From NCBI RefSeq assembly GCF_021028995.1, contig NZ_JAJJZG010000001.1, positions 310,001 to 374,000 on the forward strand: a stretch of DNA of 64,000 bases, written 5' to 3'. The notes beneath the pieces were generated by a model. It searched no databases. It saw only the letters and a program-made list of their open reading frames with translations, and was not told the DNA's origin. This document shows, in pieces, positions 1 to 64,000 of this stretch (position 1 is its first letter; each line of letters begins with the position of its first letter). The position numbers and the translations under genes are program-made. The stretch comes from Halobacterium sp. KA-4. GTDB taxonomy: Archaea; Halobacteriota; Halobacteria; Halobacteriales; Halobacteriaceae.

Positions 1-33
1 GTCGGGTAGGCGGGCTAACACGTGGCCCCAAGG

Positions 34-41
34 CGTTTTTG
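34..41 (+). promoter_or_regulatory. Probable TATA-like box of the first surface-protein gene
   Basis: A T-rich box (CGTTTTTG) is centred about 30 bases before the ATG at 68. That is the spacing expected of a haloarchaeal promoter whose mRNA starts at or just before the start codon. No Shine-Dalgarno sequence lies between. Confidence 0.4.
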
Positions 42-67
42 TCCGACTGCACTCCGATTCGGACGCG

Positions 68-1300
68 ATGAAACGAACAGCGACCGCTGCACTGCTGACG
101 GTGTTGGTCGTCGCGAGCGCCGGAACGACGGCTGCCGCGGCAGCAGCGACCAGTACGCAGGGTAGTGGCGCAGTGTCAGAGGCACAGAGTGGGTCGGCGT
201 ACGCCGGAACGCACGTGCAGTTCGACGTCCGGCAGAACGCCGTGGCGAACTACCGCGTCGGCGGGGACACCGCCCTCGACAGCGTGAAGGTCCAGTCCGA
301 GTCCGCCACCGACGGCGGCATCGGCGTGGACGTCGGTGTCGACCTCTCGGCGGTGACGAGCATCGCCGGGAGCGCGCTCTCGATGCAGACGAGCGCGAAC
401 GCCCAGGCCGAAATCGCCGCCGAAGGGTCGGCGTCGATGACCGCCCACGACAACGACCACGGCATCCTCGTCGTGGAAGCGGGCGGCAACAACCAGGTGG
501 TCGTGGCGAACGTCTCCGAGGGAGCCACGGCCGAGAGCGAGTCGGACAGCCAGGTCGAGGTGACGACAGCGAACGGCACCCAGGGGACGTTCGTGGTCGT
601 CGGGAACGGCTCCGTGACCGTCAACGAGGATGGCGACGTCTCCGCGCGGCTCGAAAGCGACTCGCGGCTCGTGTTCCGCGCGTACCCCGAGGAGAAGTCC
701 AGCGAGGACGAGCAGACCGAGGAGTACATCGCGTCCGGGACGGCGACCGGCGAGGTGTACGTCGAACAGCAGGACGGCGAGATGGTGACTGACACGGTGA
801 CGTACAGCCAGCAGACGGCTATCGCAGCCGAGCAGGCTGCCGAGGACACCGTTCGCGTGACGGTCAACCGCACCCGCGAGCGCGGGAAAATCGTCGTCAC
901 GAGCGTCAGTGAGGCCGCAGTAGGGACCGTCTCGAACATCGACGTGACGGTGGACGGCGAGGCTGCCGTCGAAGCGTCCTCCTACAGCGAAGTTGAGGGC
1001 GCAATCGGCGGCGACACCTCGCGGTACATGGTGAAGCAGTCGTCGAGTGCGTCGTCGAAGGCGAAGGTGTACGTCGCGCTCAACCACTTCTCGAAGCGCA
1101 CCATCGAGATGACGGGGAGCGAGACCACCGAGACGACGCAGGGCACGACGAGTGAGACGACGACCGCCGAGACGACGGCCGCAGACACCACCGAGTCCGG
1201 TGGCGACGGCGGCGAAACCGGCGGCGGCGCGCCCGGGTTCGGCCTCGGCACCGCTCTGGTCGCCGTGCTCGGTGCGGCGCTGTACGCGCTCCGGCAGTAG
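68..1300 (+). CDS. Secreted PGF-CTERM-anchored surface protein
   Basis: A 410-residue exported protein. Residues 1 to about 27 form a signal peptide with a Lys-Arg start and a long Ala/Leu/Val core. The body is acidic, beta-rich and repetitive, with many Val/Thr/Ser positions. A Thr/Glu-rich linker (about 350-380) looks suited to O-glycosylation. The protein ends in the tripartite PGF-CTERM signal: GAPGFG near residue 388, a hydrophobic helix and a final basic Arg-Gln. Archaeosortase A cleaves such tails and attaches the protein to lipid; artA lies in this window at 42.6 kb. I recall unnamed haloarchaeal homologues with the same layout, but no function is known. Start chosen at the ATG preceding the signal peptide. 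Confidence 0.85.
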   Translation: MKRTATAALLTVLVVASAGTTAAAAAATSTQGSGAVSEAQSGSAYAGTHVQFDVRQNAVANYRVGGDTALDSVKVQSESATDGGIGVDVGVDLSAVTSIAGSALSMQTSANAQAEIAAEGSASMTAHDNDHGILVVEAGGNNQVVVANVSEGATAESESDSQVEVTTANGTQGTFVVVGNGSVTVNEDGDVSARLESDSRLVFRAYPEEKSSEDEQTEEYIASGTATGEVYVEQQDGEMVTDTVTYSQQTAIAAEQAAEDTVRVTVNRTRERGKIVVTSVSEAAVGTVSNIDVTVDGEAAVEASSYSEVEGAIGGDTSRYMVKQSSSASSKAKVYVALNHFSKRTIEMTGSETTETTQGTTSETTTAETTAADTTESGGDGGETGGGAPGFGLGTALVAVLGAALYALRQ

Positions 1301-1400
1301 CGACTGCAGCCGACTCTTGAACGTTCTCTCGGCGCGGCCGACGCCGGTGCGCGTCGCTCCGGGCCGAAACCATTTCTCGCGGGCGCACGTCGGCCTAGCT

Positions 1401-2789
1401 ATGACGCGACCGCACGTAGTCGTCGTCGGAGCGTACGGGAGCGCGGGCGTCGCGGCCGCCGAAGTGTTGGCCGAGGCGGACGTGGAACTGACACTCGTCG
1501 ACGACGGCGAACCCGGCGGCGGGCTCTGCATCCTCCGCGGCTGCATGCCCTCGAAGGAGGTGCTGTCGGCAGCCGCGCACCGCTATCAGGCCCGGGACGA
1601 CGACCGGTTGGTCGGGGACGTCCCCGACGTGGATCTGAGCGCAGTGGTCGAGCGAAAGGATGACAACGTGCTCGGGTACGCCGAGCACCGCCGGGGCGCG
1701 GTCCACGACCTCGCGGAGCGCGAGAACGTCACCTTCCACCACGAAACCGCCGACTTCGTCGACGACCGCACGCTGGACGTGGGTGGCGAGCGCATCGAGG
1801 CTGACTACGTCGTGCTCGCGACCGGGTCGACGCTGAACGTCCCAGACCTCCCGGGCATCGACGACGTGGACTGGATGGGCAGCAGGGACGTGCTCGATGC
1901 GACCGAGTTTCCGGACTCCGGGGTGGTGATGGGGTTCGGCTACGTCGGCCTCGAACTCGTCCCGTACCTCACGGAGGCCGCGGGGATGGACATCACCGTC
2001 GTCGAGCACGACGACCGGCCGCTGGACGACTACCACCCGTCGTTCGGCGAGGAACTACTGGATATGTACCGCGAGGAGTTCGGCGTCGAGATTCGCACGG
2101 AGGTCCGCGAGGAGCGCGTCGAGGCGACGCCGGACGGCGGCGCGCGCGTCCACCTCGACGACGGCTCCGTCGCCGAGGGCGACCAGTTGTTCCTGTTCAC
2201 GGGCCGCGAGCCCTCGTTCCCCGACGACATGGAGAGAACCGCGCTCTCCCCGGAGCCGGGCTGGGTCGGGGACACGATGCAGGCGGCGGACGACGACCGC
2301 GTGTTCGTCGTCGGCGACGCCGTCGGCGACCGCATGCTCCTACACACGGCCAAAGAGGAGGGCTACCTCGCGGGCCGGAACGTCGTCCACCGCGAGGCCA
2401 GCGAGCCGCTGGAGGAGTACGACCCGCTCCCGCACAAGGTGATGTTCTCGGGCGCGGGCGTCTACCCGTTCGCGTCGCTCGGGCTGACGACCGAGCAGGC
2501 GCGCGAGGAAGGCCACGAGGTCGTGACCGCGCAGCGCGACGCCAGCGACGACGGCGTGTTCAAGGCGAAGGTGGCGTCGCGTGGGACGGCGCGATTAGTC
2601 GTCGATGCCGACGACGGCACCGTGCTCGGCTACCACGGCCTCCACTACGACGCGGACGCGATGGCGAAAACGATGCAAGTGATTCTAGAGGGAGAGATGG
2701 ACGTCCGAGAACTTCCGGACCGTGCGTACCATCCGACGACGCCCGAAATCCTGGACGGGCTGTTCCGCGAGACCGCCGCGCAGTTGTAG
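1401..2789 (+). CDS. NAD(P)/FAD-dependent pyridine nucleotide-disulfide oxidoreductase (dihydrolipoyl dehydrogenase-like)
   Basis: A 462-residue flavoprotein of the dihydrolipoamide dehydrogenase/mercuric reductase family. The N-terminal FAD fold has GAYGSAG near residue 10 and the redox-active pair Cys43/Cys48 in CILRGCMPSK. A central NAD-binding domain has GFGYVGLE, a second FAD motif reads VFVVGDAVGD, and the C-terminal dimerisation domain carries the catalytic-type His-Pro (YHPTTPE). All key residues of an active disulfide reductase are present. It is not beside 2-oxoacid dehydrogenase genes, so the substrate is open: dihydrolipoamide, a thiol such as bis-gamma-glutamylcystine, or another disulfide. 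The ATG at 1401 is chosen because the Rossmann fold starts directly after it. In-frame sequence upstream belongs to a different reading context. Confidence 0.85.
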   Translation: MTRPHVVVVGAYGSAGVAAAEVLAEADVELTLVDDGEPGGGLCILRGCMPSKEVLSAAAHRYQARDDDRLVGDVPDVDLSAVVERKDDNVLGYAEHRRGAVHDLAERENVTFHHETADFVDDRTLDVGGERIEADYVVLATGSTLNVPDLPGIDDVDWMGSRDVLDATEFPDSGVVMGFGYVGLELVPYLTEAAGMDITVVEHDDRPLDDYHPSFGEELLDMYREEFGVEIRTEVREERVEATPDGGARVHLDDGSVAEGDQLFLFTGREPSFPDDMERTALSPEPGWVGDTMQAADDDRVFVVGDAVGDRMLLHTAKEEGYLAGRNVVHREASEPLEEYDPLPHKVMFSGAGVYPFASLGLTTEQAREEGHEVVTAQRDASDDGVFKAKVASRGTARLVVDADDGTVLGYHGLHYDADAMAKTMQVILEGEMDVRELPDRAYHPTTPEILDGLFRETAAQL

Positions 2790-3194
2790 TTAGTCGGGGC
2801 GCAGCCACGCGGTGTCGTACTCGCCGAGCACGCTGTCGACGGCGCTGGCGAGGTCCTCGAAGCGGTCCGTCGGCAGGCGGTCGGTGGTGACGAACGCGCC
2901 GTGGTAGCCGTGGATGACGCGCGTGAGGTAGCCGTGCTCGAACGCGCGGATGGTGAATTGGTAGTCGCCGAGTTCGGTGTCCTCGTAGATGCGCTTGGAC
3001 TTGAAGCCGCTGCGCTCCTCGTTGGCGAACCCGACGATGTTCGCGCCGGGTTCGAGGTCGTCGCGGAGGTATATCTGTTCCTCGTTGGTGGTGTCGAAGT
3101 ACGTGATGCTGCGGAGGCGGTCGCCGACGGTGGTCCGGCAGACGCTGACGAGTTCGTCCGCGAACGCCTCGTCGAGGTTGCTATCGTTTCCCAT
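2790..3194 (-). CDS. Haloarchaeal small protein, DUF7522-like (paralogue of the gene at 23.6 kb)
   Basis: A 134-residue soluble acidic protein with no signal or membrane segment. A ITYFDTTNEE strand pair, an alternating beta meander and a C-terminal helix resemble the second copy at 23619-24014 (VSYFDENGVG at the same place), so the two look like distant paralogues. I believe this family is annotated as DUF7522, but I am not certain of the number. It is transcribed divergently from the salactin gene across about 100 bases, and its stop touches the stop of the upstream flavoprotein gene. The ATG at 3194 is chosen; the longer frame runs across the salactin promoter. Confidence 0.6.
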   Translation of the reverse strand: MGNDSNLDEAFADELVSVCRTTVGDRLRSITYFDTTNEEQIYLRDDLEPGANIVGFANEERSGFKSKRIYEDTELGDYQFTIRAFEHGYLTRVIHGYHGAFVTTDRLPTDRFEDLASAVDSVLGEYDTAWLRPD

Positions 3195-3265
3195 ACTGGT
3201 CCTGCGGAGAGCGCCAGCAAAAAACCACGGGCGCGCTACGGGGAACCGGGAGCACCGCCTACAAG

Positions 3266-3275
3266 AGTTATACGC
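3266..3275 (+). promoter_or_regulatory. TATA box of salactin, leaderless start
   Basis: GAGTTATACG is centred 27 bases before the ATG at 3297. This is the archaeal TATA spacing that places transcription start at the A of ATG, and it decides the start of the actin homologue against the much longer open frame upstream. Confidence 0.65.
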
Positions 3276-3296
3276 GCTCCGTTGGAACGGCGTCAC

Positions 3297-4361
3297 ATGT
3301 CCGACTCAGAGAGCAGCGACGGCGAGTTCGACGAGCAACCGGCCGCTCTCGGGGTGAAAGTCGGGAGCACGCGCACGGTCGTCTCCGCGGGCGACGCCGA
3401 CGACCCGAACGTTCTCCGCACGCTGACGTGTCTCGCCACCTACGAGGACGCGCTCACCGGCGAGGAGCACGTCCTCTACGGCGAGGAAGCCGCGACCGAG
3501 TACCCCGACCGCGTGCGCTACATGCTCCGGTCCGGGCTGCCCGAGGACGAGGAGACGACAGACCTCGCGAAGACGTTCCTCGAGGAGTTCGCACGCTCGA
3601 ACGGCCTCCCCGAGGACTCGGTCGTGGTGTACGCCATCCCCACCATCGACAACGAGATCGGGCTGGAGCGCCTCTCCGAAATCATCGAGGACGGCCCCCT
3701 CGGCGAGCGGCTGGTCCGGTCGTACCCCGAGTCGCTGTGCGGCGCGGTGCCCGCGCTCGGCGACGACCTCGAAGCCATCGAGGAGACGTTCGTCGCCGTC
3801 AACATGGGCTCGACGAACCTCGAAGCGTGCGCGTACCGCCGCGGCGAGCAGCTCGCGCCGTTCTCGACGGGCGCCATCACAGGTACCGAGGTCGACCGCC
3901 GCATCGCGAACTACGTCGAGGAGGAGACGCAGGGCCGCGTGAACATCGACCTCACGACCGCCCGCGAGTACAAGGAGGAGCACGCGGACTTCCTGAACTA
4001 CGAGCCGTTCAGCGACATCATCCAGCAGCCCGGCGGCGGCACCTACGAATTCACCATCGAGCACAGCGTGATGGACGCCGTCGACGAGTACGTCGACGAC
4101 GCGGTCGACGAGGTCGCGAACGTCTTCATGCCGGAACTCGCCAACGACTACATGAAAATCTACCAGCAGGCCCTCGACAACCCGGTCGTGCTCACGGGCG
4201 GGATGGCCTGTATCCCGGACGTCGTCGCCGAATTCGAGGAACGCCTGAGCGAGGAACTCGAACGCGACGTCGAGGTGACGACCGCCGACGACCCGGCGAC
4301 GGCGGCCGCGCGCGGCGCCCACCGCATCGCCGACCGGCTCGTGGAACTGAACGAGTACTGA
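3297..4361 (+). CDS. Actin/ParM-superfamily protein, probable salactin
   Basis: A 354-residue actin-fold ATPase. The phosphate-1 loop is LGVKVGSTRTVV near the N terminus, the phosphate-2 loop is VNMGSTNLEA around residue 168, and the adenosine motif is VVLTGGMACIP around residue 300. Length and motif order fit the filament-forming archaeal and plasmid actins (ParM/Alp type) rather than Hsp70. Halobacterium salinarum salactin is a dynamically unstable actin homologue reported to help DNA inheritance under phosphate limitation. I recall its locus as VNG_0153C, a short distance from the histone gene hpyA, as here. The first 20 residues are an acidic disordered tail. The gene stands alone, with a hydrolase gene following on its own promoter. 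Confidence 0.8.
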   Translation: MSDSESSDGEFDEQPAALGVKVGSTRTVVSAGDADDPNVLRTLTCLATYEDALTGEEHVLYGEEAATEYPDRVRYMLRSGLPEDEETTDLAKTFLEEFARSNGLPEDSVVVYAIPTIDNEIGLERLSEIIEDGPLGERLVRSYPESLCGAVPALGDDLEAIEETFVAVNMGSTNLEACAYRRGEQLAPFSTGAITGTEVDRRIANYVEEETQGRVNIDLTTAREYKEEHADFLNYEPFSDIIQQPGGGTYEFTIEHSVMDAVDEYVDDAVDEVANVFMPELANDYMKIYQQALDNPVVLTGGMACIPDVVAEFEERLSEELERDVEVTTADDPATAAARGAHRIADRLVELNEY

Positions 4362-4405
4362 GCCGGACAACGTTTTTCTCGGCGGGCGAGAACCACCTGA
4401 ACGGG

Positions 4406-5290
4406 ATGGTCCCCGACCTGCGCGACGACGTCCCGACCGAAGAGGTACAGTTTCCCGACGGTCGCACGCTGGCGTACGCGGAGTACGGCGACCCCGACGG
4501 CACGCCCGTGTTCTTCTGTCACGGCACGCCGGGGTCCCGAATCTCCGGGCAGCTCGGCCGCGACGCGAAAGCCGAGGTCGGCGCGCGCGTAATCGCACCC
4601 GACCGCCCGGGCTTCGGCGCGTCCGACCGCCAGCCCGGCAGGACGTTCGCGGATTGGGCCGCGGACGTGGCGGCACTCGCGGACGAACTCGGCATCGAGG
4701 AGTACGCCGTCGTCGGCTTTTCCGGGGGTGGGCCGTACGCGCTGGCGTGTGCCGCACACAATCCAGAGCGCGTGACTCGCTGCGCGGTCGTCTCGGGGGT
4801 CGGGCCGCCGGGGTCCGCGCGCGGCGACCTCGGGTTCGAGCGCGCGCTGGCGTCCGCGTCGCGGGTGTCGCCGCAGTTCGGCCGGCCGCTCGTCTGGCTG
4901 ATGGCGCGCGCCGTCGCGAGCGCGGACTCGTTCACTGACGTCGTCGGCGAACCCGACACGGACCTCGCGGACCCGCGGCGCGGCGAGAGCGGGCGCGTGC
5001 TACTGGCGGACTTTCGCGAGGGGCTGAGCCAGGGAACGACGCCGCTGGCGACCGACTACAGCGTGCTCTACGGCGCGTGGGACTTCGACCTCGCGGACGT
5101 CGCAGTGCCGACGCGCGTATTCCACGGGGAGAGCGACGCCAACGTCCCGGTCGCGGCGGGCGAAGGCGTCGCCAGCGAGGTGCCGAACGCCGACCTCACG
5201 GTCTACGAGGACGCCGGCCACTTCCGGCCAATCGTCGAGGAGGCACGCGACATCTTCGGCTGGGCAGTCGGGCGCGAGGAGAGCAAGTAG
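4406..5290 (+). CDS. Alpha/beta hydrolase
   Basis: A 294-residue cytoplasmic alpha/beta-hydrolase fold enzyme. It has an oxyanion HGTPGS motif near residue 35, the nucleophile elbow GFSGGGP with Ser at about 106, an acidic residue in HGESDANVP and the catalytic His in DAGHFRP near 272. The triad is complete. The substrate cannot be told from sequence; family members cleave esters, epoxides, haloalkanes or peroxides. A T-rich box (TTTTTCT) lies about 30 bases before the ATG, so it probably has its own promoter, 44 bases after salactin. Confidence 0.85.
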   Translation: MVPDLRDDVPTEEVQFPDGRTLAYAEYGDPDGTPVFFCHGTPGSRISGQLGRDAKAEVGARVIAPDRPGFGASDRQPGRTFADWAADVAALADELGIEEYAVVGFSGGGPYALACAAHNPERVTRCAVVSGVGPPGSARGDLGFERALASASRVSPQFGRPLVWLMARAVASADSFTDVVGEPDTDLADPRRGESGRVLLADFREGLSQGTTPLATDYSVLYGAWDFDLADVAVPTRVFHGESDANVPVAAGEGVASEVPNADLTVYEDAGHFRPIVEEARDIFGWAVGREESK

Positions 5291-5300
5291 CGAGTAGGCG

Positions 5301-6116
5301 TTACGACGGGACGGTGCAGCCTTCGACGTACTCGACGTCCGCGACGGAGTCGATGGCGGGGTCGTCGCCGCAGACCGGGCAGTCGGGATTCTTCGCGACC
5401 GGTACCGTCTCGAAGGACATGTCGCCGGCGTCGTAGAACAGCAGGCGGCCGGTGAGGCGCTCGCCGTAGTCGAGCAGGCCCTTCACGCACTCGGTGGCCT
5501 GAATGCAGCCCATCGTCCCGGGGAGGATGCCGAGCACGCCCGCGGTCGCGCAGTCGGGAATCGTTCCTTCTGGTGGGGCTTCCGGGAACAGGCAGCGGTA
5601 GCAGGCGTTTCCGGGTTCGTACGTGATTGCCTGGCCCTCGAAGCGGTAGATGGCGGCGTGGCTGAACGGAATCTCGCGGAGCACGCAGGCGTCGTTGACG
5701 AGGTAGCGCGTCGCGAAGTTGTCCGAACAGTCCACCACGTAGTCGACGCCGTCGAGGAACTCGCCGACGTTCGACTGGTCGAGGCGCGTGACGTGCGCGT
5801 CGACGTCCACGTCGGGGTTGAGGTCCTCGACGTACTCGCGGGCGCTCTCGGCCTTCGGGCGGCCGACGTCGGCGTCCGCGTGGATGATTTGGCGCTGGAG
5901 GTTCGAGCGCTCGACGTCGTCGTGGTCGACGATGCGGAGCCGGCCGACGCCCGCGGCCGCGAGGTACTGGATGACCGGCGCGCCCAGACCGCCCGCACCC
6001 ACCACGAGCACGTCGCCGTCGAGCAGGCGCTTCTGGCCCTCGGCGCCGACGTCGTCCATGATGATGTGTCGCGAGTAGCGGTCGAGCTGCACCGGGTCGA
6101 GATTCAGCCCGGACAT
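5301..6116 (-). CDS. ubaA: SAMP-activating E1-like enzyme UbaA (MoeB/ThiF family)
   Basis: A 271-residue E1-like adenylyltransferase. The nucleotide-binding glycine motif is VVGAGGLGAP near 38-46, the adenylation-site arginine lies in RSNLQRQ near residue 70, the active-site Cys is about 189 (IPDCATAG) and two zinc-binding pairs are CYRC (172/175) and CPVC near 245. In Haloferax, UbaA activates the ubiquitin-like SAMP proteins for protein conjugation and for sulfur transfer to molybdopterin and tRNA thiolation; length and cysteine spacing match that enzyme. No SAMP gene is adjacent. The ATG at 6116 is preferred over longer in-frame starts because the N-terminal E1 helix begins directly after it. 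It converges on the hydrolase gene with 10 bases between stops. Confidence 0.9.
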   Translation of the reverse strand: MSGLNLDPVQLDRYSRHIIMDDVGAEGQKRLLDGDVLVVGAGGLGAPVIQYLAAAGVGRLRIVDHDDVERSNLQRQIIHADADVGRPKAESAREYVEDLNPDVDVDAHVTRLDQSNVGEFLDGVDYVVDCSDNFATRYLVNDACVLREIPFSHAAIYRFEGQAITYEPGNACYRCLFPEAPPEGTIPDCATAGVLGILPGTMGCIQATECVKGLLDYGERLTGRLLFYDAGDMSFETVPVAKNPDCPVCGDDPAIDSVADVEYVEGCTVPS

Positions 6117-6314
6117 ACCCGTGGGGACGGCGTGGGCGCGGGTAAGCGTTTCCCGTCCGGCAGCACGCGTCGACGAAGCTGTCGCTGGCGGGTGTAGCGA
6201 CGAAAGAACTACGGGTACCCCTACCCGGCAGTGGCTCATACCGACTCCCCCGGTAAATGTCTTGTCAGGTCGAATCGCGACCGATAGGGACGGACTAAAT
6301 CCCGATAGAGCCCC

Positions 6315-7160
6315 TTAGCCGCCGTATTCGGCGGTTTCTGAGTCAGCGGGGAGCGCGCGACGGATTCGCCGGGCCGTGGTGGCGACCTCGTCGCTGGCGC
6401 GCCCGACCGCGCTCAACAGCGGGTGCGACGACGACAGCGACTGGTAGAGGTACTCGTTGAGCGGGCGGGCTTCCGCGGACGGCACGTGGACGGTCTTCGG
6501 TTCGAGGTCGCCCGCCTGGCGGCGGACGGCGAGGTCCTGGCAGTCGGCTTCGAGGGCGTCGAGGTCCGCGAGGAGCTGCCGGAGTTCGTGCGGCGGACAG
6601 CCGTAGAACGGCCGCGAACGAATCGCTACGAGGTCCTCGTGGACGGCGCGGAGCGTCCGCTCGGCGGCGTCGAGCGCGCTCGCCTCGTCGTAGAGGTCCG
6701 AGCAGAGTCGCTTGCGGCTGCGCTTGGACTCGCGGGCCGCGGCGAGCAGTTGGTCGCGCAGGAGCGGCGTCACGCGAGCAGCCTGCCGGAGCGCCACCGC
6801 CAACTCCGCTCCGAACTCCGAGGCCACGCTCTCCCAGTAGGTGTCGCCGTACTCGGCCGCGTAGTGCGGGGCGTCCATGACCGTCTCGACGTACGCCTCC
6901 CGAATCGCGACACTCGCGGTGCTGTCGGCGTGGTCGCGTCGAGTAGCAAGCGTGGTCGTCGCCGACCGAGCGGGCATCGAGTCGGCGGACTCGGCGTCGA
7001 CGTCGACCGACTGGACGCGCCGGCAGAACCGCGTGAAAGCGTCGGCTTCCGTCTGGAGAATGTGTCGTTCGCGGCGGAGTGCGCGGCGCGCGTCGGGAAT
7101 CCACTCCCCGAAGCCCGCGGTCGCGTCGGTCCCGTGCCCCCGAGTGGCAGACTGTGGCAT
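6315..7160 (-). CDS. Haloarchaeal helical protein of unknown function (DUF7260-like)
   Basis: A 281-residue, almost wholly alpha-helical soluble protein, rich in Arg, Glu and Ala, with heptad-like stretches that suggest coiled coils. There is no signal peptide or membrane segment. I believe it belongs to a haloarchaeal family annotated DUF7260, but no function is known. It is transcribed away from the histidine kinase gene, with about 170 bases of shared upstream DNA. The ATG at 7160 (MPQSATRG) is preferred; an upstream in-frame start would add a hydrophobic stretch with no similarity to the family. Confidence 0.6.
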   Translation of the reverse strand: MPQSATRGHGTDATAGFGEWIPDARRALRRERHILQTEADAFTRFCRRVQSVDVDAESADSMPARSATTTLATRRDHADSTASVAIREAYVETVMDAPHYAAEYGDTYWESVASEFGAELAVALRQAARVTPLLRDQLLAAARESKRSRKRLCSDLYDEASALDAAERTLRAVHEDLVAIRSRPFYGCPPHELRQLLADLDALEADCQDLAVRRQAGDLEPKTVHVPSAEARPLNEYLYQSLSSSHPLLSAVGRASDEVATTARRIRRALPADSETAEYGG

Positions 7161-7327
7161 ATCCGTGGCTTCGACAGCGCTCGTATAGAAGACTGCTAGG
7201 AGTGCTATATTGGTCTCGGTGCCCGTCCCCACCCGGGACCGAGTTCGGCCGATGCGTTCAGGTGGCCGCGGCGTCAGTAGCGACGTATAGATGAACGCGC
7301 GACGCGGTGCCGAACACGTGATTGCCG

Positions 7328-8809
7328 ATGAGTGACGCGCCGGAGTTCCCCTTTCTGGACGCGCTCGACGACGTGTTTCTGGGGTTCGACGAAGACGGGG
7401 CCGTCGTGGTGTGGAACCGAGCAGCCGAGAACGTGACCGGCTACACCGACGCCGAATTGGCGGCGGCGACGCTCGGCGACCTCTTCGACGTCCAGACTAC
7501 GGAAGTCGTCGACGAACTGTTCGACACCGGGTCGGCGGTCGTCGAAGCCGACCTCGTGACCGCCGACGGCGACCGCATCCCCTACGACTTCGAGGCCCAC
7601 CGCGTCGCCGCCGACTCCCCCGCCGCCTTCGCCGGCATCGGTCGCGACGTGACGGAGCGCCACGACCAACGAGCACGCATCGAGGCGCGCGAGCAGTTCC
7701 TGCGCGAGATGTACGAAGTCATCGCGAACCGCCAGCGGTCGTTCACGGAGAAAGTCGAGGCGCTGCTCGCGCTGGGCCGCGACGAACTGGGGACGGCGTA
7801 CGGGACGCTCTCGAAAATTGACGGCGAGGACTACGTCTTCGAAATCGTGGACGCCGACGACGACAGCATCCAGGCGGGCGACGTCGTCCCGCTCTCGGCG
7901 ACGAACTGCGAGCGCGCCGCCAGCGACGAACAGACCCTCGTGCTCGGCGACATCGCGCGGGACGCTCCCAAGGAGACCGACCGCGCCGGCTACACGGAGT
8001 GGGGAATCTCGTGTTACATCGGTGCGCCCGTGTTCGTCGACGACGACGTATACGGGACGTTCTGCTTCTACGACACGGAGCCACGCGACGGCCAGTTCTC
8101 GGAGTGGGAGGTCACACTCGTCGACCTCATGAGCCGCTGGGTGAGCTACGAACTCCAGCGCGACCGCGCAAACGAGCGACTGCAGCGCCAGAACGAGCGC
8201 CTGGAGGAGTTCGCGTCGGTCGTCTCCCACGACCTCCGGAACCCACTGAACGTCGTCGAAGGCTCCCTCGAACTGGCGGACGAGACCGGCGACGTCAAGC
8301 ACCTGGACCGTGCTCGGCGCGCGCTCAACCGCATGGAGACCCTCATCGACGACCTCCTGACGCTCGCGCGCTCCGACACGGCGCTCGGCGAGACGGAAGC
8401 GGTCGACCTCGCGTTGTTCAGCCGCGAGTGCTGGGAGACCATCCCGTCCGGGGGTGCCGCGCTCGCGGTCGAAACCGACCAGATCATCGAAGCCGACCGA
8501 ACGCGCCTCCAGCAACTCCTCGAGAACGTCTTCCGGAATGCGGTAGAACATGGCGGCGACGCTCCCACCGTCCGCGTCGGCGACCTCGACGACGGCTTCT
8601 ACGTCGAGGACGACGGCCCCGGGATTCCCGAGGACGAACGACAGACCGTCTTCGAGCGGGGCTACTCGACGACCCCTGAGGGAACGGGCTTCGGGCTCGC
8701 CATCGTCGCGGAGATCGCACACGCTCACGACTGGGACGTCGTCGTGGCCGACAGTGCGAGCGGCGGCGCACGCTTCGAATTCGTCGAAGCGGACGCACAG
8801 CGCGCGTAA
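7328..8809 (+). CDS. PAS-GAF sensor histidine kinase
   Basis: A 493-residue soluble sensor kinase. An N-terminal PAS domain (about 8-115, with VVVWNRAAENVTGYT) is followed by a GAF domain (about 130-275), a linking coiled coil and a HisKA dimerisation domain with phospho-acceptor His301 in VVSHDLRNPLN. The HATPase domain has the N box (LLENVFRNAVEHG, near 400), DDGPGIPE and the G2 box GTGFGLAIV. Such kinases are very common in haloarchaea and usually orphan; no response regulator is adjacent. The ligand or signal is unknown. Both TTG (7322) and ATG (7328) are possible starts; ATG is chosen. A TATAG box lies about 40 bases upstream. Confidence 0.9.
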   Translation: MSDAPEFPFLDALDDVFLGFDEDGAVVVWNRAAENVTGYTDAELAAATLGDLFDVQTTEVVDELFDTGSAVVEADLVTADGDRIPYDFEAHRVAADSPAAFAGIGRDVTERHDQRARIEAREQFLREMYEVIANRQRSFTEKVEALLALGRDELGTAYGTLSKIDGEDYVFEIVDADDDSIQAGDVVPLSATNCERAASDEQTLVLGDIARDAPKETDRAGYTEWGISCYIGAPVFVDDDVYGTFCFYDTEPRDGQFSEWEVTLVDLMSRWVSYELQRDRANERLQRQNERLEEFASVVSHDLRNPLNVVEGSLELADETGDVKHLDRARRALNRMETLIDDLLTLARSDTALGETEAVDLALFSRECWETIPSGGAALAVETDQIIEADRTRLQQLLENVFRNAVEHGGDAPTVRVGDLDDGFYVEDDGPGIPEDERQTVFERGYSTTPEGTGFGLAIVAEIAHAHDWDVVVADSASGGARFEFVEADAQRA

Positions 8810-8947
8810 GGCTGGCGGACTTGTGAACCCAGAGGAAGACGTGCTCGCTCACTCCATTCGCTGGCCGCGACTTTCAGAGTTCAAAGCCTGCCTAGTTACA
8901 GCCGAGCAGCGACCCACGCGTTGCTGCGCGACATCGATACAGAAACG

Positions 8948-9056
8948 TGGGGCCTGGCGGATTTGAACCACCGCTCACCCGGTGTCCCACGACACCCGCC
9001 CCGTGACGGACGCCGATATGAGCCGGGGGCTTTGAACCAGACTAAGCTAAGGCCCC
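8948..9056 (-). tRNA. tRNA-Met (CAU), intron-containing
   Basis: Read on the minus strand, the acceptor stem GGGGCCT pairs with AGGCCCC, the D arm is GCTT/AAGC and the T arm is GGTGG/CCGCC around TTCAAAT. The anticodon stem CCCGG/CCGGG is split by 33 extra bases (8984-9016) after position 37, the usual archaeal intron site; the intron can form the bulge-helix-bulge needed by the splicing endonuclease. The anticodon is CAU. Haloarchaeal elongator tRNA-Met carries an intron here, so elongator Met is the best call. The Ile2 isoacceptor, which also has a CAU anticodon, is not fully excluded. CCA is not encoded; the cca gene lies just beyond. Confidence 0.85.
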
Positions 9057-9146
9057 TCGCACACCGCTTCCCGTGGCCGAACCTTTAGCCTGTCGGGATT
9101 CCACGACAGCGCAGCCGAGGCTGCGCGAGTGAGTGTAGTAAAAGTA

Positions 9147-9219
9147 CGCCGCCACCAGGGCTCGAACCTGGGACAACCTGGGTAACAACCAGGTGCTCTA
9201 CCAACTGAGCTATGGCGGC
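9147..9219 (-). tRNA. tRNA-Asn (GUU)
   Basis: On the minus strand the acceptor stem GCCGCCA pairs with TGGCGGC, the D arm is GCTC/GAGC, the anticodon stem CCTGG/CCAGG closes a loop with GTT, and the T arm is CCAGG/CCTGG. The structure is complete, has no intron and ends with discriminator G. Confidence 0.95.
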
Positions 9220-9319
9220 TCGCACCCGTTTCTACCCGGTGCGTTTTGAAATGGCTTTCGTTTCGCCAGCAGACTCGGGCATCGACACGGCTTAGGCGCG
9301 GCCGCGTGAATTCGGCCGC

Positions 9320-10669
9320 ATGAGCGACTTCGAGACGGTGCTCGACGCCGTCCGCGAGCGCGTGGACCCGACGCCGGCCGAGCGGCGCGCGCTCGCCGAG
9401 GCCGCGGAGCGGCTGGCCGACCGAGCGCGGGACGCCATCGCGGAGTTGCCCGTCGAGGCGGACGTCATGCAGGTCGGGAGTACGGCGCGCGGGACGTGGG
9501 TCGCGGGCGACCGCGACATCGACCTGTTCGTGCGATTCCCACCTGACCTCCCACGCGAGGAGCTACAGGAGTACGGGCTCGAAGTTGGCAACGAGGTGCT
9601 TCCGGAGGGCCGCGAAGAGTACGCCGAACACCCCTACGTGAAGGGAACGTTTGAGGGGTACGACGTGGACCTCGTGCCGTGCTACCGTCTGGAGTCCGCG
9701 ACCGACATCCAGTCGGCGGTCGACCGTACGCCGTTCCACAACGCGTACCTCGAGGAGCGACTGAGCGACGAGGACGCCGGCGACGTACGGCTGTTCAAGC
9801 AGTTCCTGAAGGGCATCGGAGCGTACGGCAGCGACCTCCGAACGCAGGGGTTCTCGGGCTACCTCACGGAACTGCTCGTGCTGGAGTACGGCGGGTTCCG
9901 GGAGACGCTGGACGCGATTCGGGACTGGAAGCCGCCGGTCGTCCTCGATCCCGAGGACCACGCGGAAGCGGAGTTCGACGACCCGCTGGTGGTCGTCGAC
10001 CCGACCGACCCGGAGCGCAACGTCGCCGCGGTCGTCTCCGCGGAGAACGTCGCGCGCGTCCAGCACTACGCCCGCGAGTTCCTCGCCGACCCCGACGAGC
10101 GCGTCTTCGAGCTGGCGACGCCCGACCCGCTCGGCGCGGAGGAGGTCCGCAAGCACGTCGAAGAGCGCGGGACGACGCCACTAGCAGTCGTCTTCGAGGC
10201 CCCGGGCCTCGTGGAGGACCAACTCTACCCGCAGTTGTATCGCTCTCGGGACGGCCTCGTGCGCGGACTCGAAATCGAGGGGTTTGAGGTGCTGCGCGCG
10301 GCGACGTGGGCGGACGACCGCGCGGTGCTGTTCGCGGAGCTAACCGTGAGCGAACTTCCAGCAGTCGAGCGCCACGAGGGACCGCCCGTCCACGTCGGCG
10401 GGCACGCACAGGGGTTCTACGAGAAATACGCGGACAGCGACGCTGCCGGGCCGTTCCTCGACGGCGACCGGTACGTCGTCGAGCGCGAACGCGACATCAG
10501 GACCGCCGAGGGGTTCGTCGAGACCCAACTCGAAGACGTCGCACTCGGTGCGCACGTCGAGTCCATCGTGGAAGCCGGGGACTACGAAGTGCTCGCTGGC
10601 AGGGAAGTTTCGGAACTCGCGGACGGCTTCGGAACGGAACTCGCAGCGTACTTCGAACCGTCCGTCTGA
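9320..10669 (+). CDS. cca: Archaeal class I CCA-adding enzyme
   Basis: A 449-residue tRNA nucleotidyltransferase that builds or repairs the 3'-CCA end of tRNAs. The nucleotidyltransferase motif is clear: Gly53-Ser54 in GSTARGTW, followed by the metal-binding Asp66 and Asp68 in DRDIDLF, and a third acidic residue in YDVDLVPCY. Length is typical for the archaeal class I enzyme. The two neighbouring tRNA genes lack encoded CCA, which fits its role. A TATA-like CTTAGG box is centred 27 bases before the ATG, indicating a leaderless mRNA. Confidence 0.95.
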   Translation: MSDFETVLDAVRERVDPTPAERRALAEAAERLADRARDAIAELPVEADVMQVGSTARGTWVAGDRDIDLFVRFPPDLPREELQEYGLEVGNEVLPEGREEYAEHPYVKGTFEGYDVDLVPCYRLESATDIQSAVDRTPFHNAYLEERLSDEDAGDVRLFKQFLKGIGAYGSDLRTQGFSGYLTELLVLEYGGFRETLDAIRDWKPPVVLDPEDHAEAEFDDPLVVVDPTDPERNVAAVVSAENVARVQHYAREFLADPDERVFELATPDPLGAEEVRKHVEERGTTPLAVVFEAPGLVEDQLYPQLYRSRDGLVRGLEIEGFEVLRAATWADDRAVLFAELTVSELPAVERHEGPPVHVGGHAQGFYEKYADSDAAGPFLDGDRYVVERERDIRTAEGFVETQLEDVALGAHVESIVEAGDYEVLAGREVSELADGFGTELAAYFEPSV

Positions 10670-10687
10670 GGTCGCTTTTCGTTCGAG

Positions 10688-11695
10688 TCAGAGCGCGGGG
10701 TGGGAGGCGCGGATGTCGTCGAGCAAGTCGCGGACGGCATCGCTGACCTCGTCGTCGGGACCGACGGGTTCGCGGCCGTCGAACGTCTCGTGGACCATGC
10801 CGATGCCGTCCGCGAGCGTGTCGAGGCTGTAGCCGCCTTCCAGAATGAACGCCAGCGCCGCGTCCGTCGCGTCGGCGAGCGTCCGGACGCGGTCGGCGAG
10901 CAGGCCGTAGCCTTCCGTAGTGACGTGCATCCGCGAGATTGGGTCGTGGCGGTGGGCGTCGAAGCCCGCGCTCACGAGGAAGACGTCCGGGTCGAACTCG
11001 GCGAGTGCGGGTTCGAGCAGTTCGTCGAACGCCGCACAGAAGTCGGCGTCCCCGGAGCCCGCGGGGAACGGCGCGTTCAGCGTCGAGCCGACGCCGTCGC
11101 CCTCGCCGTACTCGTCGGCGTCACCAGTCCCCGGGTAGAGGCCGTCCTCGTGCACGGACGCGTAGAAGACGTCGCTGCGGTCGTAGAAGATGTCCTGCGT
11201 GCCGTTGCCGTGGTGGACGTCCCAGTCGAAGATGGCGACGCGGTCCGCGTCGAGGTCGTCAAGGGCGTACTGAGCGGCGACGGCAGCGTTGTTCAGGAAA
11301 CAGAAGCCCATCGCGTCGTCGAAGACCGCATGGTGGCCCGGCGGCCGGCCGAGCGCGAACGGCGTGTTCCGGCCGTCGGCGCCGTTCACCGCTGCGCGCG
11401 TGGCATCCTTCGCGAGGCCCGCGCTAGCGAGCGCGGCCGGCCACGTCTCCTCGGAGGCGGTCGTGTCGGGGTCCCAGTCGCCGCCGCCGGACTCGCAGAA
11501 GTCGCGAATCTCGTCGACATAGTCGGGGTCGTGGACCGCCGCGACGTCGGCTTCGGTGGCTGGCGTGGCGCCCTCGTAGGTGACGCTGTGGCGCTTGGCG
11601 AGCCCGCGCTTGATGGCGCGCAGTCGGTCCGGGCTCTCGGGGTGGCGTGGGCCCGGGTCGTGTGCGAGACACGTCTCGCTGAACCCGAATCTCAT
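10688..11695 (-). CDS. Histone deacetylase family protein (acetoin utilisation/class II HDAC type)
   Basis: A 335-residue zinc-dependent deacetylase fold. The catalytic tandem His pair is His121-His122 (PPGHHA), zinc ligands lie in DWDVHHGNG (Asp159, His161) and AGFDAHRHDP, and the transition-state aromatic/glycine motif is EGGYS. All catalytic residues are kept. It begins four bases inside the end of the histone gene, so the two are translated from one message. Substrates in haloarchaea are unproven: acetyl-lysine on proteins, acetylpolyamines and acetoin-related compounds are all possible. Co-transcription with a histone makes chromatin-protein deacetylation an attractive but untested idea. 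Confidence 0.9.
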   Translation of the reverse strand: MRFGFSETCLAHDPGPRHPESPDRLRAIKRGLAKRHSVTYEGATPATEADVAAVHDPDYVDEIRDFCESGGGDWDPDTTASEETWPAALASAGLAKDATRAAVNGADGRNTPFALGRPPGHHAVFDDAMGFCFLNNAAVAAQYALDDLDADRVAIFDWDVHHGNGTQDIFYDRSDVFYASVHEDGLYPGTGDADEYGEGDGVGSTLNAPFPAGSGDADFCAAFDELLEPALAEFDPDVFLVSAGFDAHRHDPISRMHVTTEGYGLLADRVRTLADATDAALAFILEGGYSLDTLADGIGMVHETFDGREPVGPDDEVSDAVRDLLDDIRASHPAL

Positions 11696-12123
11696 TCCAC
11701 GAGGTCGAAGTACGTCTGGACGTCCTCGGCCTGTACGGTGCGTCGGCCCGCGTGCTCAGCGAGTACGGCGGCGCCCTCCGCGGCGTCCGAGGCGAACGAC
11801 TCCAAGAGGTCCGCAAGCGCGACCCGGGCGTCCTTGGAGACGCGGAACCGGTCGTCGAGATCAAGGCGCGCGATGCGGTCGACCGGCGCGACCGGCAGCG
11901 TGAGTTCGTCGGCGTCGGGCACCTCGTCGACGCCGAAGTCCGCCGCCATCAGGGTCTTTCGGCCGTCCGCGGCCGCGCGTTCGGCGGCGTCCTGCGCGAG
12001 CGATGCGCCGCGGCGCTGGATGCGCCGTGCGAGTTCCTCGGCCGCGTCAGCGCTCACCCGCAAGTCACCCGCGTGCCGCCGGATGATGGTGTCGACCGGC
12101 GCGAACGGGAGTTCGACGCTCAT
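11692..12123 (-). CDS. hpyA: Doublet (two-fold) archaeal histone
   Basis: A 143-residue protein made of two tandem histone folds in one chain. The first runs about 1-68 (LPFAPVDTIIRRHAG start) and the second about 72-143 (LPVAPVDRIARLD start). Each has the helix-strand-helix pattern with R-VS-DA at the loop. This end-to-end fused, acidic histone is typical of haloarchaea. HpyA of Halobacterium acts more like a specific regulator (iron and salt responses) than a bulk packager. A TTAAC box is centred 27 bases upstream of the ATG (leaderless). It overlaps the deacetylase gene by four bases. Confidence 0.92.
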   Translation of the reverse strand: MSVELPFAPVDTIIRRHAGDLRVSADAAEELARRIQRRGASLAQDAAERAAADGRKTLMAADFGVDEVPDADELTLPVAPVDRIARLDLDDRFRVSKDARVALADLLESFASDAAEGAAVLAEHAGRRTVQAEDVQTYFDLVE

Positions 12124-12147
12124 GCGTCAATGGGTGGCTGTCGCACG

Positions 12148-12153
12148 CTTAAC
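12148..12153 (-). promoter_or_regulatory. TATA-like box of the histone-deacetylase operon
   Basis: On the minus strand GTTAAG is centred 27 bases before the histone ATG (12123), the spacing of a leaderless haloarchaeal promoter. No separate promoter is evident before the deacetylase gene. Confidence 0.5.
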
Positions 12154-12214
12154 TGTTTCCGTTGGAACGGAATCCGCCACCACGCATTTGGGAACTGCAC
12201 CCAAACCACCGAAT

Positions 12215-12442
12215 ATGGCGAAAAATCCCCACCAGGCGAACGCCGAAGAGATCGCCGACCAGGAGGTCGACGCCAACGAGGAGGAAGCCGAGGAAGTCGT
12301 CGAGGAGCGCCGCGAAGCCGACGAGGAGTACCAGGAGGAACAAATCAAAGAGGAAATCGAGCACGAGGACGAGGAACGTTACCAGGAAGCCCGCGAGGCG
12401 ACGAACGCGGACAACCACCCGGACGACGCCGAGTGGGACTAG
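12215..12442 (+). CDS. Small highly charged acidic protein, unknown function
   Basis: A 75-residue protein of which about half the residues are Glu or Asp. It has heptad-like EE/AE/VV repeats that suggest one long helix, and no cysteine or hydrophobic segment. No family recognised with confidence. It is divergent from the histone gene, and its stop codon overlaps that of the RPA gene by four bases. The upstream open frame is a run-through of antisense to the deacetylase and histone genes, so the ATG at 12215 is used. Such very acidic small proteins are frequent in haloarchaea. Confidence 0.6.
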   Translation: MAKNPHQANAEEIADQEVDANEEEAEEVVEERREADEEYQEEQIKEEIEHEDEERYQEAREATNADNHPDDAEWD

Positions 12443-13848
12443 TGTAGTTCCTCGGCGCGGAGGCGGCCGTCCTGGAGGAGTCCCCGGACGGTCACTTCCT
12501 GCCCGAGCGTGACGTCCGCGTCGGTCTCCACGCTCACGGTCTCCTCGCCGTCGTCCAGAATCACGGGGTTCTGGGCCTGCACGACGACGCCCGTGAATTC
12601 GACTTCTTCGCCGTCGTCGGTGTCGCCGTCGTCGCTCGACGAGCTATCGTCAGCGCTGCTCGGGTCGTTGCCGTCCTCGAACGCCGACAGTCCGGTCGGG
12701 CCGCTGCCCGAGTCGTCACCGTCGTCGCCGGTCGTCGCGCCGTCGGCGAGCGGGATGACCGACGACTGCCAGCCAGCGGACGCTTCGATGTCGTCCTGCC
12801 AGCCGTCCTGAATCTCGACGTCCACGAACGCGACCTCGTCGCCCGGCCCGATGTCGAGGTCGGCCTTGTCGCCCCACAGCGCCACGCGGATGTCGCCGGT
12901 GTCGTCCTGCACGCGCACGTTCCGGACTTGGCCCTCGCTGCCGTCGTCGCGGTCGAACGTGCGCTTGGGGTCCGCGGAGCGAATGACGCCCGAGATGTCG
13001 GCGATGTCCTCGAGTTCGAGGTCCTCGATGACCGTGGTGTCCGGCACGAACGCGACGTCCGCGTCGACGGGTTCGACCGCGCCGCGGTCGCCGACGTGGA
13101 GTTCGAGGCTGCCGTCGCGCTCGCGGACGTAGCCGTCCACGACTTCGACGACCTCGCCCTGCGAGAGTTCGGTCGCGGTCTCGGCCTGGTCGTCCCAGAG
13201 CGTGACGCGCACGCGCCCGGTCTCGTCGCCGAGCACGACGTTCGACACCTTCCCTTCGCTGCCGTCGTCGCGGTCGAACGTCCGCACCTCCTCGGTGCCG
13301 AGCACTTCGCCCGTGAGGTTCACGTCCGAGATGCCCAGCGAGAGGTCTTCGACGCGGTACTCGTCCTGCACCGGCACGTCGATTTCCTCGTCGTTGTCCA
13401 CCTCGACCTGGTCGGCGCTGACCTCGATGCCGTTGTAGCCGTCCTTCGGTCGGCCCTTCACGCGGAGCACGTCGCCGACTTCCAGTTGGTCTTTGGCGCC
13501 CTCGGCCTGCTCGTCCCACAGCGATAGCCGGACGCTGCCGGTCTCGTCGGCGACGTCGACGTTGACCACGCGGCCCTCCGGGTCCTCGTCGTCGTCGCGC
13601 TCGAACGTCCGCACGTCGCCGACGCTCGTCACCTTCGCGATGAACTTCACTTCGTCCATCTCGGGTTCGACGTCCGCGACGCCGTTGACCTCGCCGTCCT
13701 CCAGTTCGTGGGCGATGAGCATGGCGGCCGTTTCCTCGTCGGCCAGTCCGCCCATCTGTTCGACCTTCGACTCGACGGCGTCCCGGAACTCCTCGAGGGA
13801 CACGTCGGTGTCGAGGTCCCCGTAGACGTCCTCGATGTCGTCGCCCAT
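12439..13848 (-). CDS. rpa2: Single-stranded DNA-binding protein RPA (three or four OB folds)
   Basis: A 469-residue replication protein A homologue. An N-terminal helical region (1-60) precedes three clearly related OB folds at about 65-150, 170-260 and 285-365. Each carries the repeated signature of a TFDRDDGSEG-type loop followed by a strand and V-LWD. A Ser/Asp-rich linker (about 385-425) leads to a C-terminal OB-like segment. It binds and protects single-stranded DNA during replication and repair. Haloferax has a stand-alone RPA of this type (RpaC/Rpa2) next to the histone gene, as here. No zinc-finger partner gene follows, unlike the Rpa1/Rpa3 operons. Confidence 0.88.
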   Translation of the reverse strand: MGDDIEDVYGDLDTDVSLEEFRDAVESKVEQMGGLADEETAAMLIAHELEDGEVNGVADVEPEMDEVKFIAKVTSVGDVRTFERDDDEDPEGRVVNVDVADETGSVRLSLWDEQAEGAKDQLEVGDVLRVKGRPKDGYNGIEVSADQVEVDNDEEIDVPVQDEYRVEDLSLGISDVNLTGEVLGTEEVRTFDRDDGSEGKVSNVVLGDETGRVRVTLWDDQAETATELSQGEVVEVVDGYVRERDGSLELHVGDRGAVEPVDADVAFVPDTTVIEDLELEDIADISGVIRSADPKRTFDRDDGSEGQVRNVRVQDDTGDIRVALWGDKADLDIGPGDEVAFVDVEIQDGWQDDIEASAGWQSSVIPLADGATTGDDGDDSGSGPTGLSAFEDGNDPSSADDSSSSDDGDTDDGEEVEFTGVVVQAQNPVILDDGEETVSVETDADVTLGQEVTVRGLLQDGRLRAEELH

Positions 13849-14031
13849 AATCGTAGTTCACTCCAGACGCGAGCCGCGCATAAGCGTTGTCCTTGGGGAA
13901 TTCCGCCGTCTCCGTCCGCGGGTCGTGGATGGCACACGGCGGGATGGCGCGACCTCCAGTTTGAACCTACGGACCGTGCGCGCACCCCGAATCGTAACCG
14001 CTTTACGTAAGTCCGGGCTACGAAAGAGTGA

Positions 14032-14104
14032 GTCCGGGTAGGGTAGTGGACTATCCTCTTGGCTTGCGGAGCCAGGGACCGGAGTTCAAATCTCCGTCCG
14101 GACG
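14032..14104 (+). tRNA. tRNA-Arg (GCG)
   Basis: The acceptor stem GTCCGGG pairs with TCCGGAC, the D arm is GGGT/ATCC and the T arm is CGGAG/CTCCG. The anticodon stem TTGGC/GCCAG (with one further C-G pair possible below it) closes the loop TTGCGGA, giving anticodon GCG for CGC/CGU codons. Discriminator G. Confidence 0.88.
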
Positions 14105-14124
14105 TTCTCTCTTCACACCACGCC

Positions 14125-14150
14125 CGCGAGCGACGCTCGTGTCGCTCGTG
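14125..14150. terminator. Hairpin after tRNA-Arg
   Basis: CGCGAGCGAC and GTCGCTCGTG form a 10-bp stem (one G-U pair) with a 6-base loop, 20 bases after the tRNA. A related hairpin follows tRNA-Ala and a longer one follows fusA. A role in termination or 3'-end definition is inferred only from position. Confidence 0.4.
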
Positions 14151-14204
14151 AATCCGTCAATTGGGGCACGAAGTTCTTAGCAGTGGACCGAGTACGGGTG
14201 GGTA

Positions 14205-14960
14205 ATGAGCGAGGATCGGGCAGTGCTGTCGATAGACCCGCACGTGCACTCGGAGGGTTCGTACGACGGCAACGAGCCCGTGGAACTCATCCTCGAGCAC
14301 GCCAGCGACATCGAACTTGACGGGGTCGTGATAACGGACCACGACAGCATCGAGGAGTCGCTGCGGGCGGCAGAGTTAGCACCGGAGTACGGGCTGGTCG
14401 GGATTCCGGGCGCGGAGGTGTCGACGGACGTCGGCCACGTGCTGGCCATCGGCGTCGAGGAGTGCCCGGAGCGCGGGCAGCCGTTCGAGGCGACCGTGCG
14501 CGCAATCCGCGAGCAGGGCGGCGTCGCAGTCGTTCCGCATCCGTTCCAGCGGAGTCGACACGGCGTGCGGCGGCGGAATCTCGGGGAGTGCGACGGCATC
14601 GAGGTGTACAACTCGATGGTGTTCACGGGCTACCGGAATCGGCGCGCGCGGACGTTTGCGCGTCGCCACGACTACCCGCGGTTCGGCGCGAGCGACGCGC
14701 ACTCGATTCGGAACGTCGGGCGGGCGTACACGGACGTCGCGCTGCCGGACGTCGACCCGGAGACGCCGGCAGGCGAGATTCCGACCGAGACCGTGCTGGC
14801 GGCGCTGCGCGCGGGCGAGACGGACATCCGGGGGAAGCGGACGCCGATTCACCGGAGCACGCGCCAGTACGCGAAGGGCGCGGTGCGGAAGAGCGCGTAC
14901 CTGTTGACGAAGCGCCTGCCGTACGTGAGTCCGTGGCCGGCGTCGATGGACAGCGCCTGA
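14205..14960 (+). CDS. PHP-domain metal-dependent phosphoesterase
   Basis: A 251-residue PHP-family protein. The first metal motif has His13 and His15 in DPHVHSEGSYDG, the second is TDHDS near 46, then come PHPFQRSRHG near 110 and the closing FGASDAHS near 165. The family includes histidinol phosphatase, polymerase-associated proofreading domains and 3',5'-nucleoside bisphosphate phosphatases (TrpH/RNase AM); the substrate here is not known. The C-terminal tail after residue 200 is basic and extends beyond the metal site. It follows tRNA-Arg and precedes a DUF309 gene by 36 bases, possibly as an operon. Confidence 0.85.
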   Translation: MSEDRAVLSIDPHVHSEGSYDGNEPVELILEHASDIELDGVVITDHDSIEESLRAAELAPEYGLVGIPGAEVSTDVGHVLAIGVEECPERGQPFEATVRAIREQGGVAVVPHPFQRSRHGVRRRNLGECDGIEVYNSMVFTGYRNRRARTFARRHDYPRFGASDAHSIRNVGRAYTDVALPDVDPETPAGEIPTETVLAALRAGETDIRGKRTPIHRSTRQYAKGAVRKSAYLLTKRLPYVSPWPASMDSA

Positions 14961-14996
14961 CGAAACGCGTTTGCGTCCGGCAGCCGAAACCGTGGT

Positions 14997-15608
14997 ATGG
15001 ACGCGGCGCTGCGCGCGGGAATCGCGATTCACAACGCGGGCCATTATCACGCTGCCCACGACGCGTGGGAGGCGGAGTGGCTCGCGCTCGACGACGGAGC
15101 CGACGAGCGACTGCTCCACGGCCTCATTCAGTTCTCGGCGGCCATTCACCACGCTCGCGACGGGAACTGGACGGGCGCGGTCGGGCTGTGTGAGAGCGCG
15201 GGCGAGTACCTCGCGGACCTCCCGGCGGACTACCGGGGCGTGAACGTAGACGCGGTGCGAGCGTACGTGGCCGCGCTCGGGAGCGACCCGGAGCGCGTCG
15301 AGCGCGCGGCACCACCGACGCTGACGTACGAGGGGCGAGCGCTCGCGCTGGACGACTTGGACGCGCCGGCGGGCGTAGAAGCCGCGGTCGCGCTCGCGGA
15401 AGCCATTGGCTACGACGAGGACTTCGTGGAGAAGGGCGCGGAGTACGCTCGCGAGGGGCTGGCGGCGGGGGAGTTGAACGAGTTCGGGGTGTTGCTCTGT
15501 GACTTCGTCACCGAGCGCGAGCAGCGCGCGCTCGTGACGACGCGGCTGCGACAGCACGTGCAGCGGCGCCAGCGCCGAGAAGAAGACGTGGCGGGACTGT
15601 TCGACTAG
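14997..15608 (+). CDS. DUF309 domain protein
   Basis: A 203-residue helical protein. The N-terminal segment NAGHYHAAHDAWEAEW is the characteristic H-x-x-H-D/E-x-W-E motif of DUF309, and LLHGLIQFSAAIHHARDGN follows. The biochemical function of the family is unknown; the clustered histidines suggest metal binding. The C-terminal half is helical and charged, with no further domain recognised. Its stop overlaps by four bases the stop of the convergent membrane-protein gene. Confidence 0.8.
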   Translation: MDAALRAGIAIHNAGHYHAAHDAWEAEWLALDDGADERLLHGLIQFSAAIHHARDGNWTGAVGLCESAGEYLADLPADYRGVNVDAVRAYVAALGSDPERVERAAPPTLTYEGRALALDDLDAPAGVEAAVALAEAIGYDEDFVEKGAEYAREGLAAGELNEFGVLLCDFVTEREQRALVTTRLRQHVQRRQRREEDVAGLFD

Positions 15609-15841
15609 GCGTACGTCTGGTACGCGATGAGCGCAGCGACGCCGAGGCACACGACGCCGAGCGCGCGCACCAGCCACGCCCACCAGTCGGGGATGGCTTC
15701 GTCAGTACCGTAGTCGCCGCGGCGGCGACGGTTCGGCCCCATGAACACGGAGAGGCGGAGCGCCGCCCGTGGCGCGAGAATCATCGCGAGTCCGAGCGCG
15801 GCACCGAGCACGACCGCGAGGAGTTCGCGAAATTCGGCCAT
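15605..15841 (-). CDS. Small two-helix membrane protein
   Basis: A 78-residue protein with two predicted membrane helices (about 6-33 and 58-76) joined by a basic, Arg-rich loop (NRRRRGDY) and a WWAW segment. No family recognised. Its ATG begins on the base after the htpX stop, so the two genes are almost certainly co-transcribed and perhaps translationally coupled. A link to membrane-protein quality control is inferred only from this arrangement. Confidence 0.7.
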   Translation of the reverse strand: MAEFRELLAVVLGAALGLAMILAPRAALRLSVFMGPNRRRRGDYGTDEAIPDWWAWLVRALGVVCLGVAALIAYQTYA

Positions 15842-16678
15842 CTACGAGCGGAGTCGCTGGATGCGCTTCTCGGTCGGCGGGTGCGTGGAGACGAGCTTCT
15901 GGAGGAGGCCGCGGTCCTCGCCGAAGATGCACAGCGCGTTCACGTTTTCGTCGATTTTCGAGTCCTGGGAGCGCTTGTTGCCCTGCTGAATCTTTTCGAG
16001 GGCGCGTGCGAGCGGGTCGCCGCCGTTGATGATGCGCTTGGCATCAGCGTCGGCGACGTACTCGCGGTAGCGGGAGATGGCGAGCACGAACAGCATCACG
16101 AAGAACTGCACGAGGTTGCCGACGACGATGGCGAGGAAGAAGTCCGCGAGGTCGTTGTCGCCCGTGAACAGCACGATGTACTGGGCGACAATCCCGACGA
16201 CCGAGGCGATGCCCTGCCCGAGCACCATCATGACGACGTCGCGGTTGTCGATGTGCGCGAGCTCGTGGGCGATGACGCCCTCGAGTTCGTCACGGTCGAG
16301 GAGCTGGATGAGTTCGCGGGAGACGACGACCGTGCCGTTGCCGCGGCGGCCGACCGCGAAGGCGTTCGGTACGCCCATGCTCGCAACCTTCAGGTTCGGC
16401 TTCTTCAGGTTGCGCTCGCGGCAGACCTTCTCGACGAACTGGTGAATCTGTTGGTACTCCCGTTCGTCCATGTCTTCGGCGCCGACGCTTCTGAGTGCCG
16501 CCCACTTTCCGATCTTGTACTGGACGCCGACGAGCAGGACGCTGCCCAATACGGCGATGCCGAGGATGGTGGTGGACTGGCCGAAGAAGAACCACGCGGC
16601 AGCCACTGCCACCGAGTAGAACGCGAAGAGGATGGCGCCGACGATGGCCATCCGTACTTTGAGGCCGATGTGTCGCAT
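15842..16678 (-). CDS. htpX: Membrane zinc metalloprotease HtpX (M48B)
   Basis: A 278-residue membrane protease that degrades misfolded membrane proteins. Two N-terminal membrane helices precede a cytoplasmic M48 domain with the zinc motif HELAHID (HExxH) near 137, two further helices, and the third zinc ligand Glu in the REYVADADAKR helix. A GTG at 16699 would add seven residues, but a TTTATA box is centred 28 bases before the ATG at 16678, so the leaderless ATG is preferred. The next gene, a two-helix membrane protein, abuts directly. Confidence 0.92.
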   Translation of the reverse strand: MRHIGLKVRMAIVGAILFAFYSVAVAAAWFFFGQSTTILGIAVLGSVLLVGVQYKIGKWAALRSVGAEDMDEREYQQIHQFVEKVCRERNLKKPNLKVASMGVPNAFAVGRRGNGTVVVSRELIQLLDRDELEGVIAHELAHIDNRDVVMMVLGQGIASVVGIVAQYIVLFTGDNDLADFFLAIVVGNLVQFFVMLFVLAISRYREYVADADAKRIINGGDPLARALEKIQQGNKRSQDSKIDENVNALCIFGEDRGLLQKLVSTHPPTEKRIQRLRS

Positions 16679-16702
16679 ACGGGAGATTTGTTCACTCACA
16701 CG

Positions 16703-16708
16703 TATAAA
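16703..16708 (-). promoter_or_regulatory. TATA box of htpX
   Basis: On the minus strand ATTTATACG places TTTATA about 28 bases from the ATG at 16678. This fits a leaderless mRNA and argues against the upstream GTG start, which would lie before the expected transcription start. Confidence 0.65.
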
Positions 16709-16794
16709 TCCATCTCAACGTGTCACGCGCCGAATCGGCTGCTTTCGGGCGGTTACGGTGGCAGCCTCGTCGCGAGTGCGCGTCTACGGACGGG

Positions 16795-17553
16795 TCAGGC
16801 GACCTTCTCGTCGCCATCCCACTCCGCAGAGTTGTCCTGCGGGTCGTACCCCAGAACCTCACGGGCGCGCTCCAGACTGTAGTACTTCCTGTCGTTGTCC
16901 GAGATGCCGTAGACGATTTCGTAGTCGTACTCCGCGGACAGACAGCAGTCGAAGAGGTGCGCGCAGTCGCGGTGGGAGAGCCACATCGCCTGTCCGCGCT
17001 CGTAGTCGATTGGCGGGTGGCCCTCGGTGAGGTTGCCGATGCGGACGGCGACGAACGGGAGGTCGTGTTCGTCGTGGTAGTACCGGCCGAGCGTCTCGCC
17101 GGCGGCCTTCGAGACGCCGTAGAGGTTGCTGGGGCGCGGGAGTTCCGTGCCGTCGAGCCGGAAGTCGTCGTCCTCGCGGTAGAGGTCGGGCTTGCGCTCG
17201 GTCTCGTAGTGGCCGACGGCGTGGTTCGAGGACGCGAACACGAACTTCCCGACGTCCTCCTCGACGGCGACCTCGAGGATGGTCTGCGCGCCGTCGATGT
17301 TGTTCCGGAGGACGCTCTCCCAGGGGGCTTCGGGGCGCGGGTCGCCGGCGAGGTGGATGACAGCGCCGACGCCAGCGACGGCTTCGCGGACGGCGTCCTC
17401 GTCGGTGACGTCGCCGACGACGACCTCGTGGTCGGTGTCCCCGGTCGGGGGTTCGCGGTCGAACAACCGCCAGTCGTAGTCGTCGCCGATGCCGTCGAGG
17501 ATGGCCTGCCCGACGCGCCCGGCGGCACCCGTGAGGAGAACCGGCTCGTCCAT
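16795..17553 (-). CDS. azf: Extended SDR dehydrogenase, probable archaeal glucose-6-phosphate dehydrogenase (Azf)
   Basis: A 252-residue NAD-dependent extended short-chain dehydrogenase. The glycine motif is TGAAGRVG near residue 8, the active-site Ser-Ser-Asn lies in FASSNHAVG, and the catalytic Tyr/Lys pair is in YGVSKAAGE. It closely resembles the Haloferax enzyme Azf (archaeal zwischenferment, HVO_0511 as I recall), which oxidises glucose 6-phosphate with NAD+ in the oxidative pentose phosphate pathway. Uronate dehydrogenase is the nearest alternative in the same family. The ATG at 17553 starts directly before the Rossmann strand; longer starts add unrelated sequence. Confidence 0.8.
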   Translation of the reverse strand: MDEPVLLTGAAGRVGQAILDGIGDDYDWRLFDREPPTGDTDHEVVVGDVTDEDAVREAVAGVGAVIHLAGDPRPEAPWESVLRNNIDGAQTILEVAVEEDVGKFVFASSNHAVGHYETERKPDLYREDDDFRLDGTELPRPSNLYGVSKAAGETLGRYYHDEHDLPFVAVRIGNLTEGHPPIDYERGQAMWLSHRDCAHLFDCCLSAEYDYEIVYGISDNDRKYYSLERAREVLGYDPQDNSAEWDGDEKVA

Positions 17554-17673
17554 TCGATTGAGAGTCTCGGCGACCACCGAAATGAAAGATGCGGTTCGCC
17601 CGCCGAAGTGGTCGAATCCCCGACAGCACGAGCGAGGCGACAACGATTAGCCGCGGCCGGCCGAGCATCCGGT

Positions 17674-18000
17674 ATGGCATCCGACGCCCAGCAGGCGTGT
17701 TTCGAGGCGGGCATCAAATTCGGCGCGCTCTACCACCAGTTCGCGGGCACGCCCGTGAGCCCCGACAGCGCGGGCAGCCTCGAGACCGCCATCGAGGAGT
17801 CCATCGAGAACCAGCCGTTCTGCGAGTCCGTGACCGTCGACATCCTCACGGAGAAACTGGACACGGACCACGGCTACACGGAACTCACGGGCGAGTACAT
17901 GGAAGTCGAAATCGTCGTCGACTACGAGGGCCGCGAGGTTATTGCGGAGATGGCGATGCAGGACGGCTACCCGCTGATGGAACTCGCAAGCGTCAAGTGA
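17674..18000 (+). CDS. mptD: Archaeal dihydroneopterin aldolase, MptD family
   Basis: A 108-residue protein whose N-terminal half (EAGIKFGALYHQFAGTPVS) is the hallmark of the archaeal DHNA family (Pfam DUF381/MptD). The enzyme splits 7,8-dihydroneopterin into 6-hydroxymethyl-dihydropterin and glycolaldehyde in the pathway to methanopterin or folate-type cofactors. It is not related in sequence to bacterial FolB. The ATG at 17674 fits the family length. A creatininase-type gene of the flavin/F420 route lies 0.5 kb downstream. Confidence 0.85.
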   Translation: MASDAQQACFEAGIKFGALYHQFAGTPVSPDSAGSLETAIEESIENQPFCESVTVDILTEKLDTDHGYTELTGEYMEVEIVVDYEGREVIAEMAMQDGYPLMELASVK

Positions 18001-18060
18001 GCCGCGTTCACGTCCACCACGAGGCGTGCTTTTAAACCGGATGCGGGCGAATCACGGGAC

Positions 18061-18510
18061 ATGAGTCAGTCATCCCTGGACGACGACGAGCTGTTCGGCG
18101 AGGCCGCCGAGGAGATGCGTGCGGACGTCGAGGAAGCGCTCGACGCCGCTCGCGCGGAACTGCCCGCGGCCGACGACGTCTGGGAGGTCGAGGCGGACAA
18201 CACGCTCGGCGTGCTGAACGCGCTGCGCTCCGCGCTGGACGTCGAAGACGTCGAATCCCACCTCCGGGACGCGAAGAAGGCGTTCGTCGTGGGCGAGCGC
18301 GCGGACGCCTTCGAGGACGCCGACGACCTGAAGGCCGAAATCGACGCCGTCGAGGACGTGCTCGGCGACATCGAGACCGCACGCGAGCAGGTCGGCGAGC
18401 TCGCGTCCACGGTGCCGGCGCTGCGCTCCGCGCTCGAAGAGGCTCACGAAGGCAGCGAAGACGACGAGGATGCGGACGAGGAGGAGAGCGACGAGGAAGC
18501 CGAGGAGTAG
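18061..18510 (+). CDS. Haloarchaeal acidic helical protein (DUF5790-like)
   Basis: A 149-residue very acidic protein. The first 25 residues (LDDDELFGEAAEEMR) are typical of a haloarchaeal family that I believe is named DUF5790. A long helical central part with coiled-coil character is followed by a Glu/Asp tail from about 127. No catalytic motif and no known role. The start is 60 bases after mptD and may share its transcript. It converges on the creatininase gene. Confidence 0.65.
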   Translation: MSQSSLDDDELFGEAAEEMRADVEEALDAARAELPAADDVWEVEADNTLGVLNALRSALDVEDVESHLRDAKKAFVVGERADAFEDADDLKAEIDAVEDVLGDIETAREQVGELASTVPALRSALEEAHEGSEDDEDADEEESDEEAEE

Positions 18511-18512
18511 CG

Positions 18513-19250
18513 CTATTTGTGAGGCGGCCGTGTCGGGTCGCGGTCCCCGACCGCGTCCAGTAGGTCACAGAGCGCGTTCGCAGCCAGCGACAGCAGTTCC
18601 TCCCCGCGGTCGGCGTCACATTCGGTAGGGTCGCCGACGACGCCGTTCTCGCTGAACTCGGCGCTGTCGACGGCGAGGTTCGTGTGTGACTGCCAGTCCC
18701 CCCAATGGTCGCTGGCGCCCCCGCGGGCGTCGTCCAGCCGGTCCTCGCGAACGAGCTTCGGGTGGGTGTGTCGGAGGAACGCGGTCTCCAGGGGGCCGGC
18801 GTGACCCATGTCGTCGCTGTGGTCGCCGACGGCGTCGAACCACGTGAACGGCACCGCGTACGCGTCCCCGTCGCGGGTGACGCGCTGGCAGACTTCGCCG
18901 AGCGCGGGGACGTTGCCGCCGTGGCCGTTCACGACGACGACGCGGTCCCAGCCGTGGCTCGCGAGGCTCTCAGTCACTTCGCGGACGTTCGCGCGAAACG
19001 TCTCCGGGGAAACCCACAGCGTCCCCGTGAATTGGCGGTGTTCCTCGGAGACGCCGACGGTCAGGGGTGGCGCGACCACGACCTCGCGGTCGTAGTTCGA
19101 TGCCGCGGTCTCGGCAACAGTTTCGGCAGTGACGTGGTCGGTACCGAGCGGCGCGTGCGGGCCGTGCTGTTCCGTGCTGCCGACGGGGAGCACGGCGAGG
19201 TTCGTGTCGAGTGCGTCAGCATCCGTCCAGGTCGCGTCCGCGAGTCGCAT
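18513..19250 (-). CDS. Creatininase-family hydrolase, possible ArfB (FAPy deformylase)
   Basis: A 245-residue creatininase-fold amidohydrolase. Metal-site motifs are visible: STEQHGPHAPLGTD near 30-43, VNGHGGN near 110 and the acidic HAGPLETAF near 150. In archaea, ArfB of this family removes formate from the product of GTP cyclohydrolase III on the way to riboflavin and coenzyme F420. Haloarchaea need both cofactors, so that is the leading assignment, but creatininase and mycofactocin-type members look alike. The ATG at 19250 gives the normal family length; the longer frame is rejected. Confidence 0.72.
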   Translation of the reverse strand: MRLADATWTDADALDTNLAVLPVGSTEQHGPHAPLGTDHVTAETVAETAASNYDREVVVAPPLTVGVSEEHRQFTGTLWVSPETFRANVREVTESLASHGWDRVVVVNGHGGNVPALGEVCQRVTRDGDAYAVPFTWFDAVGDHSDDMGHAGPLETAFLRHTHPKLVREDRLDDARGGASDHWGDWQSHTNLAVDSAEFSENGVVGDPTECDADRGEELLSLAANALCDLLDAVGDRDPTRPPHK

Positions 19251-19350
19251 ACGCGACCAAACGCGCGCCCCGGTTTTGTAGCCTGCCCCTCCGGCGAGCG
19301 AGTCGGGGGCCGCCACAACGCGCTTGGCGGCGGCCGCCCACGGCAGGCGT

Positions 19351-19638
19351 ATGGGAAAGACGGTCAGACTCGGCGAACTGGAAGCCGAACTTCAGAACGA
19401 AGAGTACCCGCTCGACCGGGAGACAGTCGTCGAGGCGTACGGCGACTACGACCTCGACCTGGCGGGCGGCGAGGAGTCCGTCGAGGATGCTCTCGGGCGC
19501 GTCGACGACGACCGCTTCGAGAGCCACACGGACCTCGTCGAGACCATCAAGGACGGCGTCGGCGGCGAAGCCGTCGGCCGCCGGGACTACACGGACCGCG
19601 GCGCGTCCGCCGGCGAAGGGAACCAAGAGAGTTTCTGA
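19351..19638 (+). CDS. Haloarchaeal small protein, DUF5789-like
   Basis: A 95-residue acidic protein beginning MGKTVRLGELEAELQNEEYP, with VVEAYGDYDLDLAGGEES and a C-terminal GRRDYTDRG. I recall this pattern as a haloarchaeal family annotated DUF5789, probably a compact nucleic-acid-binding-like fold with no known function. The ATG at 19351 is preferred to an in-frame TTG 27 bases earlier. It stands alone between two minus-strand genes. Confidence 0.65.
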   Translation: MGKTVRLGELEAELQNEEYPLDRETVVEAYGDYDLDLAGGEESVEDALGRVDDDRFESHTDLVETIKDGVGGEAVGRRDYTDRGASAGEGNQESF

Positions 19639-19673
19639 AGGGAAATAGCAAGAGGCGGAGAAGAGCCGCGGCG

Positions 19674-21590
19674 TCAGTCCTCGGTTTCGTCGACGTCCAC
19701 GTCGGCGGTGCGTTCGGCGGCGCGCTCGACGAATTCGTCGGGGAGTTCATCGATTTCGCCGGCTTGCACGCCCCAGAGGTTCGCGTAGAGGCCGTCCTCG
19801 GCGAGCAGTTCGTCGTGGGTGCCGCGCTCGACGATTTCGCCGTCCTCGAGGACGACGATTTTGTCGGCGTCCTTGATGGTGGAGAGGCGGTGCGCGATGG
19901 AGAACGTGGTGCGGTCCTCGGTGAGGCGGTCGAGGCTGCGCTGAATCAGCATCTCCGTCTCGGTGTCGACGTCGCTGGTGGCCTCGTCGAGAATCAGAAT
20001 CTCGGGGTCTTTGAGGATGGCACGCGCGATGTCGATGCGCTGGCGTTGGCCGCCCGAGAGTTTCACGCCGCGCTCCCCGACCTTCGTGTCGTAGCCCTCG
20101 GGGAGGTTCGTGATGAACTCGTGGGCTTCCGCGGCCTTCGCGGCTTCCACGACCTCATCGCGGTCGGCGTCGAAGGTGCCGTACTCGATGTTCTCCATGA
20201 CGGTGCCGTAGAACAGGAACGTGTCCTGGCTGACGTAGCCGATGTGGCGGCGCAGGCTCGGCAGCGTCACCTCGGAGATGTCCTGGCCGTCGATGCGGAT
20301 TTCGCCCTCGTCGACGTCGTACATCCGCAACAGGAGTTTGAGGACGGTGGACTTGCCGGCGCCCGTCGGGCCGACGAGCGCGAGCGTGTTCCCGCCCTCG
20401 ACGTCGAAGTCGATGTTCTGGACGATGGGTTCGTCGTCGTAGCCGAAGGTGACGTCGTCGTAGACGACCTCGCCCTCGCCGACGTCGAGTTCGGCGGCGT
20501 CGGGGTTCTCCTCGATGCGCGCGGGTTCGTCCATCAGCCCGAAGATGCGCTCGCTGGACGCGCGAGCGCGCTGGTACATGTTGATGATCTGCCCGAATTG
20601 GGCCATCGGCCAGACGAACTGCTGGCTGAGCTGGATGAACACGACGAACTCACCCGCCGACAGCGACCCGGACATCAGCGGCGGCGGGCCGACGAGCACC
20701 CAATAGCCGCCCGCGAGGAACGTCAACACGAAGCCGGTGCCGGAGATGATGCGCAGCGCCGGGAAGAACTTGATGCGGATGGTGATGGCGCCCCAGTTCG
20801 CGTCGAAGTACTCCTGGGAGACGCCCTCGACGCGCTCGGACTCGTAGGACTCCGTGTTCGACGTCTTGATGACCTGGATGCCGCCGAGGTTGTTCTCCAG
20901 CCGGGAGTTCAGGTGGCCGACCGAGGAACGCACGTCGGCGTACTTCGGCTGAATCGCCTTGACGAACCGGTAGGTGAACCACGCGATGATGGGCACCGGT
21001 AGCATCGTGATGAGTGCGAGCTGCCAGTTGTACGTGAACAGGACGACGCCGATGGCGACGACCATCACGGAGAGCCGGAACACGGAGTTCATCCCGTCGT
21101 TGAGGAACCGCTCGAGACGGTTGACGTCGTTCGAGAGGATGGACATCATCTCGCCGGTCTGCTTGGTGGCGAAGAAGTCCATGTTCAGGCGCTGCATCTT
21201 GTCGTAGGTGTCCGTGCGGACCGCGTGCTGGATGTGCTGGGAGAAGGAGTTCCAGCCCCAGTTGCGCAGCCAGTGGAACGCCGCGCCGAGGAGGAACGCG
21301 CCCGCGATAGCCGCGACCGCGGTGTACAGTTCCTGCGTCCGCGTCGCGGGCCGCATCGATGCCGGCAGGAACGGGAGGAACGACTGCCCTTCGGTCAACG
21401 CGTCGACGGCGTACCCCAGCATGATGGCGGGGACGAGGTCGAGCACGCGCGCGAAGATACTGGCGACGACGCCGACCAGCGCCGTCACCCAGTTGTCCCG
21501 CCCGTACTCGTCGAACAGGCGGTACATCGCGTCGTCGACCTCTTCGCGTTGTTCCTCGAAGGGGTCGTCGTCTTCTGTCGCTGTACTCAT
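19674..21590 (-). CDS. ABC transporter, fused permease and ATP-binding protein (exporter type)
   Basis: A 638-residue half-transporter of the MsbA/Sav1866 exporter class. Six membrane helices fall within about 30-350, with an unusual inserted loop at 75-90 between the first two. The nucleotide-binding domain has Walker A GPTGAGKST (about 405-413), Q loop YVSQDTF, signature LSGGQRQR (about 511), Walker B ILILDEATSD (about 533) and H-loop IAHRLST. It would work as a homodimer to export lipids or drugs. The substrate is unknown, and no accessory gene is adjacent. Confidence 0.9.
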   Translation of the reverse strand: MSTATEDDDPFEEQREEVDDAMYRLFDEYGRDNWVTALVGVVASIFARVLDLVPAIMLGYAVDALTEGQSFLPFLPASMRPATRTQELYTAVAAIAGAFLLGAAFHWLRNWGWNSFSQHIQHAVRTDTYDKMQRLNMDFFATKQTGEMMSILSNDVNRLERFLNDGMNSVFRLSVMVVAIGVVLFTYNWQLALITMLPVPIIAWFTYRFVKAIQPKYADVRSSVGHLNSRLENNLGGIQVIKTSNTESYESERVEGVSQEYFDANWGAITIRIKFFPALRIISGTGFVLTFLAGGYWVLVGPPPLMSGSLSAGEFVVFIQLSQQFVWPMAQFGQIINMYQRARASSERIFGLMDEPARIEENPDAAELDVGEGEVVYDDVTFGYDDEPIVQNIDFDVEGGNTLALVGPTGAGKSTVLKLLLRMYDVDEGEIRIDGQDISEVTLPSLRRHIGYVSQDTFLFYGTVMENIEYGTFDADRDEVVEAAKAAEAHEFITNLPEGYDTKVGERGVKLSGGQRQRIDIARAILKDPEILILDEATSDVDTETEMLIQRSLDRLTEDRTTFSIAHRLSTIKDADKIVVLEDGEIVERGTHDELLAEDGLYANLWGVQAGEIDELPDEFVERAAERTADVDVDETED

Positions 21591-21674
21591 TCTCGTTGGC
21601 AGAAGTGACGACCCAACAAAAGCACTTCCCTACGAATCGAAACACCCGCTCGCGCGCTCACGACCGCGGTCTGC

Positions 21675-22157
21675 TCAGTCCTCGATGCGGACGCGGTCGC
21701 CGACCTCGACGTCGTGCTCGGTCGTCCAGTTGTACGGCACCTCCAGCACCCACTTCCCGACGCCGTCGTAGCCCGTGAGGTCCTCGTTGTCGTCCTCGAC
21801 TTCCGCGTGGTGAATCGACGTGATGCGGCCGTTCGCCCCGATGTAGACGATGTCGATGGGGAAGTCCATCGAGCGCATCACGTACGTGTGGCTGCCCTCG
21901 CTGTCGTAGACGAACAGCATCCCCTCGTTCGGGCCGAGGGACTCGTGCTCGCTCAATCCCGTGTAACGCTCGCTCTGTGTGTCCGCGACTTCGACGGTGA
22001 CGTTCCCGAGCGGGTCACCGCTCTCGTCCTCGACGAACACCTGCGTCGCGTCCTGTGCGGCAGTAGTGGCTCCCGGCGTCGACGCTCCGCCACCGGGGAG
22101 CCCCGCGCAGCCGGCGACGACGAGCAGACAGACGACCGCGAGCGTACGTCCGAGCAT
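21675..22157 (-). CDS. DUF192 lipoprotein
   Basis: A 160-residue secreted lipoprotein. A signal peptide ends in the lipobox VAGC (Cys about 17), followed by a short Gly/Thr linker. The DUF192 domain (about 45-160) shows the SERYTGLSEHESLGPNEGML and MDFPIDIVYI signatures. The family is widespread but its function is unknown. An in-frame GTG two codons upstream is possible; the ATG at 22157 gives a cleaner signal peptide. Confidence 0.85.
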   Translation of the reverse strand: MLGRTLAVVCLLVVAGCAGLPGGGASTPGATTAAQDATQVFVEDESGDPLGNVTVEVADTQSERYTGLSEHESLGPNEGMLFVYDSEGSHTYVMRSMDFPIDIVYIGANGRITSIHHAEVEDDNEDLTGYDGVGKWVLEVPYNWTTEHDVEVGDRVRIED

Positions 22158-22239
22158 GCCCACAGGTACAACCGCCCGCGGTTTGGACGTTCCGCCGAAA
22201 GGAAACCGTTTAGGCCGCGGCGCGACTCTCTCGAAACGC

Positions 22240-22313
22240 GGGTTCGTGGTCTAGTTGGTTATGACGCGGCCTTTACAAGGCCGAGGTCGGTGGTTCGAAT
22301 CCGCCCGAACCCA
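22240..22313 (+). tRNA. tRNA-Val (UAC)
   Basis: The acceptor stem GGGTTCG pairs with CGAACCC, the anticodon stem GGCCT/AGGCC closes loop TTTACAA, giving anticodon TAC, and the T arm is CGGTGG/CCGCCC-like around TTCGAAT. Discriminator A, no intron. Confidence 0.93.
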
Positions 22314-22322
22314 CTATTCTAC

Positions 22323-22357
22323 GCGACCGCGAACGGCCTCCGTGCCGTTCGCGTCGC
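22323..22357. terminator. Hairpin after tRNA-Val
   Basis: GCGACCGCGAACGGC and GCCGTTCGCGTCGC pair over 14 bp with one bulged C and a six-base loop, starting ten bases after the tRNA. It belongs to the group of hairpins seen behind tRNA-Arg, tRNA-Ala and fusA. Function inferred from position only. Confidence 0.4.
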
Positions 22358-22368
22358 TCAGTTTGTGC

Positions 22369-22442
22369 AGTGAGGAAGGATTCGAACCCTGGAAGTCGCG
22401 TGCAGCGAGTCTTCCTTCGGTTTGAATCCGCCCGAGCACTGC
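22369..22442. repeat. tRNA T-arm-like fragments downstream of tRNA-Val
   Basis: GGTTTGAATCCGCCCGAGC here matches the 3' end of tRNA-Val (GGTTCGAATCCGCCCGAAC) at 17 of 19 positions. A second T-arm-like piece (GGATTCGAACC) lies on the opposite strand in the same 70 bases. They look like leftovers of tRNA-targeted recombination rather than a tRNA gene; no anticodon arm can be built. Confidence 0.45.
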
Positions 22443-22514
22443 GTTCGACGCCGTCGCTGCGCAGGTGCCGGCATAACGCATTTCGGGCTGTCGCCGATAC
22501 GGCCGTGTACGTTC

Positions 22515-23570
22515 ATGCCGCTCTCAACGTCGAAGCTGGGAGGGGGAACACTGCTCGCAGTGGGTCTGCTCGTCGTGCTCGCTTCAGGCGGCGGCCAGCT
22601 CACCGCCACCCGACCGGTCGTCGAGTATGGCCAGCAGCTGTTCAACACCGCCGACCACCCCCAGGAAGACGTGCCCGCGAGAGCCGACGGGCTACCGCCG
22701 GAGACGGCGGGACTCCACGCTGACTTCCGCCGCCCGGAACCGGACAATCAGGTGTTCGGGTTCGAGAGCCACGACCCGATGCTCGCCGAGGCGAACGGCA
22801 CGAGCTACCTCGTCGTCGGCACGGATTCCGACCCGAACCTCTACCGGTCCGACACCCCGACAGAGCCTGGTAGCTGGCGGCTGGTCGACGACGACTATCT
22901 CGCCGACCGCTTCGAGTTCGACTCACTCGTCGAAATCGGCGACCGGTACGTCGTCTACGGTAACGGCAACGTCTACACGGCCCACTCGATGGCGGCCGAC
23001 GACTGGACGGTGCGCAACGACAACACCGGGTTCCGCGACCTCGGCGCGTACTACGACGAGGAGAGCGGGCTCGTCCACGTCTACTACGAGTACGGGAGTG
23101 CGGCCGGCTACTCCGGAAAGAAGATCGGGCACGCGGTCAGCCCGAACGGCGTCTCTAACTGGACGGTCTATCCGCCCGTGTGGACGGCGCCCGACGGCTA
23201 CGGCGTCGGCGACTTCGACATCGTCGAGCGCAGCGACTGCCTGTACGTGTTCGGCGACTACGACCCCCACCATCCACGCTACAACGTCTCCGTGTGGGTC
23301 AACGACGACCCCTACTCCGGGTTCACACAGCTCGACACGCCAGCGGTCGCTCCACAGCACGGCGAATCGACCGCCAGCGACGGCTACGGTGTCGGCGACC
23401 CGTCCGTCCTGCGGCTCGACGATGGGCGATACCTGATGCTCGCTAACGGGTACGCGAACGACAAGGGTCCCGCGCGACTCCACTACTATCTCGGAACGAT
23501 AGCGAACGAATCGCGACCCTCTCCGCGAGCGTCGCCCGCCCGCCAGGCATCCGTCGCGTCGGCAGCGTAG
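22515..23570 (+). CDS. Exported beta-propeller glycoside-hydrolase-like protein (GH43/GH32-like)
   Basis: A 351-residue protein with an N-terminal hydrophobic signal or anchor helix (about 8-27). It continues as repeated four-stranded blade-like segments ending in sequences such as SHDPMLAEANG, YGNGNVYTAHS, GVGDFDIVERS and YGVGDPSVLRLDDG. The D-P and D-F-D motifs at blade starts recall five-bladed propeller glycosidases (arabinanase/levanase type), but I cannot assign all three catalytic acids, so it may be a sugar-binding relative. The last 20 residues are Ala/Ser/Arg-rich and look unstructured. The ATG at 22515 precedes the signal helix. Confidence 0.6.
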   Translation: MPLSTSKLGGGTLLAVGLLVVLASGGGQLTATRPVVEYGQQLFNTADHPQEDVPARADGLPPETAGLHADFRRPEPDNQVFGFESHDPMLAEANGTSYLVVGTDSDPNLYRSDTPTEPGSWRLVDDDYLADRFEFDSLVEIGDRYVVYGNGNVYTAHSMAADDWTVRNDNTGFRDLGAYYDEESGLVHVYYEYGSAAGYSGKKIGHAVSPNGVSNWTVYPPVWTAPDGYGVGDFDIVERSDCLYVFGDYDPHHPRYNVSVWVNDDPYSGFTQLDTPAVAPQHGESTASDGYGVGDPSVLRLDDGRYLMLANGYANDKGPARLHYYLGTIANESRPSPRASPARQASVASAA

Positions 23571-23618
23571 AAACTGGCCGGGCTGCAAGCTGGCCGAATC
23601 CGGCCGTGTACCCCGGAA

Positions 23619-24014
23619 CTACTCCACTGCCGGCCGCTCGAACGCCGATTCGTCGACGACGCCCTCGGCGACGTGAATCGCTTCGCGGAGGTCGTAGTTC
23701 GCGTCGCGGTCGAGCGCGAACGCGATGCCGCTGGACTGCGAGATGGGGAGCGCGACATCGAGCATGTCCTCGTAGACGCGGACGGTCGCGTGCAGGGATT
23801 GGTCTTGGCGGGCTTCCAGCGAGCCGTAGCCGAGCGCTTCGAGTTGGATGTCGCGGACAACTTCGTCGACTTGCTCGGGGTCGTACTTCTCCCCAGCCCA
23901 CTCGCTCCGGAAGACGTGGCCGACGCCGTTCTCGTCGAAGTAGCTGACGCCGATGAGCCCACCCGGGAGTTCCGCCTGTAGCGCGTCGCGGACCTGTGCG
24001 GCCAGTTGCTCCAT
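23619..24014 (-). CDS. Haloarchaeal small protein, DUF7522-like (paralogue of the gene at 2.8 kb)
   Basis: A 131-residue soluble acidic protein. GVSYFDENGVGHVF and the later beta pair SLHATVRVYEDML line up with ITYFDTTNEEQIYL and YQFTIRAFEHGYL of the protein at 2790-3194. Both have a C-terminal helix of similar length. No function is known; the family number DUF7522 is from memory. It is transcribed away from tRNA-Phe and faces the propeller gene. Confidence 0.6.
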   Translation of the reverse strand: MEQLAAQVRDALQAELPGGLIGVSYFDENGVGHVFRSEWAGEKYDPEQVDEVVRDIQLEALGYGSLEARQDQSLHATVRVYEDMLDVALPISQSSGIAFALDRDANYDLREAIHVAEGVVDESAFERPAVE

Positions 24015-24150
24015 GGCTGCCGCATCTAACGTCGGCTGTTTTACACTTGTGGCTAGCGAGCAGTCGCCCGCGGGACGGACGGGGAGCGTCCTACCGCCCC
24101 GAAGCGATTCGAAACGCTTTTTCCTACAACTGCCGTCGTCTCGACTGCGC

Positions 24151-24224
24151 GCCGCCTTAGCTCAGACTGGGAGAGCACTCGACTGAAGATCGAGCTGTCC
24201 CCCGTTCAAATCGGGGAGGCGGCA
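24151..24224 (+). tRNA. tRNA-Phe (GAA)
   Basis: The acceptor stem GCCGCCT pairs with AGGCGGC, the D arm is GCTC/GAGC, the anticodon stem CTCGA/TCGAG closes CTGAAGA with anticodon GAA, and the T arm is CCCCG/CGGGG. Discriminator A, no intron. Confidence 0.95.
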
Positions 24225-24528
24225 TTTCTGTGATTCTAACCGACGAGCGGTAGCGAGGTATCGTGGAAACGACGTCGACCGAACCGGGAGCGGGAGAAAC
24301 ACCCGCGGCTGGATTCGACTCGGACTCCGTCCTCGTAGAGCGATAGTGTGGTCGCTAGCGTTCCTGGGCAGTCGCTTCACTCAGCGCTCGTGGGTGCTAC
24401 TACACACCACTCGCGCATACGCGTGTAAGCGCATCGCGCGTATCTACGCGGTAGCACGCGTAATACGCCCTCTCGCACACGTGTCAGTACATAGATATAA
24501 GTGAGTGCGCTCAGTAGACGGAGACGAG
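24225..24528. other. Gene-free stretch with a dense cluster of CGCGTA-type half-sites
   Basis: No reading frame here looks coding. The distal half (about 24410-24470) is packed with short related words: GCATACGCGTGTAAGC, GCGCGTATC, TACGCGGTA and ACGCGTAATACGC. Several are near-palindromic. They end about 20 bases before the TATA box of the micro-ORF, so an operator array for a DNA-binding regulator is a reasonable reading. Confidence 0.4.
24494..24501 (+). promoter_or_regulatory. TATA box of the 36-residue micro-ORF
   Basis: GATATAAG is centred about 32 bases before the ATG at 24529. It is one of the clearest TATA boxes in the window and would start an mRNA only a few bases ahead of the micro-ORF. 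Confidence 0.5.
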
Positions 24529-24639
24529 ATGACGAACATCGTCCGAGACCGGAACGGGGAGCGAGACGAAGCGGGACCGAACGACAGCCCCGAGGAAGAG
24601 AAGGACCTGCGGCGGAAATTGAATCGCGGGAAGCCGTAG
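24529..24639 (+). CDS. Candidate 36-residue charged micro-protein
   Basis: The frame encodes 36 residues starting MTNIVRDRNGERDEAG and ending RRKLNRGKP. It is rich in Arg, Asp, Glu and Lys, with no hydrophobic segment. Support comes from the well-placed TATA box and upstream half-site cluster, not from a recognised family. Haloarchaea express many proteins under 70 residues. It could equally be the 5' part of a small RNA. The antisense frame across it (24444-24677) lacks promoter support. Confidence 0.35.
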   Translation: MTNIVRDRNGERDEAGPNDSPEEEKDLRRKLNRGKP

Positions 24640-24790
24640 CAACGATTCGTAACTAGGCGAGTCGAAGACGGGCCCAACCGGTGGCGATACGTGCCAGCGA
24701 CGACGCGACGTTCTCTCGATTCGGGGTAGTCGCTGAAACCGCGTACCGAACGATGAAACGCTTATCTGTGTGAACCCCCAATCTACGTGT

Positions 24791-25450
24791 ATGACTTACG
24801 ACACCGTCGTGTTCGACAACGACGGCGTCCTCGTGGGCCGCACGCGGTACGACGTGCTGCAGGCGGCGACCGAGGACACGTTCGAGCAGTTCGGGGTTAC
24901 GGACCCCGACCCCGACGACATCGAGGAGATGACTATCGGCGCGACGCCGAAGACCGTCAGCGACGTCTGTAGCCGCTACGGGCTCAAGCCCGCGGAGTTC
25001 TGGCCGACGCGCGACCAGACCGCCGCGGAAGCCCAGTACGAGGAAGTCCGGGAGGGCCGCAAGACCCTCTACGACGACCTCGACACGCTCCACGACCTGG
25101 ACGTCTCGATGGGCATCGTGAGTTCGAACCAGCAGGCGACCGTCGACTTCGTGCTCGACCACTTCGGCGTCGACGACCTGTTCGGCGCAGCCTACGGGCG
25201 CGAGCCGACTATCGAGAGTCTGAATCGCCGGAAGCCGAACTCCCACTACATCGACCGCGCGCTCGCCGACCTGGACGCGGATTCCGCGCTGTTCGTCGGG
25301 GACAACGAGTCTGACGTGCGCGCCGCGGAGAACGCGGGTATCGACTCGGCGTTCATCCGGCGGCCCCACCGCCGCGACTGGGAGCTGAACGTCTGGCCGA
25401 CGTGGGAAATCGACGGGCTCGACGATCTCCACGACATCTGCAGTCCCTAA
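24791..25450 (+). CDS. HAD-superfamily hydrolase (phosphoglycolate phosphatase-like)
   Basis: A 219-residue HAD phosphatase. Motif I is VFDNDGVLV with nucleophile Asp9 and general acid Asp11, motif II is VSSNQQ (Ser near 115), motif III is the Lys in NRRKPNSHY and motif IV is GDNESD near 175. A four-helix cap lies between motifs I and II (type C1). Family members clear phosphoglycolate and other phosphate esters; the exact substrate is open. The ATG at 24791 directly precedes motif I and is preferred to a GTG 21 bases earlier. Confidence 0.88.
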   Translation: MTYDTVVFDNDGVLVGRTRYDVLQAATEDTFEQFGVTDPDPDDIEEMTIGATPKTVSDVCSRYGLKPAEFWPTRDQTAAEAQYEEVREGRKTLYDDLDTLHDLDVSMGIVSSNQQATVDFVLDHFGVDDLFGAAYGREPTIESLNRRKPNSHYIDRALADLDADSALFVGDNESDVRAAENAGIDSAFIRRPHRRDWELNVWPTWEIDGLDDLHDICSP

Positions 25451-25557
25451 CGGTCGTAGAGCCACGCTCCAGCCCGTAGAATCACTCGTTCTGCCGGCGA
25501 ACGCCGCCGGCATCACCCGCAAAGGTTATGAACGAGCGGCGCTTCTCTCGGGTTGCA

Positions 25558-25752
25558 ATGGCAACCGGTACGGTTGACTTCTTCAACGACACTGGCGGTT
25601 ACGGATTCATCGAGACTGACGACGCGGACGAGGACGTGTTCTTCCACATGGAAGACATCGGCGGCCCGGACCTGGAGGAAGGTCAGGAAGTCGAGTTCGA
25701 CATCGAGGAGGCCGACAAGGGCCCCCGCGCGACGAACCTCACTCGGCTGTAA
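25558..25752 (+). CDS. cspA: Cold-shock domain protein CspA
   Basis: A 64-residue single cold-shock domain. RNP1 is GGYGFIETD, RNP2 is DVFFHMED and the N terminus is the classical TGTVDFFND. It binds single-stranded RNA or DNA and is thought to melt RNA structure. It is very acidic, as usual in haloarchaea. The ATG at 25558 is preferred to an in-frame ATG 30 bases earlier, which lies inside the likely promoter (AAAGGTTATG, 25521-25530). Confidence 0.93.
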   Translation: MATGTVDFFNDTGGYGFIETDDADEDVFFHMEDIGGPDLEEGQEVEFDIEEADKGPRATNLTRL

Positions 25753-25878
25753 TTCGGTGAAAGGCCAGCGTCTCTGACGCTGGGCAGGACGAATCGTTTT
25801 TCGACTATTCCCCAAATGACGTAGCGACCGCGTTCTGCTGCCACAAGGTGTACCAGTACGACGCCCGATTAGCGACGC

Positions 25879-25998
25879 GTGCGAACGTCCACACTCGCGT
25901 TGGCGGTCGGCGCGTTCCTGTTCGTGCTGCCGATTCCCGGCACGTTCGTGACCGGTGCACTCCTAATGGTGGTCGCAGCAGTGGCGCGGTATCGGTGA
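25879..25998 (+). CDS. 39-residue membrane micro-protein
   Basis: A GTG-started frame of 39 residues, nearly all one or two membrane segments around a central PIPGTF turn, ending in Ala-Arg-Tyr-Arg. I recall similar tiny haloarchaeal membrane proteins with the same LPIPGTF core, which supports it being real. An in-frame stop nine bases upstream fixes the GTG as the only start. Function unknown. Confidence 0.55.
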   Translation: MRTSTLALAVGAFLFVLPIPGTFVTGALLMVVAAVARYR

Positions 25999-26010
25999 GC
26001 GGTCGCGAGC

Positions 26011-26850
26011 CTACTCCAGGCGCGCGCGGTCCTCGGCCGTGAGGTCGAGGTGGCTCGCAGCGACGTTCGTTTCGAGGTGGTCGACGCTGGACGTCCCGGG
26101 AATCGGGAGCGTCACGGGCGAGTGGTCGAGCAGCCACGCGAGCGCGACCTGCCGGACGGTGGCGTCGTGGTCGGCGGCGACGGCTTCGAGGTCCGTGCGC
26201 TTCTCGCCGAGGTCCCCGCCGCCCATCGGGAAGTACGGAATGAACCCGATGTCGTAGTCCTCGCAGGCTTCGAGGACGTCCTCGTACTCGCGGTCGACGA
26301 CGTTGTACGCGTTCTGGACGGTGGCGACGTCGACGACCTCGCGGGCGGTCTCCAGCTGTTCGACGGTGACGTTGCTGAGGCCGACGTGGTCGACGAGTCC
26401 GTCGTCTTTGAGTTCGGCGAACGCGTGGACGGCGGCTTCGAAGTCCGTGTCGGGGTCGGGGCGGTGGTACTGGTAGAGGTCGATGGAGTCGACGCCGAGG
26501 CGGTCGATGGACGCCAGCGCCTGGTTCTTGATGTAGTCGGGGTCGCCGTGGGGAATCCAGTCGCCGGTCGCGTTCCGCAGGAGGCCGGCTTTCGTCGCGA
26601 CGACGGCGTCCTCGGCGATGCCCGATTCGCGGATGAGGCGCTCGCTGACGCCGGGGCCGTAGGAGTCCGCCGTGTCGACGAAGTCGACGCCGAGGTCGAC
26701 CGCGCGCTGGAGGACGTCGTGGGCGTTGGCCTCGTCGTCGGGGGAGCCGATGACGTCGGGGCCGGTGATGCGCATCGCGCCGAACCCGAGCCGGTGGACG
26801 GTCAGTTCGCCGCCGATGTCGAACGTGTCACTCGCGTTTTCGGCTGCCAT
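26011..26850 (-). CDS. Aldo/keto reductase
   Basis: A 279-residue NADPH-dependent aldo/keto reductase, a TIM barrel. The catalytic tetrad is visible: Asp59 and Tyr64 in DTADSYGPG, Lys87 in ATKAGL and His130 in YQYHRPD. The cofactor-binding region near the C terminus reads LPIPGTSSVDHL. The substrate is unknown; related haloarchaeal enzymes reduce aldehydes and sugars. It is followed, on the same strand, by nothing closer than 60 bases and is preceded by the HerA-like gene. Confidence 0.9.
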   Translation of the reverse strand: MAAENASDTFDIGGELTVHRLGFGAMRITGPDVIGSPDDEANAHDVLQRAVDLGVDFVDTADSYGPGVSERLIRESGIAEDAVVATKAGLLRNATGDWIPHGDPDYIKNQALASIDRLGVDSIDLYQYHRPDPDTDFEAAVHAFAELKDDGLVDHVGLSNVTVEQLETAREVVDVATVQNAYNVVDREYEDVLEACEDYDIGFIPYFPMGGGDLGEKRTDLEAVAADHDATVRQVALAWLLDHSPVTLPIPGTSSVDHLETNVAASHLDLTAEDRARLE

Positions 26851-26910
26851 ACGGGAGCGGTCAGCAGCCCGTCGCTTAGATGTTGGTGAAACGGAGTCGC
26901 GTGCCGGCGG

Positions 26911-28590
26911 TCAGGGCTCCCACTGGTCGCGCAGTTCCGTCCGCGGCTTCGAGGGGTCGTCGTGTTCGACGAGCGTGCGCATCCGGTCGGCGTTGAACGC
27001 GTATGTGCGGTCGTCGCGCACGACGAGGTCGCGGGTCCGGAGTTCGCGTAACAGTGTGTGGGCGGGTTCGACGTCGATGCCCGCTGCGGCTGCGAGGTCG
27101 TGCGCGCTCGCGCCGGGGTTCGTCGCGAGCGCGGAGACGATTTGCCACGCGGCGTCGTCGTTGCACTTCGAGTCGCGGCGCGCCGCGTTCACGCGCGTCA
27201 CGACCGGGGGTGCCTGTAGGAGGTCGACGACCGTCTCGGCCGCCGGGCCTGCGGGTTCGTCCGGCGTCGCGTCCGCGTCCTCGCTGCCGTCGCGGAGTTG
27301 GCTGCGCTCGCCGCGGCGACGCAGCCGGTCCTGCACAGCGTCCACGAGCGCGTCGCGCGTCTCGTCGTCGGTATCACTGCTGGCCGACGTCTCGGCTGGT
27401 GCATCCGCCGTCTCGTCGTCGGTTCCCTCTGTGGGGTCCGCTGGGACGCCGTCCTCGAAGCGTGCTTCGAGTTCGTCGATGCGCTCCTCCAGACGGTCGA
27501 TCTGTTCGTTCTTCGTCTGGAGCGTCGCCTGGTAGCCCTCGGGCGGGGAGCCGTCGCCGTGCGCGAGTGCGTTCGCCATCTTCCGCGCCGCCGCGGAGAC
27601 GTCGCGCGCGGTCTCCAGTTCGGACTCCAATTCGGCGATGCGCTGCTCGCGGTTCTCCAGTTGCGATTCGAGCTCCGCGACGCGGTTCTGCTCCTGTTCC
27701 TTGCGGTCGGTGATGTCGCCGAGGTCCTCCATCAGCGACCCGCTGACGGACTTCAGGTCGGGGCGCTCGAAGTCGTCGAGGCCCGGAGTGGCGCCCGCGT
27801 CGAACGTGCGCTTGCGCTTGAACTGCACGCGCTTGACCATGTCGTCGCTCCAGTCCGTCTGGATGAACGCCTCGCCGTCCCCCAAGTCAACGACATCGTC
27901 GGCGTAGTCGCTGCCGACGATACGGCCCACGACCTTGGTGTCGTTCTCCCACGTGAGCCGGTGCCACACCAACCAGTTCGCCTGCGTGATGAAGTCCTTC
28001 TTCACGTCCGCGGGGCGCTGGCTGATGCCGACGACGCCGAGACCGTGCTTGCGGCCGCGCTTCCCCACCTTGATGAGGAGGTTCCCAGTCTCGCCGACGC
28101 CGCCGCCCTCCGGGATGTACTCGTGGCACTCCTCGACGACGAGCAGGAACGGCTTCTTGAGCTTCTTCTCCTTCGCGAAGAGGTGCCGCACCGTCTCCCG
28201 GAGCAGGTCGTCGGCCTCCTCGTCGTCGAGGTAGCCGGAGACGTCCAGAATGATGGGGACGTTCTCCTCGAGGGCGAGGTATGCGAGCTTCTCGGCGTGC
28301 TCGACGCTCACCTGGATGTCGCACTCCTCGTCGGCACCCGCGTGCAGGAGTTCGTACTCCTCTTTGAGGCCGTAGTACTCGCCGTCCGTGTCCACGATGA
28401 GCACGGGGTAGCCGGCTTCGAGGAGTTCCTCGACCACGACGCTCGTCGTGTTCGACTTCCCGCTCCCTGATTTCCCGGTGACGAACCCGCGGCCGGTGAG
28501 CATCTCCACGATGGGAAACTCCAGCCGGTCGCCGTCGTCCGTCTCCCCCACGTGAATCTGCTGGTCGCCGTCCGCTGCGGTGTCTGCCAT
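26911..28590 (-). CDS. HerA-like ATPase with coiled coil and winged-helix tail
   Basis: A 559-residue protein. A HerA/FtsK-type P-loop domain (about 20-260) has Walker A GKSGSGKSNT (Lys45), Walker B FLLVVEECHE near 150 and a sensor region GVVGISQRPADV. A long coiled coil follows (about 300-390, with AELESQLENREQ-type repeats), then a Thr/Glu/Asp linker, and a C-terminal winged helix (about 470-550, NPGASAHDLAAAAG). HerA ATPases translocate or unwind DNA, usually with NurA. No NurA or Mre11/Rad50 gene is adjacent, and the coiled-coil plus wHTH arrangement differs from classical HerA. Role in DNA metabolism inferred. Confidence 0.8.
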   Translation of the reverse strand: MADTAADGDQQIHVGETDDGDRLEFPIVEMLTGRGFVTGKSGSGKSNTTSVVVEELLEAGYPVLIVDTDGEYYGLKEEYELLHAGADEECDIQVSVEHAEKLAYLALEENVPIILDVSGYLDDEEADDLLRETVRHLFAKEKKLKKPFLLVVEECHEYIPEGGGVGETGNLLIKVGKRGRKHGLGVVGISQRPADVKKDFITQANWLVWHRLTWENDTKVVGRIVGSDYADDVVDLGDGEAFIQTDWSDDMVKRVQFKRKRTFDAGATPGLDDFERPDLKSVSGSLMEDLGDITDRKEQEQNRVAELESQLENREQRIAELESELETARDVSAAARKMANALAHGDGSPPEGYQATLQTKNEQIDRLEERIDELEARFEDGVPADPTEGTDDETADAPAETSASSDTDDETRDALVDAVQDRLRRRGERSQLRDGSEDADATPDEPAGPAAETVVDLLQAPPVVTRVNAARRDSKCNDDAAWQIVSALATNPGASAHDLAAAAGIDVEPAHTLLRELRTRDLVVRDDRTYAFNADRMRTLVEHDDPSKPRTELRDQWEP

Positions 28591-28640
28591 CGCTGGAAGT
28601 CACACGAGCCGGGGAGAAAACCGTTGTCCTCGAAACGGGA

Positions 28641-29987
28641 CTATCGACTACCGGGGTGGCCGTCGGGGAGGCCGCGCCGGCCGAACGTCGTCTCGCGGAG
28701 CGTCTCGCCTTCGTACTCGTCGCGGAGCAGGCCACGCTCACGGAGCTCGGGGACGACGAGGTCCACGAAGTCCCGGAGGCTGTCGGGACGGGCGACCTCC
28801 TTGACGTTGAAGCCGTCGAGGCCGACGTCCTCGAACCAGTACTGGAACTCGTCGGCGACCTGCTCGGGCGTCCCGACGACCACGGGCGAGGTCGTCCCGA
28901 GGCCGGCGAATTCCGCGACCTCGCGGACCGTCCAGTCGCGGTCGTCGTTGGACGTGAACGCGTTCACGACGCCCTGGATGGCTTCGGTCTCGATGTGTTC
29001 GAGCTGCTGGTCGGGGTCGAGCTCGGAGAGGTCCATGTCCACGAACCCGGAGAGCAGCGCGAGCACGCCCTCGGTGTCGATGGCGTCCGTGTACGCGTCG
29101 TACTTGGCCTCGGCGACGGCCTCGGTTTCGCCGACGATGGGGACGATGCCGGGGAAGAACGCGAGGCTGTCGGGGTCGCGGCCGTGGGAGGCCGCGCGCT
29201 CACGGAGGTCGGCGACGTAGTCCTCGACGGCTTCGACGGATGGCTGGCTGACGAAGACAGCTTCGGCGTGTTCGGCGGCAAACTCGCGGCCGCGGTCCGA
29301 GGAGCCCGCCTGGTAGAGGACGGGCGTGCGCTGTGGGGACGGCTCGGCACCGTGCGGGCCGGGCACGTCGAAGTAGTCGCCCTCGTAGTCGATAGCCGAG
29401 ACCTTCTCGGGGTCCGTGTAGACGCCGCTGTCGCGGTCGTGGACGACCGCGTCGTCGTCCCAGGAGTCCTCGAAGAGCGCGTAGAGCACGTCCATGAACT
29501 CGTCGGCGCGGTCGTAGCGCTCGTCGTGGTCCATGCGGTCGTCGTAGCCGAGGTTGTCCGCGGCGGATTCGAGGTAGGAGGTGACGATGTTGAACGCGAC
29601 GCGGCCGTCCGTGACGTGGTCGAGCGTGGAGAACTCGCGGGCGAGCTGGTAGGGGTGGTTGTACGACGTCGACTTCGTGATGGCGAACCCGAGGTTGTCG
29701 GTGACTTCGGCCATCGCGGGAATCAGGTACGCGGGGTCGTTCGACGGCGTCTGGACGGCCTTCTCGACGGCCGTCTCCCGAGAATCGCCGTAGATGTCGT
29801 AGATGCCGCGGACGTCGGCGAAGAAGACGGCGTCGAAGCCGCCGCGCTCGGCCGTGCGCGCGACGTCGGTCCAGTAGTCGCGGTCGTGGTAGCGGTGGGA
29901 CTGGTCGCCGGGGAGTCGCCACGACCCCACGGAGACGTGCTCCACGGAGTTCATCGTGAAGAGGTTCAGCCGCATCCGGTCGGTCAT
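28641..29987 (-). CDS. LLM-class flavin-dependent monooxygenase (NtaA/SnaA/DszA type)
   Basis: A 448-residue TIM-barrel flavin monooxygenase. The N terminus (MRLNLFTMNSVEHVSVGSW), YTDPEKVSAIDYEG and the later GSSDRGREFAA match the family that oxidises nitrilotriacetate, pristinamycin or dibenzothiophene sulfone with reduced FMN from a separate reductase. No reductase gene lies beside it and the substrate is unknown. The gene is monocistronic between the ATPase and ATP-grasp genes, with 200 bases of non-coding DNA upstream. Confidence 0.85.
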   Translation of the reverse strand: MTDRMRLNLFTMNSVEHVSVGSWRLPGDQSHRYHDRDYWTDVARTAERGGFDAVFFADVRGIYDIYGDSRETAVEKAVQTPSNDPAYLIPAMAEVTDNLGFAITKSTSYNHPYQLAREFSTLDHVTDGRVAFNIVTSYLESAADNLGYDDRMDHDERYDRADEFMDVLYALFEDSWDDDAVVHDRDSGVYTDPEKVSAIDYEGDYFDVPGPHGAEPSPQRTPVLYQAGSSDRGREFAAEHAEAVFVSQPSVEAVEDYVADLRERAASHGRDPDSLAFFPGIVPIVGETEAVAEAKYDAYTDAIDTEGVLALLSGFVDMDLSELDPDQQLEHIETEAIQGVVNAFTSNDDRDWTVREVAEFAGLGTTSPVVVGTPEQVADEFQYWFEDVGLDGFNVKEVARPDSLRDFVDLVVPELRERGLLRDEYEGETLRETTFGRRGLPDGHPGSR

Positions 29988-30190
29988 TACACCCGCGTAG
30001 GGGAATGTGGCGTTTAAGCCGGCCGGTCACGACGCTCCCGTGGTGTTGTCACTGACGGCGGCAACCCTCGCTGAGTTCGGGGCTGGCAGGCGACGAATCG
30101 GTGCCGGCGCGGCGCGTCGCACTCCCGCGGAACCACGCCGGGCAGCGGTCAGAACACGCACCGGGTTGGTCCCGGCTTCGTACTTGAACG

Positions 30191-31414
30191 TTAGCAGGAG
30201 CAGTAGTAGTCGCGGCCGCCGAATTCGACGTCGAGGCGGTGCGCGATTGGCGCGGGGTCGCTGGGCCGGTAGACGGCGGTCGTGAGGTCGCCGCTGGTCT
30301 CGAAGTCCCCGGAGACGAGCGCTTCCCAGTCGTCGGTGGCGAGGACGTCCGCGAGGTCGCCGCCGGCGAGCAGCGGGAGGTAGTCCTCCAGGGAGAGCCA
30401 GCGCGCGTCCTTCGTCGGGTCGGGCTCGTAGTCGACGTCGGTGACGTCAGCGTAGGCGGCCATCGGGAGGTTCGCGCCGGCCTGCACGGGCATGCTAATC
30501 CACTTCCACGGGCGCGTGTTGACGTCGAGGAGCACGAACTCGTCGCGGTCGCGGTCGTAGACGAACTCGGCCTCGCTGATGCCGTGGTAGCCGGCGTCCT
30601 CGATGACGGCGAGCGCGTGCTCCCGTATTTCGGGGCGTTCGACACGCTCGACGACACAGGAGGTGCCGTAGCCGAGCGGCGCGCGGACCCGTGCGTTCCC
30701 GACGACTGCGAGCGGGTCACCATTCTCGGGGACGTAGGAGGCCAGCGAGTGGTCCTCGCCGCGCGCGACCGGGACCTTCTCTTGGGCCATGATTTCGATG
30801 CCGGTCTCCTGGGCCATCTCGACGATGTCCAGGTACTCCTCGCGGTCCGCGACCTCGATGACGTTCGTGCCGACGGCCTCCTCGAACTCGCGCTTGCGCG
30901 CGGGCTTGATGACTAAGGGGAAGCCGAGTTCGGCGGCGACCTCGTCGGGGTCGACCTCCGAGAGTCGGTAGGTCTCGGGGTAGGGGACGCCGAGGTCCTC
31001 ACAGGTCTCGTAGAGCGAGGATTTGTCGAGGACGGCGTCCATCGTCTCGCTGTCGGCGAACGGCAAACGAACGCCCTCGGGTTCGGTTTCGGCGAACGCG
31101 AGCGCCCACTCGTCCATGCAGCCGAACGCGACCGGCTCGTGGTCGAGTTGCGCGGCGAGTTCCTCGACGTCCTCGCGGAAGCCGGCTTCGTCGTCGAGCG
31201 GGTAGATGACGCGGCCCGAGTAGTCGACGGCGTTGGAGGGCGGTGCAGCGCCGTCCCCGGAGCGGTCGAGGGCGACGACGGGCACGTCGTGAGCGTCGAG
31301 CGCGCGGGCGACAGAGACACCCGTGACGTGGGCGTTCGCCACGAACGCTGGAGGTCGGTCGAAGTCGGCGGCCGCGAGCGCGTCGCGGAGGGCGTCGAAC
31401 TCGTGGAAGGCCAT
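30191..31414 (-). CDS. ATP-grasp carboxylate-amine ligase
   Basis: A 407-residue ATP-grasp protein. The N-terminal preATP-grasp fold (about 15-110) leads into the ATP-grasp domain with FPLVIKPARKRE near 165, the acidic metal-binding stretch SEAEFVYDRDRDEFVLLDVN near 290, and RPW. It resembles stand-alone haloarchaeal carboxylate-amine ligases that join an acyl-phosphate to an amine; the product is unknown. The last residues (DYYCSC) are unusual in having two cysteines at the very end. The ATG at 31414 gives the family start; the longer frame is not supported. Confidence 0.8.
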   Translation of the reverse strand: MAFHEFDALRDALAAADFDRPPAFVANAHVTGVSVARALDAHDVPVVALDRSGDGAAPPSNAVDYSGRVIYPLDDEAGFREDVEELAAQLDHEPVAFGCMDEWALAFAETEPEGVRLPFADSETMDAVLDKSSLYETCEDLGVPYPETYRLSEVDPDEVAAELGFPLVIKPARKREFEEAVGTNVIEVADREEYLDIVEMAQETGIEIMAQEKVPVARGEDHSLASYVPENGDPLAVVGNARVRAPLGYGTSCVVERVERPEIREHALAVIEDAGYHGISEAEFVYDRDRDEFVLLDVNTRPWKWISMPVQAGANLPMAAYADVTDVDYEPDPTKDARWLSLEDYLPLLAGGDLADVLATDDWEALVSGDFETSGDLTTAVYRPSDPAPIAHRLDVEFGGRDYYCSC

Positions 31415-31598
31415 GGGCGGAGTTGTGGGTGCTGGGGCTAAAGCGGCGTGATTCCCGCCCTCGTCCGCCGGTATACGGGAGCGGCGGCCGTTCGATCCTG
31501 CCTTCTCGTGGGCGTCAGCGGCGGAACTGCCGGCCACGCCGACGGAGCGGGTTCGAAGCCTTTATTCGCGCGCTGGCCGTGAGCCTCCAGTAGTAACC

Positions 31599-32129
31599 AT
31601 GTCGGACAACCCGGCCTCCATGTACCGGAAAATCGACAAGCCGTCGTACACCCGTCGCGACTACGTCACGGGAATTCCGGGCTCGAAGATTGCACAGCAC
31701 CAGATGGGCGACCTGCAGGCGGACGGAGACGACTACCCCGTCCAGATTAGCCTCGCCCCCGAGGAGGAGTGTCAGCTCCGCCACGGTTCGCTCGAGGCCG
31801 CGCGCCTCTCCGCGAACCGCCACCTCATCAAGGAACTCGGCGAGGGCAACTACAAGATGCAGCTCCGCAAGTTCCCCCACCAGATCATCCGGGAGAACAA
31901 GCAGGCGACCGGCGCGGGTGCGGACCGTGTCTCCGACGGGATGCGCCAGGCGTTCGGCGTCCCGGTCGGCACCGCGGCCCGCATCTACCCCGGCGACAAG
32001 CTGATGACGGCGTACTGCGACGTCGAGCAGGCGGAAGAAGTCAAGGAAGCGTTCCGCCGCGCGTACAACAAGATCACGCCGCCGTGCAAGATCAACGTCG
32101 AGCGCGGCGAAGAACTGCTGGTCCGGTAA
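31599..32129 (+). CDS. rpl10e: 50S ribosomal protein L16/L10e
   Basis: A 176-residue ribosomal protein of the L16/L10e family. It sits near the peptidyl-transferase centre and helps position the acceptor end of tRNA. The N terminus [20 protein letters not shown] and the loop [19 protein letters not shown] are typical of the archaeal form. A CCTTTATTC box lies about 36 bases upstream. It stands alone, as is usual for this gene in archaea. Confidence 0.97.
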
Positions 32130-32232
32130 TCCGGCCGCTTCTCTCCGACTTTCCCACGCGTAGCGACGGCTTTCCTGGCGGCTTCTCGATGCCGACCGGC
32201 GTCTTTTAGTCCCACAGCGACGACGCCAGCGT

Positions 32233-33084
32233 ATGCTCGGGCTGGCGGTTGCCAACGACACGGAGACGTTCGAGCGGATGCGCGACCCACTGGCGGACCG
32301 CGGGATTCGCGCCGAACACGTCTCCGTCCGCGAGCACGTCACCCACCTCACTGACCCGCCGTTCGACCCGACCCGGTTCGACGCGGGGTTCGTGTTCCCG
32401 GGGCGGCTGATGGAGGGCGGCGTCGTGGACGCGTTCCTCGACGTGCCGTGGGTGAACGACCGCGCGGCCGTGCTGCGCTCTCGGAACAAGGCTGGCGCGC
32501 TCGCGACGCTCGCGGATGCTGGCGTGCCCGTCCCCGACACCGTCTACGTCTCGAATCCCGCCGACGAGGACGAGGTTCGCGCGGCGTTCGAGGCCTTCGA
32601 CGCGCCCGTGGTGGTGAAGCCGAACTCCACGACGCGCGGTGTTGGCGTCACGAAAGTCCACGACGCGGACTCCCTCGATGGCGTGACCGACTACCTCGAA
32701 CTGGTCCACGACTACCGCGCGACCGGCGACAAGTCCTACCTGATTCAGGAGTTCCTCTACGACGCCGCGGACTACCGCGTGATGGTCTTGGATGGTGCGG
32801 TCGTCGGTGCCGTCCAGCGCGCCGCGCCCGACGGCTGGAAGCACAACGTCCACCGCGGCGCGGACGCAGCAGGCGTCAAATTACCCGAGAAACTCCGGGC
32901 ACTCGCAGTAGACGCGGCGGCCGCGCTGGACGTGGACTTCCTCGGTGTCGATTTGCTCGTGACGGAGAATCGTGCGGTTGTCAACGAGACGAACGCGCGC
33001 CCGACTATCGACGACGAGGAGAAGTACGAAGACGGGTTCTACGACCGATTGGCGGCGCTCGTGGAACGGACGGCAGAACGGTAG
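32233..33084 (+). CDS. RimK-family ATP-grasp ligase
   Basis: A 283-residue ATP-grasp ligase of the RimK/LysX/CofF type. The Lys-rich ATP-binding strand VVVKPNSTTRGVGV lies near 125, YLIQEFLYDAADYRVMVLDG near 170, and the metal-binding end FLGVDLLVTENRAVVNETNAR near 240. Relatives add glutamate to ribosomal protein S6, to LysW or to F420. Its location 100 bases after L10e could suggest a ribosomal target, but that is speculation. It converges with the hsp20 gene without a single base between stops. Confidence 0.82.
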   Translation: MLGLAVANDTETFERMRDPLADRGIRAEHVSVREHVTHLTDPPFDPTRFDAGFVFPGRLMEGGVVDAFLDVPWVNDRAAVLRSRNKAGALATLADAGVPVPDTVYVSNPADEDEVRAAFEAFDAPVVVKPNSTTRGVGVTKVHDADSLDGVTDYLELVHDYRATGDKSYLIQEFLYDAADYRVMVLDGAVVGAVQRAAPDGWKHNVHRGADAAGVKLPEKLRALAVDAAAALDVDFLGVDLLVTENRAVVNETNARPTIDDEEKYEDGFYDRLAALVERTAER

Positions 33085-33468
33085 CTACTCGACGTCGATG
33101 TTCGTCGACTCGCCGGTGCGCTCGAAGGTGACTTCGAGGATGCCGTTGTTGTAGCTCGCGGTCCCCGAGCGCGGGTCGACGGGGCCGGGGAGGCCGATGC
33201 GTTCGTCGTACTCGCGCAGGTCGCTGCTCGCGCTGATGGTGACCTGCTCGCCGTCGCACTGCACGGAGATGTCCTCCTTCTCGACGCCCGGGAGGTCGGC
33301 GATGACGCGGACCTCGTCGTCGGTCTCGTGGACGTCGACGTGGGTGTCCGTCGAGAAGCCGGACTGGTCGCCCTCGAACCCGTTCGTGCCGTCCATCATC
33401 TCGTCCATCATCCGCTCGATCTCGCGGAAGATGTCGTCGAATGGGTCGTCCCGGTCGTCGCGTCTCAT
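33085..33468 (-). CDS. hsp20: Hsp20/alpha-crystallin small heat-shock protein
   Basis: A 127-residue small heat-shock chaperone. An acidic and Met-rich N-terminal helix (IERMMDEMMDG) is followed by the alpha-crystallin domain (about 40-127) with VIADLPGVEKEDI and the late G-x-L strand NNGILEVTF. It prevents aggregation of unfolding proteins. The C-terminal I-x-I/V anchor appears as NIDVE. The stop directly abuts the RimK-like stop. Confidence 0.93.
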   Translation of the reverse strand: MRRDDRDDPFDDIFREIERMMDEMMDGTNGFEGDQSGFSTDTHVDVHETDDEVRVIADLPGVEKEDISVQCDGEQVTISASSDLREYDERIGLPGPVDPRSGTASYNNGILEVTFERTGESTNIDVE

Positions 33469-33511
33469 ACCCCGAGGTTAGGCCGCGTGCTGGAAAAGCG
33501 TTCGGACTGTC

Positions 33512-34519
33512 TCAGATTCCGAGGCTGTCGTTGGTGGTGGCGACGGACTCGGCGGCGTCGGCGCTGTCGGTGACCGCGCGAATCGCGTCGACGTTCTCGG
33601 GGACGACGTCGGACTCCTGGTGGATGGCCTGGAAGCAATAGAAGTCGCTGCCCTCCGTCGTGACGGATTCGCCCCAGAGACAGTTCTCCCAGAGGTCGCC
33701 GCGGGGGCGGCCGCGGTCGAGCGCCCACTCTTTGAGCTGGCCGGTGCCCTCGATGCCGAGGTGTTCGTCGACGACCGTGATGCGGGACTGCTCGCCGAGC
33801 AGCTCGCGGACTTCCTCGGCGTCGGGTTCGGCGGCGAGCGTGACGTTGATGGCGTGCATGTGCATCAGCGTCGTCGGCACCTTCAGCCCGAGCGTGTCGA
33901 TGTCGAGGTCGGGGAAGATGGTGTTGACGTCGGGGCCGTGGTGGCTCGGAATCGAGATGGGGTCCGGGAGCGCGTCGTTGATGGGGCCGCGGTTCGGCTG
34001 GCTGGGGTCGCCGCCGCGGCGCACGAGCGTCGCGCGCACCTTCTCGACGCCGTACGCTTCACGGAGCGGCGCGAGGAGTCGGGAGAGCCCGGTCGTGTTA
34101 CAGGAGACGACGCGCACGTGGTCGGCGCCGACGGCGTCGTCGTAGTTCGAGCGCGCGTTGAACGAGACGTCCGCGACGTCGGCGTCCTCGCCGCCCTGGT
34201 AGATGGCGAGCGTGTCGTACTCCTCGTAGAGCGCGCGGTTCTGCGCGCCGATGCCGGAAGGCGTGGCGTCCACGACGACGTCGCTCTGCGCGACGAGGTC
34301 GTCGACGAGGCCGGCGGTCTCGATGCCGGCGTCCGCGAATTTGTGCGCGCGGTCCTCGATGGCGGCGTAGAGGTCGTAGCCGCGCTCGATTGCCTGTTCG
34401 GCTTCGTAGTTCGGGCTGGTCTTGGCGACGCCGACGACGTCCATGTCGGGCTGGTCGCGGACCGCGTCCGCGACGCGCTTCCCGATGGTGCCGTAGCCGT
34501 TGATGCCGACGCGAATCAT
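33512..34519 (-). CDS. gapII: Type II (archaeal) glyceraldehyde-3-phosphate dehydrogenase
   Basis: A 335-residue archaeal-type GAPDH. The Rossmann start [19 protein letters not shown], the active-site Cys in [10 protein letters not shown] near 140 and the MHMHAINV segment near 215 are diagnostic. In Haloferax the type II enzyme is used for gluconeogenesis and a bacterial-type GapI for glycolysis; the same division is likely here. The ATG at 34519 is the canonical start. It is divergent from the aminopeptidase gene. Confidence 0.95.
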
Positions 34520-34642
34520 ACCCGGGAGTGTCACGCGACGGCGGTTAACCGTTTCGCAGCACCGATTTACCGGGACGCGAGTGAATCCACCTGCGGCGGC
34601 GAAGCAACAAGACCTAACGCGACGCCGCGAGAACGACCCGGT

Positions 34643-35587
34643 ATGACTGACCTGCGAGCGGCCGCCGAGACTGCCGTCGAACAGTGCCTCGGCCTCGAAG
34701 CCGACGAGTCCTGCGTCATCGTGACGGACGACAAGCGCCAGCCGATTGGCGAAGCACTGTACGACGTCGCCAGCGAGATTACGGACGCGACGCTCCTCCG
34801 CTATCCGCCGGGCGACCAGCACGGCGAGGAGCCACCTAGCCCCGTTGCCGCGGCGATGCTGGACGCGGACGTGTTCCTCGCACCAACGACGAAGAGCCTG
34901 AGTCACACGCGCGCTCGCGGGGCCGCCAACGACGCCGGCGCTCGCGGCGCGACCCTCCCCGGCATCACGGAGGACGTGTTCACGACCGGCCTCGACGCCG
35001 ACTACGAGAACATCCGCCAGCACTGCGAGGACGTGCTCGCGCAAGTGGAGGGTGCAGACGAACTCCGCGTCACCACGCCCGCGGGCACGGACATCACGTT
35101 CGAGCCGGGCGACCGCGAGTGGCGCGACGACACCGGCATCGTCCACGAGCCCGGCAACTTCTCGAACCTCCCCGCGGGCGAAGTGTTCGTCTCCCCCGAA
35201 AATGCGAACGGGACGTACGTCGTGGACGGCACGATGATGCCCCACGGGAAACTGGACGCGGACGAACAACTCCGCTTCGAGGTCGAGGACGGCTTCGTGA
35301 CGGAGATTTCCGACCGCGGCGTCCGCGAGCAGGTCGAGGCCGCCAGCGAGCAAGTCGGCCAGGACGCCTACAACCTCGCGGAACTCGGCATCGGCACGAA
35401 CGTCGCCGTCACCGAACTCGTGGGGAGCGTCCTCCTCGACGAGAAGGCCGCGGGGACGGTCCACATCGCCATCGGCGACGACGCCGGCATCGGCGGCGAC
35501 ACCGACGCGCCGCTGCACCTCGACGGCATCATCCGGGAGCCCACGGTCTACGCGGACGGGGACGAAGTCGACCTGCCGAGTCCATAG
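34643..35587 (+). CDS. M29-like aminopeptidase
   Basis: A 314-residue protein resembling thermophilic (M29) aminopeptidases. Family features are [21 protein letters not shown] near 95, the acidic [10 protein letters not shown], and the C-terminal metal-site region [30 protein letters not shown] and [10 protein letters not shown]. It probably removes N-terminal residues from peptides with a two-metal centre. It is shorter than bacterial M29 enzymes (about 410 residues), as other haloarchaeal members are. Confidence 0.82.
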
Positions 35588-35606
35588 TCCTCGAGTGATC
35601 AATCGC

Positions 35607-35620
35607 CGGGGCTTTCGAGG
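35607..35620 (+). repeat. Dispersed intergenic repeat word, copy 1
   Basis: CGGGGCTTTCGAGG occurs here, at 44589-44602 on the same strand, and inverted at 37126-37139, always between genes. This copy is followed by GTCGTCGAGGCTGACG. It looks like the end of a REP-type element. Confidence 0.5.
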
Positions 35621-35685
35621 AAGCGTCGTCGAGGCTGACGAGGAGGGGGAAACTAGCCGTAGTTTCAAAACCCTAACTCCGCGGT

Positions 35686-35693
35686 CTTTTACG
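35686..35693 (+). promoter_or_regulatory. TATA box of the zinc-finger protein gene
   Basis: CTTTTACG is centred 27 bases before the ATG at 35716, giving a leaderless mRNA. Confidence 0.5.
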
Positions 35694-35715
35694 TACGGGG
35701 CCGCTATACGCCACC

Positions 35716-36375
35716 ATGAGCGAAAACGTCGGGGAGCACGTCCCCTTCGAGTGTCCGTCGTGTTCGCCGGACCTCGAAACCGTCCACGAGGTACTCACCA
35801 CTGGTGGCGGGAACGCGACCGTGAAGTGTACCGACTGCGGCCACGTCCACAAGGAACCCGTCGAGGAGGAGACCACCGTCAGCGTCGACGTCATCGTCTC
35901 CCAGGACGGCGAATCCTTCACGGGGACCGCGGAGTTCGACCCGGAGGAGACCATCTACGAGGGCGACGAGTTCGTCGTGGAGACCGAGGCAGTCATCGCG
36001 CAGGTGCGCGTGACGAGCATCGAAGCCGGGCCGGAGGACCGCACGACGCGCGCCGACGCCGCCGACATCGACACCGTGTGGACGCGAGAGGTCGGCAACG
36101 TCAGCGTCGACATCACCATCAACCCCAAGGAGGACAGCGAGGAGGGTAGCCGGAGCATCGAAGTCCACGTCCCCGGGGACTACGAATTCACGGTCGGCGA
36201 GACCGAGGAGTTCGGCGAGGAAGCGTTCACCATCACGGGCATCCACGTTCGCGAGAACGCGATTGACAGTTACAAATTCCCGAAGCTCGGCGACGAGGGC
36301 GACATGGTGTTCGCGAAGGACGTCAAGCGCGTCTACGGCGATGACGAGACCAGCGGCGCCTGGTCCCCCTGGTAA
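35716..36375 (+). CDS. HVO_0476-family zinc-finger protein
   Basis: A 219-residue acidic protein. Two CxxC pairs (Cys13/Cys16 and Cys38/Cys41) form an N-terminal zinc ribbon of the transcription-elongation-factor type. A long beta-rich region with repeated valine strands follows (about 50-165), then a C-terminal part ending GAWSPW. The family is named after the Haloferax gene HVO_0476 and has no proven function. It lies 18 bases ahead of pcm, the same neighbourhood as in Haloferax as I recall it. Confidence 0.8.
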
Positions 36376-36393
36376 CCCACTGAATTCGGACCC

Positions 36394-37083
36394 ATGACCG
36401 AGGACGAACCCGACACCGACGAGGAGTTCGAGACTGGTGGCGAGTCCGGGAATGACTTCGAGAGCGAACGCGACAAACTCGCGGACGCGCTCGCCACGCG
36501 TCCGAACGTCACCGAGCGCGTCACGGACGCGATTCGCGCGGTGCCACGCCACGAGTTCGTGCCCGTAGAGCACCGCGACGCCGCCTACGACGACCGCCCG
36601 CTCCCAATCGGGGAGGGCCAAACGGTCAGCGCGCCCCACGTGGTCGCGATCATCGCGAGCGAACTCGACCTTCGGGAGGGCGACCGCGTCCTCGAAATCG
36701 GGACGGGGTGTGGCTACCACGCTGCGGTCACCGCCGAACTCGTCGGCGCAGAGCACGTTTTCTCCGTCGAGTACCTCGAAGACCTCGCCGAGAAAGCGCG
36801 GGAGAACCTCGAGCGCGCGGGCACCGGCGGCGTGTCGGTCCGGCAGGGTGACGGGCACGACGGCTGGCCCGAGCACGCGCCCTACGACGCTGCGTACCTG
36901 ACGTGTGCTGCGTCCGAGTTCCCGGACGCGGTCGTCGAACAGGTACGGGATGGCGGTCGGCTGGTCGGCCCGATTGGCGACGTCAGCCAGCGCCTCGTCC
37001 GCGCCGAGAAGAACAAAGACGGGGGGCTCGTTGAGTCGGACGAAGGTCCCGTGCGGTTCGTGCGGATGCAGGGCGGCGAGTAG
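36394..37083 (+). CDS. pcm: Protein-L-isoaspartate O-methyltransferase (copy 1)
   Basis: A 229-residue SAM methyltransferase that repairs isoaspartyl damage in proteins. An acidic N-terminal extension (1-30) is followed by the PCMT signature ATRPNVTERV, VPRHEFVP, the substrate loop GEGQTVSAPHVVA and motif I VLEIGTGCGYHAA near 95. It sits 18 bases after the zinc-finger gene, so probably in one operon. A second, more divergent copy lies at 38.3 kb. Confidence 0.92.
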   Translation: MTEDEPDTDEEFETGGESGNDFESERDKLADALATRPNVTERVTDAIRAVPRHEFVPVEHRDAAYDDRPLPIGEGQTVSAPHVVAIIASELDLREGDRVLEIGTGCGYHAAVTAELVGAEHVFSVEYLEDLAEKARENLERAGTGGVSVRQGDGHDGWPEHAPYDAAYLTCAASEFPDAVVEQVRDGGRLVGPIGDVSQRLVRAEKNKDGGLVESDEGPVRFVRMQGGE

Positions 37084-37125
37084 GGCGCTCCGACCGCTAT
37101 TCTTGAGGAAATGTAGTTGTGGCCA

Positions 37126-37215
37126 CCTCGAAAGCCCCGACGCGCTCGCTGCCTGCGGCTCACTGCGCGCTTCCCTCTCTCGCTACGCTCGTTCGGTGCA
37201 GTGCTTACGTCGCCT
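37126..37215 (-). repeat. REP-like intergenic element, copy 2 (inverted)
   Basis: It begins with CCTCGAAAGCCCCG, the reverse complement of the 14-base word at 35607 and 44589. It continues into a GC-rich run of CGCGCTCGCT, CTGCGGCTCACTGCGCGC and CGCTACGCTCGTTCGG. Similar words occur in the copy at 44.5 kb. It fills most of the 230-base gap between pcm and the next methyltransferase gene. Confidence 0.5.
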
Positions 37216-37283
37216 CGGCGAGCGACCGCGCCGCCCCTTTCAGTCCACCCGAACAGCAGTTGGGCGAGAAGCCGGCAAATGAA

Positions 37284-37288
37284 TTTAT
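37284..37288 (+). promoter_or_regulatory. TATA box of the wHTH-methyltransferase gene
   Basis: GAATTTATCC is centred 28 bases before the ATG at 37314 and supports that start over the longer frame running through the repeat element. Confidence 0.6.
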
Positions 37289-37313
37289 CCCGGCGGGCGC
37301 CGAGACGCCGAGT

Positions 37314-38234
37314 ATGGATTACCGCGAGCTGTTGCTATTGCGGGCGGCCCGGGAGACGGGCGTACTTGACGCGCTCGTCTCGAACGCGTACACAGTAGAT
37401 GACGTCGCACGCGAGGCGGGCGTGACCGAGCGCGCTGCGCGCGTGACCGTGGACGCCCTCCTCGACATGGGCTTGCTGGAGGACGTCGAGGAGGGCGTGG
37501 AGCCGACGAATCGAATGCTGGGGTTCGTCACGAAGACCGACGTGCGCTCCATCGGGCGGCTGCCACACGAACTCGATACTGTGGAGGCGCTGGTCGACCT
37601 CCCGGAGACGATGCAGACTGGAGCGGTGCCGGAGCGACCGGGGAACTGGACGCGGAACCGCCTCGGCGCACGGGCCGGCGAAGACGATGCCAGCGTCCGC
37701 GCAGCCGTCACCGCGGCCGTGCGTGAGCATCCCGATGCGGACGACGTGCTCGTGGTCGCGGACGGCCCGGGCCAGCACGCGGTGGAGTTCGCGCGCCGTG
37801 GGTTCGACGCGACGCTACTCGACACGCAAGCGGTCGTGGACGCCGTCGACCCGCTGCTGGAGCGCGAGCGCGTGGACCTCGTCGCCGGCGACCCGCTAGA
37901 GGGCGTGGAGGGTGTGGACGGCGAGTTCGACATCGTCTTCCACGCGGGCGTGGCCCGTGAGTACGGCCCGGACGACAACCGCCGGCTGCTGTCCGCGGCC
38001 AGCGACGCCGCCGCGGAGAACGCGCTCGCGATTCACGTCGACACGTTCCGGAATGGGACGCCGGACGCCGCGGTTGCTGCGGAGTTGCTCGCGACGACCG
38101 AGCACGGCGGCTGCTACGAGGAGGGCGCGGTCGGCGAGTGGTTCGCGGACGCCGGGTTCGCGGACGTCCGCGCGGGCGACGTTCCCGGCACCGACTACCG
38201 GTTCGTCGCCGGCCGCAGGCGCGCCACTCAATAA
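37314..38234 (+). CDS. Winged-helix SAM methyltransferase (O-methyltransferase/hydroxyindole type)
   Basis: A 306-residue protein. The N-terminal winged helix (about 1-75; TVDDVAREAGVTERAARVTV) is the dimerisation-type wHTH seen in acetylserotonin/caffeoyl O-methyltransferases. The SAM-binding Rossmann domain follows, but motif I reads VLVVADGPGQHAVEFA, lacking the usual DxGxGxG spacing. Product acids DIVFHAGVAREY follow. Because motif I is atypical, activity should not be assumed. It lies between two isoaspartyl methyltransferase genes and 21 bases upstream of the second. Confidence 0.75.
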   Translation: MDYRELLLLRAARETGVLDALVSNAYTVDDVAREAGVTERAARVTVDALLDMGLLEDVEEGVEPTNRMLGFVTKTDVRSIGRLPHELDTVEALVDLPETMQTGAVPERPGNWTRNRLGARAGEDDASVRAAVTAAVREHPDADDVLVVADGPGQHAVEFARRGFDATLLDTQAVVDAVDPLLERERVDLVAGDPLEGVEGVDGEFDIVFHAGVAREYGPDDNRRLLSAASDAAAENALAIHVDTFRNGTPDAAVAAELLATTEHGGCYEEGAVGEWFADAGFADVRAGDVPGTDYRFVAGRRRATQ

Positions 38235-38255
38235 GCTGGGCGGCAATTCTCGAGT

Positions 38256-38987
38256 ATGGAGTTCGCGGCGTTCCGGGCGGAGATGGTCGACAGCCTCGAG
38301 CACGACACGAAGGCTGCCGTCCAGGCGAAATCGACCGCGCAAGCGATGCGCGAGGTGCCCCGCCACGAGTTCGTGGACGGCGGGCGGCGCGCGTACACCG
38401 ACCAGTCGCTGGAGCATCAGGGCACGCGCGTGCTCGCGCCCTCTACCGTGGGCCGACTCGTGGACGCACTCGCGCCTGAGGAGGGCGACGACGTGCTCGT
38501 TGTCGGTGCGGGCGTCGGGTACACGGCGGCCGTGCTCGCGGAAATCGTCGGTCCGGAGCGCGTTCACGCCGTCGACATCGACCGCCGCGTCGTCTACGAT
38601 GCGCGCTCGAACCTCGCAGACGCCGGCTACAGTAACGTGCTCGTGGACTGCCGGGACGGCGCGCGCGGCCTCCCCGAGTATGCGCCGTTCGACCGCGTGC
38701 TCGTCGAGGCGGCAGCTGTCGACCCGCCCGCGGCGTTGCTCGACCAACTCGCTACCGAAGGCCGGCTCGTCTACCCGGAGGGGACGACGGACCAGCGACT
38801 CGTCTCGATAGAGGACCGGGAGACGGTCTCGGTCCACGGCCCCGTTGCGTTCGCGCCGCTGCTCGTCGACGGCGAGCAGACAAGCGCCATCGAGCGCAAT
38901 CGAACCGTCCGCGAGGACCGCGAGCGCGCGGCCAAGGAAGCCCAATCCCGGAAGGGCTGGGAGCAGGATTGGATCGACTGGGACTAG
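38256..38987 (+). CDS. Protein-L-isoaspartate O-methyltransferase (copy 2, divergent)
   Basis: A 243-residue PCMT homologue. AMREVPRHEFVDGG, the substrate loop DQSLEHQGTRVLAPSTVG and motif I VLVVGAGVGYTAAVLAE are recognisable, but the catalytic-loop sequence differs from copy 1 and the C terminus carries an extra basic helix ending KGWEQDWIDWD. Haloarchaea commonly keep two such genes. It follows the winged-helix methyltransferase by 21 bases, and its TAG stop overlaps the stop of the convergent gene. Confidence 0.85.
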   Translation: MEFAAFRAEMVDSLEHDTKAAVQAKSTAQAMREVPRHEFVDGGRRAYTDQSLEHQGTRVLAPSTVGRLVDALAPEEGDDVLVVGAGVGYTAAVLAEIVGPERVHAVDIDRRVVYDARSNLADAGYSNVLVDCRDGARGLPEYAPFDRVLVEAAAVDPPAALLDQLATEGRLVYPEGTTDQRLVSIEDRETVSVHGPVAFAPLLVDGEQTSAIERNRTVREDRERAAKEAQSRKGWEQDWIDWD

Positions 38988-39448
38988 TGGCGGACGACGA
39001 GTATCTCGGTGTTCTTCCGGCGGTCGGCGTAGTCCGACCCCGACGGCGGCTTCACGGAGATTTCGAGCGTGCCGTCGGCCTGGTTCGGGCCGAGCTACGG
39101 GTCGACGTCCAGCGTCGCGGTTCCGTCGTTACCCGTGGTTGCGGTCGCGACACCGTCGAGGTCCGCGGTCCCTGCTTTTATCACGACCGTTGCACCCGCG
39201 ACCGGATTGCCGTCCGCGTCGACCGCGGTCACGTCGACGGACTGGTCGCCGGGCGTGACGACGTCGGGTTCGGGGCTGGCGTCGAGTTCGCTCACAGAGA
39301 GCGTGTCGACGCCCGAGACCATGCTGAGCATCACGCTGAGTGTCGCGACGCCGACGACGAACGCGATGACGAGCCGGACGGGCAGCCCCTCAATGGCGCG
39401 CTCGTCGCGCGCGAACTGGTCGAGCCGGAGCGGGTTGGAGTCGAACAC
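38984..39448 (-). pseudogene. Membrane-anchored Ig-like protein (DUF7382-like) interrupted by an in-frame TAG
   Basis: From a GTG at 39448 the frame encodes an N-terminal segment with ERAIEGLPVRLVIAFVVGVA (membrane helix). An extracytoplasmic Ig-like or carboxypeptidase-regulatory-like domain (AVDADGNPVAGATVVI) follows. At 39095-39097 a TAG interrupts it after TATLDVDP. The same frame continues with LGPNQADGTLEISVKPPSG and DYADRRKNTEILVVRH to a normal stop. Both sides read as one conserved domain, so this is a nonsense mutation (a CAG or GAG codon is the likely ancestor). I believe the family is DUF7382. It is divergent from the HerA-like gene and probably not functional in this strain. Confidence 0.65.
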
Positions 39449-39524
39449 GCCACGGGTTGGCCGCGCCTCCGCACTTGAACCCTCGCACGGGAGTTCATCC
39501 GGGAAACCGCGGGCAACAGCAGCC

Positions 39525-40526
39525 ATGGACGTGCTTGGACGCGATAGCGGGGAGGACGGCGATGGGGTGCACGGGCGCTTCGGTCGGTATCTCGCCGCGG
39601 ACCAGAGCCTCGGTGCACGTGTCGGCGTGGACTTCGCGGGGCCGCACGCCGGCATCGTCGTGGGCAAGCGCGGGAGTGGGAAGTCGTATACGCTGGGCGT
39701 GCTCGCCGAAGGATTGGCGGAAACAACTGGCGTCGCGCCCGTGGTCGTCGACCCGATGGGCGCGTTCGGCGGGCTCGCAGCGGCTGGCGTCCCCGTCGTC
39801 GAGCCGCGCGTCCGGGCGAGCGCGCTGCCTCCGCGAGCGTGGTGCGAGTTACTTGACCTCGACCCGGCGGGTTCCGCGGGGACGCTCGTCTGGCGGGCTG
39901 CGACGGAAGCGGAGACGCTGGACGCGATGCGGGCGTGGGTCGCGGACGCAGATGCTACGGCTGCTGCGCGGCGGGCGGCCGCAAACCACCTCGAGCTCGC
40001 CGACTCGTGGGGGTGTTTCGCGCCAGACGCGCCGACCCCGATGGACTTGCTCGCGGACGGTGCGGTGCTCGACGGGACGGGCTTGGAGACGACTGCGTTG
40101 CAGGCGGTCGTCGCGGCGGGGCGGTATCGGGCAGCGGTTGACCGAGCGGGGAACCTACCGTGGCTACTGATAGACGAATCGCACGCGTGCGCGAGCGGCG
40201 CGGCCGCAGCTGCTGTTGATACGTTGTATACGCGCGGCCGTGCACCCGGCGCGAGCGTCGTGCTCGCGACCCAGCGCCCGAGCGCGCTGCCGGAGACCGT
40301 GATTTCGCAGTCGGATTTGGTGGTCGTGCATCGACTCACGTCGCAGCGGGACGTTGACGCGTTGGCGGCGATGCGGCCGACGTACCTCTCGGGAGGGGTC
40401 GGTGCGAAGTTGCCGTCGAGGACCGGGGACGCGCTGGTCGTCGACGACGCGACCGAGACGATGTGTGCGGTTCGCATTCGGGAGCGATGGACGGAACACG
40501 GGGGTGGGAGTCGCGTGGCCGAGTGA
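39525..40526 (+). CDS. HerA-like/DUF87 ATPase
   Basis: A 333-residue P-loop ATPase. Walker A is GKRGSGKSYTLG near 48-59, a Walker B acidic pair is LLIDESHA near 218, and an Arg/Gln sensor motif is VVLATQRPSALPETV. The fold belongs to the HerA/VirB4-like DNA-pumping ATPases but lacks the coiled coil and wHTH of the larger homologue at 26.9 kb. I recall the same ATPase next to the DUF7382-like membrane protein in other haloarchaea, so the two may work together. The role is unknown. Confidence 0.78.
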   Translation: MDVLGRDSGEDGDGVHGRFGRYLAADQSLGARVGVDFAGPHAGIVVGKRGSGKSYTLGVLAEGLAETTGVAPVVVDPMGAFGGLAAAGVPVVEPRVRASALPPRAWCELLDLDPAGSAGTLVWRAATEAETLDAMRAWVADADATAAARRAAANHLELADSWGCFAPDAPTPMDLLADGAVLDGTGLETTALQAVVAAGRYRAAVDRAGNLPWLLIDESHACASGAAAAAVDTLYTRGRAPGASVVLATQRPSALPETVISQSDLVVVHRLTSQRDVDALAAMRPTYLSGGVGAKLPSRTGDALVVDDATETMCAVRIRERWTEHGGGSRVAE

Positions 40527-40592
40527 AGAGAACGGCTAGCCGTGGAAACGTTTACGCGGGATAGAAGCCAATAACAGCGTATATCCGGGGAG

Positions 40593-40945
40593 GTGACGGT
40601 TGACGAAGATACAAAGTCCCGGCTCGAAGAACTCCGAGACGAGATTCGCGCCGGGACGAGGGGCCAGTCACGCAGCAGGAGATACCTCGGAGAGCTCATC
40701 GACGACGCCTACGAGGAGACAGATGAAACCGTCGACACGTTCCGAGAATCAACAGTGCCGCTCTCCAAGGCGGAAACGGAAGCGATGAGCCGTGGCCGGC
40801 TCTACCCCAACCTCGACACACTCGTCGACAAGGGCTCATCGATAAAGGCCAACTCGACCAGCGCATCAGCTACCACACGCTCACCAGCCGCGGCCGCCGC
40901 GAGTGGGAACAGCAGTACGTCGACCTGGAAGAGCAAGTAGAATAA
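40593..40945 (+). pseudogene. Chimeric remnant: RHH antitoxin-like N terminus fused to a frameshifted PadR-type C terminus
   Basis: The first 65 codons (GTG start after an AGGTG-type ribosome site) encode an antitoxin-like protein with TVDEDTKSRLEELRDEI and the VPLSKAETEAMSRG tail. The frame then runs into GRLYPNLDTLVDKG, the beta-wing of a PadR-family repressor. After one missing base near 40831-40836, the PadR sequence continues in the next frame as LIDKGQLDQRISYHTL and SRGRREWEQQYV to a TAA at 40943. Two unrelated genes are therefore joined by a deletion and the second is frameshifted. Confidence 0.6.
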
Positions 40946-40969
40946 ACATCTCGGGTAAGCGATCAGGCT

Positions 40970-41269
40970 TCAGTCGCCCGGATTAACGGGTCCTTTGTAC
41001 GCTGAGCTGACGTGCTCGCCGTCCTGCCACTGCCAGTAGTAGTAGCGGTTGTTGATCTCCTTGACCGTGATTGTTGCTTTTGCAGGGGCCTCATCCGGTC
41101 GGTTGTCAACTTTGGGTTCCGCAGCTGTCTCCGCGGATCCTTTGTCTCGATACGTGGCGAAGTCCTCGGCGTTTCTGGCGACTTGCCGTAACTGTGCAGG
41201 CGAACACCCGTCGAGCGAATCAACGGTCTCGCCGGGCAGTGCTGTCGGAGAGGTTGATGGCTCTGGCAT
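40970..41269 (-). CDS. Small DUF6788-like protein often found near mobile DNA
   Basis: A 99-residue acidic protein. CSPAQLRQVARNAEDFATYR is followed by a proline/alanine linker and the C-terminal ATITVKEINNRYYYWQWQDG motif, ending YKGPVNPGD. I recall this YYYWQWR/KGPV pattern from small haloarchaeal proteins annotated DUF6788, frequently located on plasmids and in insertion-rich regions. Function unknown. The frame is intact, although its neighbours on both sides are decayed. Confidence 0.55.
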   Translation of the reverse strand: MPEPSTSPTALPGETVDSLDGCSPAQLRQVARNAEDFATYRDKGSAETAAEPKVDNRPDEAPAKATITVKEINNRYYYWQWQDGEHVSSAYKGPVNPGD

Positions 41270-41348
41270 GGAAAGTTCATTTTATCCAATAGAAACCAGC
41301 TTGCGGGGAGTTCTGTTAGTTAAGCTTCGTGTAAGTCCGTTCCGGGAG

Positions 41349-41579
41349 TTACCCATACGGCCGCAAAACACGATCGGGTTTGATTTCGACGTCAACGCGC
41401 CACAGATGCTTGCAACCACCCTCGGGTGTGCGATACTCCCAATCCGGGCAGGTACATGTCTTGGCGACGATATCAACCGCGTGAACATCCTCCTCTGTTC
41501 GCTCGACCTCACGCTCACCGCCGGCGAGCGCGTCAAACGCTACTACGGGTCGAAGATGGTCGACTTGATACGGCCGTCG
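41349..41579 (-). pseudogene. SWIM zinc-finger protein fragment lacking its 5' end
   Basis: On the minus strand the frame reads VVAFDALAGGEREVERTEED, then VDIVAKTCTCPDWEYR and GGCKHLWRVDV, ending LRPYG. The Cys-x-Cys and Cys-x-His spacing is a SWIM zinc finger. An in-frame stop at 41580-41582 and the absence of any start codon show that the 5' part is gone. The lost end coincides with the start of the surface-glycoprotein remnant on the opposite strand, so this is a recombination joint. Confidence 0.55.
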
Positions 41580-42481
41580 TCAACATCACTCTCGACCTCA
41601 GCGAAGCCGCAACCGGCGGCACGGTCGTCATCGGTAACGAAGCAGACGCCGGCTACTAGACTAATGTCCCCTTCAACGACGGTAACGACGACGGCCAGAT
41701 TAGCGTCCTCTTCAACAGCTACCAGGCCGGCAACGCTGACGCCGAAAACTACAGCGTCGTCACCGCCGCTGGTGACGAGGACTCCGCGTCCCTTATCGAC
41801 GGGGCTGACAGCGAAACGAACATCTCGCAGCTGTTGGCCGCCGGCGACTACGAACTCGCCGCCAGCACCTCCAGCGTCACCGACACCAGCAGCTACAGTC
41901 TGGAGAACAACCGCAGCCTCGCTGACGGTGACGTCTATAACGCGACGTTCAACCTCAACGAGCAGCGTCTCCTCCAGAAGAGCGAGGACGTTCAGTCCGT
42001 CTCTGACGAGTGCGAGACGGTCACGCGTGAAGAGAGCTTCACCTACGATGGTGACTAGATCACTGTCGAAGCCGCATCCGGCCAGACCATCTCCGGTGAA
42101 ACCTCAATCGCACCCGGCACCGAGCTGACGCTCCGCGTCCGCTCGTCCGGCGACACCCAGTCTCGCTTCACCACGGGCCCGACGGTGACCGTCCAGGCTG
42201 ACGGCACCTTCGCCCACGGCTTCGACTTCAGCGAGCGCAACGTGAACGACACGTTCACCGCACGACTCACCGGCGGCAGCTTCGGTGACACCGTCAGCGC
42301 TGACGGTGTTGTCGTCGAAGCCACCCAGACCGCAACGGCAACCGTCACCGCTACGGCCACCGAGACCGCTACGGCTACGGAACCGTCCGGCGAGTCCGGC
42401 GGCGGCATCCCCGGCTTCGGCATGGGTATCGCGCTCATCGCCGTCCTCGGTGCTGCCCTGCTGGCTCTCCGCCAGAACTAA
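41560..42481 (+). pseudogene. C-terminal part of a PGF-CTERM surface glycoprotein with two in-frame TAG codons
   Basis: One continuous reading frame encodes a surface-glycoprotein (BGTF/DUF7827-like) region: AVVNITLDLSEAATGGTVVI, TNVPFNDGNDDGQISVLFNS, ITVEAASGQTISGETS, a Thr/Ala-rich linker and the tail GIPGFGMGIALIAVLG ending in Arg-Gln-Asn, a PGF-CTERM sorting signal. TAG codons at 41657-41659 and 42056-42058 interrupt it without shifting the frame. The 5' end is missing at the junction with the SWIM fragment. It lies 160 bases upstream of artA, whose product would process such a tail. It is probably a dead copy of an S-layer-type protein. Confidence 0.7.
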
Positions 42482-42610
42482 CGAATAACGACTGACCGCT
42501 CGTAAGCGGTCACACTACGCGGTACCCCACACTTTCTTTCACGAACCAAACCTGACAGCGGCAGCGCTACCGAAGCCGCATCAAGTGAACCCGACCGACT
42601 ACCAACACGC

Positions 42611-42616
42611 CTATAC
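42611..42616 (+). promoter_or_regulatory. TATA box of artA
   Basis: CTATAC is centred 27 bases before the artA ATG (42641), indicating that artA has its own leaderless promoter and does not depend on the upstream pseudogene. Confidence 0.6.
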
Positions 42617-42640
42617 TCGGGACGCCCGTCCCGTCTGGTA

Positions 42641-43543
42641 ATGGTATCCGCGTTGACCGACACGCTCGCGTGGGTCGTCATCGCGGCGTTCGGAACGAGC
42701 GCAATCCTCCAGACCAACCACCGCCAGTACAGCCGGTACGCGGCTGTCGCGGCGTGGACGCTGTTCGCGGCGTTCTGGGGGCTTCTCGTGCCGTACTACT
42801 TCTTCGAGCACTTGAGCCTCATCGAGGGCGTGCTGAGCGCGGTCGCTGTACCCGCGTGTCTGTACACCGCGTACCTCGTCGGGACGGGGAAGCGCCAACT
42901 GGTGACGCTGACGCGCTCGATTGCGATTATGGGGCTGTTGTTCCTGCCGTTCCAGACCATCGAGCCGGCTCGCCAGTTCGCTATCGAGGCGGTCGCCCAG
43001 CAGGCCGAGTGGCTGATGGCGCAGTTCGGCTACTACCCGCCGGTCGTGGAGGGCGACCACGGCTACCTGGCGAAGTTCGTGTTCACCGGCGAGTCCGTCA
43101 CCGGCGAGTCCGGCCACCGGTACACGACGACCGTTCTGATGGCGTGCACGGGCATCGGGAGCATGTCCATCGTCGGCGGGCTCGCGCTCGCCGTGAAAGC
43201 CCCGATGAAGCGCCGCATGCAGGCGCTCGCTGTCGCGCTCCCCGTCATCTACGGGTTGAACGTGATTCGCGTGGTGTTCATCGCCGTCGCGCACGGCAAG
43301 CAGTGGTTCCGCGGCGGCATCTACGAGTCGCTCGTGTTCGTGCTGTTCCCGACGAACGACGGCAACATGGTGTCGTACCTGTTCGCCGACCGCGTGCTCG
43401 CGCAGTCCGCGTCGGTCGTCGCGCTCGTCGTGCTGACGTTCGCACTGCTCCGCATCGTCCCGGAGCTCGGCGGCGTCGTCGAGGACGTTGCGTACATCGC
43501 GACCGGCAACGAGTACGAGATTACGCGGCGATTCGCGGAGTAA
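42641..43543 (+). CDS. artA: Archaeosortase A
   Basis: A 300-residue polytopic membrane enzyme with about eight helices. The cysteine transpeptidase-like active site is ACTGIGSMS with Cys169, and an essential-type arginine lies in LNVIRVVFI (Arg210). A further conserved DRV Arg is found near 251. ArtA recognises the PGF-CTERM tail of exported proteins, removes the helix and joins the protein to an archaeal lipid, so it is needed for a normal S-layer. Two PGF-CTERM proteins are encoded in this window: the intact one at 68-1300 and the broken one directly upstream. The C terminus is a short soluble tail. Confidence 0.92.
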   Translation: MVSALTDTLAWVVIAAFGTSAILQTNHRQYSRYAAVAAWTLFAAFWGLLVPYYFFEHLSLIEGVLSAVAVPACLYTAYLVGTGKRQLVTLTRSIAIMGLLFLPFQTIEPARQFAIEAVAQQAEWLMAQFGYYPPVVEGDHGYLAKFVFTGESVTGESGHRYTTTVLMACTGIGSMSIVGGLALAVKAPMKRRMQALAVALPVIYGLNVIRVVFIAVAHGKQWFRGGIYESLVFVLFPTNDGNMVSYLFADRVLAQSASVVALVVLTFALLRIVPELGGVVEDVAYIATGNEYEITRRFAE

Positions 43544-43639
43544 CGCCGTCCAAATTACTGGCTCGATAGATGGTTTGTAACGAGGTTCCCAATCGCGATT
43601 GCCGTTACATCTATTACATCGGATTACATACAGTTATGT

Positions 43640-43999
43640 GTGCCCATCGACATCCAGTCTTTCGAGGAGGGCGACGAAGCCGACCTCCGAGCGGGCGGTC
43701 GAACGAACGCCGAGGAGGTGCTCGCGTTCCTCGCCGCGTCACCGGACCAGGCTTTCACGCCGAGCGAAATTCACGAGGGGACGACCGTCGCACGCGGCAG
43801 CGTCGGCGTCGTCCTCTCTCGACTGGAAGACCGTGGCCTCGTTCGCCATCGCGGCGACTACTGGGCTATCGGTGACGTTGAGGACGTCGACGTGACGCTC
43901 AGCTCGATGGCGACGGCGCGAGCCGCAACCGAACGGCTCGGTGCCGAAGACCCAGACGAGTGGGGGCCAGGCGTTGACGACAGCAGCGAGAGCGAATAG
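43640..43999 (+). CDS. HTH antitoxin/regulator of a PemK-type toxin module
   Basis: A 119-residue winged-helix protein. EEVLAFLAASPDQAFTPSEI, then VARGSVGVVLSRLEDRGLV and HRGDYWAIGD form a MarR-like DNA-binding domain, followed by ATARAATERLG and DPDEWGPGVDD. I recall this protein as the constant upstream partner of PemK/MazF-like toxins in haloarchaea. The start is a GTG 26 bases after a TATTAC box. The toxin ATG follows its stop without a gap. Here the toxin frame is broken while this gene is intact. Confidence 0.75.
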   Translation: MPIDIQSFEEGDEADLRAGGRTNAEEVLAFLAASPDQAFTPSEIHEGTTVARGSVGVVLSRLEDRGLVRHRGDYWAIGDVEDVDVTLSSMATARAATERLGAEDPDEWGPGVDDSSESE

Positions 44000-44335
44000 A
44001 TGCCGGTCGAACAGGGTGACGTCTGGTGGGGACCTGCGCCACACAAGTCCAATCCGTCGTATCGGCCGTAGCTCGTCGTCAGCGACGAATCACATCCGTT
44101 CGCGCGAAACGAGCGCATCTGCGTGGCATTGACGACCCAGAAGCATCCGCGGGGCATTTCGATTCCGGACGACGCGTGGGTTCGCGGCGGCTCACAGAAA
44201 TCTGCCTACGTCTCACCGTGGTACGTCGCCACGATGAAGCACCGCGACTTCGACGACCAGCAAGGCGCACTCTCGGACGAAATCGTCCATGCGGCCATCC
44301 GTGAGCTCCACGAGTACACCGCAACAAGTGAGTGA
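44000..44335 (+). pseudogene. PemK/MazF-family toxin interrupted by an in-frame TAG
   Basis: The ATG follows the antitoxin stop directly. The frame reads MPVEQGDVWWGPAPHKS and YRP, then a TAG at 44069-44071, then LVVSDESHPFARNERICVAL, SPWYVATMKHRD and a normal stop. In homologues I recall, the interrupted position is the Trp of the RPWLV motif (TGG), so one G-to-A change explains the stop. Such toxins are mRNA endonucleases. The first 23 codons alone cannot fold, but re-initiation at GTG 44123 could give a 70-residue C-terminal piece. Confidence 0.7.
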
Positions 44336-44680
44336 TGAGACGAACGCTGCGCTCGTCGCGTTGACGCTTGCGGCTCTGCGTTGTCCCGGAGAGCACTCCG
44401 CGAGATTCCGAGCGTTCCGAGAACTGATTGCTTCCCCGTACAGCCAAGTCGACAGCTGCAGGTAACAGCCAGCCGGCCAGCCGGTACCGGGTGGACAGAA
44501 AGGGGCGAGACTGAAGACGAAGGGGCCCGACGCAAGCACCGCAGGCCGAAGGCCGAGGAGCACAGCGAGCGCACCGAGTCTACAGCCTCGGGGCTTTCGA
44601 GGAGGTAACGACTACGAGGGCACACCGAGAACGGAAAACGACGATACGAACCGCTAGTCGACGTGAGTTCGCTGAGAAAG
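44336..44680. other. Gene-free stretch with a REP-like repeat
   Basis: No coding frame is credible between the toxin remnant and tRNA-Asp. The right half is a repeat-type element (next entry). The left half has no recognisable signal apart from short GC-rich inverted words such as CCAGCCGGCCAGCCGG. Confidence 0.5.
44517..44602 (+). repeat. REP-like intergenic element, copy 3
   Basis: It ends with CGGGGCTTTCGAGG (44589-44602), identical to the word at 35607 and inverted relative to 37126. The preceding 70 bases, rich in AGCGAGCGCACC, GGCCGAAGGCCGAGG and GCACCGCAGG, are the reverse-complement counterpart of the tail of the 37.1 kb copy. Confidence 0.5.
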
Positions 44681-44753
44681 CGCCCGGAGCGGGATTTGAA
44701 CCCGCGTCACAACCGTGACAGGGTTGTATGATGGGCCACTACACCATCCGGGC
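44681..44753 (-). tRNA. tRNA-Asp (GUC)
   Basis: On the minus strand the acceptor stem GCCCGGA pairs with TCCGGGC, the D arm is GTGT/CATC-like, the anticodon stem CAACC/GGTTG closes CTGTCAC with anticodon GTC, and the T arm is GCGGG/CCCGC. Discriminator G, no intron. Confidence 0.93.
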
Positions 44754-44931
44754 TTGCTGCACTCATTCATAGCCGGCTTGTATTCTTAAGACTTTCCAAA
44801 CGGTGGGACGTGTGCGTCGTGGTGGCGCGGGCCTCGACCGGAATCGTAGTTGACAAGACCTAAGTGCGCTGCGGGTGAATTGGCCTGTAGTATCTCGTGA
44901 GAGGTAGTTCTCCCCCCATCCAGGCACACCC

Positions 44932-45159
44932 ATGGTAGACGTAAGCCAACACGAACTCGTCCCCGAGCACACAGTTCTCGACGAAGACGAACTTGAGGAC
45001 GTGCTCGTGGACTACGACATCGACCGGACGGACCTGCCGAAGATTAAACGGAAGGACCCTGCCCTGCCGGACGACGCGGAGGTCGGCGACGTCGTCAAAA
45101 TCGTGCGGGACTCGCGGACCACGGACAAAGCCATCGTGTACCGACTGGTGATCGAATAA
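44932..45159 (+). CDS. rpoH: DNA-directed RNA polymerase subunit H (Rpb5)
   Basis: A 75-residue assembly subunit of archaeal RNA polymerase, equivalent to the C-terminal domain of eukaryotic Rpb5. [19 protein letters not shown] and [12 protein letters not shown] are signature segments. It is the first gene of the rpoH-rpoB2-rpoB1-rpoA1-rpoA2 operon; its TAA is directly followed by the rpoB2 ATG. Confidence 0.97.
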
Positions 45160-46725
45160 ATGCAAATCGAAGACCGACGTGAACTGTCGAGGGCGTATTT
45201 CTCGAAAGAACGACTCGCGGAACACCACTTCAGGTCGTTCAACTCGTTCCTGAAGCGCGGCATGCAGGACGTCGTCACCGAGAAGGAGCGCATCGAGACG
45301 GACATCGGTGACAAAGAAGACGAGGAGCCGGTGTGGGTCGAACTCGGCGACGTCCGCATCACGACCCCGCGCGTGCGGGAGGCGGACGGCTCCGAGGAGC
45401 TGCTGTACCCACAGGAAGCGCGACTGCGCAACATCACGTACTCTGCGCCGGTGTTCATGGAGATGAGCATCGTTCGCGGCGGCGAAGAGGAAGAAGAGCG
45501 CGTGCTGGACACGACGGAGACGAAGGTCGGCCGGATGCCGATCATGGTCGGCTCCGACAAGTGCAACATCGCGGGCTTCTCCGAGGAGGAGCTCATCGAA
45601 ATCGGTGAGGACCCCGCCGACCCCGGTGGGTACTTCATCGTGAACGGCAGCGAGCGCGTGCTGATGACTAGCGAGGACCTCGCGCCGAACAAGATCCTCG
45701 CGGAGTACGACTCCAAGTACGGCGACGAGATTCAGGTCGCGAAGACGTTCAGCCAGCGCCGGGGCTACCGCGCGCTGGTACTCGTCGAGCGCAACCGCGA
45801 GGGGCTACTGGAAGTGTCGTTCCCCTCGGTCTCGGGCTCGATCAACTTCGTGACGCTGGTGCGGGCGCTCGGCCTCGAATCCGACGAGGAGATCGTCCAC
45901 CGGGTCAGCGAGGACCCCGAGATTGTGAAGTTCATGCTGGAGAACCTGGAGGAGGCGGACGTCCAGACCCAGGAGGAGGCCATCGAGGAGCTCGGGCAGC
46001 GCGTCGCCTCCGGCCAGGGGAAGAACTACCAGCTGAAGCGCGCGAACTACGTCATCGACCGCTATCTCCTCCCGCACCTCCACGAGGAGGGCATCGAGGA
46101 CGAGGAGACGCGCATCAACAAGTCCTACTACCTCTGTCGGATGGCTGAGGCGTGTTTCGAGCTCGCGCTCGACCGCCGCGAATCCGACGACAAGGACCAC
46201 TACGCGAACAAGCGCCTCAAGGTCTCCGGCGACCTGATGAAGGACCTGTTCCGGACGGCGCTGAACAAGCTGGCACGCGACGTGAAGTACCAGCTCGAAC
46301 GCGCGAACATGCGCAACCGCGAACTCACCGTGAACACGGTGGTTCGCTCCGACGTGCTGACCGAGCGCCTCGAACACCCAATCGCGACCGGGAACTGGGT
46401 AGGCGGGCGCTCCGGCGTCAGCCAGCTCGTGGACCGGACGGACTTCATGGGCGTGCTCAGCCACCTGCGCCGGCTGCGCAGCCCGCTGAGCCGCTCCCAG
46501 CCGCATTTCGAAGCGCGTGACCTGCACGCCACCCAGTGGGGGCGCATCTGTCCCTCCGAGACCCCCGAGGGGCCGAACTGTGGCCTGGTGAAGAACTTCG
46601 CGCAAGCGATGGAGCTCTCCCAGAACGTCGAAGACGAGCGCGAGTTGAAACGCGAACTCTCGTCGATGGGCGTCGAGGGCATCCCCGGAATCAGTACAGA
46701 AGCGACGACACCAGCGGACGACTAA
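45160..46725 (+). CDS. rpoB2: DNA-directed RNA polymerase subunit B'' (N-terminal half of Rpb2)
   Basis: A 521-residue subunit corresponding to the protrusion, lobe and fork regions of Rpb2. Typical segments are [40 protein letters not shown] and the fork [20 protein letters not shown] near 440. Haloarchaea and methanogens split B into two genes; rpoB1 follows after one base. The split lies after the fork domain, as usual. Confidence 0.97.
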
Positions 46726-46726
46726 C

Positions 46727-48553
46727 ATGAGCACGGAACGAGAAGCGAAAGTCTACGTCAACGGCAGTCTCGTCGGGACCCACGAGGACCCCGAGGAGCT
46801 GGCAGCACAGATCCGGGAGGCGCGCCGACGGGGAGAGGTCTCCGAGATGGTGAACGTCTCCGTGAAGGACCGCACGAACGAAGTCATCGTCAACGCGGAC
46901 GCGGGCCGGGCCCGCCGCCCGCTGCTCGTCGTCGAGGACGGCGAGCCCCTCGTCACCGACGAGGAGATGGACGCCGTCGAGAACGGCGACATCGACTTCG
47001 AGGACCTCGTTCGCGCGGGGAAAGTGGAGTTCATCGACGCCGAGGAAGAGGAGGACGTCCTCGTCGGCGTCGACCAGGACGAACTCACGGACAACCACAC
47101 CCACCTCGAAATCGACCCGCAGCTCATCTTCGGCATCGGCGCCGGGATGATTCCGTACCCCGAGCACAACGCGAGCCCACGAATTACGATGGGCGCGGGG
47201 ATGATGAAACAGAGTCTGGGCCTGCCGGCGGCGAACTACCGCATCCGGCCGGACACCCGCCAGCACCTCCTGCACTACCCGCAGAAGGCGATGGTGAACA
47301 CCCAGACCACCGAACAGATTGGCTACGACGACCGGCCGGCCGGCCAGAACTTCGTCGTCGCCGTCATGTCCTACGAGGGCTTCAACATCGAGGACGCTCT
47401 CGTCATGAACCAGGGCTCAGTGGACCGCGCGCTCTCGCGCTCGCACTTCTTCCGTACGTACGAAGGCGAGGAGCGCCGCTACCCCGGCGGCCAGGAGGAC
47501 CGCTTCGAGATTCCCTCCGACGACGTGCGCGGCGGTCGCGGCGAGGACGCGTACACGCACCTCGACGACGACGGCCTCGTCAACCCCGAGACCCAGGTCG
47601 ACGACTCTTCCGTCCTGTTGGGGAAGACGAGTCCGCCGCGGTTCCTCGAAGAACCCGAGGACATGGGCGGGCTCAGCCCGCAGAAGCGCCGCGAGACGAG
47701 CGTGACGATGCGCTCGGGCGAAGACGGCGTCGTGGACACAGTCACCCTCATGGAGGGCGAGGACGGCTCGAAGCTCGCGAAGGTCTCCGTACGGGACGAA
47801 CGAATCCCCGAGCTCGGGGACAAATTCGCGTCCCGCCACGGCCAGAAGGGCGTCGTCGGCCACCTCGCACCCCACGAAGACATGCCGTTCACACAGGAGG
47901 GCGTCGTGCCCGACCTCGTGCTGAACCCGCACGCGCTGCCGTCCCGGATGACGGTCGGCCACGTGCTGGAGATGCTCGGCGGGAAAGCCGGCTCCCTCGA
48001 CGGGCGCTCCGTCGACGGGACGGCGTTCACCGGCGAGGACGAGGACGAGCTACGCTCGACGCTGGAGGACCGCGGCTTCAAGTCCTCCGGCAAGGAAGTG
48101 CTGTACTCTGGCGTTTCGGGGGAGAAAATCGAGGCCGAGATTTTCGTCGGCACGATTTTCTACCACAAGCTCTACCACATGGTGTCGAACAAGCTCCACG
48201 CCCGCTCGAAGGGGCCGGTCCAGGTCCTCACGCGGCAGCCGACGGAGGGGCGCGCCCGCGAGGGTGGCCTCCGCGTCGGGGAGATGGAGCGCGACACCGT
48301 CATCGGCCACGGCGCCGCGATGGTGCTCAAAGAGCGCCTGCTTGACTCCTCGGACCGCGAGGAGATTCACGTCTGTGGCAACTGCGGCATGACGGCCGTG
48401 GAGAACTACGAGCAGCGCCGCGTCTACTGTCCGAACTGTGAGGAGGAGACGGACGTGCACAGCCTCGAGATGAGTTACGCGTTCAAACTCCTGCTCGACG
48501 AGATGAAAGCGCTCGGCATCGCGCCGCGACTCGAACTGGAGGACGCAGTATGA
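46727..48553 (+). CDS. rpoB1: DNA-directed RNA polymerase subunit B' (C-terminal half of Rpb2)
   Basis: A 608-residue subunit with the hybrid-binding and wall domains ([20 protein letters not shown] near 205), basic [10 protein letters not shown] and [16 protein letters not shown], and a C-terminal zinc site [11 protein letters not shown] plus CPNC near 545-570. Together with B'' it forms one side of the active centre. The start lies one base after the rpoB2 stop, and its end overlaps rpoA1 by four bases. Confidence 0.97.
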
Positions 48554-51462
48554 GCACAGGACAATCACCTATGGAGATCGGCGAAATCAGCTTCGGGCTG
48601 ATGGACCCGGAGGAGTACCGCGACATGTCCGCGACGAAAGTCATCACCGCGGACACCTACGACGACGACGGCTTCCCCATCGACATGGGCCTGATGGACC
48701 CGCGCCTGGGCGTCATCGACCCCGGGCTGGAGTGCAAGACGTGCGGCCAGCGCTCCGGGAGCTGTAACGGCCACTTCGGCCACATCGAGCTCGCCGCGCC
48801 CGTCATCCACGTCGGGTTCGCGAAGCTCATCCGCCGGCTGCTGCGCGGGACGTGCCGGGACTGCGCGCGCCTCCTGCTCACCGAGGAGGAGAAAGAGGAG
48901 TACCGCGAAGACCTCGACCGCACGCGCAGCCTCCGCGAGGACGTCTCCGACGTCACGAAGGCCGCCATCCGGGAGGCCCGCAAGAAGGACCACTGCCCGC
49001 ACTGCGGGGAAGTCCAGTACGACGTCAAACACGAGAAGCCGACGACGTACTACGAAGTCCAGCAGGTCCTCGCGAGCGACTACAGCGAGCGCATCGCCGC
49101 CGCGATGCAGCCCGACCCCGACGAGGACGACTCGGGTATCAGCCCGCAGGAGCTCGCCGAGCAGACGGACATCGAGATTAGCCGCATCAACGACATCCTC
49201 TCCGGGGAGTTCCGGCCGCGCCGCGAGGACCGCGAGGCCATCGAGGCCGCCATCGGCGCGGACCTCACCACCGAGGACATGAACAAGCTGATGCCCTCGG
49301 ACATTCGCGACTGGTTCGAGGACATCCCCGGCGAGGACCTCGCCGTGCTCGGCATTGACCCCGAGAAGAGCCGGCCCGAGTGGATGATTCTGACCGTCCT
49401 CCCGGTGCCGCCGGTGACCGCGCGGCCGTCGATTACGCTCGACAACGGCCAGCGCAGCGAGGACGACCTCACGCACAAGCTCGTGGACATCATCCGCATC
49501 AACCAGCGGTTCATGGAGAACCGCGAGGCGGGTGCGCCCCAGCTCATCATCGAGGACCTCTGGGAGCTGCTGCAGTACCACGTCACGACGTTCATGGACA
49601 ACGAGATTTCGGGAACGCCGCCCGCTCGCCACCGTTCGGGCCGCCCGCTGAAGACGCTCAGCCAGCGCCTGAAGGGTAAGGAGGGCCGGTTCCGTGGCTC
49701 GCTGTCCGGAAAGCGCGTGAACTTCTCCGCGCGGACCGTCATTTCGCCGGACCCGACGCTGTCGCTGAACGAGGTCGGTGTGCCCGACCGCGTGGCGACC
49801 GAGATGACCCAGACGATGGTCGTCAACGACCAGAACGTCGAACGCGCCCGCACGTACGTCCGCAACGGCCCGGAAGGCCACCCGGGCGCGAACTACGTCA
49901 CGCGACCCGACGGCCGCCGCGTCCGCGTCACTGAGAAGGTCTGCGAGGAGCTCGCCGAGCGCGTCGAGCCCGGCTGGGAGGTCCAGCGCCACCTCATCGA
50001 CGGCGACATCATCATCTTCAACCGACAGCCGTCGCTGCACCGGATGTCCATCATGGCCCACGAGGTCGTGGTGATGCCGTACAAGACGTTCCGCCTGAAC
50101 ACCGTCGTCTGTCCGCCGTACAACGCCGACTTCGACGGCGACGAGATGAACATGCACGCCCTCCAGAACGAGGAGGCGCGTGCCGAGGCGCGCGTGCTGA
50201 TGCGCGTCCAGGAGCAGATTCTCTCGCCGCGCTTCGGTGAGAACATCATCGGCGCGATTCAGGACCACATCAGCGGGACGTACCTGCTCACGCACGACAA
50301 CCCGCGGTTCAACGAGACGCAGGCCTCCGACCTGCTGCGCCAGACCAGCATCGACGAGCTCCCCGAGCCCGCCGGCACCGAGGACGGCGAGCCCTACTGG
50401 GAGGGACGACAGATTTTCAGCGAACTGCTGCCCGACGACCTCAACCTCGACTTCACGGGGACCGTCGGCGAGCCGGTCGTCATCGAGAACGGCCAGCTCC
50501 TCGAGGGTACCATCGCCGAGAACGAAATCGGTGGGTTCGGCGGCGAAATCGTCGACACCATCGCGAAAGTCCACGGGAAGACCCGCGCGCGCATCTTCAT
50601 CAACGAGGTCGCCTCGCTGGCGATGCGCTCGATTATGCACTTCGGGTTCTCCATCGGCATCGACGACGAGACCGTCTCCACGGAAGCCCGCGAACGCATC
50701 GACGAGGCCATCGGGTCGGCGTACGACCGCGTGCAGGAACTCATCGAGACCTACGAGAACGGCGACCTCGAATCCCTGCCCGGCCGCACCGTCGACGAGA
50801 CCCTCGAGATGAAAATCATGCAGACGCTCGGGAAGGCCCGTGACTCCGCCGGCGACGTCGCCGCGGAGAACTTCGACGCGGACAACCCCGCCGTCGTCAT
50901 GGCCGACTCCGGCGCGCGTGGGTCGATGCTGAACCTCACGCAGATGGCCGGCTGTGTCGGCCAGCAGGCAGTCCGTGGCGAGCGCATCAACCGCGGCTAC
51001 GAGGACCGCACGCTCAGCCACTTCGAGCCGAACGACCTCTCCAGTGAAGCCCACGGCTTCGTGGAGAACTCCTACACGAGCGGCCTCACCCCGAAAGAGT
51101 TCTTCTTCCACGCGATGGGTGGCCGCGAGGGCCTGGTGGACACGGCAGTCCGGACGTCGAAGTCCGGCTACCTCCAGCGCCGCCTCATCAACGCACTCTC
51201 CGAGCTGGAGACCCAGTACGACGGGACGGTCCGCGACACCAGCGACACCATCGTCCAGTTCGAATTCGGCGAGGACGGCACGTCGCCCGTCGAGGTGTCC
51301 TCCAGCGAGGAGGTCGACGTCGACGTCGAACACATCGCCGACCGCATCATCGAATCCGAATTCGAGAGCACCGAGGAGAAAGAGGAGTTCCTCGGCGTCC
51401 AGGAGCCGCCGACGAACCTCTCCGAGCACGGCGCGTCCTGGGAGGTGGAATCCGATGACTGA
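48550..51462 (+). CDS. rpoA1: DNA-directed RNA polymerase subunit A' (N-terminal part of Rpb1)
   Basis: A 970-residue catalytic subunit. The clamp zinc site is [17 protein letters not shown] near 58-74, a second zinc site is CRDC/CPHC, and the absolutely conserved active-site loop [12 protein letters not shown] near 524 binds the catalytic Mg. The bridge-helix region contains [20 protein letters not shown]. The frame overlaps rpoB1 by four bases and rpoA2 by eight. Confidence 0.98.
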
Positions 51463-52642
51463 AATCACACCCGCGATTCGCGACCACGTCGAAGCATCGG
51501 AACTCCCGCGACGCCTCAAGGAACGCGTCTACGACACCATCGAGGACCGCGAAGACGTCACCATCCCGGAAGCCAAAGACATCGCGACCGCAGTCGAGTC
51601 CCAGTACATCGACACGCGCGTCGACCCCCTCGAACCCGTGGGGACCGTCTCCGCGCAGTCCATCGGGGAGCCGGGGACGCAGATGACGATGAACACGTTC
51701 CACTACGCTGGCGTCGCGGAGATGGACGTGACGCAGGGCCTGCCACGGCTCATCGAGCTCGTGGACGCCCGAAAGACCCCGGACACGCCCATCATGACGG
51801 TGTACCTCGAAGACGAGTACGCCGAGGAGCGCGAACGCGCCCACGAGGTCGTGTGGAGCATCGAGGCGACGAAGATTCTCGCGCTCGGTGACATCTCCAC
51901 GAACGTCGCCGACATGGTCGTCCAGATCGACCTCAACGAGGACACGCTCCAGGAGCGGTGGCCGCTCAAGGACTCCACGAACGAAATCGCGGGCGAAATC
52001 GCCGAGACCATCGAAGGCAGCCTCGGCGTCCAGGTCACCCAGCAGGGGACCGTCCTGGAGTTCGGCCCGAGCGAGCCGTCGTACCGCGAACTCCTCCAGC
52101 TCGTCGAACAGCTCCGCGACATCGTGTTCAAGGGCATCGAGGACGTCTCCCGCGTCGTCATTCGCCGCGAGGAGACCGAGCGCGGCGAGGAGTTCGTCCT
52201 CTACACGGAGGGGTCGGCGTTCAAGAAGGCGCTCAGCATCGAGGGCGTCGACGCCTCCCGCACGTCGTGTAACAACATCCACGAGGTCCACAAGACCCTC
52301 GGCATCGAGGCCGCCCGCGAGGCCATCATCGAGGAGACGATGACCACGCTCGAAGAGCAGGGTCTCGACGACGTGAACATCCGCCACCTGATGCTGGTCG
52401 CGGACATCATGACCAACGACGGCACCATCCAGTCCATCGGCCGGCACGGCATCTCCGGGAACAAGGACTCCGTGCTCGCCCGCGCAGCGTTCGAGGTCAC
52501 CGTCAGTCACCTCCTGGACGCCGCCATCTACGGCGAGGCTGACGACCTCGACGGCGTCATCGAGAACGTCATCGTCGGGAAGCCCGTCCAGCTCGGCACC
52601 GGCGACGTTGACCTCCGGATGGGCGCCAGCAAGTCCGACTGA
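51455..52642 (+). CDS. rpoA2: DNA-directed RNA polymerase subunit A'' (C-terminal part of Rpb1)
   Basis: A 395-residue subunit carrying the trigger loop and jaw. [20 protein letters not shown] and [19 protein letters not shown] near 60-100 form the trigger-loop region. No intein is present, although haloarchaeal rpoA genes sometimes carry one. The ATG at 51455 lies inside the end of rpoA1, so translation is coupled. The TGA overlaps the ATG of the nusA-like gene by one base. Confidence 0.97.
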
Positions 52643-53067
52643 TGACAGTCAGGCTCTCCGACGAGGCGCGCCGCCTCATCGCCGCGTTCGAGGACGAGAC
52701 CGACGCCGACGCCGTCGACTGCGTCGTCGACGACGAGGAGGACCGCGTCATCTTCGTCGTTGCCGCCGGCGAGATGGGGTCGGCCATCGGCCCCGGCGGC
52801 AGCCGCGTCGAAGAGCTCGAAGAGAAACTCGGCCGCGACGTGATGCTCGTCGAGGACGCACCGACGCCGGAGGGCTTCGTTGCGAACGCGCTCTCCCCGG
52901 CGGCCGTCTACAACGTCACCATCAGCGAGAACGACACCACGGTCGCGTACGCTGAAGTCGCCCACGAAGACAAGGGCGTCGCCATCGGTACCGGCGGGAA
53001 GAACATCGAAGCCGCCAAACAACTCGCGAAACGGCACTTCGACATCGACGACATCCAGCTCACCTGA
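52642..53067 (+). CDS. nusA: NusA-like KH-domain transcription factor
   Basis: A 141-residue protein with two KH domains, each with a GxxG loop: SAIGPGGSRVEELEEKLG near 50 and VAIGTGGKNIEAAKQLA near 115. It lacks the N-terminal RNA-polymerase-binding and S1 domains of bacterial NusA. It is translated from the RNA polymerase operon by one-base stop/start overlap. A T-rich stretch (CACTTTTTGCGC) follows within 20 bases and may terminate the operon. Confidence 0.93.
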   Translation: MTVRLSDEARRLIAAFEDETDADAVDCVVDDEEDRVIFVVAAGEMGSAIGPGGSRVEELEEKLGRDVMLVEDAPTPEGFVANALSPAAVYNVTISENDTTVAYAEVAHEDKGVAIGTGGKNIEAAKQLAKRHFDIDDIQLT

Positions 53068-53337
53068 GGCGCACTTTTTGCGCTGCGGGGGTCGCTACTG
53101 CTCGCTGATGCGCTTTACCCTGCTTCGATCAGTGTCAAGCATCTGGGAACCGAGCGGGACGGTAGGCTCAGTAGGGTCCCGGTTTGCGCTGTGGCCGCAA
53201 GGAGTGGGGGCGTCGAGGACTTGCGATAGGGGATTGGACGGCGTTTTTGCCGAGCGAGGCGGCGAAGCCGCCGAGTGCAGAGCGAACGGTCGAAGCGAAA
53301 GGCCGAGTTTAAGTGCCTCCGATGGGTAAACGACTGT
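53068..53337. other. Intergenic region between the RNA polymerase and S12-S7 operons
   Basis: A T-run follows the nusA stop, and a second GC stem GGCGGC-GAA-GCCGCC with a TTTTTG run lies near 53245-53275. A TATA-like GTTTAAGT at 53307-53314 precedes rpsL. A 73-codon frame starting at 53109 shows no family resemblance and is not called. Confidence 0.45.
53307..53314 (+). promoter_or_regulatory. TATA-like box of rpsL
   Basis: GTTTAAGT is centred 27 bases before the ATG at 53338 and supports that start against the longer frame. Confidence 0.55.
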
Positions 53338-53766
53338 ATGTCGAACGGCAAGTACGCCGCTCGGAAACTGAAGAAGGACCGCCAGAAGCACCGGTGGTCC
53401 GACTCGGAGTACGCGCGGCGAGAACGGGGGCTCGGCAAAGAGTCCGACCCCCTCGAGGGTGCACCGCAGGGTCGCGGGATCGTCCTCGAGAAGGTAGGTA
53501 TCGAAGCAAAACAGCCGAACTCCGCGATTCGGAAGTGCGTGCGAGTTCAGCTCATCAAGAACGGAAAGCAGGTCACCGCGTTCTGTCCCGGTGACGGCGC
53601 TATCTCGTTCATCGACGAGCACGACGAAGTCACCATCGCCGGTATCGGCGGTGCGAAGGGTCGTGCGATGGGCGACCTCTCGGGCGTGAATTACAAGGTC
53701 GAGAAGGTCAACGGCGTGAGCCTCATCGAACTGGTTCGCGGGAACGCTGAGAAGCCGGTGCGATAA
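53338..53766 (+). CDS. rps12: 30S ribosomal protein S12
   Basis: A 142-residue decoding-centre protein. The archaeal-type N terminus ([20 protein letters not shown]) is followed by the universal [20 protein letters not shown] loop near 60, in bacterial S12 the site of streptomycin-resistance changes. The start is fixed by its TATA box. It is first of an S12-S7 pair; S7 starts two bases after its stop. Confidence 0.97.
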
Positions 53767-53768
53767 TC

Positions 53769-54383
53769 ATGAGTGAGGAAGAAGCCCCCGAACCCGAGGC
53801 GCCCGCTGGCACCGACGAGGAAGACGTCAACGCGAAGCTCTTCGGCAAGTGGGACGTCACGGACATCCAGTACCGTGACCCGAGCACGCGCCGCTACCTG
53901 TCCGTGACACCCGTCGCACACACGATGGGTCGCCACGCGCAGAAGCAGTTCAAGAAGAGCGAGATCAGCATCGTCGAGCGGCTCGCGAACCGTCTGATGA
54001 AGACCGGCGCGAACGCGGGCAAGAAGCAGCAGTCGCTGGGCATCGTCCGCGACGCCTTCGACATCATCCACGAGCGCACCGAGGAGAACCCGATTCAGGT
54101 GCTCGTGCGTGCCGTCGAGAACTCCGCGCCCCGCGAGGAGACCGTCCGCCTGAAGTACGGTGGCATCTCCGTCCCGAAGGCCGTCGACGTCGCGCCCCAG
54201 CGCCGCGTCGACCAGGCGCTGAAATTCATCGCCGACGGCGCTCACTCGTCGTCGTTCAAGACGCCCGTCGACGCCGCCGAAGCGCTGGCGAACCAGCTCA
54301 TCGGCGCCGCCGACTACGACGTGCAGACGTACGCGGTCGGGCAGAAAGAAGAGAAGGAACGCGTCGCGGCCGCGGCCCGCTAA
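53769..54383 (+). CDS. rps7: 30S ribosomal protein S7
   Basis: A 204-residue head protein of the small subunit. The acidic N-terminal extension (1-25) is typical of haloarchaea. Core segments are GRHAQKQFKKSEISIVERL, NPIQVLVRAVENSAPREET and the C-terminal RVDQALKFIADGAHSSSF. It is translated with S12. Unlike in many archaea, tuf does not follow directly: two unrelated genes and fusA intervene. Confidence 0.97.
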   Translation: MSEEEAPEPEAPAGTDEEDVNAKLFGKWDVTDIQYRDPSTRRYLSVTPVAHTMGRHAQKQFKKSEISIVERLANRLMKTGANAGKKQQSLGIVRDAFDIIHERTEENPIQVLVRAVENSAPREETVRLKYGGISVPKAVDVAPQRRVDQALKFIADGAHSSSFKTPVDAAEALANQLIGAADYDVQTYAVGQKEEKERVAAAAR

Positions 54384-54499
54384 CGCGGTTCCACTCGGTT
54401 CGGTTCTGCGGTTCTTTCTTCAGTTTCGAGCGGCGGCGTTTCGCCGACGCGGATACGATACCTGAAAGCAGTTAACCCTGGATTCCGCAAGCACCGGGT

Positions 54500-55915
54500 A
54501 TGCGATACAACCGCCGTTCGTTCCTCGCTTCCCTCGGCTTGACCGGTGTCGCCGGACTCGCCGGCTGTACGTCGCCGGACGAGCCCAGCGACACGACGAC
54601 CTCCACCGAATCGCCGCCCGTCACGACCGTCGACGACCCCGCCTACGACCTCGGTGTGACCCACGACGTCGAGAACTGGGGCGAGTACGACCCTGACTGG
54701 TCGCATCCCGTGGACGCGCCGAACCTCGACGTGACGACCGAAACCGTCATCGAGGGCCTGAAGATTCCGTGGGACCTCTCCTTTGCGCCGAACGGCGACC
54801 TCTTCATCAGCGAGCGCGTGGGGCGGATATCGCGGTACGACTCCGACGAACTGGAGACCGTCGCGACCCCCAACGTAATCGACCACGCCGACGCAATCGC
54901 TCCGGGCGAAGAGGGTGGCTGGTGGGAGGCAGGCAGCGAGGGCGGCCTGATGGGAATCGCAGCCCACCCGAACTATCCGGACGTCCCGCTCGTGTACGCC
55001 ATCTACACTCGGGAAGACGAACCCGCCGTCTCCGGCGGCGACCCCTTCGTCAATCGCCTCTCGTACTTCGACGTCTCCGCGGACGACCCCAGCGAGGCCG
55101 AGACGGTCGTGATCGACGACATCCCCGGCAATGAAATCATCCACAACGGCGCACGCCTCGCCTTCGGCCCGGAGAACTACCTGTGGGTGACCACGGGCGA
55201 CGCCGCTTCGGTCAACCCGGAGCTCGGGACCAACCAGCCGCTCCCCCAGGACCCCTCCTCACTCGCGGGGAAGGTGCTCCGGGTCGAGCCGGACGGCGGC
55301 GCGCCCGCGGGCAACCCCGACATCGACGGCGGCGACCCGCGCGTGTTTACGTACGGCCACCGGAACCCGCAGGGCATTACGTTCCTGCCGGACGCGACAC
55401 CGGTGGAGAACGAACACGGGCCGTCCGCCCACGACGAGGTGAACGTGCTGGAAGCTGGGGGAAACTACGGGTGGGGGCCCGAGGGCGAGCGGGCGCGCAC
55501 GGCGGAGACGTACCGCGGCACCGACTACGCGCGGCCGGTCGTGAACACCGACGATACGTGGGCGCCGCCGGGGTCGGTGTTCTACACGGCGGACGCGGTG
55601 CCGTCGTGGCAGAACCGCCTCGTCATCGGCGGGCTCGTCTCCCAGCGCATCAACCTCGTCACCATCTACCCGACGGACGGCGAGCCGGCGTCCGCGGCCA
55701 ACGGCGGCCAGCGCTTCGATGCGGACTGGATGAACTCCGAGTACAGCGCGGTCCACCACACGGCGCTGGAGGACGAACTCGGGCGCATCCGGCACGTCGA
55801 GCAGGGACCCAACGGCACGCTGTACGCGGTGACGTCGAACCGTGACGGCCGCGCGCAGGGCGACCAGTTCCCGCGAGAGGGCGACGACCGCCTCGTCCGC
55901 ATCACGCCGGCCTAA
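54500..55915 (+). CDS. Tat-exported PQQ-dependent sugar dehydrogenase-like lipoprotein
   Basis: A 471-residue exported protein. The signal peptide holds the twin-arginine motif NRRSFLASLG and a lipobox LAGC near residue 25, so it is a Tat lipoprotein. The body is a six-bladed beta propeller of the soluble glucose/sorbosone dehydrogenase family: LKIPWDLSFAPNGDLFISE, NEIIHNGARLAFGPENYLWV (the catalytic-type His) and TYGHRNPQGITF. Such enzymes oxidise aldose sugars outside the cell with PQQ, though whether haloarchaea supply PQQ is uncertain. It interrupts the ribosomal cluster with its own upstream region. Confidence 0.88.
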   Translation: MRYNRRSFLASLGLTGVAGLAGCTSPDEPSDTTTSTESPPVTTVDDPAYDLGVTHDVENWGEYDPDWSHPVDAPNLDVTTETVIEGLKIPWDLSFAPNGDLFISERVGRISRYDSDELETVATPNVIDHADAIAPGEEGGWWEAGSEGGLMGIAAHPNYPDVPLVYAIYTREDEPAVSGGDPFVNRLSYFDVSADDPSEAETVVIDDIPGNEIIHNGARLAFGPENYLWVTTGDAASVNPELGTNQPLPQDPSSLAGKVLRVEPDGGAPAGNPDIDGGDPRVFTYGHRNPQGITFLPDATPVENEHGPSAHDEVNVLEAGGNYGWGPEGERARTAETYRGTDYARPVVNTDDTWAPPGSVFYTADAVPSWQNRLVIGGLVSQRINLVTIYPTDGEPASAANGGQRFDADWMNSEYSAVHHTALEDELGRIRHVEQGPNGTLYAVTSNRDGRAQGDQFPREGDDRLVRITPA

Positions 55916-56680
55916 TCAGTCTGCGGCAGGGCCGGTCGTGGTCTCCTGTGCGTCGACGTACGTGCGGATGGCGTCGACGAGGCCGCGGCGGCACTCGCTC
56001 TCGTCGGGGTCGTCGGCGAGTTCCGCGAAGCGCTCCCGAAACGCTTCGACATCGATTTCGGGGGCGTCCTCGGCGGCGGCGTGCGCGAGGTCGTAGATGC
56101 GGTGGTCGTCGGGGACGGCGTCGTGGCGTTCGAGGAGGGCGAGCGCGAACGCGGCGTTGACGGCGGTCATCGAGGGGTCCGCACCCGCGGTGAGCCGCTG
56201 GCCGACCGACGGGCCGACAACCGGCTGGTCGGCGACGGCGGCCGCGAGCTCGGATTCGAGGAACGCAACGAGTTTGTCCGTCGGGCCGACCGAGAGCGTG
56301 ATGTCGTCGGCGTAGATGTCCTTGACGTGGTTGGCAATCTGGTAGCAGTGCGTGAGCACGCGGCGCTCGACGCTGCGGCCAGTCAACGCCAAGAATAGGA
56401 CTTCGTCCATCGAGAGGACGTGGCTCGGATGGTCGTGTTCGTGGCGGTGCATGTGGGCGAACTCGTGGAGGGCGAGTTCGCGGGCCATCGCGGAGGTGGC
56501 GGCCTGCTGGGAGATGTTGAGGACGTGGTGGTCGTCGTAGTGGCCGGCCCACGTTCGCTCGTCGGGGTTCTCGCGAACGTGCACCTCGACCGGCTGTTCG
56601 AGGTCGTGTTCGGTCTCGAAGACGTCGCGGGCCCCGAGAAACGGTGCGGCGGGGCCCCCACCCGTCACGCGCAACTGCAT
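55916..56680 (-). CDS. HExxH-motif protein, DUF5781-like
   Basis: A 254-residue soluble protein with a clear zinc-protease motif HEFAHMHRHEHDHPSH near 72-87, containing HEFAH and an unusually His-rich continuation. A mainly helical C-terminal region follows. I recall a haloarchaeal family DUF5781 at this same place beside fusA; its activity is untested. A metallopeptidase role is inferred from the motif only. It is convergent with the sugar dehydrogenase gene, the two stops adjoining. Confidence 0.72.
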   Translation of the reverse strand: MQLRVTGGGPAAPFLGARDVFETEHDLEQPVEVHVRENPDERTWAGHYDDHHVLNISQQAATSAMARELALHEFAHMHRHEHDHPSHVLSMDEVLFLALTGRSVERRVLTHCYQIANHVKDIYADDITLSVGPTDKLVAFLESELAAAVADQPVVGPSVGQRLTAGADPSMTAVNAAFALALLERHDAVPDDHRIYDLAHAAAEDAPEIDVEAFRERFAELADDPDESECRRGLVDAIRTYVDAQETTTGPAAD

Positions 56681-56810
56681 GGTATCTATTCACACGCCGC
56701 TCGCGGCAAAGACTCTTTCGCCCGCGGTAGCCACCGCGGCCGCCGGGACGAACCAGACGAGTCGGCGGCTACACCTCGTGTTCCGGCGTGCCGTACTCCC
56801 GGCAAAACAC

Positions 56811-56823
56811 TATCCTTTTGAAC
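56811..56823 (+). promoter_or_regulatory. TATA box of fusA
   Basis: TATCCTTTTGAAC is centred 29 bases before the ATG at 56846, giving a leaderless or nearly leaderless mRNA. Confidence 0.55.
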
Positions 56824-56845
56824 CCGCTAGCAGTATGAATCCCTA

Positions 56846-59035
56846 ATGGGCCGACGCAAGAAGATTGTCGAGAAGTGCGAACGGCTGATGGACAATCCGG
56901 AGCAGATCCGGAACATCGCCATCGCCGCGCACGTCGACCACGGTAAAACCACGCTGACCGACAACCTGCTGGCCGGCGCCGGCATGATTTCCGAGGACAC
57001 CGCCGGCGAGCAGCTCGCGATGGACACCGAGGAGGACGAACAGGAACGCGGCATCACCATCGACGCCGCGAACGTCTCCATGACCCACGAGTACGAGGGC
57101 GAAGACCACCTCATCAACCTCATCGACACGCCCGGCCACGTCGACTTCGGCGGCGACGTGACGCGGGCAATGCGCGCCGTCGACGGCGCGCTCGTCGTTG
57201 TGGACGCCGTCGAGGGCGCGATGCCCCAGACGGAGACGGTGCTCCGGCAGGCGCTCCGCGAGGGCGTCAAGCCGACGCTGTTCATCAACAAGGTCGACCG
57301 CCTCATCTCCGAGCTCCAGGAGGGGCCCGAGGAGATGCAGGAGCGACTCCTGAGCGTCATCCGCGAGGTCAACGAGCTCATCCGCGGGATGACCGAGGAG
57401 ATGGACGACATCACCGAGGACTGGACGGTCTCCGTCGAAGGCGGCACCGTCGGCTTCGGTTCCGCGCTCTACAAGTGGGGCGTCTCGATGCCCTCGATGC
57501 AGCGCACGGGCATGGACTTCGGCGACATCATGGACCTCGAGCGCGCCGACAAGCGCCAGGAGCTCCACGAGCGCACGCCGCTGTCGGACGTCGTCCTCGA
57601 CATGGTCTGTGAGCACTTCCCGGACCCCATCGACGCCCAGCCCCACCGCATCCCGCGCATCTGGCGGGGCGACCCCGAATCCGAAATCGCGGACACGATG
57701 CGGATGGTCAACGAGGACGGCGAAGTCGTCCTGATGGTCACCGACATCGGTATCGACCCGCACGCCGGCGAAATCGCCGCGGGTCGCGTCTTCTCTGGCA
57801 CGCTGGAGAAGGGCCAGGAGCTGTACGTCTCCGGGACCGCGGGCAAGAACCGCATCCAGAGCGTCGGCATCTACATGGGTGGCGAGCGCGAGGAAGTGGA
57901 CGAAGTTCCCGCAGGGAACATCGCCGCCGTCACCGGACTCAAGGACGCCATCGCGGGGTCGACGGTGTCCAGCATCGAGATGACGCCGTTCGAGTCCATC
58001 GAGCACATCTCGGAGCCGGTCATCACGAAGTCCGTCGAGGCGCAGAACATGGACGACCTGCCGAAGCTCATCGAGACGCTCCAGCAAGTCGCCAAGGAAG
58101 ACCCGACCATCCAGATCGAGATTAACGAGGACACCGGCGAGCACCTCATCTCCGGGCAGGGTGAACTCCACCTCGAAGTCATCACCCAGCGCATCGAGCG
58201 CAACCAGGGCATCCCCGTCAACACTGGGGAGCCCATCGTCGTCTTCCGCGAGTCCCCGACCAGCGACTCCCGCGAGGTCGAGGGGGTCTCCCCGAACCGC
58301 CACAACAAGTTCTACATCACCATCGAGCAGCTCGACGACGACGTTCTCGAGCAGCTCCGCCTCGGCAACGTCACGATGGACATGCCCGAACAGGAGCGCC
58401 GCGAAGCGCTTCAGGACGCCGGCATGGACAAGGACACCTCGCAGAACGTCGAGAACATCATCGGGAAGAACGTCTTCATCGACGACACGAAGGGTATCCA
58501 GCACCTCAACGAGACGATGGAACTCGTCGTCGAGGGCCTCGAGGAAGCCCTCGGAGACGGTCCGCTCGCCGCCGAGCCCGTCGAAGGCGCACTCATCCGC
58601 CTCCACGACGCTCGCCTCCACGAGGACGCCATCCACCGTGGTCCCGCACAGGTCATCCCGGCCGTCCGCGACGCCGTCCACCGCGGCCTCATGGACGCCG
58701 AGATTCGCCTGCTCGAGCCGATTCAAGATGTCCGCATCGACGTTCCCTCCGAGCACATGGGCGCTGCGTCCGGCGAGATTCAGGGTCGCCGTGGCCGCGT
58801 CGACGACATGTACCAGGAAGGCGGCATGATGGTCGTCGAGGGCATCGCGCCCGTCGAGGAGATGATCGGCTTCTCCAGCGACATCCGCTCGGCCACCGAA
58901 GGCCGCGCGTCCTGGAACACCGAGAACGCCGGCTTCCGCGTCATGGCCGACAACCTCCAGCCCGAGATCATCAAGCAGATTCGAGAGCGCAAGGGCATGA
59001 AGACCGAACTGCCCGCGCAGCTCGACTACTTCTAA
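56846..59035 (+). CDS. fusA: Elongation factor 2 (aEF-2)
   Basis: A 729-residue translocase GTPase. The G1 motif is [11 protein letters not shown] near 26, G3 is DTPGHVDF near 93 and G4 is NKVD near 147. The C-terminal domain IV contains the diphthamide target His about 597 in [14 protein letters not shown]. It moves tRNA and mRNA through the ribosome; diphthamide makes it a diphtheria-toxin target in archaea. A perfect 35-base palindrome follows ten bases after the stop. Confidence 0.98.
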
Positions 59036-59044
59036 AGTCGGACC

Positions 59045-59079
59045 TTTTTGCGGGGCGAGCGACGCTCGCCCCGCAAAAA
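59045..59079. terminator. Perfect 35-base palindrome after fusA
   Basis: TTTTTGCGGGGCGAGCG, a central A, and CGCTCGCCCCGCAAAAA form an uninterrupted 17-bp stem. Both arms carry a five-base T/A tract, so either strand would give a hairpin ending in T residues. It starts ten bases after the fusA stop and lies well before the next promoter, a good place for a terminator or an RNA-processing signal. Confidence 0.55.
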
Positions 59080-59189
59080 TCTACGCGAAAAAGCCGCAAC
59101 CGGCTGCGGCATCTCGCGGTTCTCTCTGCGCACACCATCGACGACCAGCACTGCCGCCAACCATCGGTAGGATTTGTGCGGGCCGAAGG

Positions 59190-59198
59190 CTTATACAC
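59190..59198 (+). promoter_or_regulatory. TATA box upstream of the ACT-hom operon
   Basis: CTTATACAC is centred 28 bases before the ATG at 59222 but 131 bases before the ACT gene start. The mRNA should therefore begin at or next to the ATG of the short upstream reading frame. Confidence 0.65.
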
Positions 59199-59221
59199 CG
59201 AACGTCCCCGAGTGAGAGTGT

Positions 59222-59332
59222 ATGCACGCAGGCAGACGCGCCCGGCGTCGTATCGGCACGGAGCGACAGCACTCGCGCTCGCAGCCGACAACAACAGCCG
59301 GGGCGTCGCCAGCGGGGGGAGACGATGAGTGA
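59222..59332 (+). CDS. Candidate 36-residue leader peptide overlapping the ACT-hom operon
   Basis: The frame begins at the predicted transcription start and encodes 36 residues: an Arg-rich first third (HAGRRARRRIG) and PTTTAG in the middle. The three Thr codons are consecutive ACA (59288-59296), a codon otherwise rare in this GC-rich genome. The stop TGA (59330-59332) overlaps the ATG of the ACT gene (59325), so ribosomes finishing the leader arrive at the next start. The downstream enzyme, homoserine dehydrogenase, leads to threonine. A leader peptide sensing Thr is inferred; the frame could also be untranslated leader RNA. Confidence 0.4.
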   Translation: MHAGRRARRRIGTERQHSRSQPTTTAGASPAGGDDE

Positions 59333-59846
59333 GGCCGACGACCGCGCGCACACGCTCCGCCTGGAGCTCGTCGACGAGCCCGGCGAGCTGTTGCGCGCGC
59401 TCTCCCCCATCGCGGACAACGGCGGCAACCTCCTCTCGATATTCCACGAGCGCGGGTCGCTGACGCCGCGCGGCCACATCCCCGTGGAGGTCGACCTTGA
59501 GTGTTCGCCCGAGCGCTTCGAGCACATCGTCGACGCGCTCCGGGACGCCGGCGTCACCATCATCCAGGCGGACTCCGAGCGGTACGGCGAAGCGCTCAGC
59601 GTCCTGCTGGTCGGCGACCTCGTCGACACCGACCTCTCGGACACGCTCGCCGAACTCGAAGGGTGTGGGAGCGCGACGGTCGCAGACTTTTCGCTGACCA
59701 CGGAGAAGGGGACGGAGGGCGTCTCCAGCGCTCGCGTCCGGCTGGCCATCGAGGCCGGGAGCACGGAGCGCGCGCTCGAACAGGTCCGGGACGTCGCCGC
59801 GCAGAAAGACCTCTCTGTCGTCGAGCCGCTCGTGGGGGAACTATGA
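59325..59846 (+). CDS. ACT-domain amino-acid-binding regulatory protein
   Basis: A 173-residue protein with two ACT-like units. The first (about 8-80) contains LRLELVDEPGELLRALSPIADNG in the usual strand-helix start; the second lies at about 85-170. ACT domains bind small amino acids and regulate enzymes. It overlaps the homoserine dehydrogenase gene by four bases, so it is very likely a separate regulatory subunit replacing the C-terminal ACT domain present in many bacterial homoserine dehydrogenases. A G-rich ribosome site (GGGGGGAG) precedes the ATG. Confidence 0.88.
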   Translation: MSEADDRAHTLRLELVDEPGELLRALSPIADNGGNLLSIFHERGSLTPRGHIPVEVDLECSPERFEHIVDALRDAGVTIIQADSERYGEALSVLLVGDLVDTDLSDTLAELEGCGSATVADFSLTTEKGTEGVSSARVRLAIEAGSTERALEQVRDVAAQKDLSVVEPLVGEL

Positions 59847-60784
59847 AACTGGCAGTGATGGGCGCGGGCGACGTCGGCCGCGCAGTCGTCGACCTCGCCG
59901 ACGAGTACGGCCACACGGTGTCGGCGTTCGCGGACTCGACGAGCGCCGTCGTCGACCCCGACGGCATCGACGTCGACGCAGCCCTCAAGCACAAAGACAG
60001 CGTCGGCAGAGTCGGCGAAGGCGACCCTGCGGACGCGCTCGGCGCCGAGTACGACGCGCTCGTCGAGGCGACGCCGACGACGCTCGGCGACGCCCACCCG
60101 GGCTTCGAGCACGTGCGGGCGGCGCTGGAGACCGACCGCCACGTCGTCCTCGCGAACAAGGGACCGGTCGCCGAGCGCTACGACGACCTCCGCGCGCTGG
60201 AAGCGGACAGCGCGGGGTCGATTCGGTTCGAGGCGACCGTTGCGGGCGCAATCCCCGCACTCTCGACCATCGACGGCATCGGGGCCGAACGCGTGACGGC
60301 CGCGCGCGGCGTGCTCAACGGCACGGCGAACTTCATCCTGACGCGGATGGCGACCGACGGCCTCGACTACGAGCACGTGCTCGCGGAAGCCCAGGATCTC
60401 GGCGTCGCGGAAGCCGACCCGACCTTCGACGTGGAGGGGACCGACGCGGCGCTGAAGTGCGCGATTCTCGCGAACGTCATCCACGGCGGCGGCTACTCGC
60501 TGGCCGACGTCGACGTCGAGGGCATCACGGACGTCCCGCCATCGGCGCTGGAGCTCGCTGCCGAGGACGGCCGGACGGTGCGGCTCATCGGCGAAGTAAC
60601 CGAGGACGGCGCCCGCGTGGGGCCGCGGCTCGTCCCCGAGAACCACACGCTCGCGGTGTCCGGGACGATGAACATCGTCCAGCTGGAGACCGAGCACGCC
60701 GGCCGCCTGAACCTCTCCGGGCGGGGCGCCGGCGGCCCCGAGACGGCGACCGCGGTGCTGGGCGACGTGAACCGGCTGGAGTGA
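59843..60784 (+). CDS. hom: Homoserine dehydrogenase
   Basis: A 313-residue NAD(P)-dependent enzyme reducing aspartate semialdehyde to homoserine, the branch-point to threonine and methionine. The nucleotide motif is MGAGDVGRAVVD near 6, the catalytic domain has LANKGPVAERYDDL near 105, VAGAIPALSTIDGIGAERV and the diagnostic GVLNGTANFILTRM near 155. It lacks a C-terminal ACT domain; that function is on the upstream, overlapping gene. Confidence 0.93.
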   Translation: MKLAVMGAGDVGRAVVDLADEYGHTVSAFADSTSAVVDPDGIDVDAALKHKDSVGRVGEGDPADALGAEYDALVEATPTTLGDAHPGFEHVRAALETDRHVVLANKGPVAERYDDLRALEADSAGSIRFEATVAGAIPALSTIDGIGAERVTAARGVLNGTANFILTRMATDGLDYEHVLAEAQDLGVAEADPTFDVEGTDAALKCAILANVIHGGGYSLADVDVEGITDVPPSALELAAEDGRTVRLIGEVTEDGARVGPRLVPENHTLAVSGTMNIVQLETEHAGRLNLSGRGAGGPETATAVLGDVNRLE

Positions 60785-60863
60785 GCGCCGCGCCACGATT
60801 CGTGTGGCGTGTTCTCACAAACCCCGGGAAGGCGGCGGGGTCGTGCTGAGTGCGTACCGAAAT

Positions 60864-60871
60864 GGTTTTAG
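60864..60871 (+). promoter_or_regulatory. TATA-like box of tuf with a short structured 5' leader
   Basis: GGTTTTAG lies about 57 bases before the tuf ATG, so the mRNA should carry a leader of about 30 bases. That leader contains GCGCG-CCTTT-CGCGC (60899-60913), a 5-bp hairpin. No Shine-Dalgarno sequence lies before the ATG at 60925. Confidence 0.4.
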
Positions 60872-60924
60872 TGCGAACTGACGAATGATTCCCACAGAGC
60901 GCGCCTTTCGCGCGATACTAGACA

Positions 60925-62190
60925 ATGAGCGACGAACGACACCAGAACCTGGCCGTTATTGGCCACGTCGACCACGGCAAGAGCACGATGGTCGGGCGCC
61001 TCCTCTACGAAACGGGGAGCGTTCCCGAGCACGTCATCGAACAGCACAAAGAAGAAGCCGAGGAGAAGGGCAAGGGCGGCTTCGAGTTCGCCTACGTCAT
61101 GGACAACCTCGCCGAAGAGCGTGAGCGCGGGGTCACCATCGACATCGCCCACCAGGAATTCAGCACCGACGAGTACGAATTCACTATCGTCGACTGTCCT
61201 GGCCACCGCGACTTCGTGAAGAACATGATTACGGGTGCGTCCCAGGCGGACAACGCCGTCCTCGTCGTCGCCGCCGACGACGGTGTCGCGCCCCAGACCC
61301 GCGAGCACGTGTTCCTCTCGCGGACGCTCGGCATCGACGAACTCATCGTCGCTGTCAACAAGATGGACATCGTCGACTACGACGAGTCCAAGTACAACCA
61401 GGTCGTCTCCGACGTCAAGGACCTGTTCGGTCAGGTCGGCTTCGCGACCGAGGACGCCTCGTTCATCGCGACGTCCGCCTTCGAGGGCGACAACGTCGCC
61501 GAGCACTCCGAGAACACTCCCTGGTACGACGGCCCGACCCTGCTGGAGGCCCTCAACGACCTCCCCGCGCCGTCCCCGCCGACGGACACCGACCTCCGTC
61601 TCCCCATCCAGGACGTCTACACCATCTCCGGTATCGGTACCGTCCCCGTCGGACGTATCGAGACCGGTGTCATGAACACGGGCGACAACGTCAGCTTCCA
61701 GCCGTCTGACGTCGGTGGCGAGGTCAAGACCATCGAGATGCACCACGAAGAGGTGCCCAAGGCCGAACCCGGTGACAACGTCGGGTTCAACGTGCGCGGC
61801 ATCGGCAAGGACGACATCCGTCGCGGTGACGTCTGTGGTCCGGCCGACGACCCGCCGAGCGTCGCCGAGACGTTCACGGCCCAGATCGTCGTGATGCAGC
61901 ACCCGTCCGTGATTACGGCGGGTTACACGCCGGTCTTCCACGCGCACACCGCGCAGGTCGCGTGTACCATCGAATCCATCGACAAGAAGATGGACCCCTC
62001 CTCGGGCGAGACCCAGGAGGAGAACCCGGACTTCATCCAGTCGGGCGACGCAGCGGTCGTCACCGTGCGCCCGCAAAAGCCCCTCAGCATCGAGCCGTCC
62101 TCCGAGATTCCGGAGCTCGGCTCGTTCGCCGTCCGCGACATGGGTCAGACCATCGCCGCCGGCAAAGTCCTGGACGTCAACGAAGCCTAA
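60925..62190 (+). CDS. tef1a: Elongation factor 1-alpha (aEF-1A)
   Basis: A 421-residue GTPase that brings aminoacyl-tRNA to the ribosome. The G1 motif is GHVDHGKST, the switch regions include [16 protein letters not shown]3 is DCPGHRDF and G4 is NKMD near 145; domains 2 and 3 follow ([27 protein letters not shown]). Length and inserts match the archaeal form. It is followed after three bases by S10. Confidence 0.97.
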
Positions 62191-62193
62191 TCC

Positions 62194-62502
62194 ATGCAGC
62201 AGGCACGCGTTCGTCTCGCCGGCGTCAATCCCGACGATCTCGACAACATCTGCGACGACGTCAGGGAAATCGCGGACAAGACCGGCGTGAAGCTCAGTGG
62301 GCCGGTCCCGCTCCCGACGAAGACCCTCGAAGTCCCCTCGCGAAAGTCCCCCGACGGCGAAGGGACGGCCACGTGGGAGCACTGGGAGATGCGCGTCCAC
62401 AAGCGTCTCATCGACATCGATGCGGACGAACGCGCGCTCCGCCAGCTGATGCGGATTCAGGTGCCCAACGAAGTCAGCATCGAGATCGTTCTCGAAGACT
62501 GA
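62194..62502 (+). CDS. rps10: 30S ribosomal protein S10
   Basis: A 102-residue small-subunit protein, also a transcription factor partner (NusE) in bacteria. [20 protein letters not shown] opens the protein and [18 protein letters not shown] is the universal loop near 45. It is co-transcribed with the EF-1A gene, the arrangement found in most archaea. Confidence 0.97.
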
Positions 62503-62644
62503 CCGCGGGCTGTCACACGCGCCTTTCCTCTCCTTATTCAGCCGCGTAGCGCGGGCTCTACGAGGACCACGGCGTGCGTGAGTGATTCACGGCAGACCCA
62601 CGAAACAGAAGTCTGAAATACGTCGGTCGACTTCGATTGGGTGC

Positions 62645-62716
62645 GGGCTCGTAGATCAGTGGTAGATCGCTTCCTTCGCAAGGAAGAGGCCCTGGGTTCA
62701 AATCCCAGCGAGTCCA
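62645..62716 (+). tRNA. tRNA-Ala (CGC)
   Basis: The acceptor stem GGGCTCG pairs with CGAGTCC, the D arm is GATC/GATC, the anticodon stem CTTCC/GGAAG closes TTCGCAA with anticodon CGC for GCG codons, and the T arm is CTGGG/CCCAG. Discriminator A. The 3' end is repeated downstream (next entries). Confidence 0.93.
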
Positions 62717-62723
62717 CTTCTCT
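62706..62723 (+). repeat. Attachment-site-like repeat, tRNA copy
   Basis: CAGCGAGTCCACTTCTCT covers the 3' end of tRNA-Ala and seven bases after it. The same 18 bases recur exactly at 62920-62937. Integrases of haloarchaeal elements commonly use tRNA 3' ends as attachment sites. Confidence 0.5.
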
Positions 62724-62730
62724 CAATACG

Positions 62731-62765
62731 CCACCGACGAGTGACGTCTATGTCGCTCGTCGTGG
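62731..62765. terminator. Hairpin after tRNA-Ala
   Basis: CCACCGACGAGTGAC and GTCGCTCGTCGTGG pair over 14 bp with one bulged C and one G-U pair. The inner part CGACGAG-GAC/GTCGCTCGTCG is nearly the same as in the hairpin after tRNA-Arg. Confidence 0.45.
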
Positions 62766-62919
62766 CACTGCGTGAACGTTGACGAAGCTGGGATTGAAGC
62801 CCTGCCAGTCGCAGCCCGTGCAGCGCCAGCGAGCAGGAACGTCTGGCTTTGGGTTCAAATCCCGCAGACTCGCATCGCGAGTCTGCCGACCTGAGCGATA
62901 CCGTGGTTTCGCTCAGTCA

Positions 62920-62937
62920 CAGCGAGTCCACTTCTCT
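62920..62937 (+). repeat. Attachment-site-like repeat, distal copy
   Basis: An exact 18-base copy of the tRNA-Ala 3' end (CAGCGAGTCCACTTCTCT), 214 bases from the first. The following bases also resemble those behind the tRNA (CACCAAGCGACGTCTCTG versus CACCGACGAGTGACGTCTATG). No integrase gene lies between. Confidence 0.5.
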
Positions 62938-63061
62938 GAACCTCGACCACCAAGCGACGTCTCTGTTGCTTCCCGTCGAAACCTAGCGAGCGCTCGTCGT
63001 CGGTCGTCGACCGTGGCCGCTCGGTACGACATTTTGGCTAGTTGACTATTCCGAAGCGGAG

Positions 63062-63313
63062 TCAGGTGACGGCGACGGTCAAATACGCGTCACCAGCCTC
63101 GGTTCGGAGTTCGGTGATCGAGACGTGCGAGGCGTTCAGCAGTCGCGTAAGGTCGTCGCTGACCGCCGTCTCCGAGTGGACCCGAACCTTGAGGTGGCCG
63201 TTCGCCTCGTCGACGAGCGTGGTCCCGGACGACGCCGCGACGCACGCCCTGAAGTTGCTCACGCGGACTTCCTGCATCGACCGGTGACCGAGCACCACGT
63301 CGAGAAGACCCAT
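63062..63313 (-). CDS. Small protein of unknown function
   Basis: An 83-residue protein starting MGLLDVVLGHRSMQEVRVSN. It has an alternating strand/helix pattern, a single Cys, and no signal or membrane segment. I do not recognise the family. An A/T-rich box (ATTAAAAA on the minus strand, 63336-63343) is centred 27 bases before this ATG, which decides the start against an in-frame one 54 bases earlier. It lies between tRNA-Ala debris and a methyltransferase remnant, so it may be an acquired gene. Confidence 0.55.
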   Translation of the reverse strand: MGLLDVVLGHRSMQEVRVSNFRACVAASSGTTLVDEANGHLKVRVHSETAVSDDLTRLLNASHVSITELRTEAGDAYLTVAVT

Positions 63314-63355
63314 ACGGCTGGGGTGGAGTGTCCAATTTTTAATTCTACACGTACC

Positions 63356-63580
63356 GGCGAGTACCAATACTTCTCCGTGCTATCACCGAGCGACAGCAGA
63401 AGTCCTGGCCAGTTCCGGAACGAATGGCAGGACAAGAGCGCACGCCTGCAGTCGTTCCTCGACGACCATCTGTTCGTCGGCCCCATCGCGAAACAGCACC
63501 AGATGACGGGGAACGCGGTGCCGCCGCTGCTCGGGCGCCCGGTCGCCGAAGCTATCGCCAAGGAGATCCTCCCCGCGTAG
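63356..63580 (+). pseudogene. C-terminal fragment of a DNA cytosine-5 methyltransferase
   Basis: The last 74 codons of the frame read SARLQSFLDDHLFVGPIAKQ and HQMTGNAVPPLLGRPVAEAI. The GNAVPPLL segment is motif X of C5-cytosine methyltransferases. All earlier motifs (SAM site, PCQ, ENV) are absent, and the upstream part is taken over by the promoter of the opposite-strand gene. It is therefore a remnant, probably of a restriction-modification or element-borne enzyme. Confidence 0.65.
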
Positions 63581-63660
63581 CGGCCATTCTCCTGTGTTCC
63601 GGCTGCGCGGCGTGCACACGAGCGGTACGTTAATGCGGGGCACGCGACAGGTTCGAGACG

Positions 63661-64000
63661 ATGGCGCGCGTCCTGCCGGTACTCGCGGTGCTCGCGCTCG
63701 TCGTCGCGGCGGGCTGTCTGACGGCGGAGCCAGCAGCCGTCGGGCCGGACAGCCCGACGGAACCGACGGCAGACGCGCCGTTCACGGTGCCCGACCGGAC
63801 GGTCGACCGGACGACGAACCCGTGGGGGCCGGGGCCGATTACGGTCGTCGTGGACGACCACACGGGCGCGACCCGCGACGTTCGGCCGGCCGTCCGGGAG
63901 ACGCTGACGTTCTGGGAGAACGCGGTCTACCCGGGCAACCGCTACCGGCCGGAGTTCGAACTGGTCGAGGGGAACGAGTCGGCGGACGTCCGCGTAGCAA
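63661..64000 (+). CDS. Exported lipoprotein, matrixin-like, cut off by the window end
   Basis: The first 113 residues are visible. The signal peptide (LPVLAVLALVVAAGC) has a lipobox with Cys near 20, followed by a Pro/Thr-rich linker and RTTNPWGPGPITVVVDDHTG, then RPAVRETLTFWENAVY. The NPWG start and the later strand-helix pattern resemble haloarchaeal matrixin-type (M10-like) lipoproteins I recall, but the HExxH motif would lie beyond the window. The stop is not in view. Confidence 0.7.
   Translation, partial: MARVLPVLAVLALVVAAGCLTAEPAAVGPDSPTEPTADAPFTVPDRTVDRTTNPWGPGPITVVVDDHTGATRDVRPAVRETLTFWENAVYPGNRYRPEFELVEGNESADVRVA

Follow-up and report, generated by a model that had tools for sequence, protein, structure and literature searches.

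The segment 3195-4361 of the window (the whole stretch of Halobacterium sp. KA-4 DNA that was analysed, 64,000 nucleotides) consists of a 102-bp intergenic region (3195-3296) followed by one intact open reading frame (3297-4361, forward strand). The first-pass annotation had assigned the entire segment to a salactin-type actin filament protein, of which the intact actin ORF stood, but its start lies at 3297 and the stretch 3195-3296 is noncoding. The following features were identified at and around this locus:

68..1300, forward strand: secreted-type protein with a YAGTHV motif, second locus marker (ORF; tblastn).
1401..2789, forward strand: FAD/NAD pyridine nucleotide-disulphide oxidoreductase, locus marker (PF07992, 145 bits; synteny).
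2790..3194, reverse strand: DUF7522 gene, 134 aa, divergent neighbour (PF24366, 167 bits).
3261..3273, forward strand: promoter-like box ACAAGAGTTATAC; a similar box precedes salactin in other Halobacterium.
3297..4361, forward strand: salactin gene, actin-fold filament ATPase, 354 aa (PF25229, NF053533, AF2 model).
4406..5290, forward strand: alpha/beta hydrolase, 3' of salactin (PF00561, 82 bits).
5301..6116, reverse strand: ThiF/E1-like gene, conserved locus marker (PF00899, 278 bits).
11692..12123, reverse strand: archaeal histone with a double histone fold (PF00808, 92 bits, two stretches).

In profile searches, the protein encoded at 3297-4361 scored 595.7 bits against Pfam Salactin (PF25229, cut-off 27.1) and 576.9 bits against the NCBIfam salactin equivalog (NF053533, cut-off 400), and it proved to be a full-length homologue of Halobacterium salinarum salactin (VNG0153C) with 83% identity. 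The actin-fold motifs read earlier from the sequence were recovered as three nucleotide motifs (GVKVGSTRT at residue 19, NMGSTNLE at residue 169 and TGGMA at residue 300), the columns of which are almost invariant in the salactin alignment. An AF2 model built with 28 homologues (pLDDT 88, pTM 0.86) displayed an actin-type fold, with MreB/Mbl and MamK as best PDB matches (TM about 0.7-0.8, 15-21% identity) ahead of DnaK and actin, a ranking already published for H. salinarum salactin (PMC10746226). Together, the Pfam and NCBIfam scores and the fold matches settle that the window gene is salactin and an ordinary member of this known family. That it would instead be a relative of volactin, MreB or Hsp70 can practically be dismissed, since next to a weak MreB_Mbl match (34.6 bits) and the closeness of the solved MreB and Mbl folds, the salactin profiles score more than 500 bits above all others, with Volactin (PF25216) at 27.5 bits under its cut-off of 35, NCBIfam mreB at 23 bits (cut-off 366) and the MamK model likewise far under its cut-off, and DnaK models at only ~11 bits. 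Volactin itself (HVO_2015 of Haloferax volcanii) is likewise a haloarchaeal actin-fold filament protein, but forms a separate family.

Ahead of the actin fold, both H. salinarum salactin and the window protein carry an acidic N-terminal tail, which in the latter (residues 1-11, MSDSESSDGEFDEQ; pLDDT <50) is charged, predicted to be disordered, and shorter than in several relatives. The salactin of the metagenome-assembled genome QS_8_69_26 (G027; L100:7405-8604, L204) is extended at its N-terminus by about 45 residues (NLDDLTYSELRQLATQYEEVDG...).

Within the intergenic region, the TTATAC of the promoter-like box is centred about 26.5 bp upstream of the salactin ATG, a position that would fit a leaderless haloarchaeal transcript. 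The box (ACAAGAGTTATA) recurs, with changes, ahead of salactin elsewhere in the genus; its presence in H. salinarum, too, where the locus lacks DUF7522, indicates that it belongs to salactin. A histone gene was indeed present in the vicinity, as had been claimed, and lies 7.3 kb downstream of salactin.

The first-pass annotation had further pointed to the small divergent gene at 2790-3194 as a possible player in filament function, whose pairing with salactin was to be checked across Halobacterium. The gene itself was confirmed as a DUF7522 member, its stop abutting the stop of the convergent FAD oxidoreductase gene, and it adjoins salactin in 8 of the 9 salactin-bearing Halobacterium species. 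The exception is H. salinarum (G006), which shares the MutL-PfkB-FAD neighbourhood with the window but has salactin directly after the FAD gene, and in whose genome DUF7522 matches are weak and distant (best 35 bits). Conversely, four salactin-less Halobacterium species (G001, G005, G010 and G011) retain DUF7522 beside the same flanking genes. One of these, G011, is a very close relative (~93% identical to the window at the DNA level) in which the equivalent of 3252-4309 is missing (L094), leaving the last 50 bp of salactin as a scar next to the alpha/beta hydrolase gene on its right-hand flank; this is a natural clean salactin deletion. Outside the genus, DUF7522 is common in genomes without salactin, and no linkage of the two was found there, salactin genomes either lacking DUF7522 or carrying it elsewhere. 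These observations contradict the proposed role, so that DUF7522 is a neighbour rather than an obligate partner of salactin; as a general requirement the partnership is refuted, and any partnership with the filament is hardly credible despite the adjacency in most Halobacterium species. The claim that the gene has a paralogue within the window (23619-24014, reverse strand) did not hold either, being rejected at the sequence level (BLASTP E = 0.43) and at the profile level (hhalign probability 1.4%, with a thin profile of 7 sequences). The latter gene encodes an acidic protein of 131 aa that contains a GVSYFDENG motif and bears a superficial likeness to DUF7522, and matched neither DUF7522 at E <= 1 nor any Pfam family at E <= 0.05.

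While DUF7522 drops out as a lead, clustering of the genes surrounding salactin in about 40 loci revealed that one other gene family adjoins salactin across haloarchaeal families. Its members are 150-180 aa long, share an N-terminal NPxDYDxxELR motif and carry the Arch_fla_DE domain (PF04659; seven examples scored 52-102 bits), which is the domain of the archaellum switch component ArlD/FlaD. We then considered an order-wide sample of 243 genomes, 80 with salactin (71 of them outside Halobacterium) and 163 without. In 57 of the 71 genomes and, by our own count from the tables, in 19 of the 23 genera outside Halobacterium, the gene directly upstream of salactin was of ArlD type and shared its strand. 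Counted by locus, this was the case for 66 of 76 named loci (not including one further locus with too little flank), with examples in Haloarcula, Halomicrobium, Halorubrum, Halobaculum, Halobellus, Haloferax larsenii and Haloferax elongans. The spacing from arlD stop to salactin start ranges upward from -4 bp (a 4-bp overlap, in Halorubrum), and the two genes are probably co-transcribed where adjacent. A genome carries roughly 3,300 genes, about two of them with a DE domain, which makes chance adjacency negligible; the estimate treats genomes as independent, which within one lineage they are not. Across the sample, a DE-domain match was present in 79/80 salactin genomes versus 95/163 genomes without salactin (Fisher p 1.2e-13, uncorrected for kinship). 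G027, whose assembly is 86% complete, is alone among the salactin genomes in lacking an ArlD-type match.

Other arrangements were encountered as well, with the DE-domain gene being convergent in G170 and divergent in G211. Haloferax mucosum carries two salactins, one with a DE-domain gene upstream of it and the other with a separate one downstream. In G182, two salactins are embedded in a cheY-cheC-cheD-arlCE-arlF-arlG-salactin-arlCE-arlH-salactin-arlCE-arlH-arlI-arlJ cluster (arlH, arlI and arlJ named by eye from the sequence). At 6 loci, in Halobellus, Halogeometricum and two species of Haloferax, the pair comes after cheY-cheC-cheD and has archaellin genes next to it, and in Haloarculaceae divergent ParA and CheW genes face the arlD-salactin pair (about 27 loci). 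Salactin without adjacent arlD was found in Halobacterium, in genus g5 and in G027. In a tree of DE-domain proteins, the salactin-linked members are spread over several lineages, indicating that they are not all the same ArlD. We found no earlier report of the arlD-salactin link in the open-access literature, it is absent from the salactin paper, and searchable papers yielded no earlier tie of ArlD/FlaD to an actin; the linkage is apparently unreported, and it is where the value of this analysis lies. The salactin paper reported poor synteny even inside Halobacterium, leaving the neighbourhood uninformative (PMC10746226); at the scale of the order the neighbourhood is informative, with salactin travelling with arlD and chemotaxis genes.

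No ArlD gene is present in the window. In this genome, the linked gene has its closest homologue in the arlD of the archaellum operon, beside arlCE (G000:C1:57388-57852), with the Halobacterium archaellum-operon homologue scoring 94.5 bits against Arch_fla_DE. A full-length ArlD match was obtained in 13/13 Halobacterium genomes, in six of which the archaellum-operon context was read. The retention of ArlD in the four salactin-less Halobacterium species argues that ArlD does not require salactin. In genomes of family f17, which has no salactin in the sample, arlD follows the PfkB-YAGTHV-FAD gene string, and in one of these (G041) it comes after the full MutL-PfkB-YAGTHV-FAD string found ahead of salactin in Halobacterium. 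Homologues of both upstream window markers thus flank arlD in f17 genomes, the YAGTHV protein being a marker common to their arlD locus (tblastn 43-44% in L135, L136 and L140). Halobacteriaceae ArlD clusters in the DE tree with that of f17 and with the salactin-linked ArlD of Haloferax and Halobellus (support 89/96). The simplest reading, we infer, is that arlD and salactin once shared an ancestral locus, with salactin later lost in f17 and arlD relocated in Halobacterium. The Halobacterium pair would then have been split, with arlD in the archaellum operon, salactin left at the relic locus, and several species losing salactin altogether.

Salactin homologues in other groups of the phylum are 36-45% identical. 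No DE-domain genes were detected beside them in 18 loci, within the stretches read, which leaves no support for DE-domain linkage being ancient across the whole salactin family. In 11 of 14 non-haloarchaeal loci outside family f25 (f21, f41 and others), the salactin gene lies close to genes for a coiled-coil protein and for a MinD/ParA ATPase. Loci L228-L236, L238 and L240 display this as a conserved row of salactin, coiled-coil protein (with a WDxLFEEL motif) and MinD/ParA, and some such loci also contain T2SSE/T2SSF type-IV-filament assembly genes. The gene following salactin in family f25 encodes an archaeal prepilin peptidase in L226 (Pfam) and a protein of similar appearance in L224. Taken together, the neighbourhoods in and beyond haloarchaea point to three kinds of recurrent companion: a small protein resembling an adaptor, an ATPase of the ParA/MinD type, and machinery for surface filaments.

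In H. salinarum, the only species for which filament dynamics and a DNA-partition role have been published, salactin forms dynamically unstable filaments that extend from foci at the poles and retract again, and it helps to partition DNA when ploidy is low; a salactin deletion upsets DNA distribution under low phosphate while leaving motility unchanged (PMC10746226). The linkage described above names a concrete candidate for what anchors the filaments at the poles, or for what they carry as cargo. FlaD (ArlD)-GFP is polar in H. volcanii and FlaD is needed for archaellation (PMC6509185), while CheF docks on ArlCDE (PMC9126983). Our leading reading, to which we give roughly even odds, is that the natural partner of salactin is ArlD, as part of the polar archaellum switch complex, rather than DUF7522, and that the two act jointly at the pole. 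Salactin filaments might be anchored or nucleated at the archaellated pole by ArlD (or by a DE-domain paralogue) or, alternatively, might carry it as cargo, so that polar motor and filament system would be placed and inherited together. This presumes physical contact and functional coupling of the two proteins, which we infer. The normal motility of the salactin deletion would in turn imply that ArlD serves salactin and not the reverse, or that the effect concerns placement. This motility, the persistence of ArlD without salactin, the salactins without adjacent arlD, the DE-free non-haloarchaeal loci and the spread of the salactin-linked DE proteins over several lineages all speak against coupling. 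A comparable arrangement is known from the ParM plasmid segregation system (ParM, adaptor and DNA site), which likewise combines dynamic instability with a small gene beside the actin gene, although the small partner gene of salactin is of archaellum type rather than a known DNA-binding adaptor.

Alternatively, salactin could be a purely chromosome-partitioning filament, with the arlD linkage reflecting shared expression or old gene order without any coupling. The low-phosphate DNA-partition phenotype and the normal motility of the deletion (PMC10746226) agree with this, as do the ParA/MinD-type ATPases near salactin in Haloarculaceae and non-haloarchaeal relatives, the histone gene near the window salactin and the mismatch-repair genes nearby in relatives. 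However, the adjacency outlasts rearrangement, occurring upstream, downstream, convergent, divergent and within archaellum clusters, and each of the two Haloferax mucosum salactins lies beside a DE-domain gene of its own. We regard this alternative as a serious one but somewhat doubtful. The partnership of ArlD and salactin at the pole might also extend further, with both forming one polar apparatus in which the switch protein anchors or nucleates the filament and in which inheritance of the motor and chemosensory pole is coupled to chromosome partitioning. We advance this wider version only tentatively and consider it less likely than not; if true, Halobacterium salactin would represent the version whose partner gene moved away.

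It seems improbable, finally, that salactin mainly places or passes on the archaellum and chemosensory pole, with the DNA phenotype being secondary. The companions ArlD, CheW, CheY, CheC, CheD and the archaellins, and the prepilin peptidase adjoining salactin in an f25 genome, would fit such a role, but the H. salinarum deletion has no motility defect (PMC10746226), its low-phosphate phenotype concerns DNA distribution, and DE-domain archaellum genes occur without salactin in the above-mentioned 95 of 163 genomes. For distinguishing among these readings, the arlD-salactin pair is available in Haloarcula, Haloferax larsenii and Halorubrum, and the salactin-less Halobacterium species provide natural loss strains, G011 being a ready-made one.

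The survey also brought up a number of other actins. Mutual exclusion of salactin and volactin turned out not to be general, as many genomes harbour both, and the Haloferax volcanii control genome, with matches for Salactin and Volactin, appears to be among them. About 25 genomes, mostly from family f8, contain besides an ordinary volactin a second volactin-type match in a very long open frame. The three of these that were read, in f8 (L241:3777-6857 in G192, L242:982-4329 in G210 and L243:3307-5991 in G153), encode proteins of ~900-1,200 aa. Each has a volactin-type actin domain at its N-terminus (324-326 bits on partial reads), followed by a very long coiled coil and by a hydrophobic, glycine-rich C-terminus resembling a membrane anchor. 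They look like membrane-tethered actin/coiled-coil fusions, for which a literature search returned no earlier report. Actinarchaeum halophilum (G226; L201, L212), in turn, has four salactin genes, the most of any sampled genome, one of which is apparently broken or partial, while full copies are located on two replicons.
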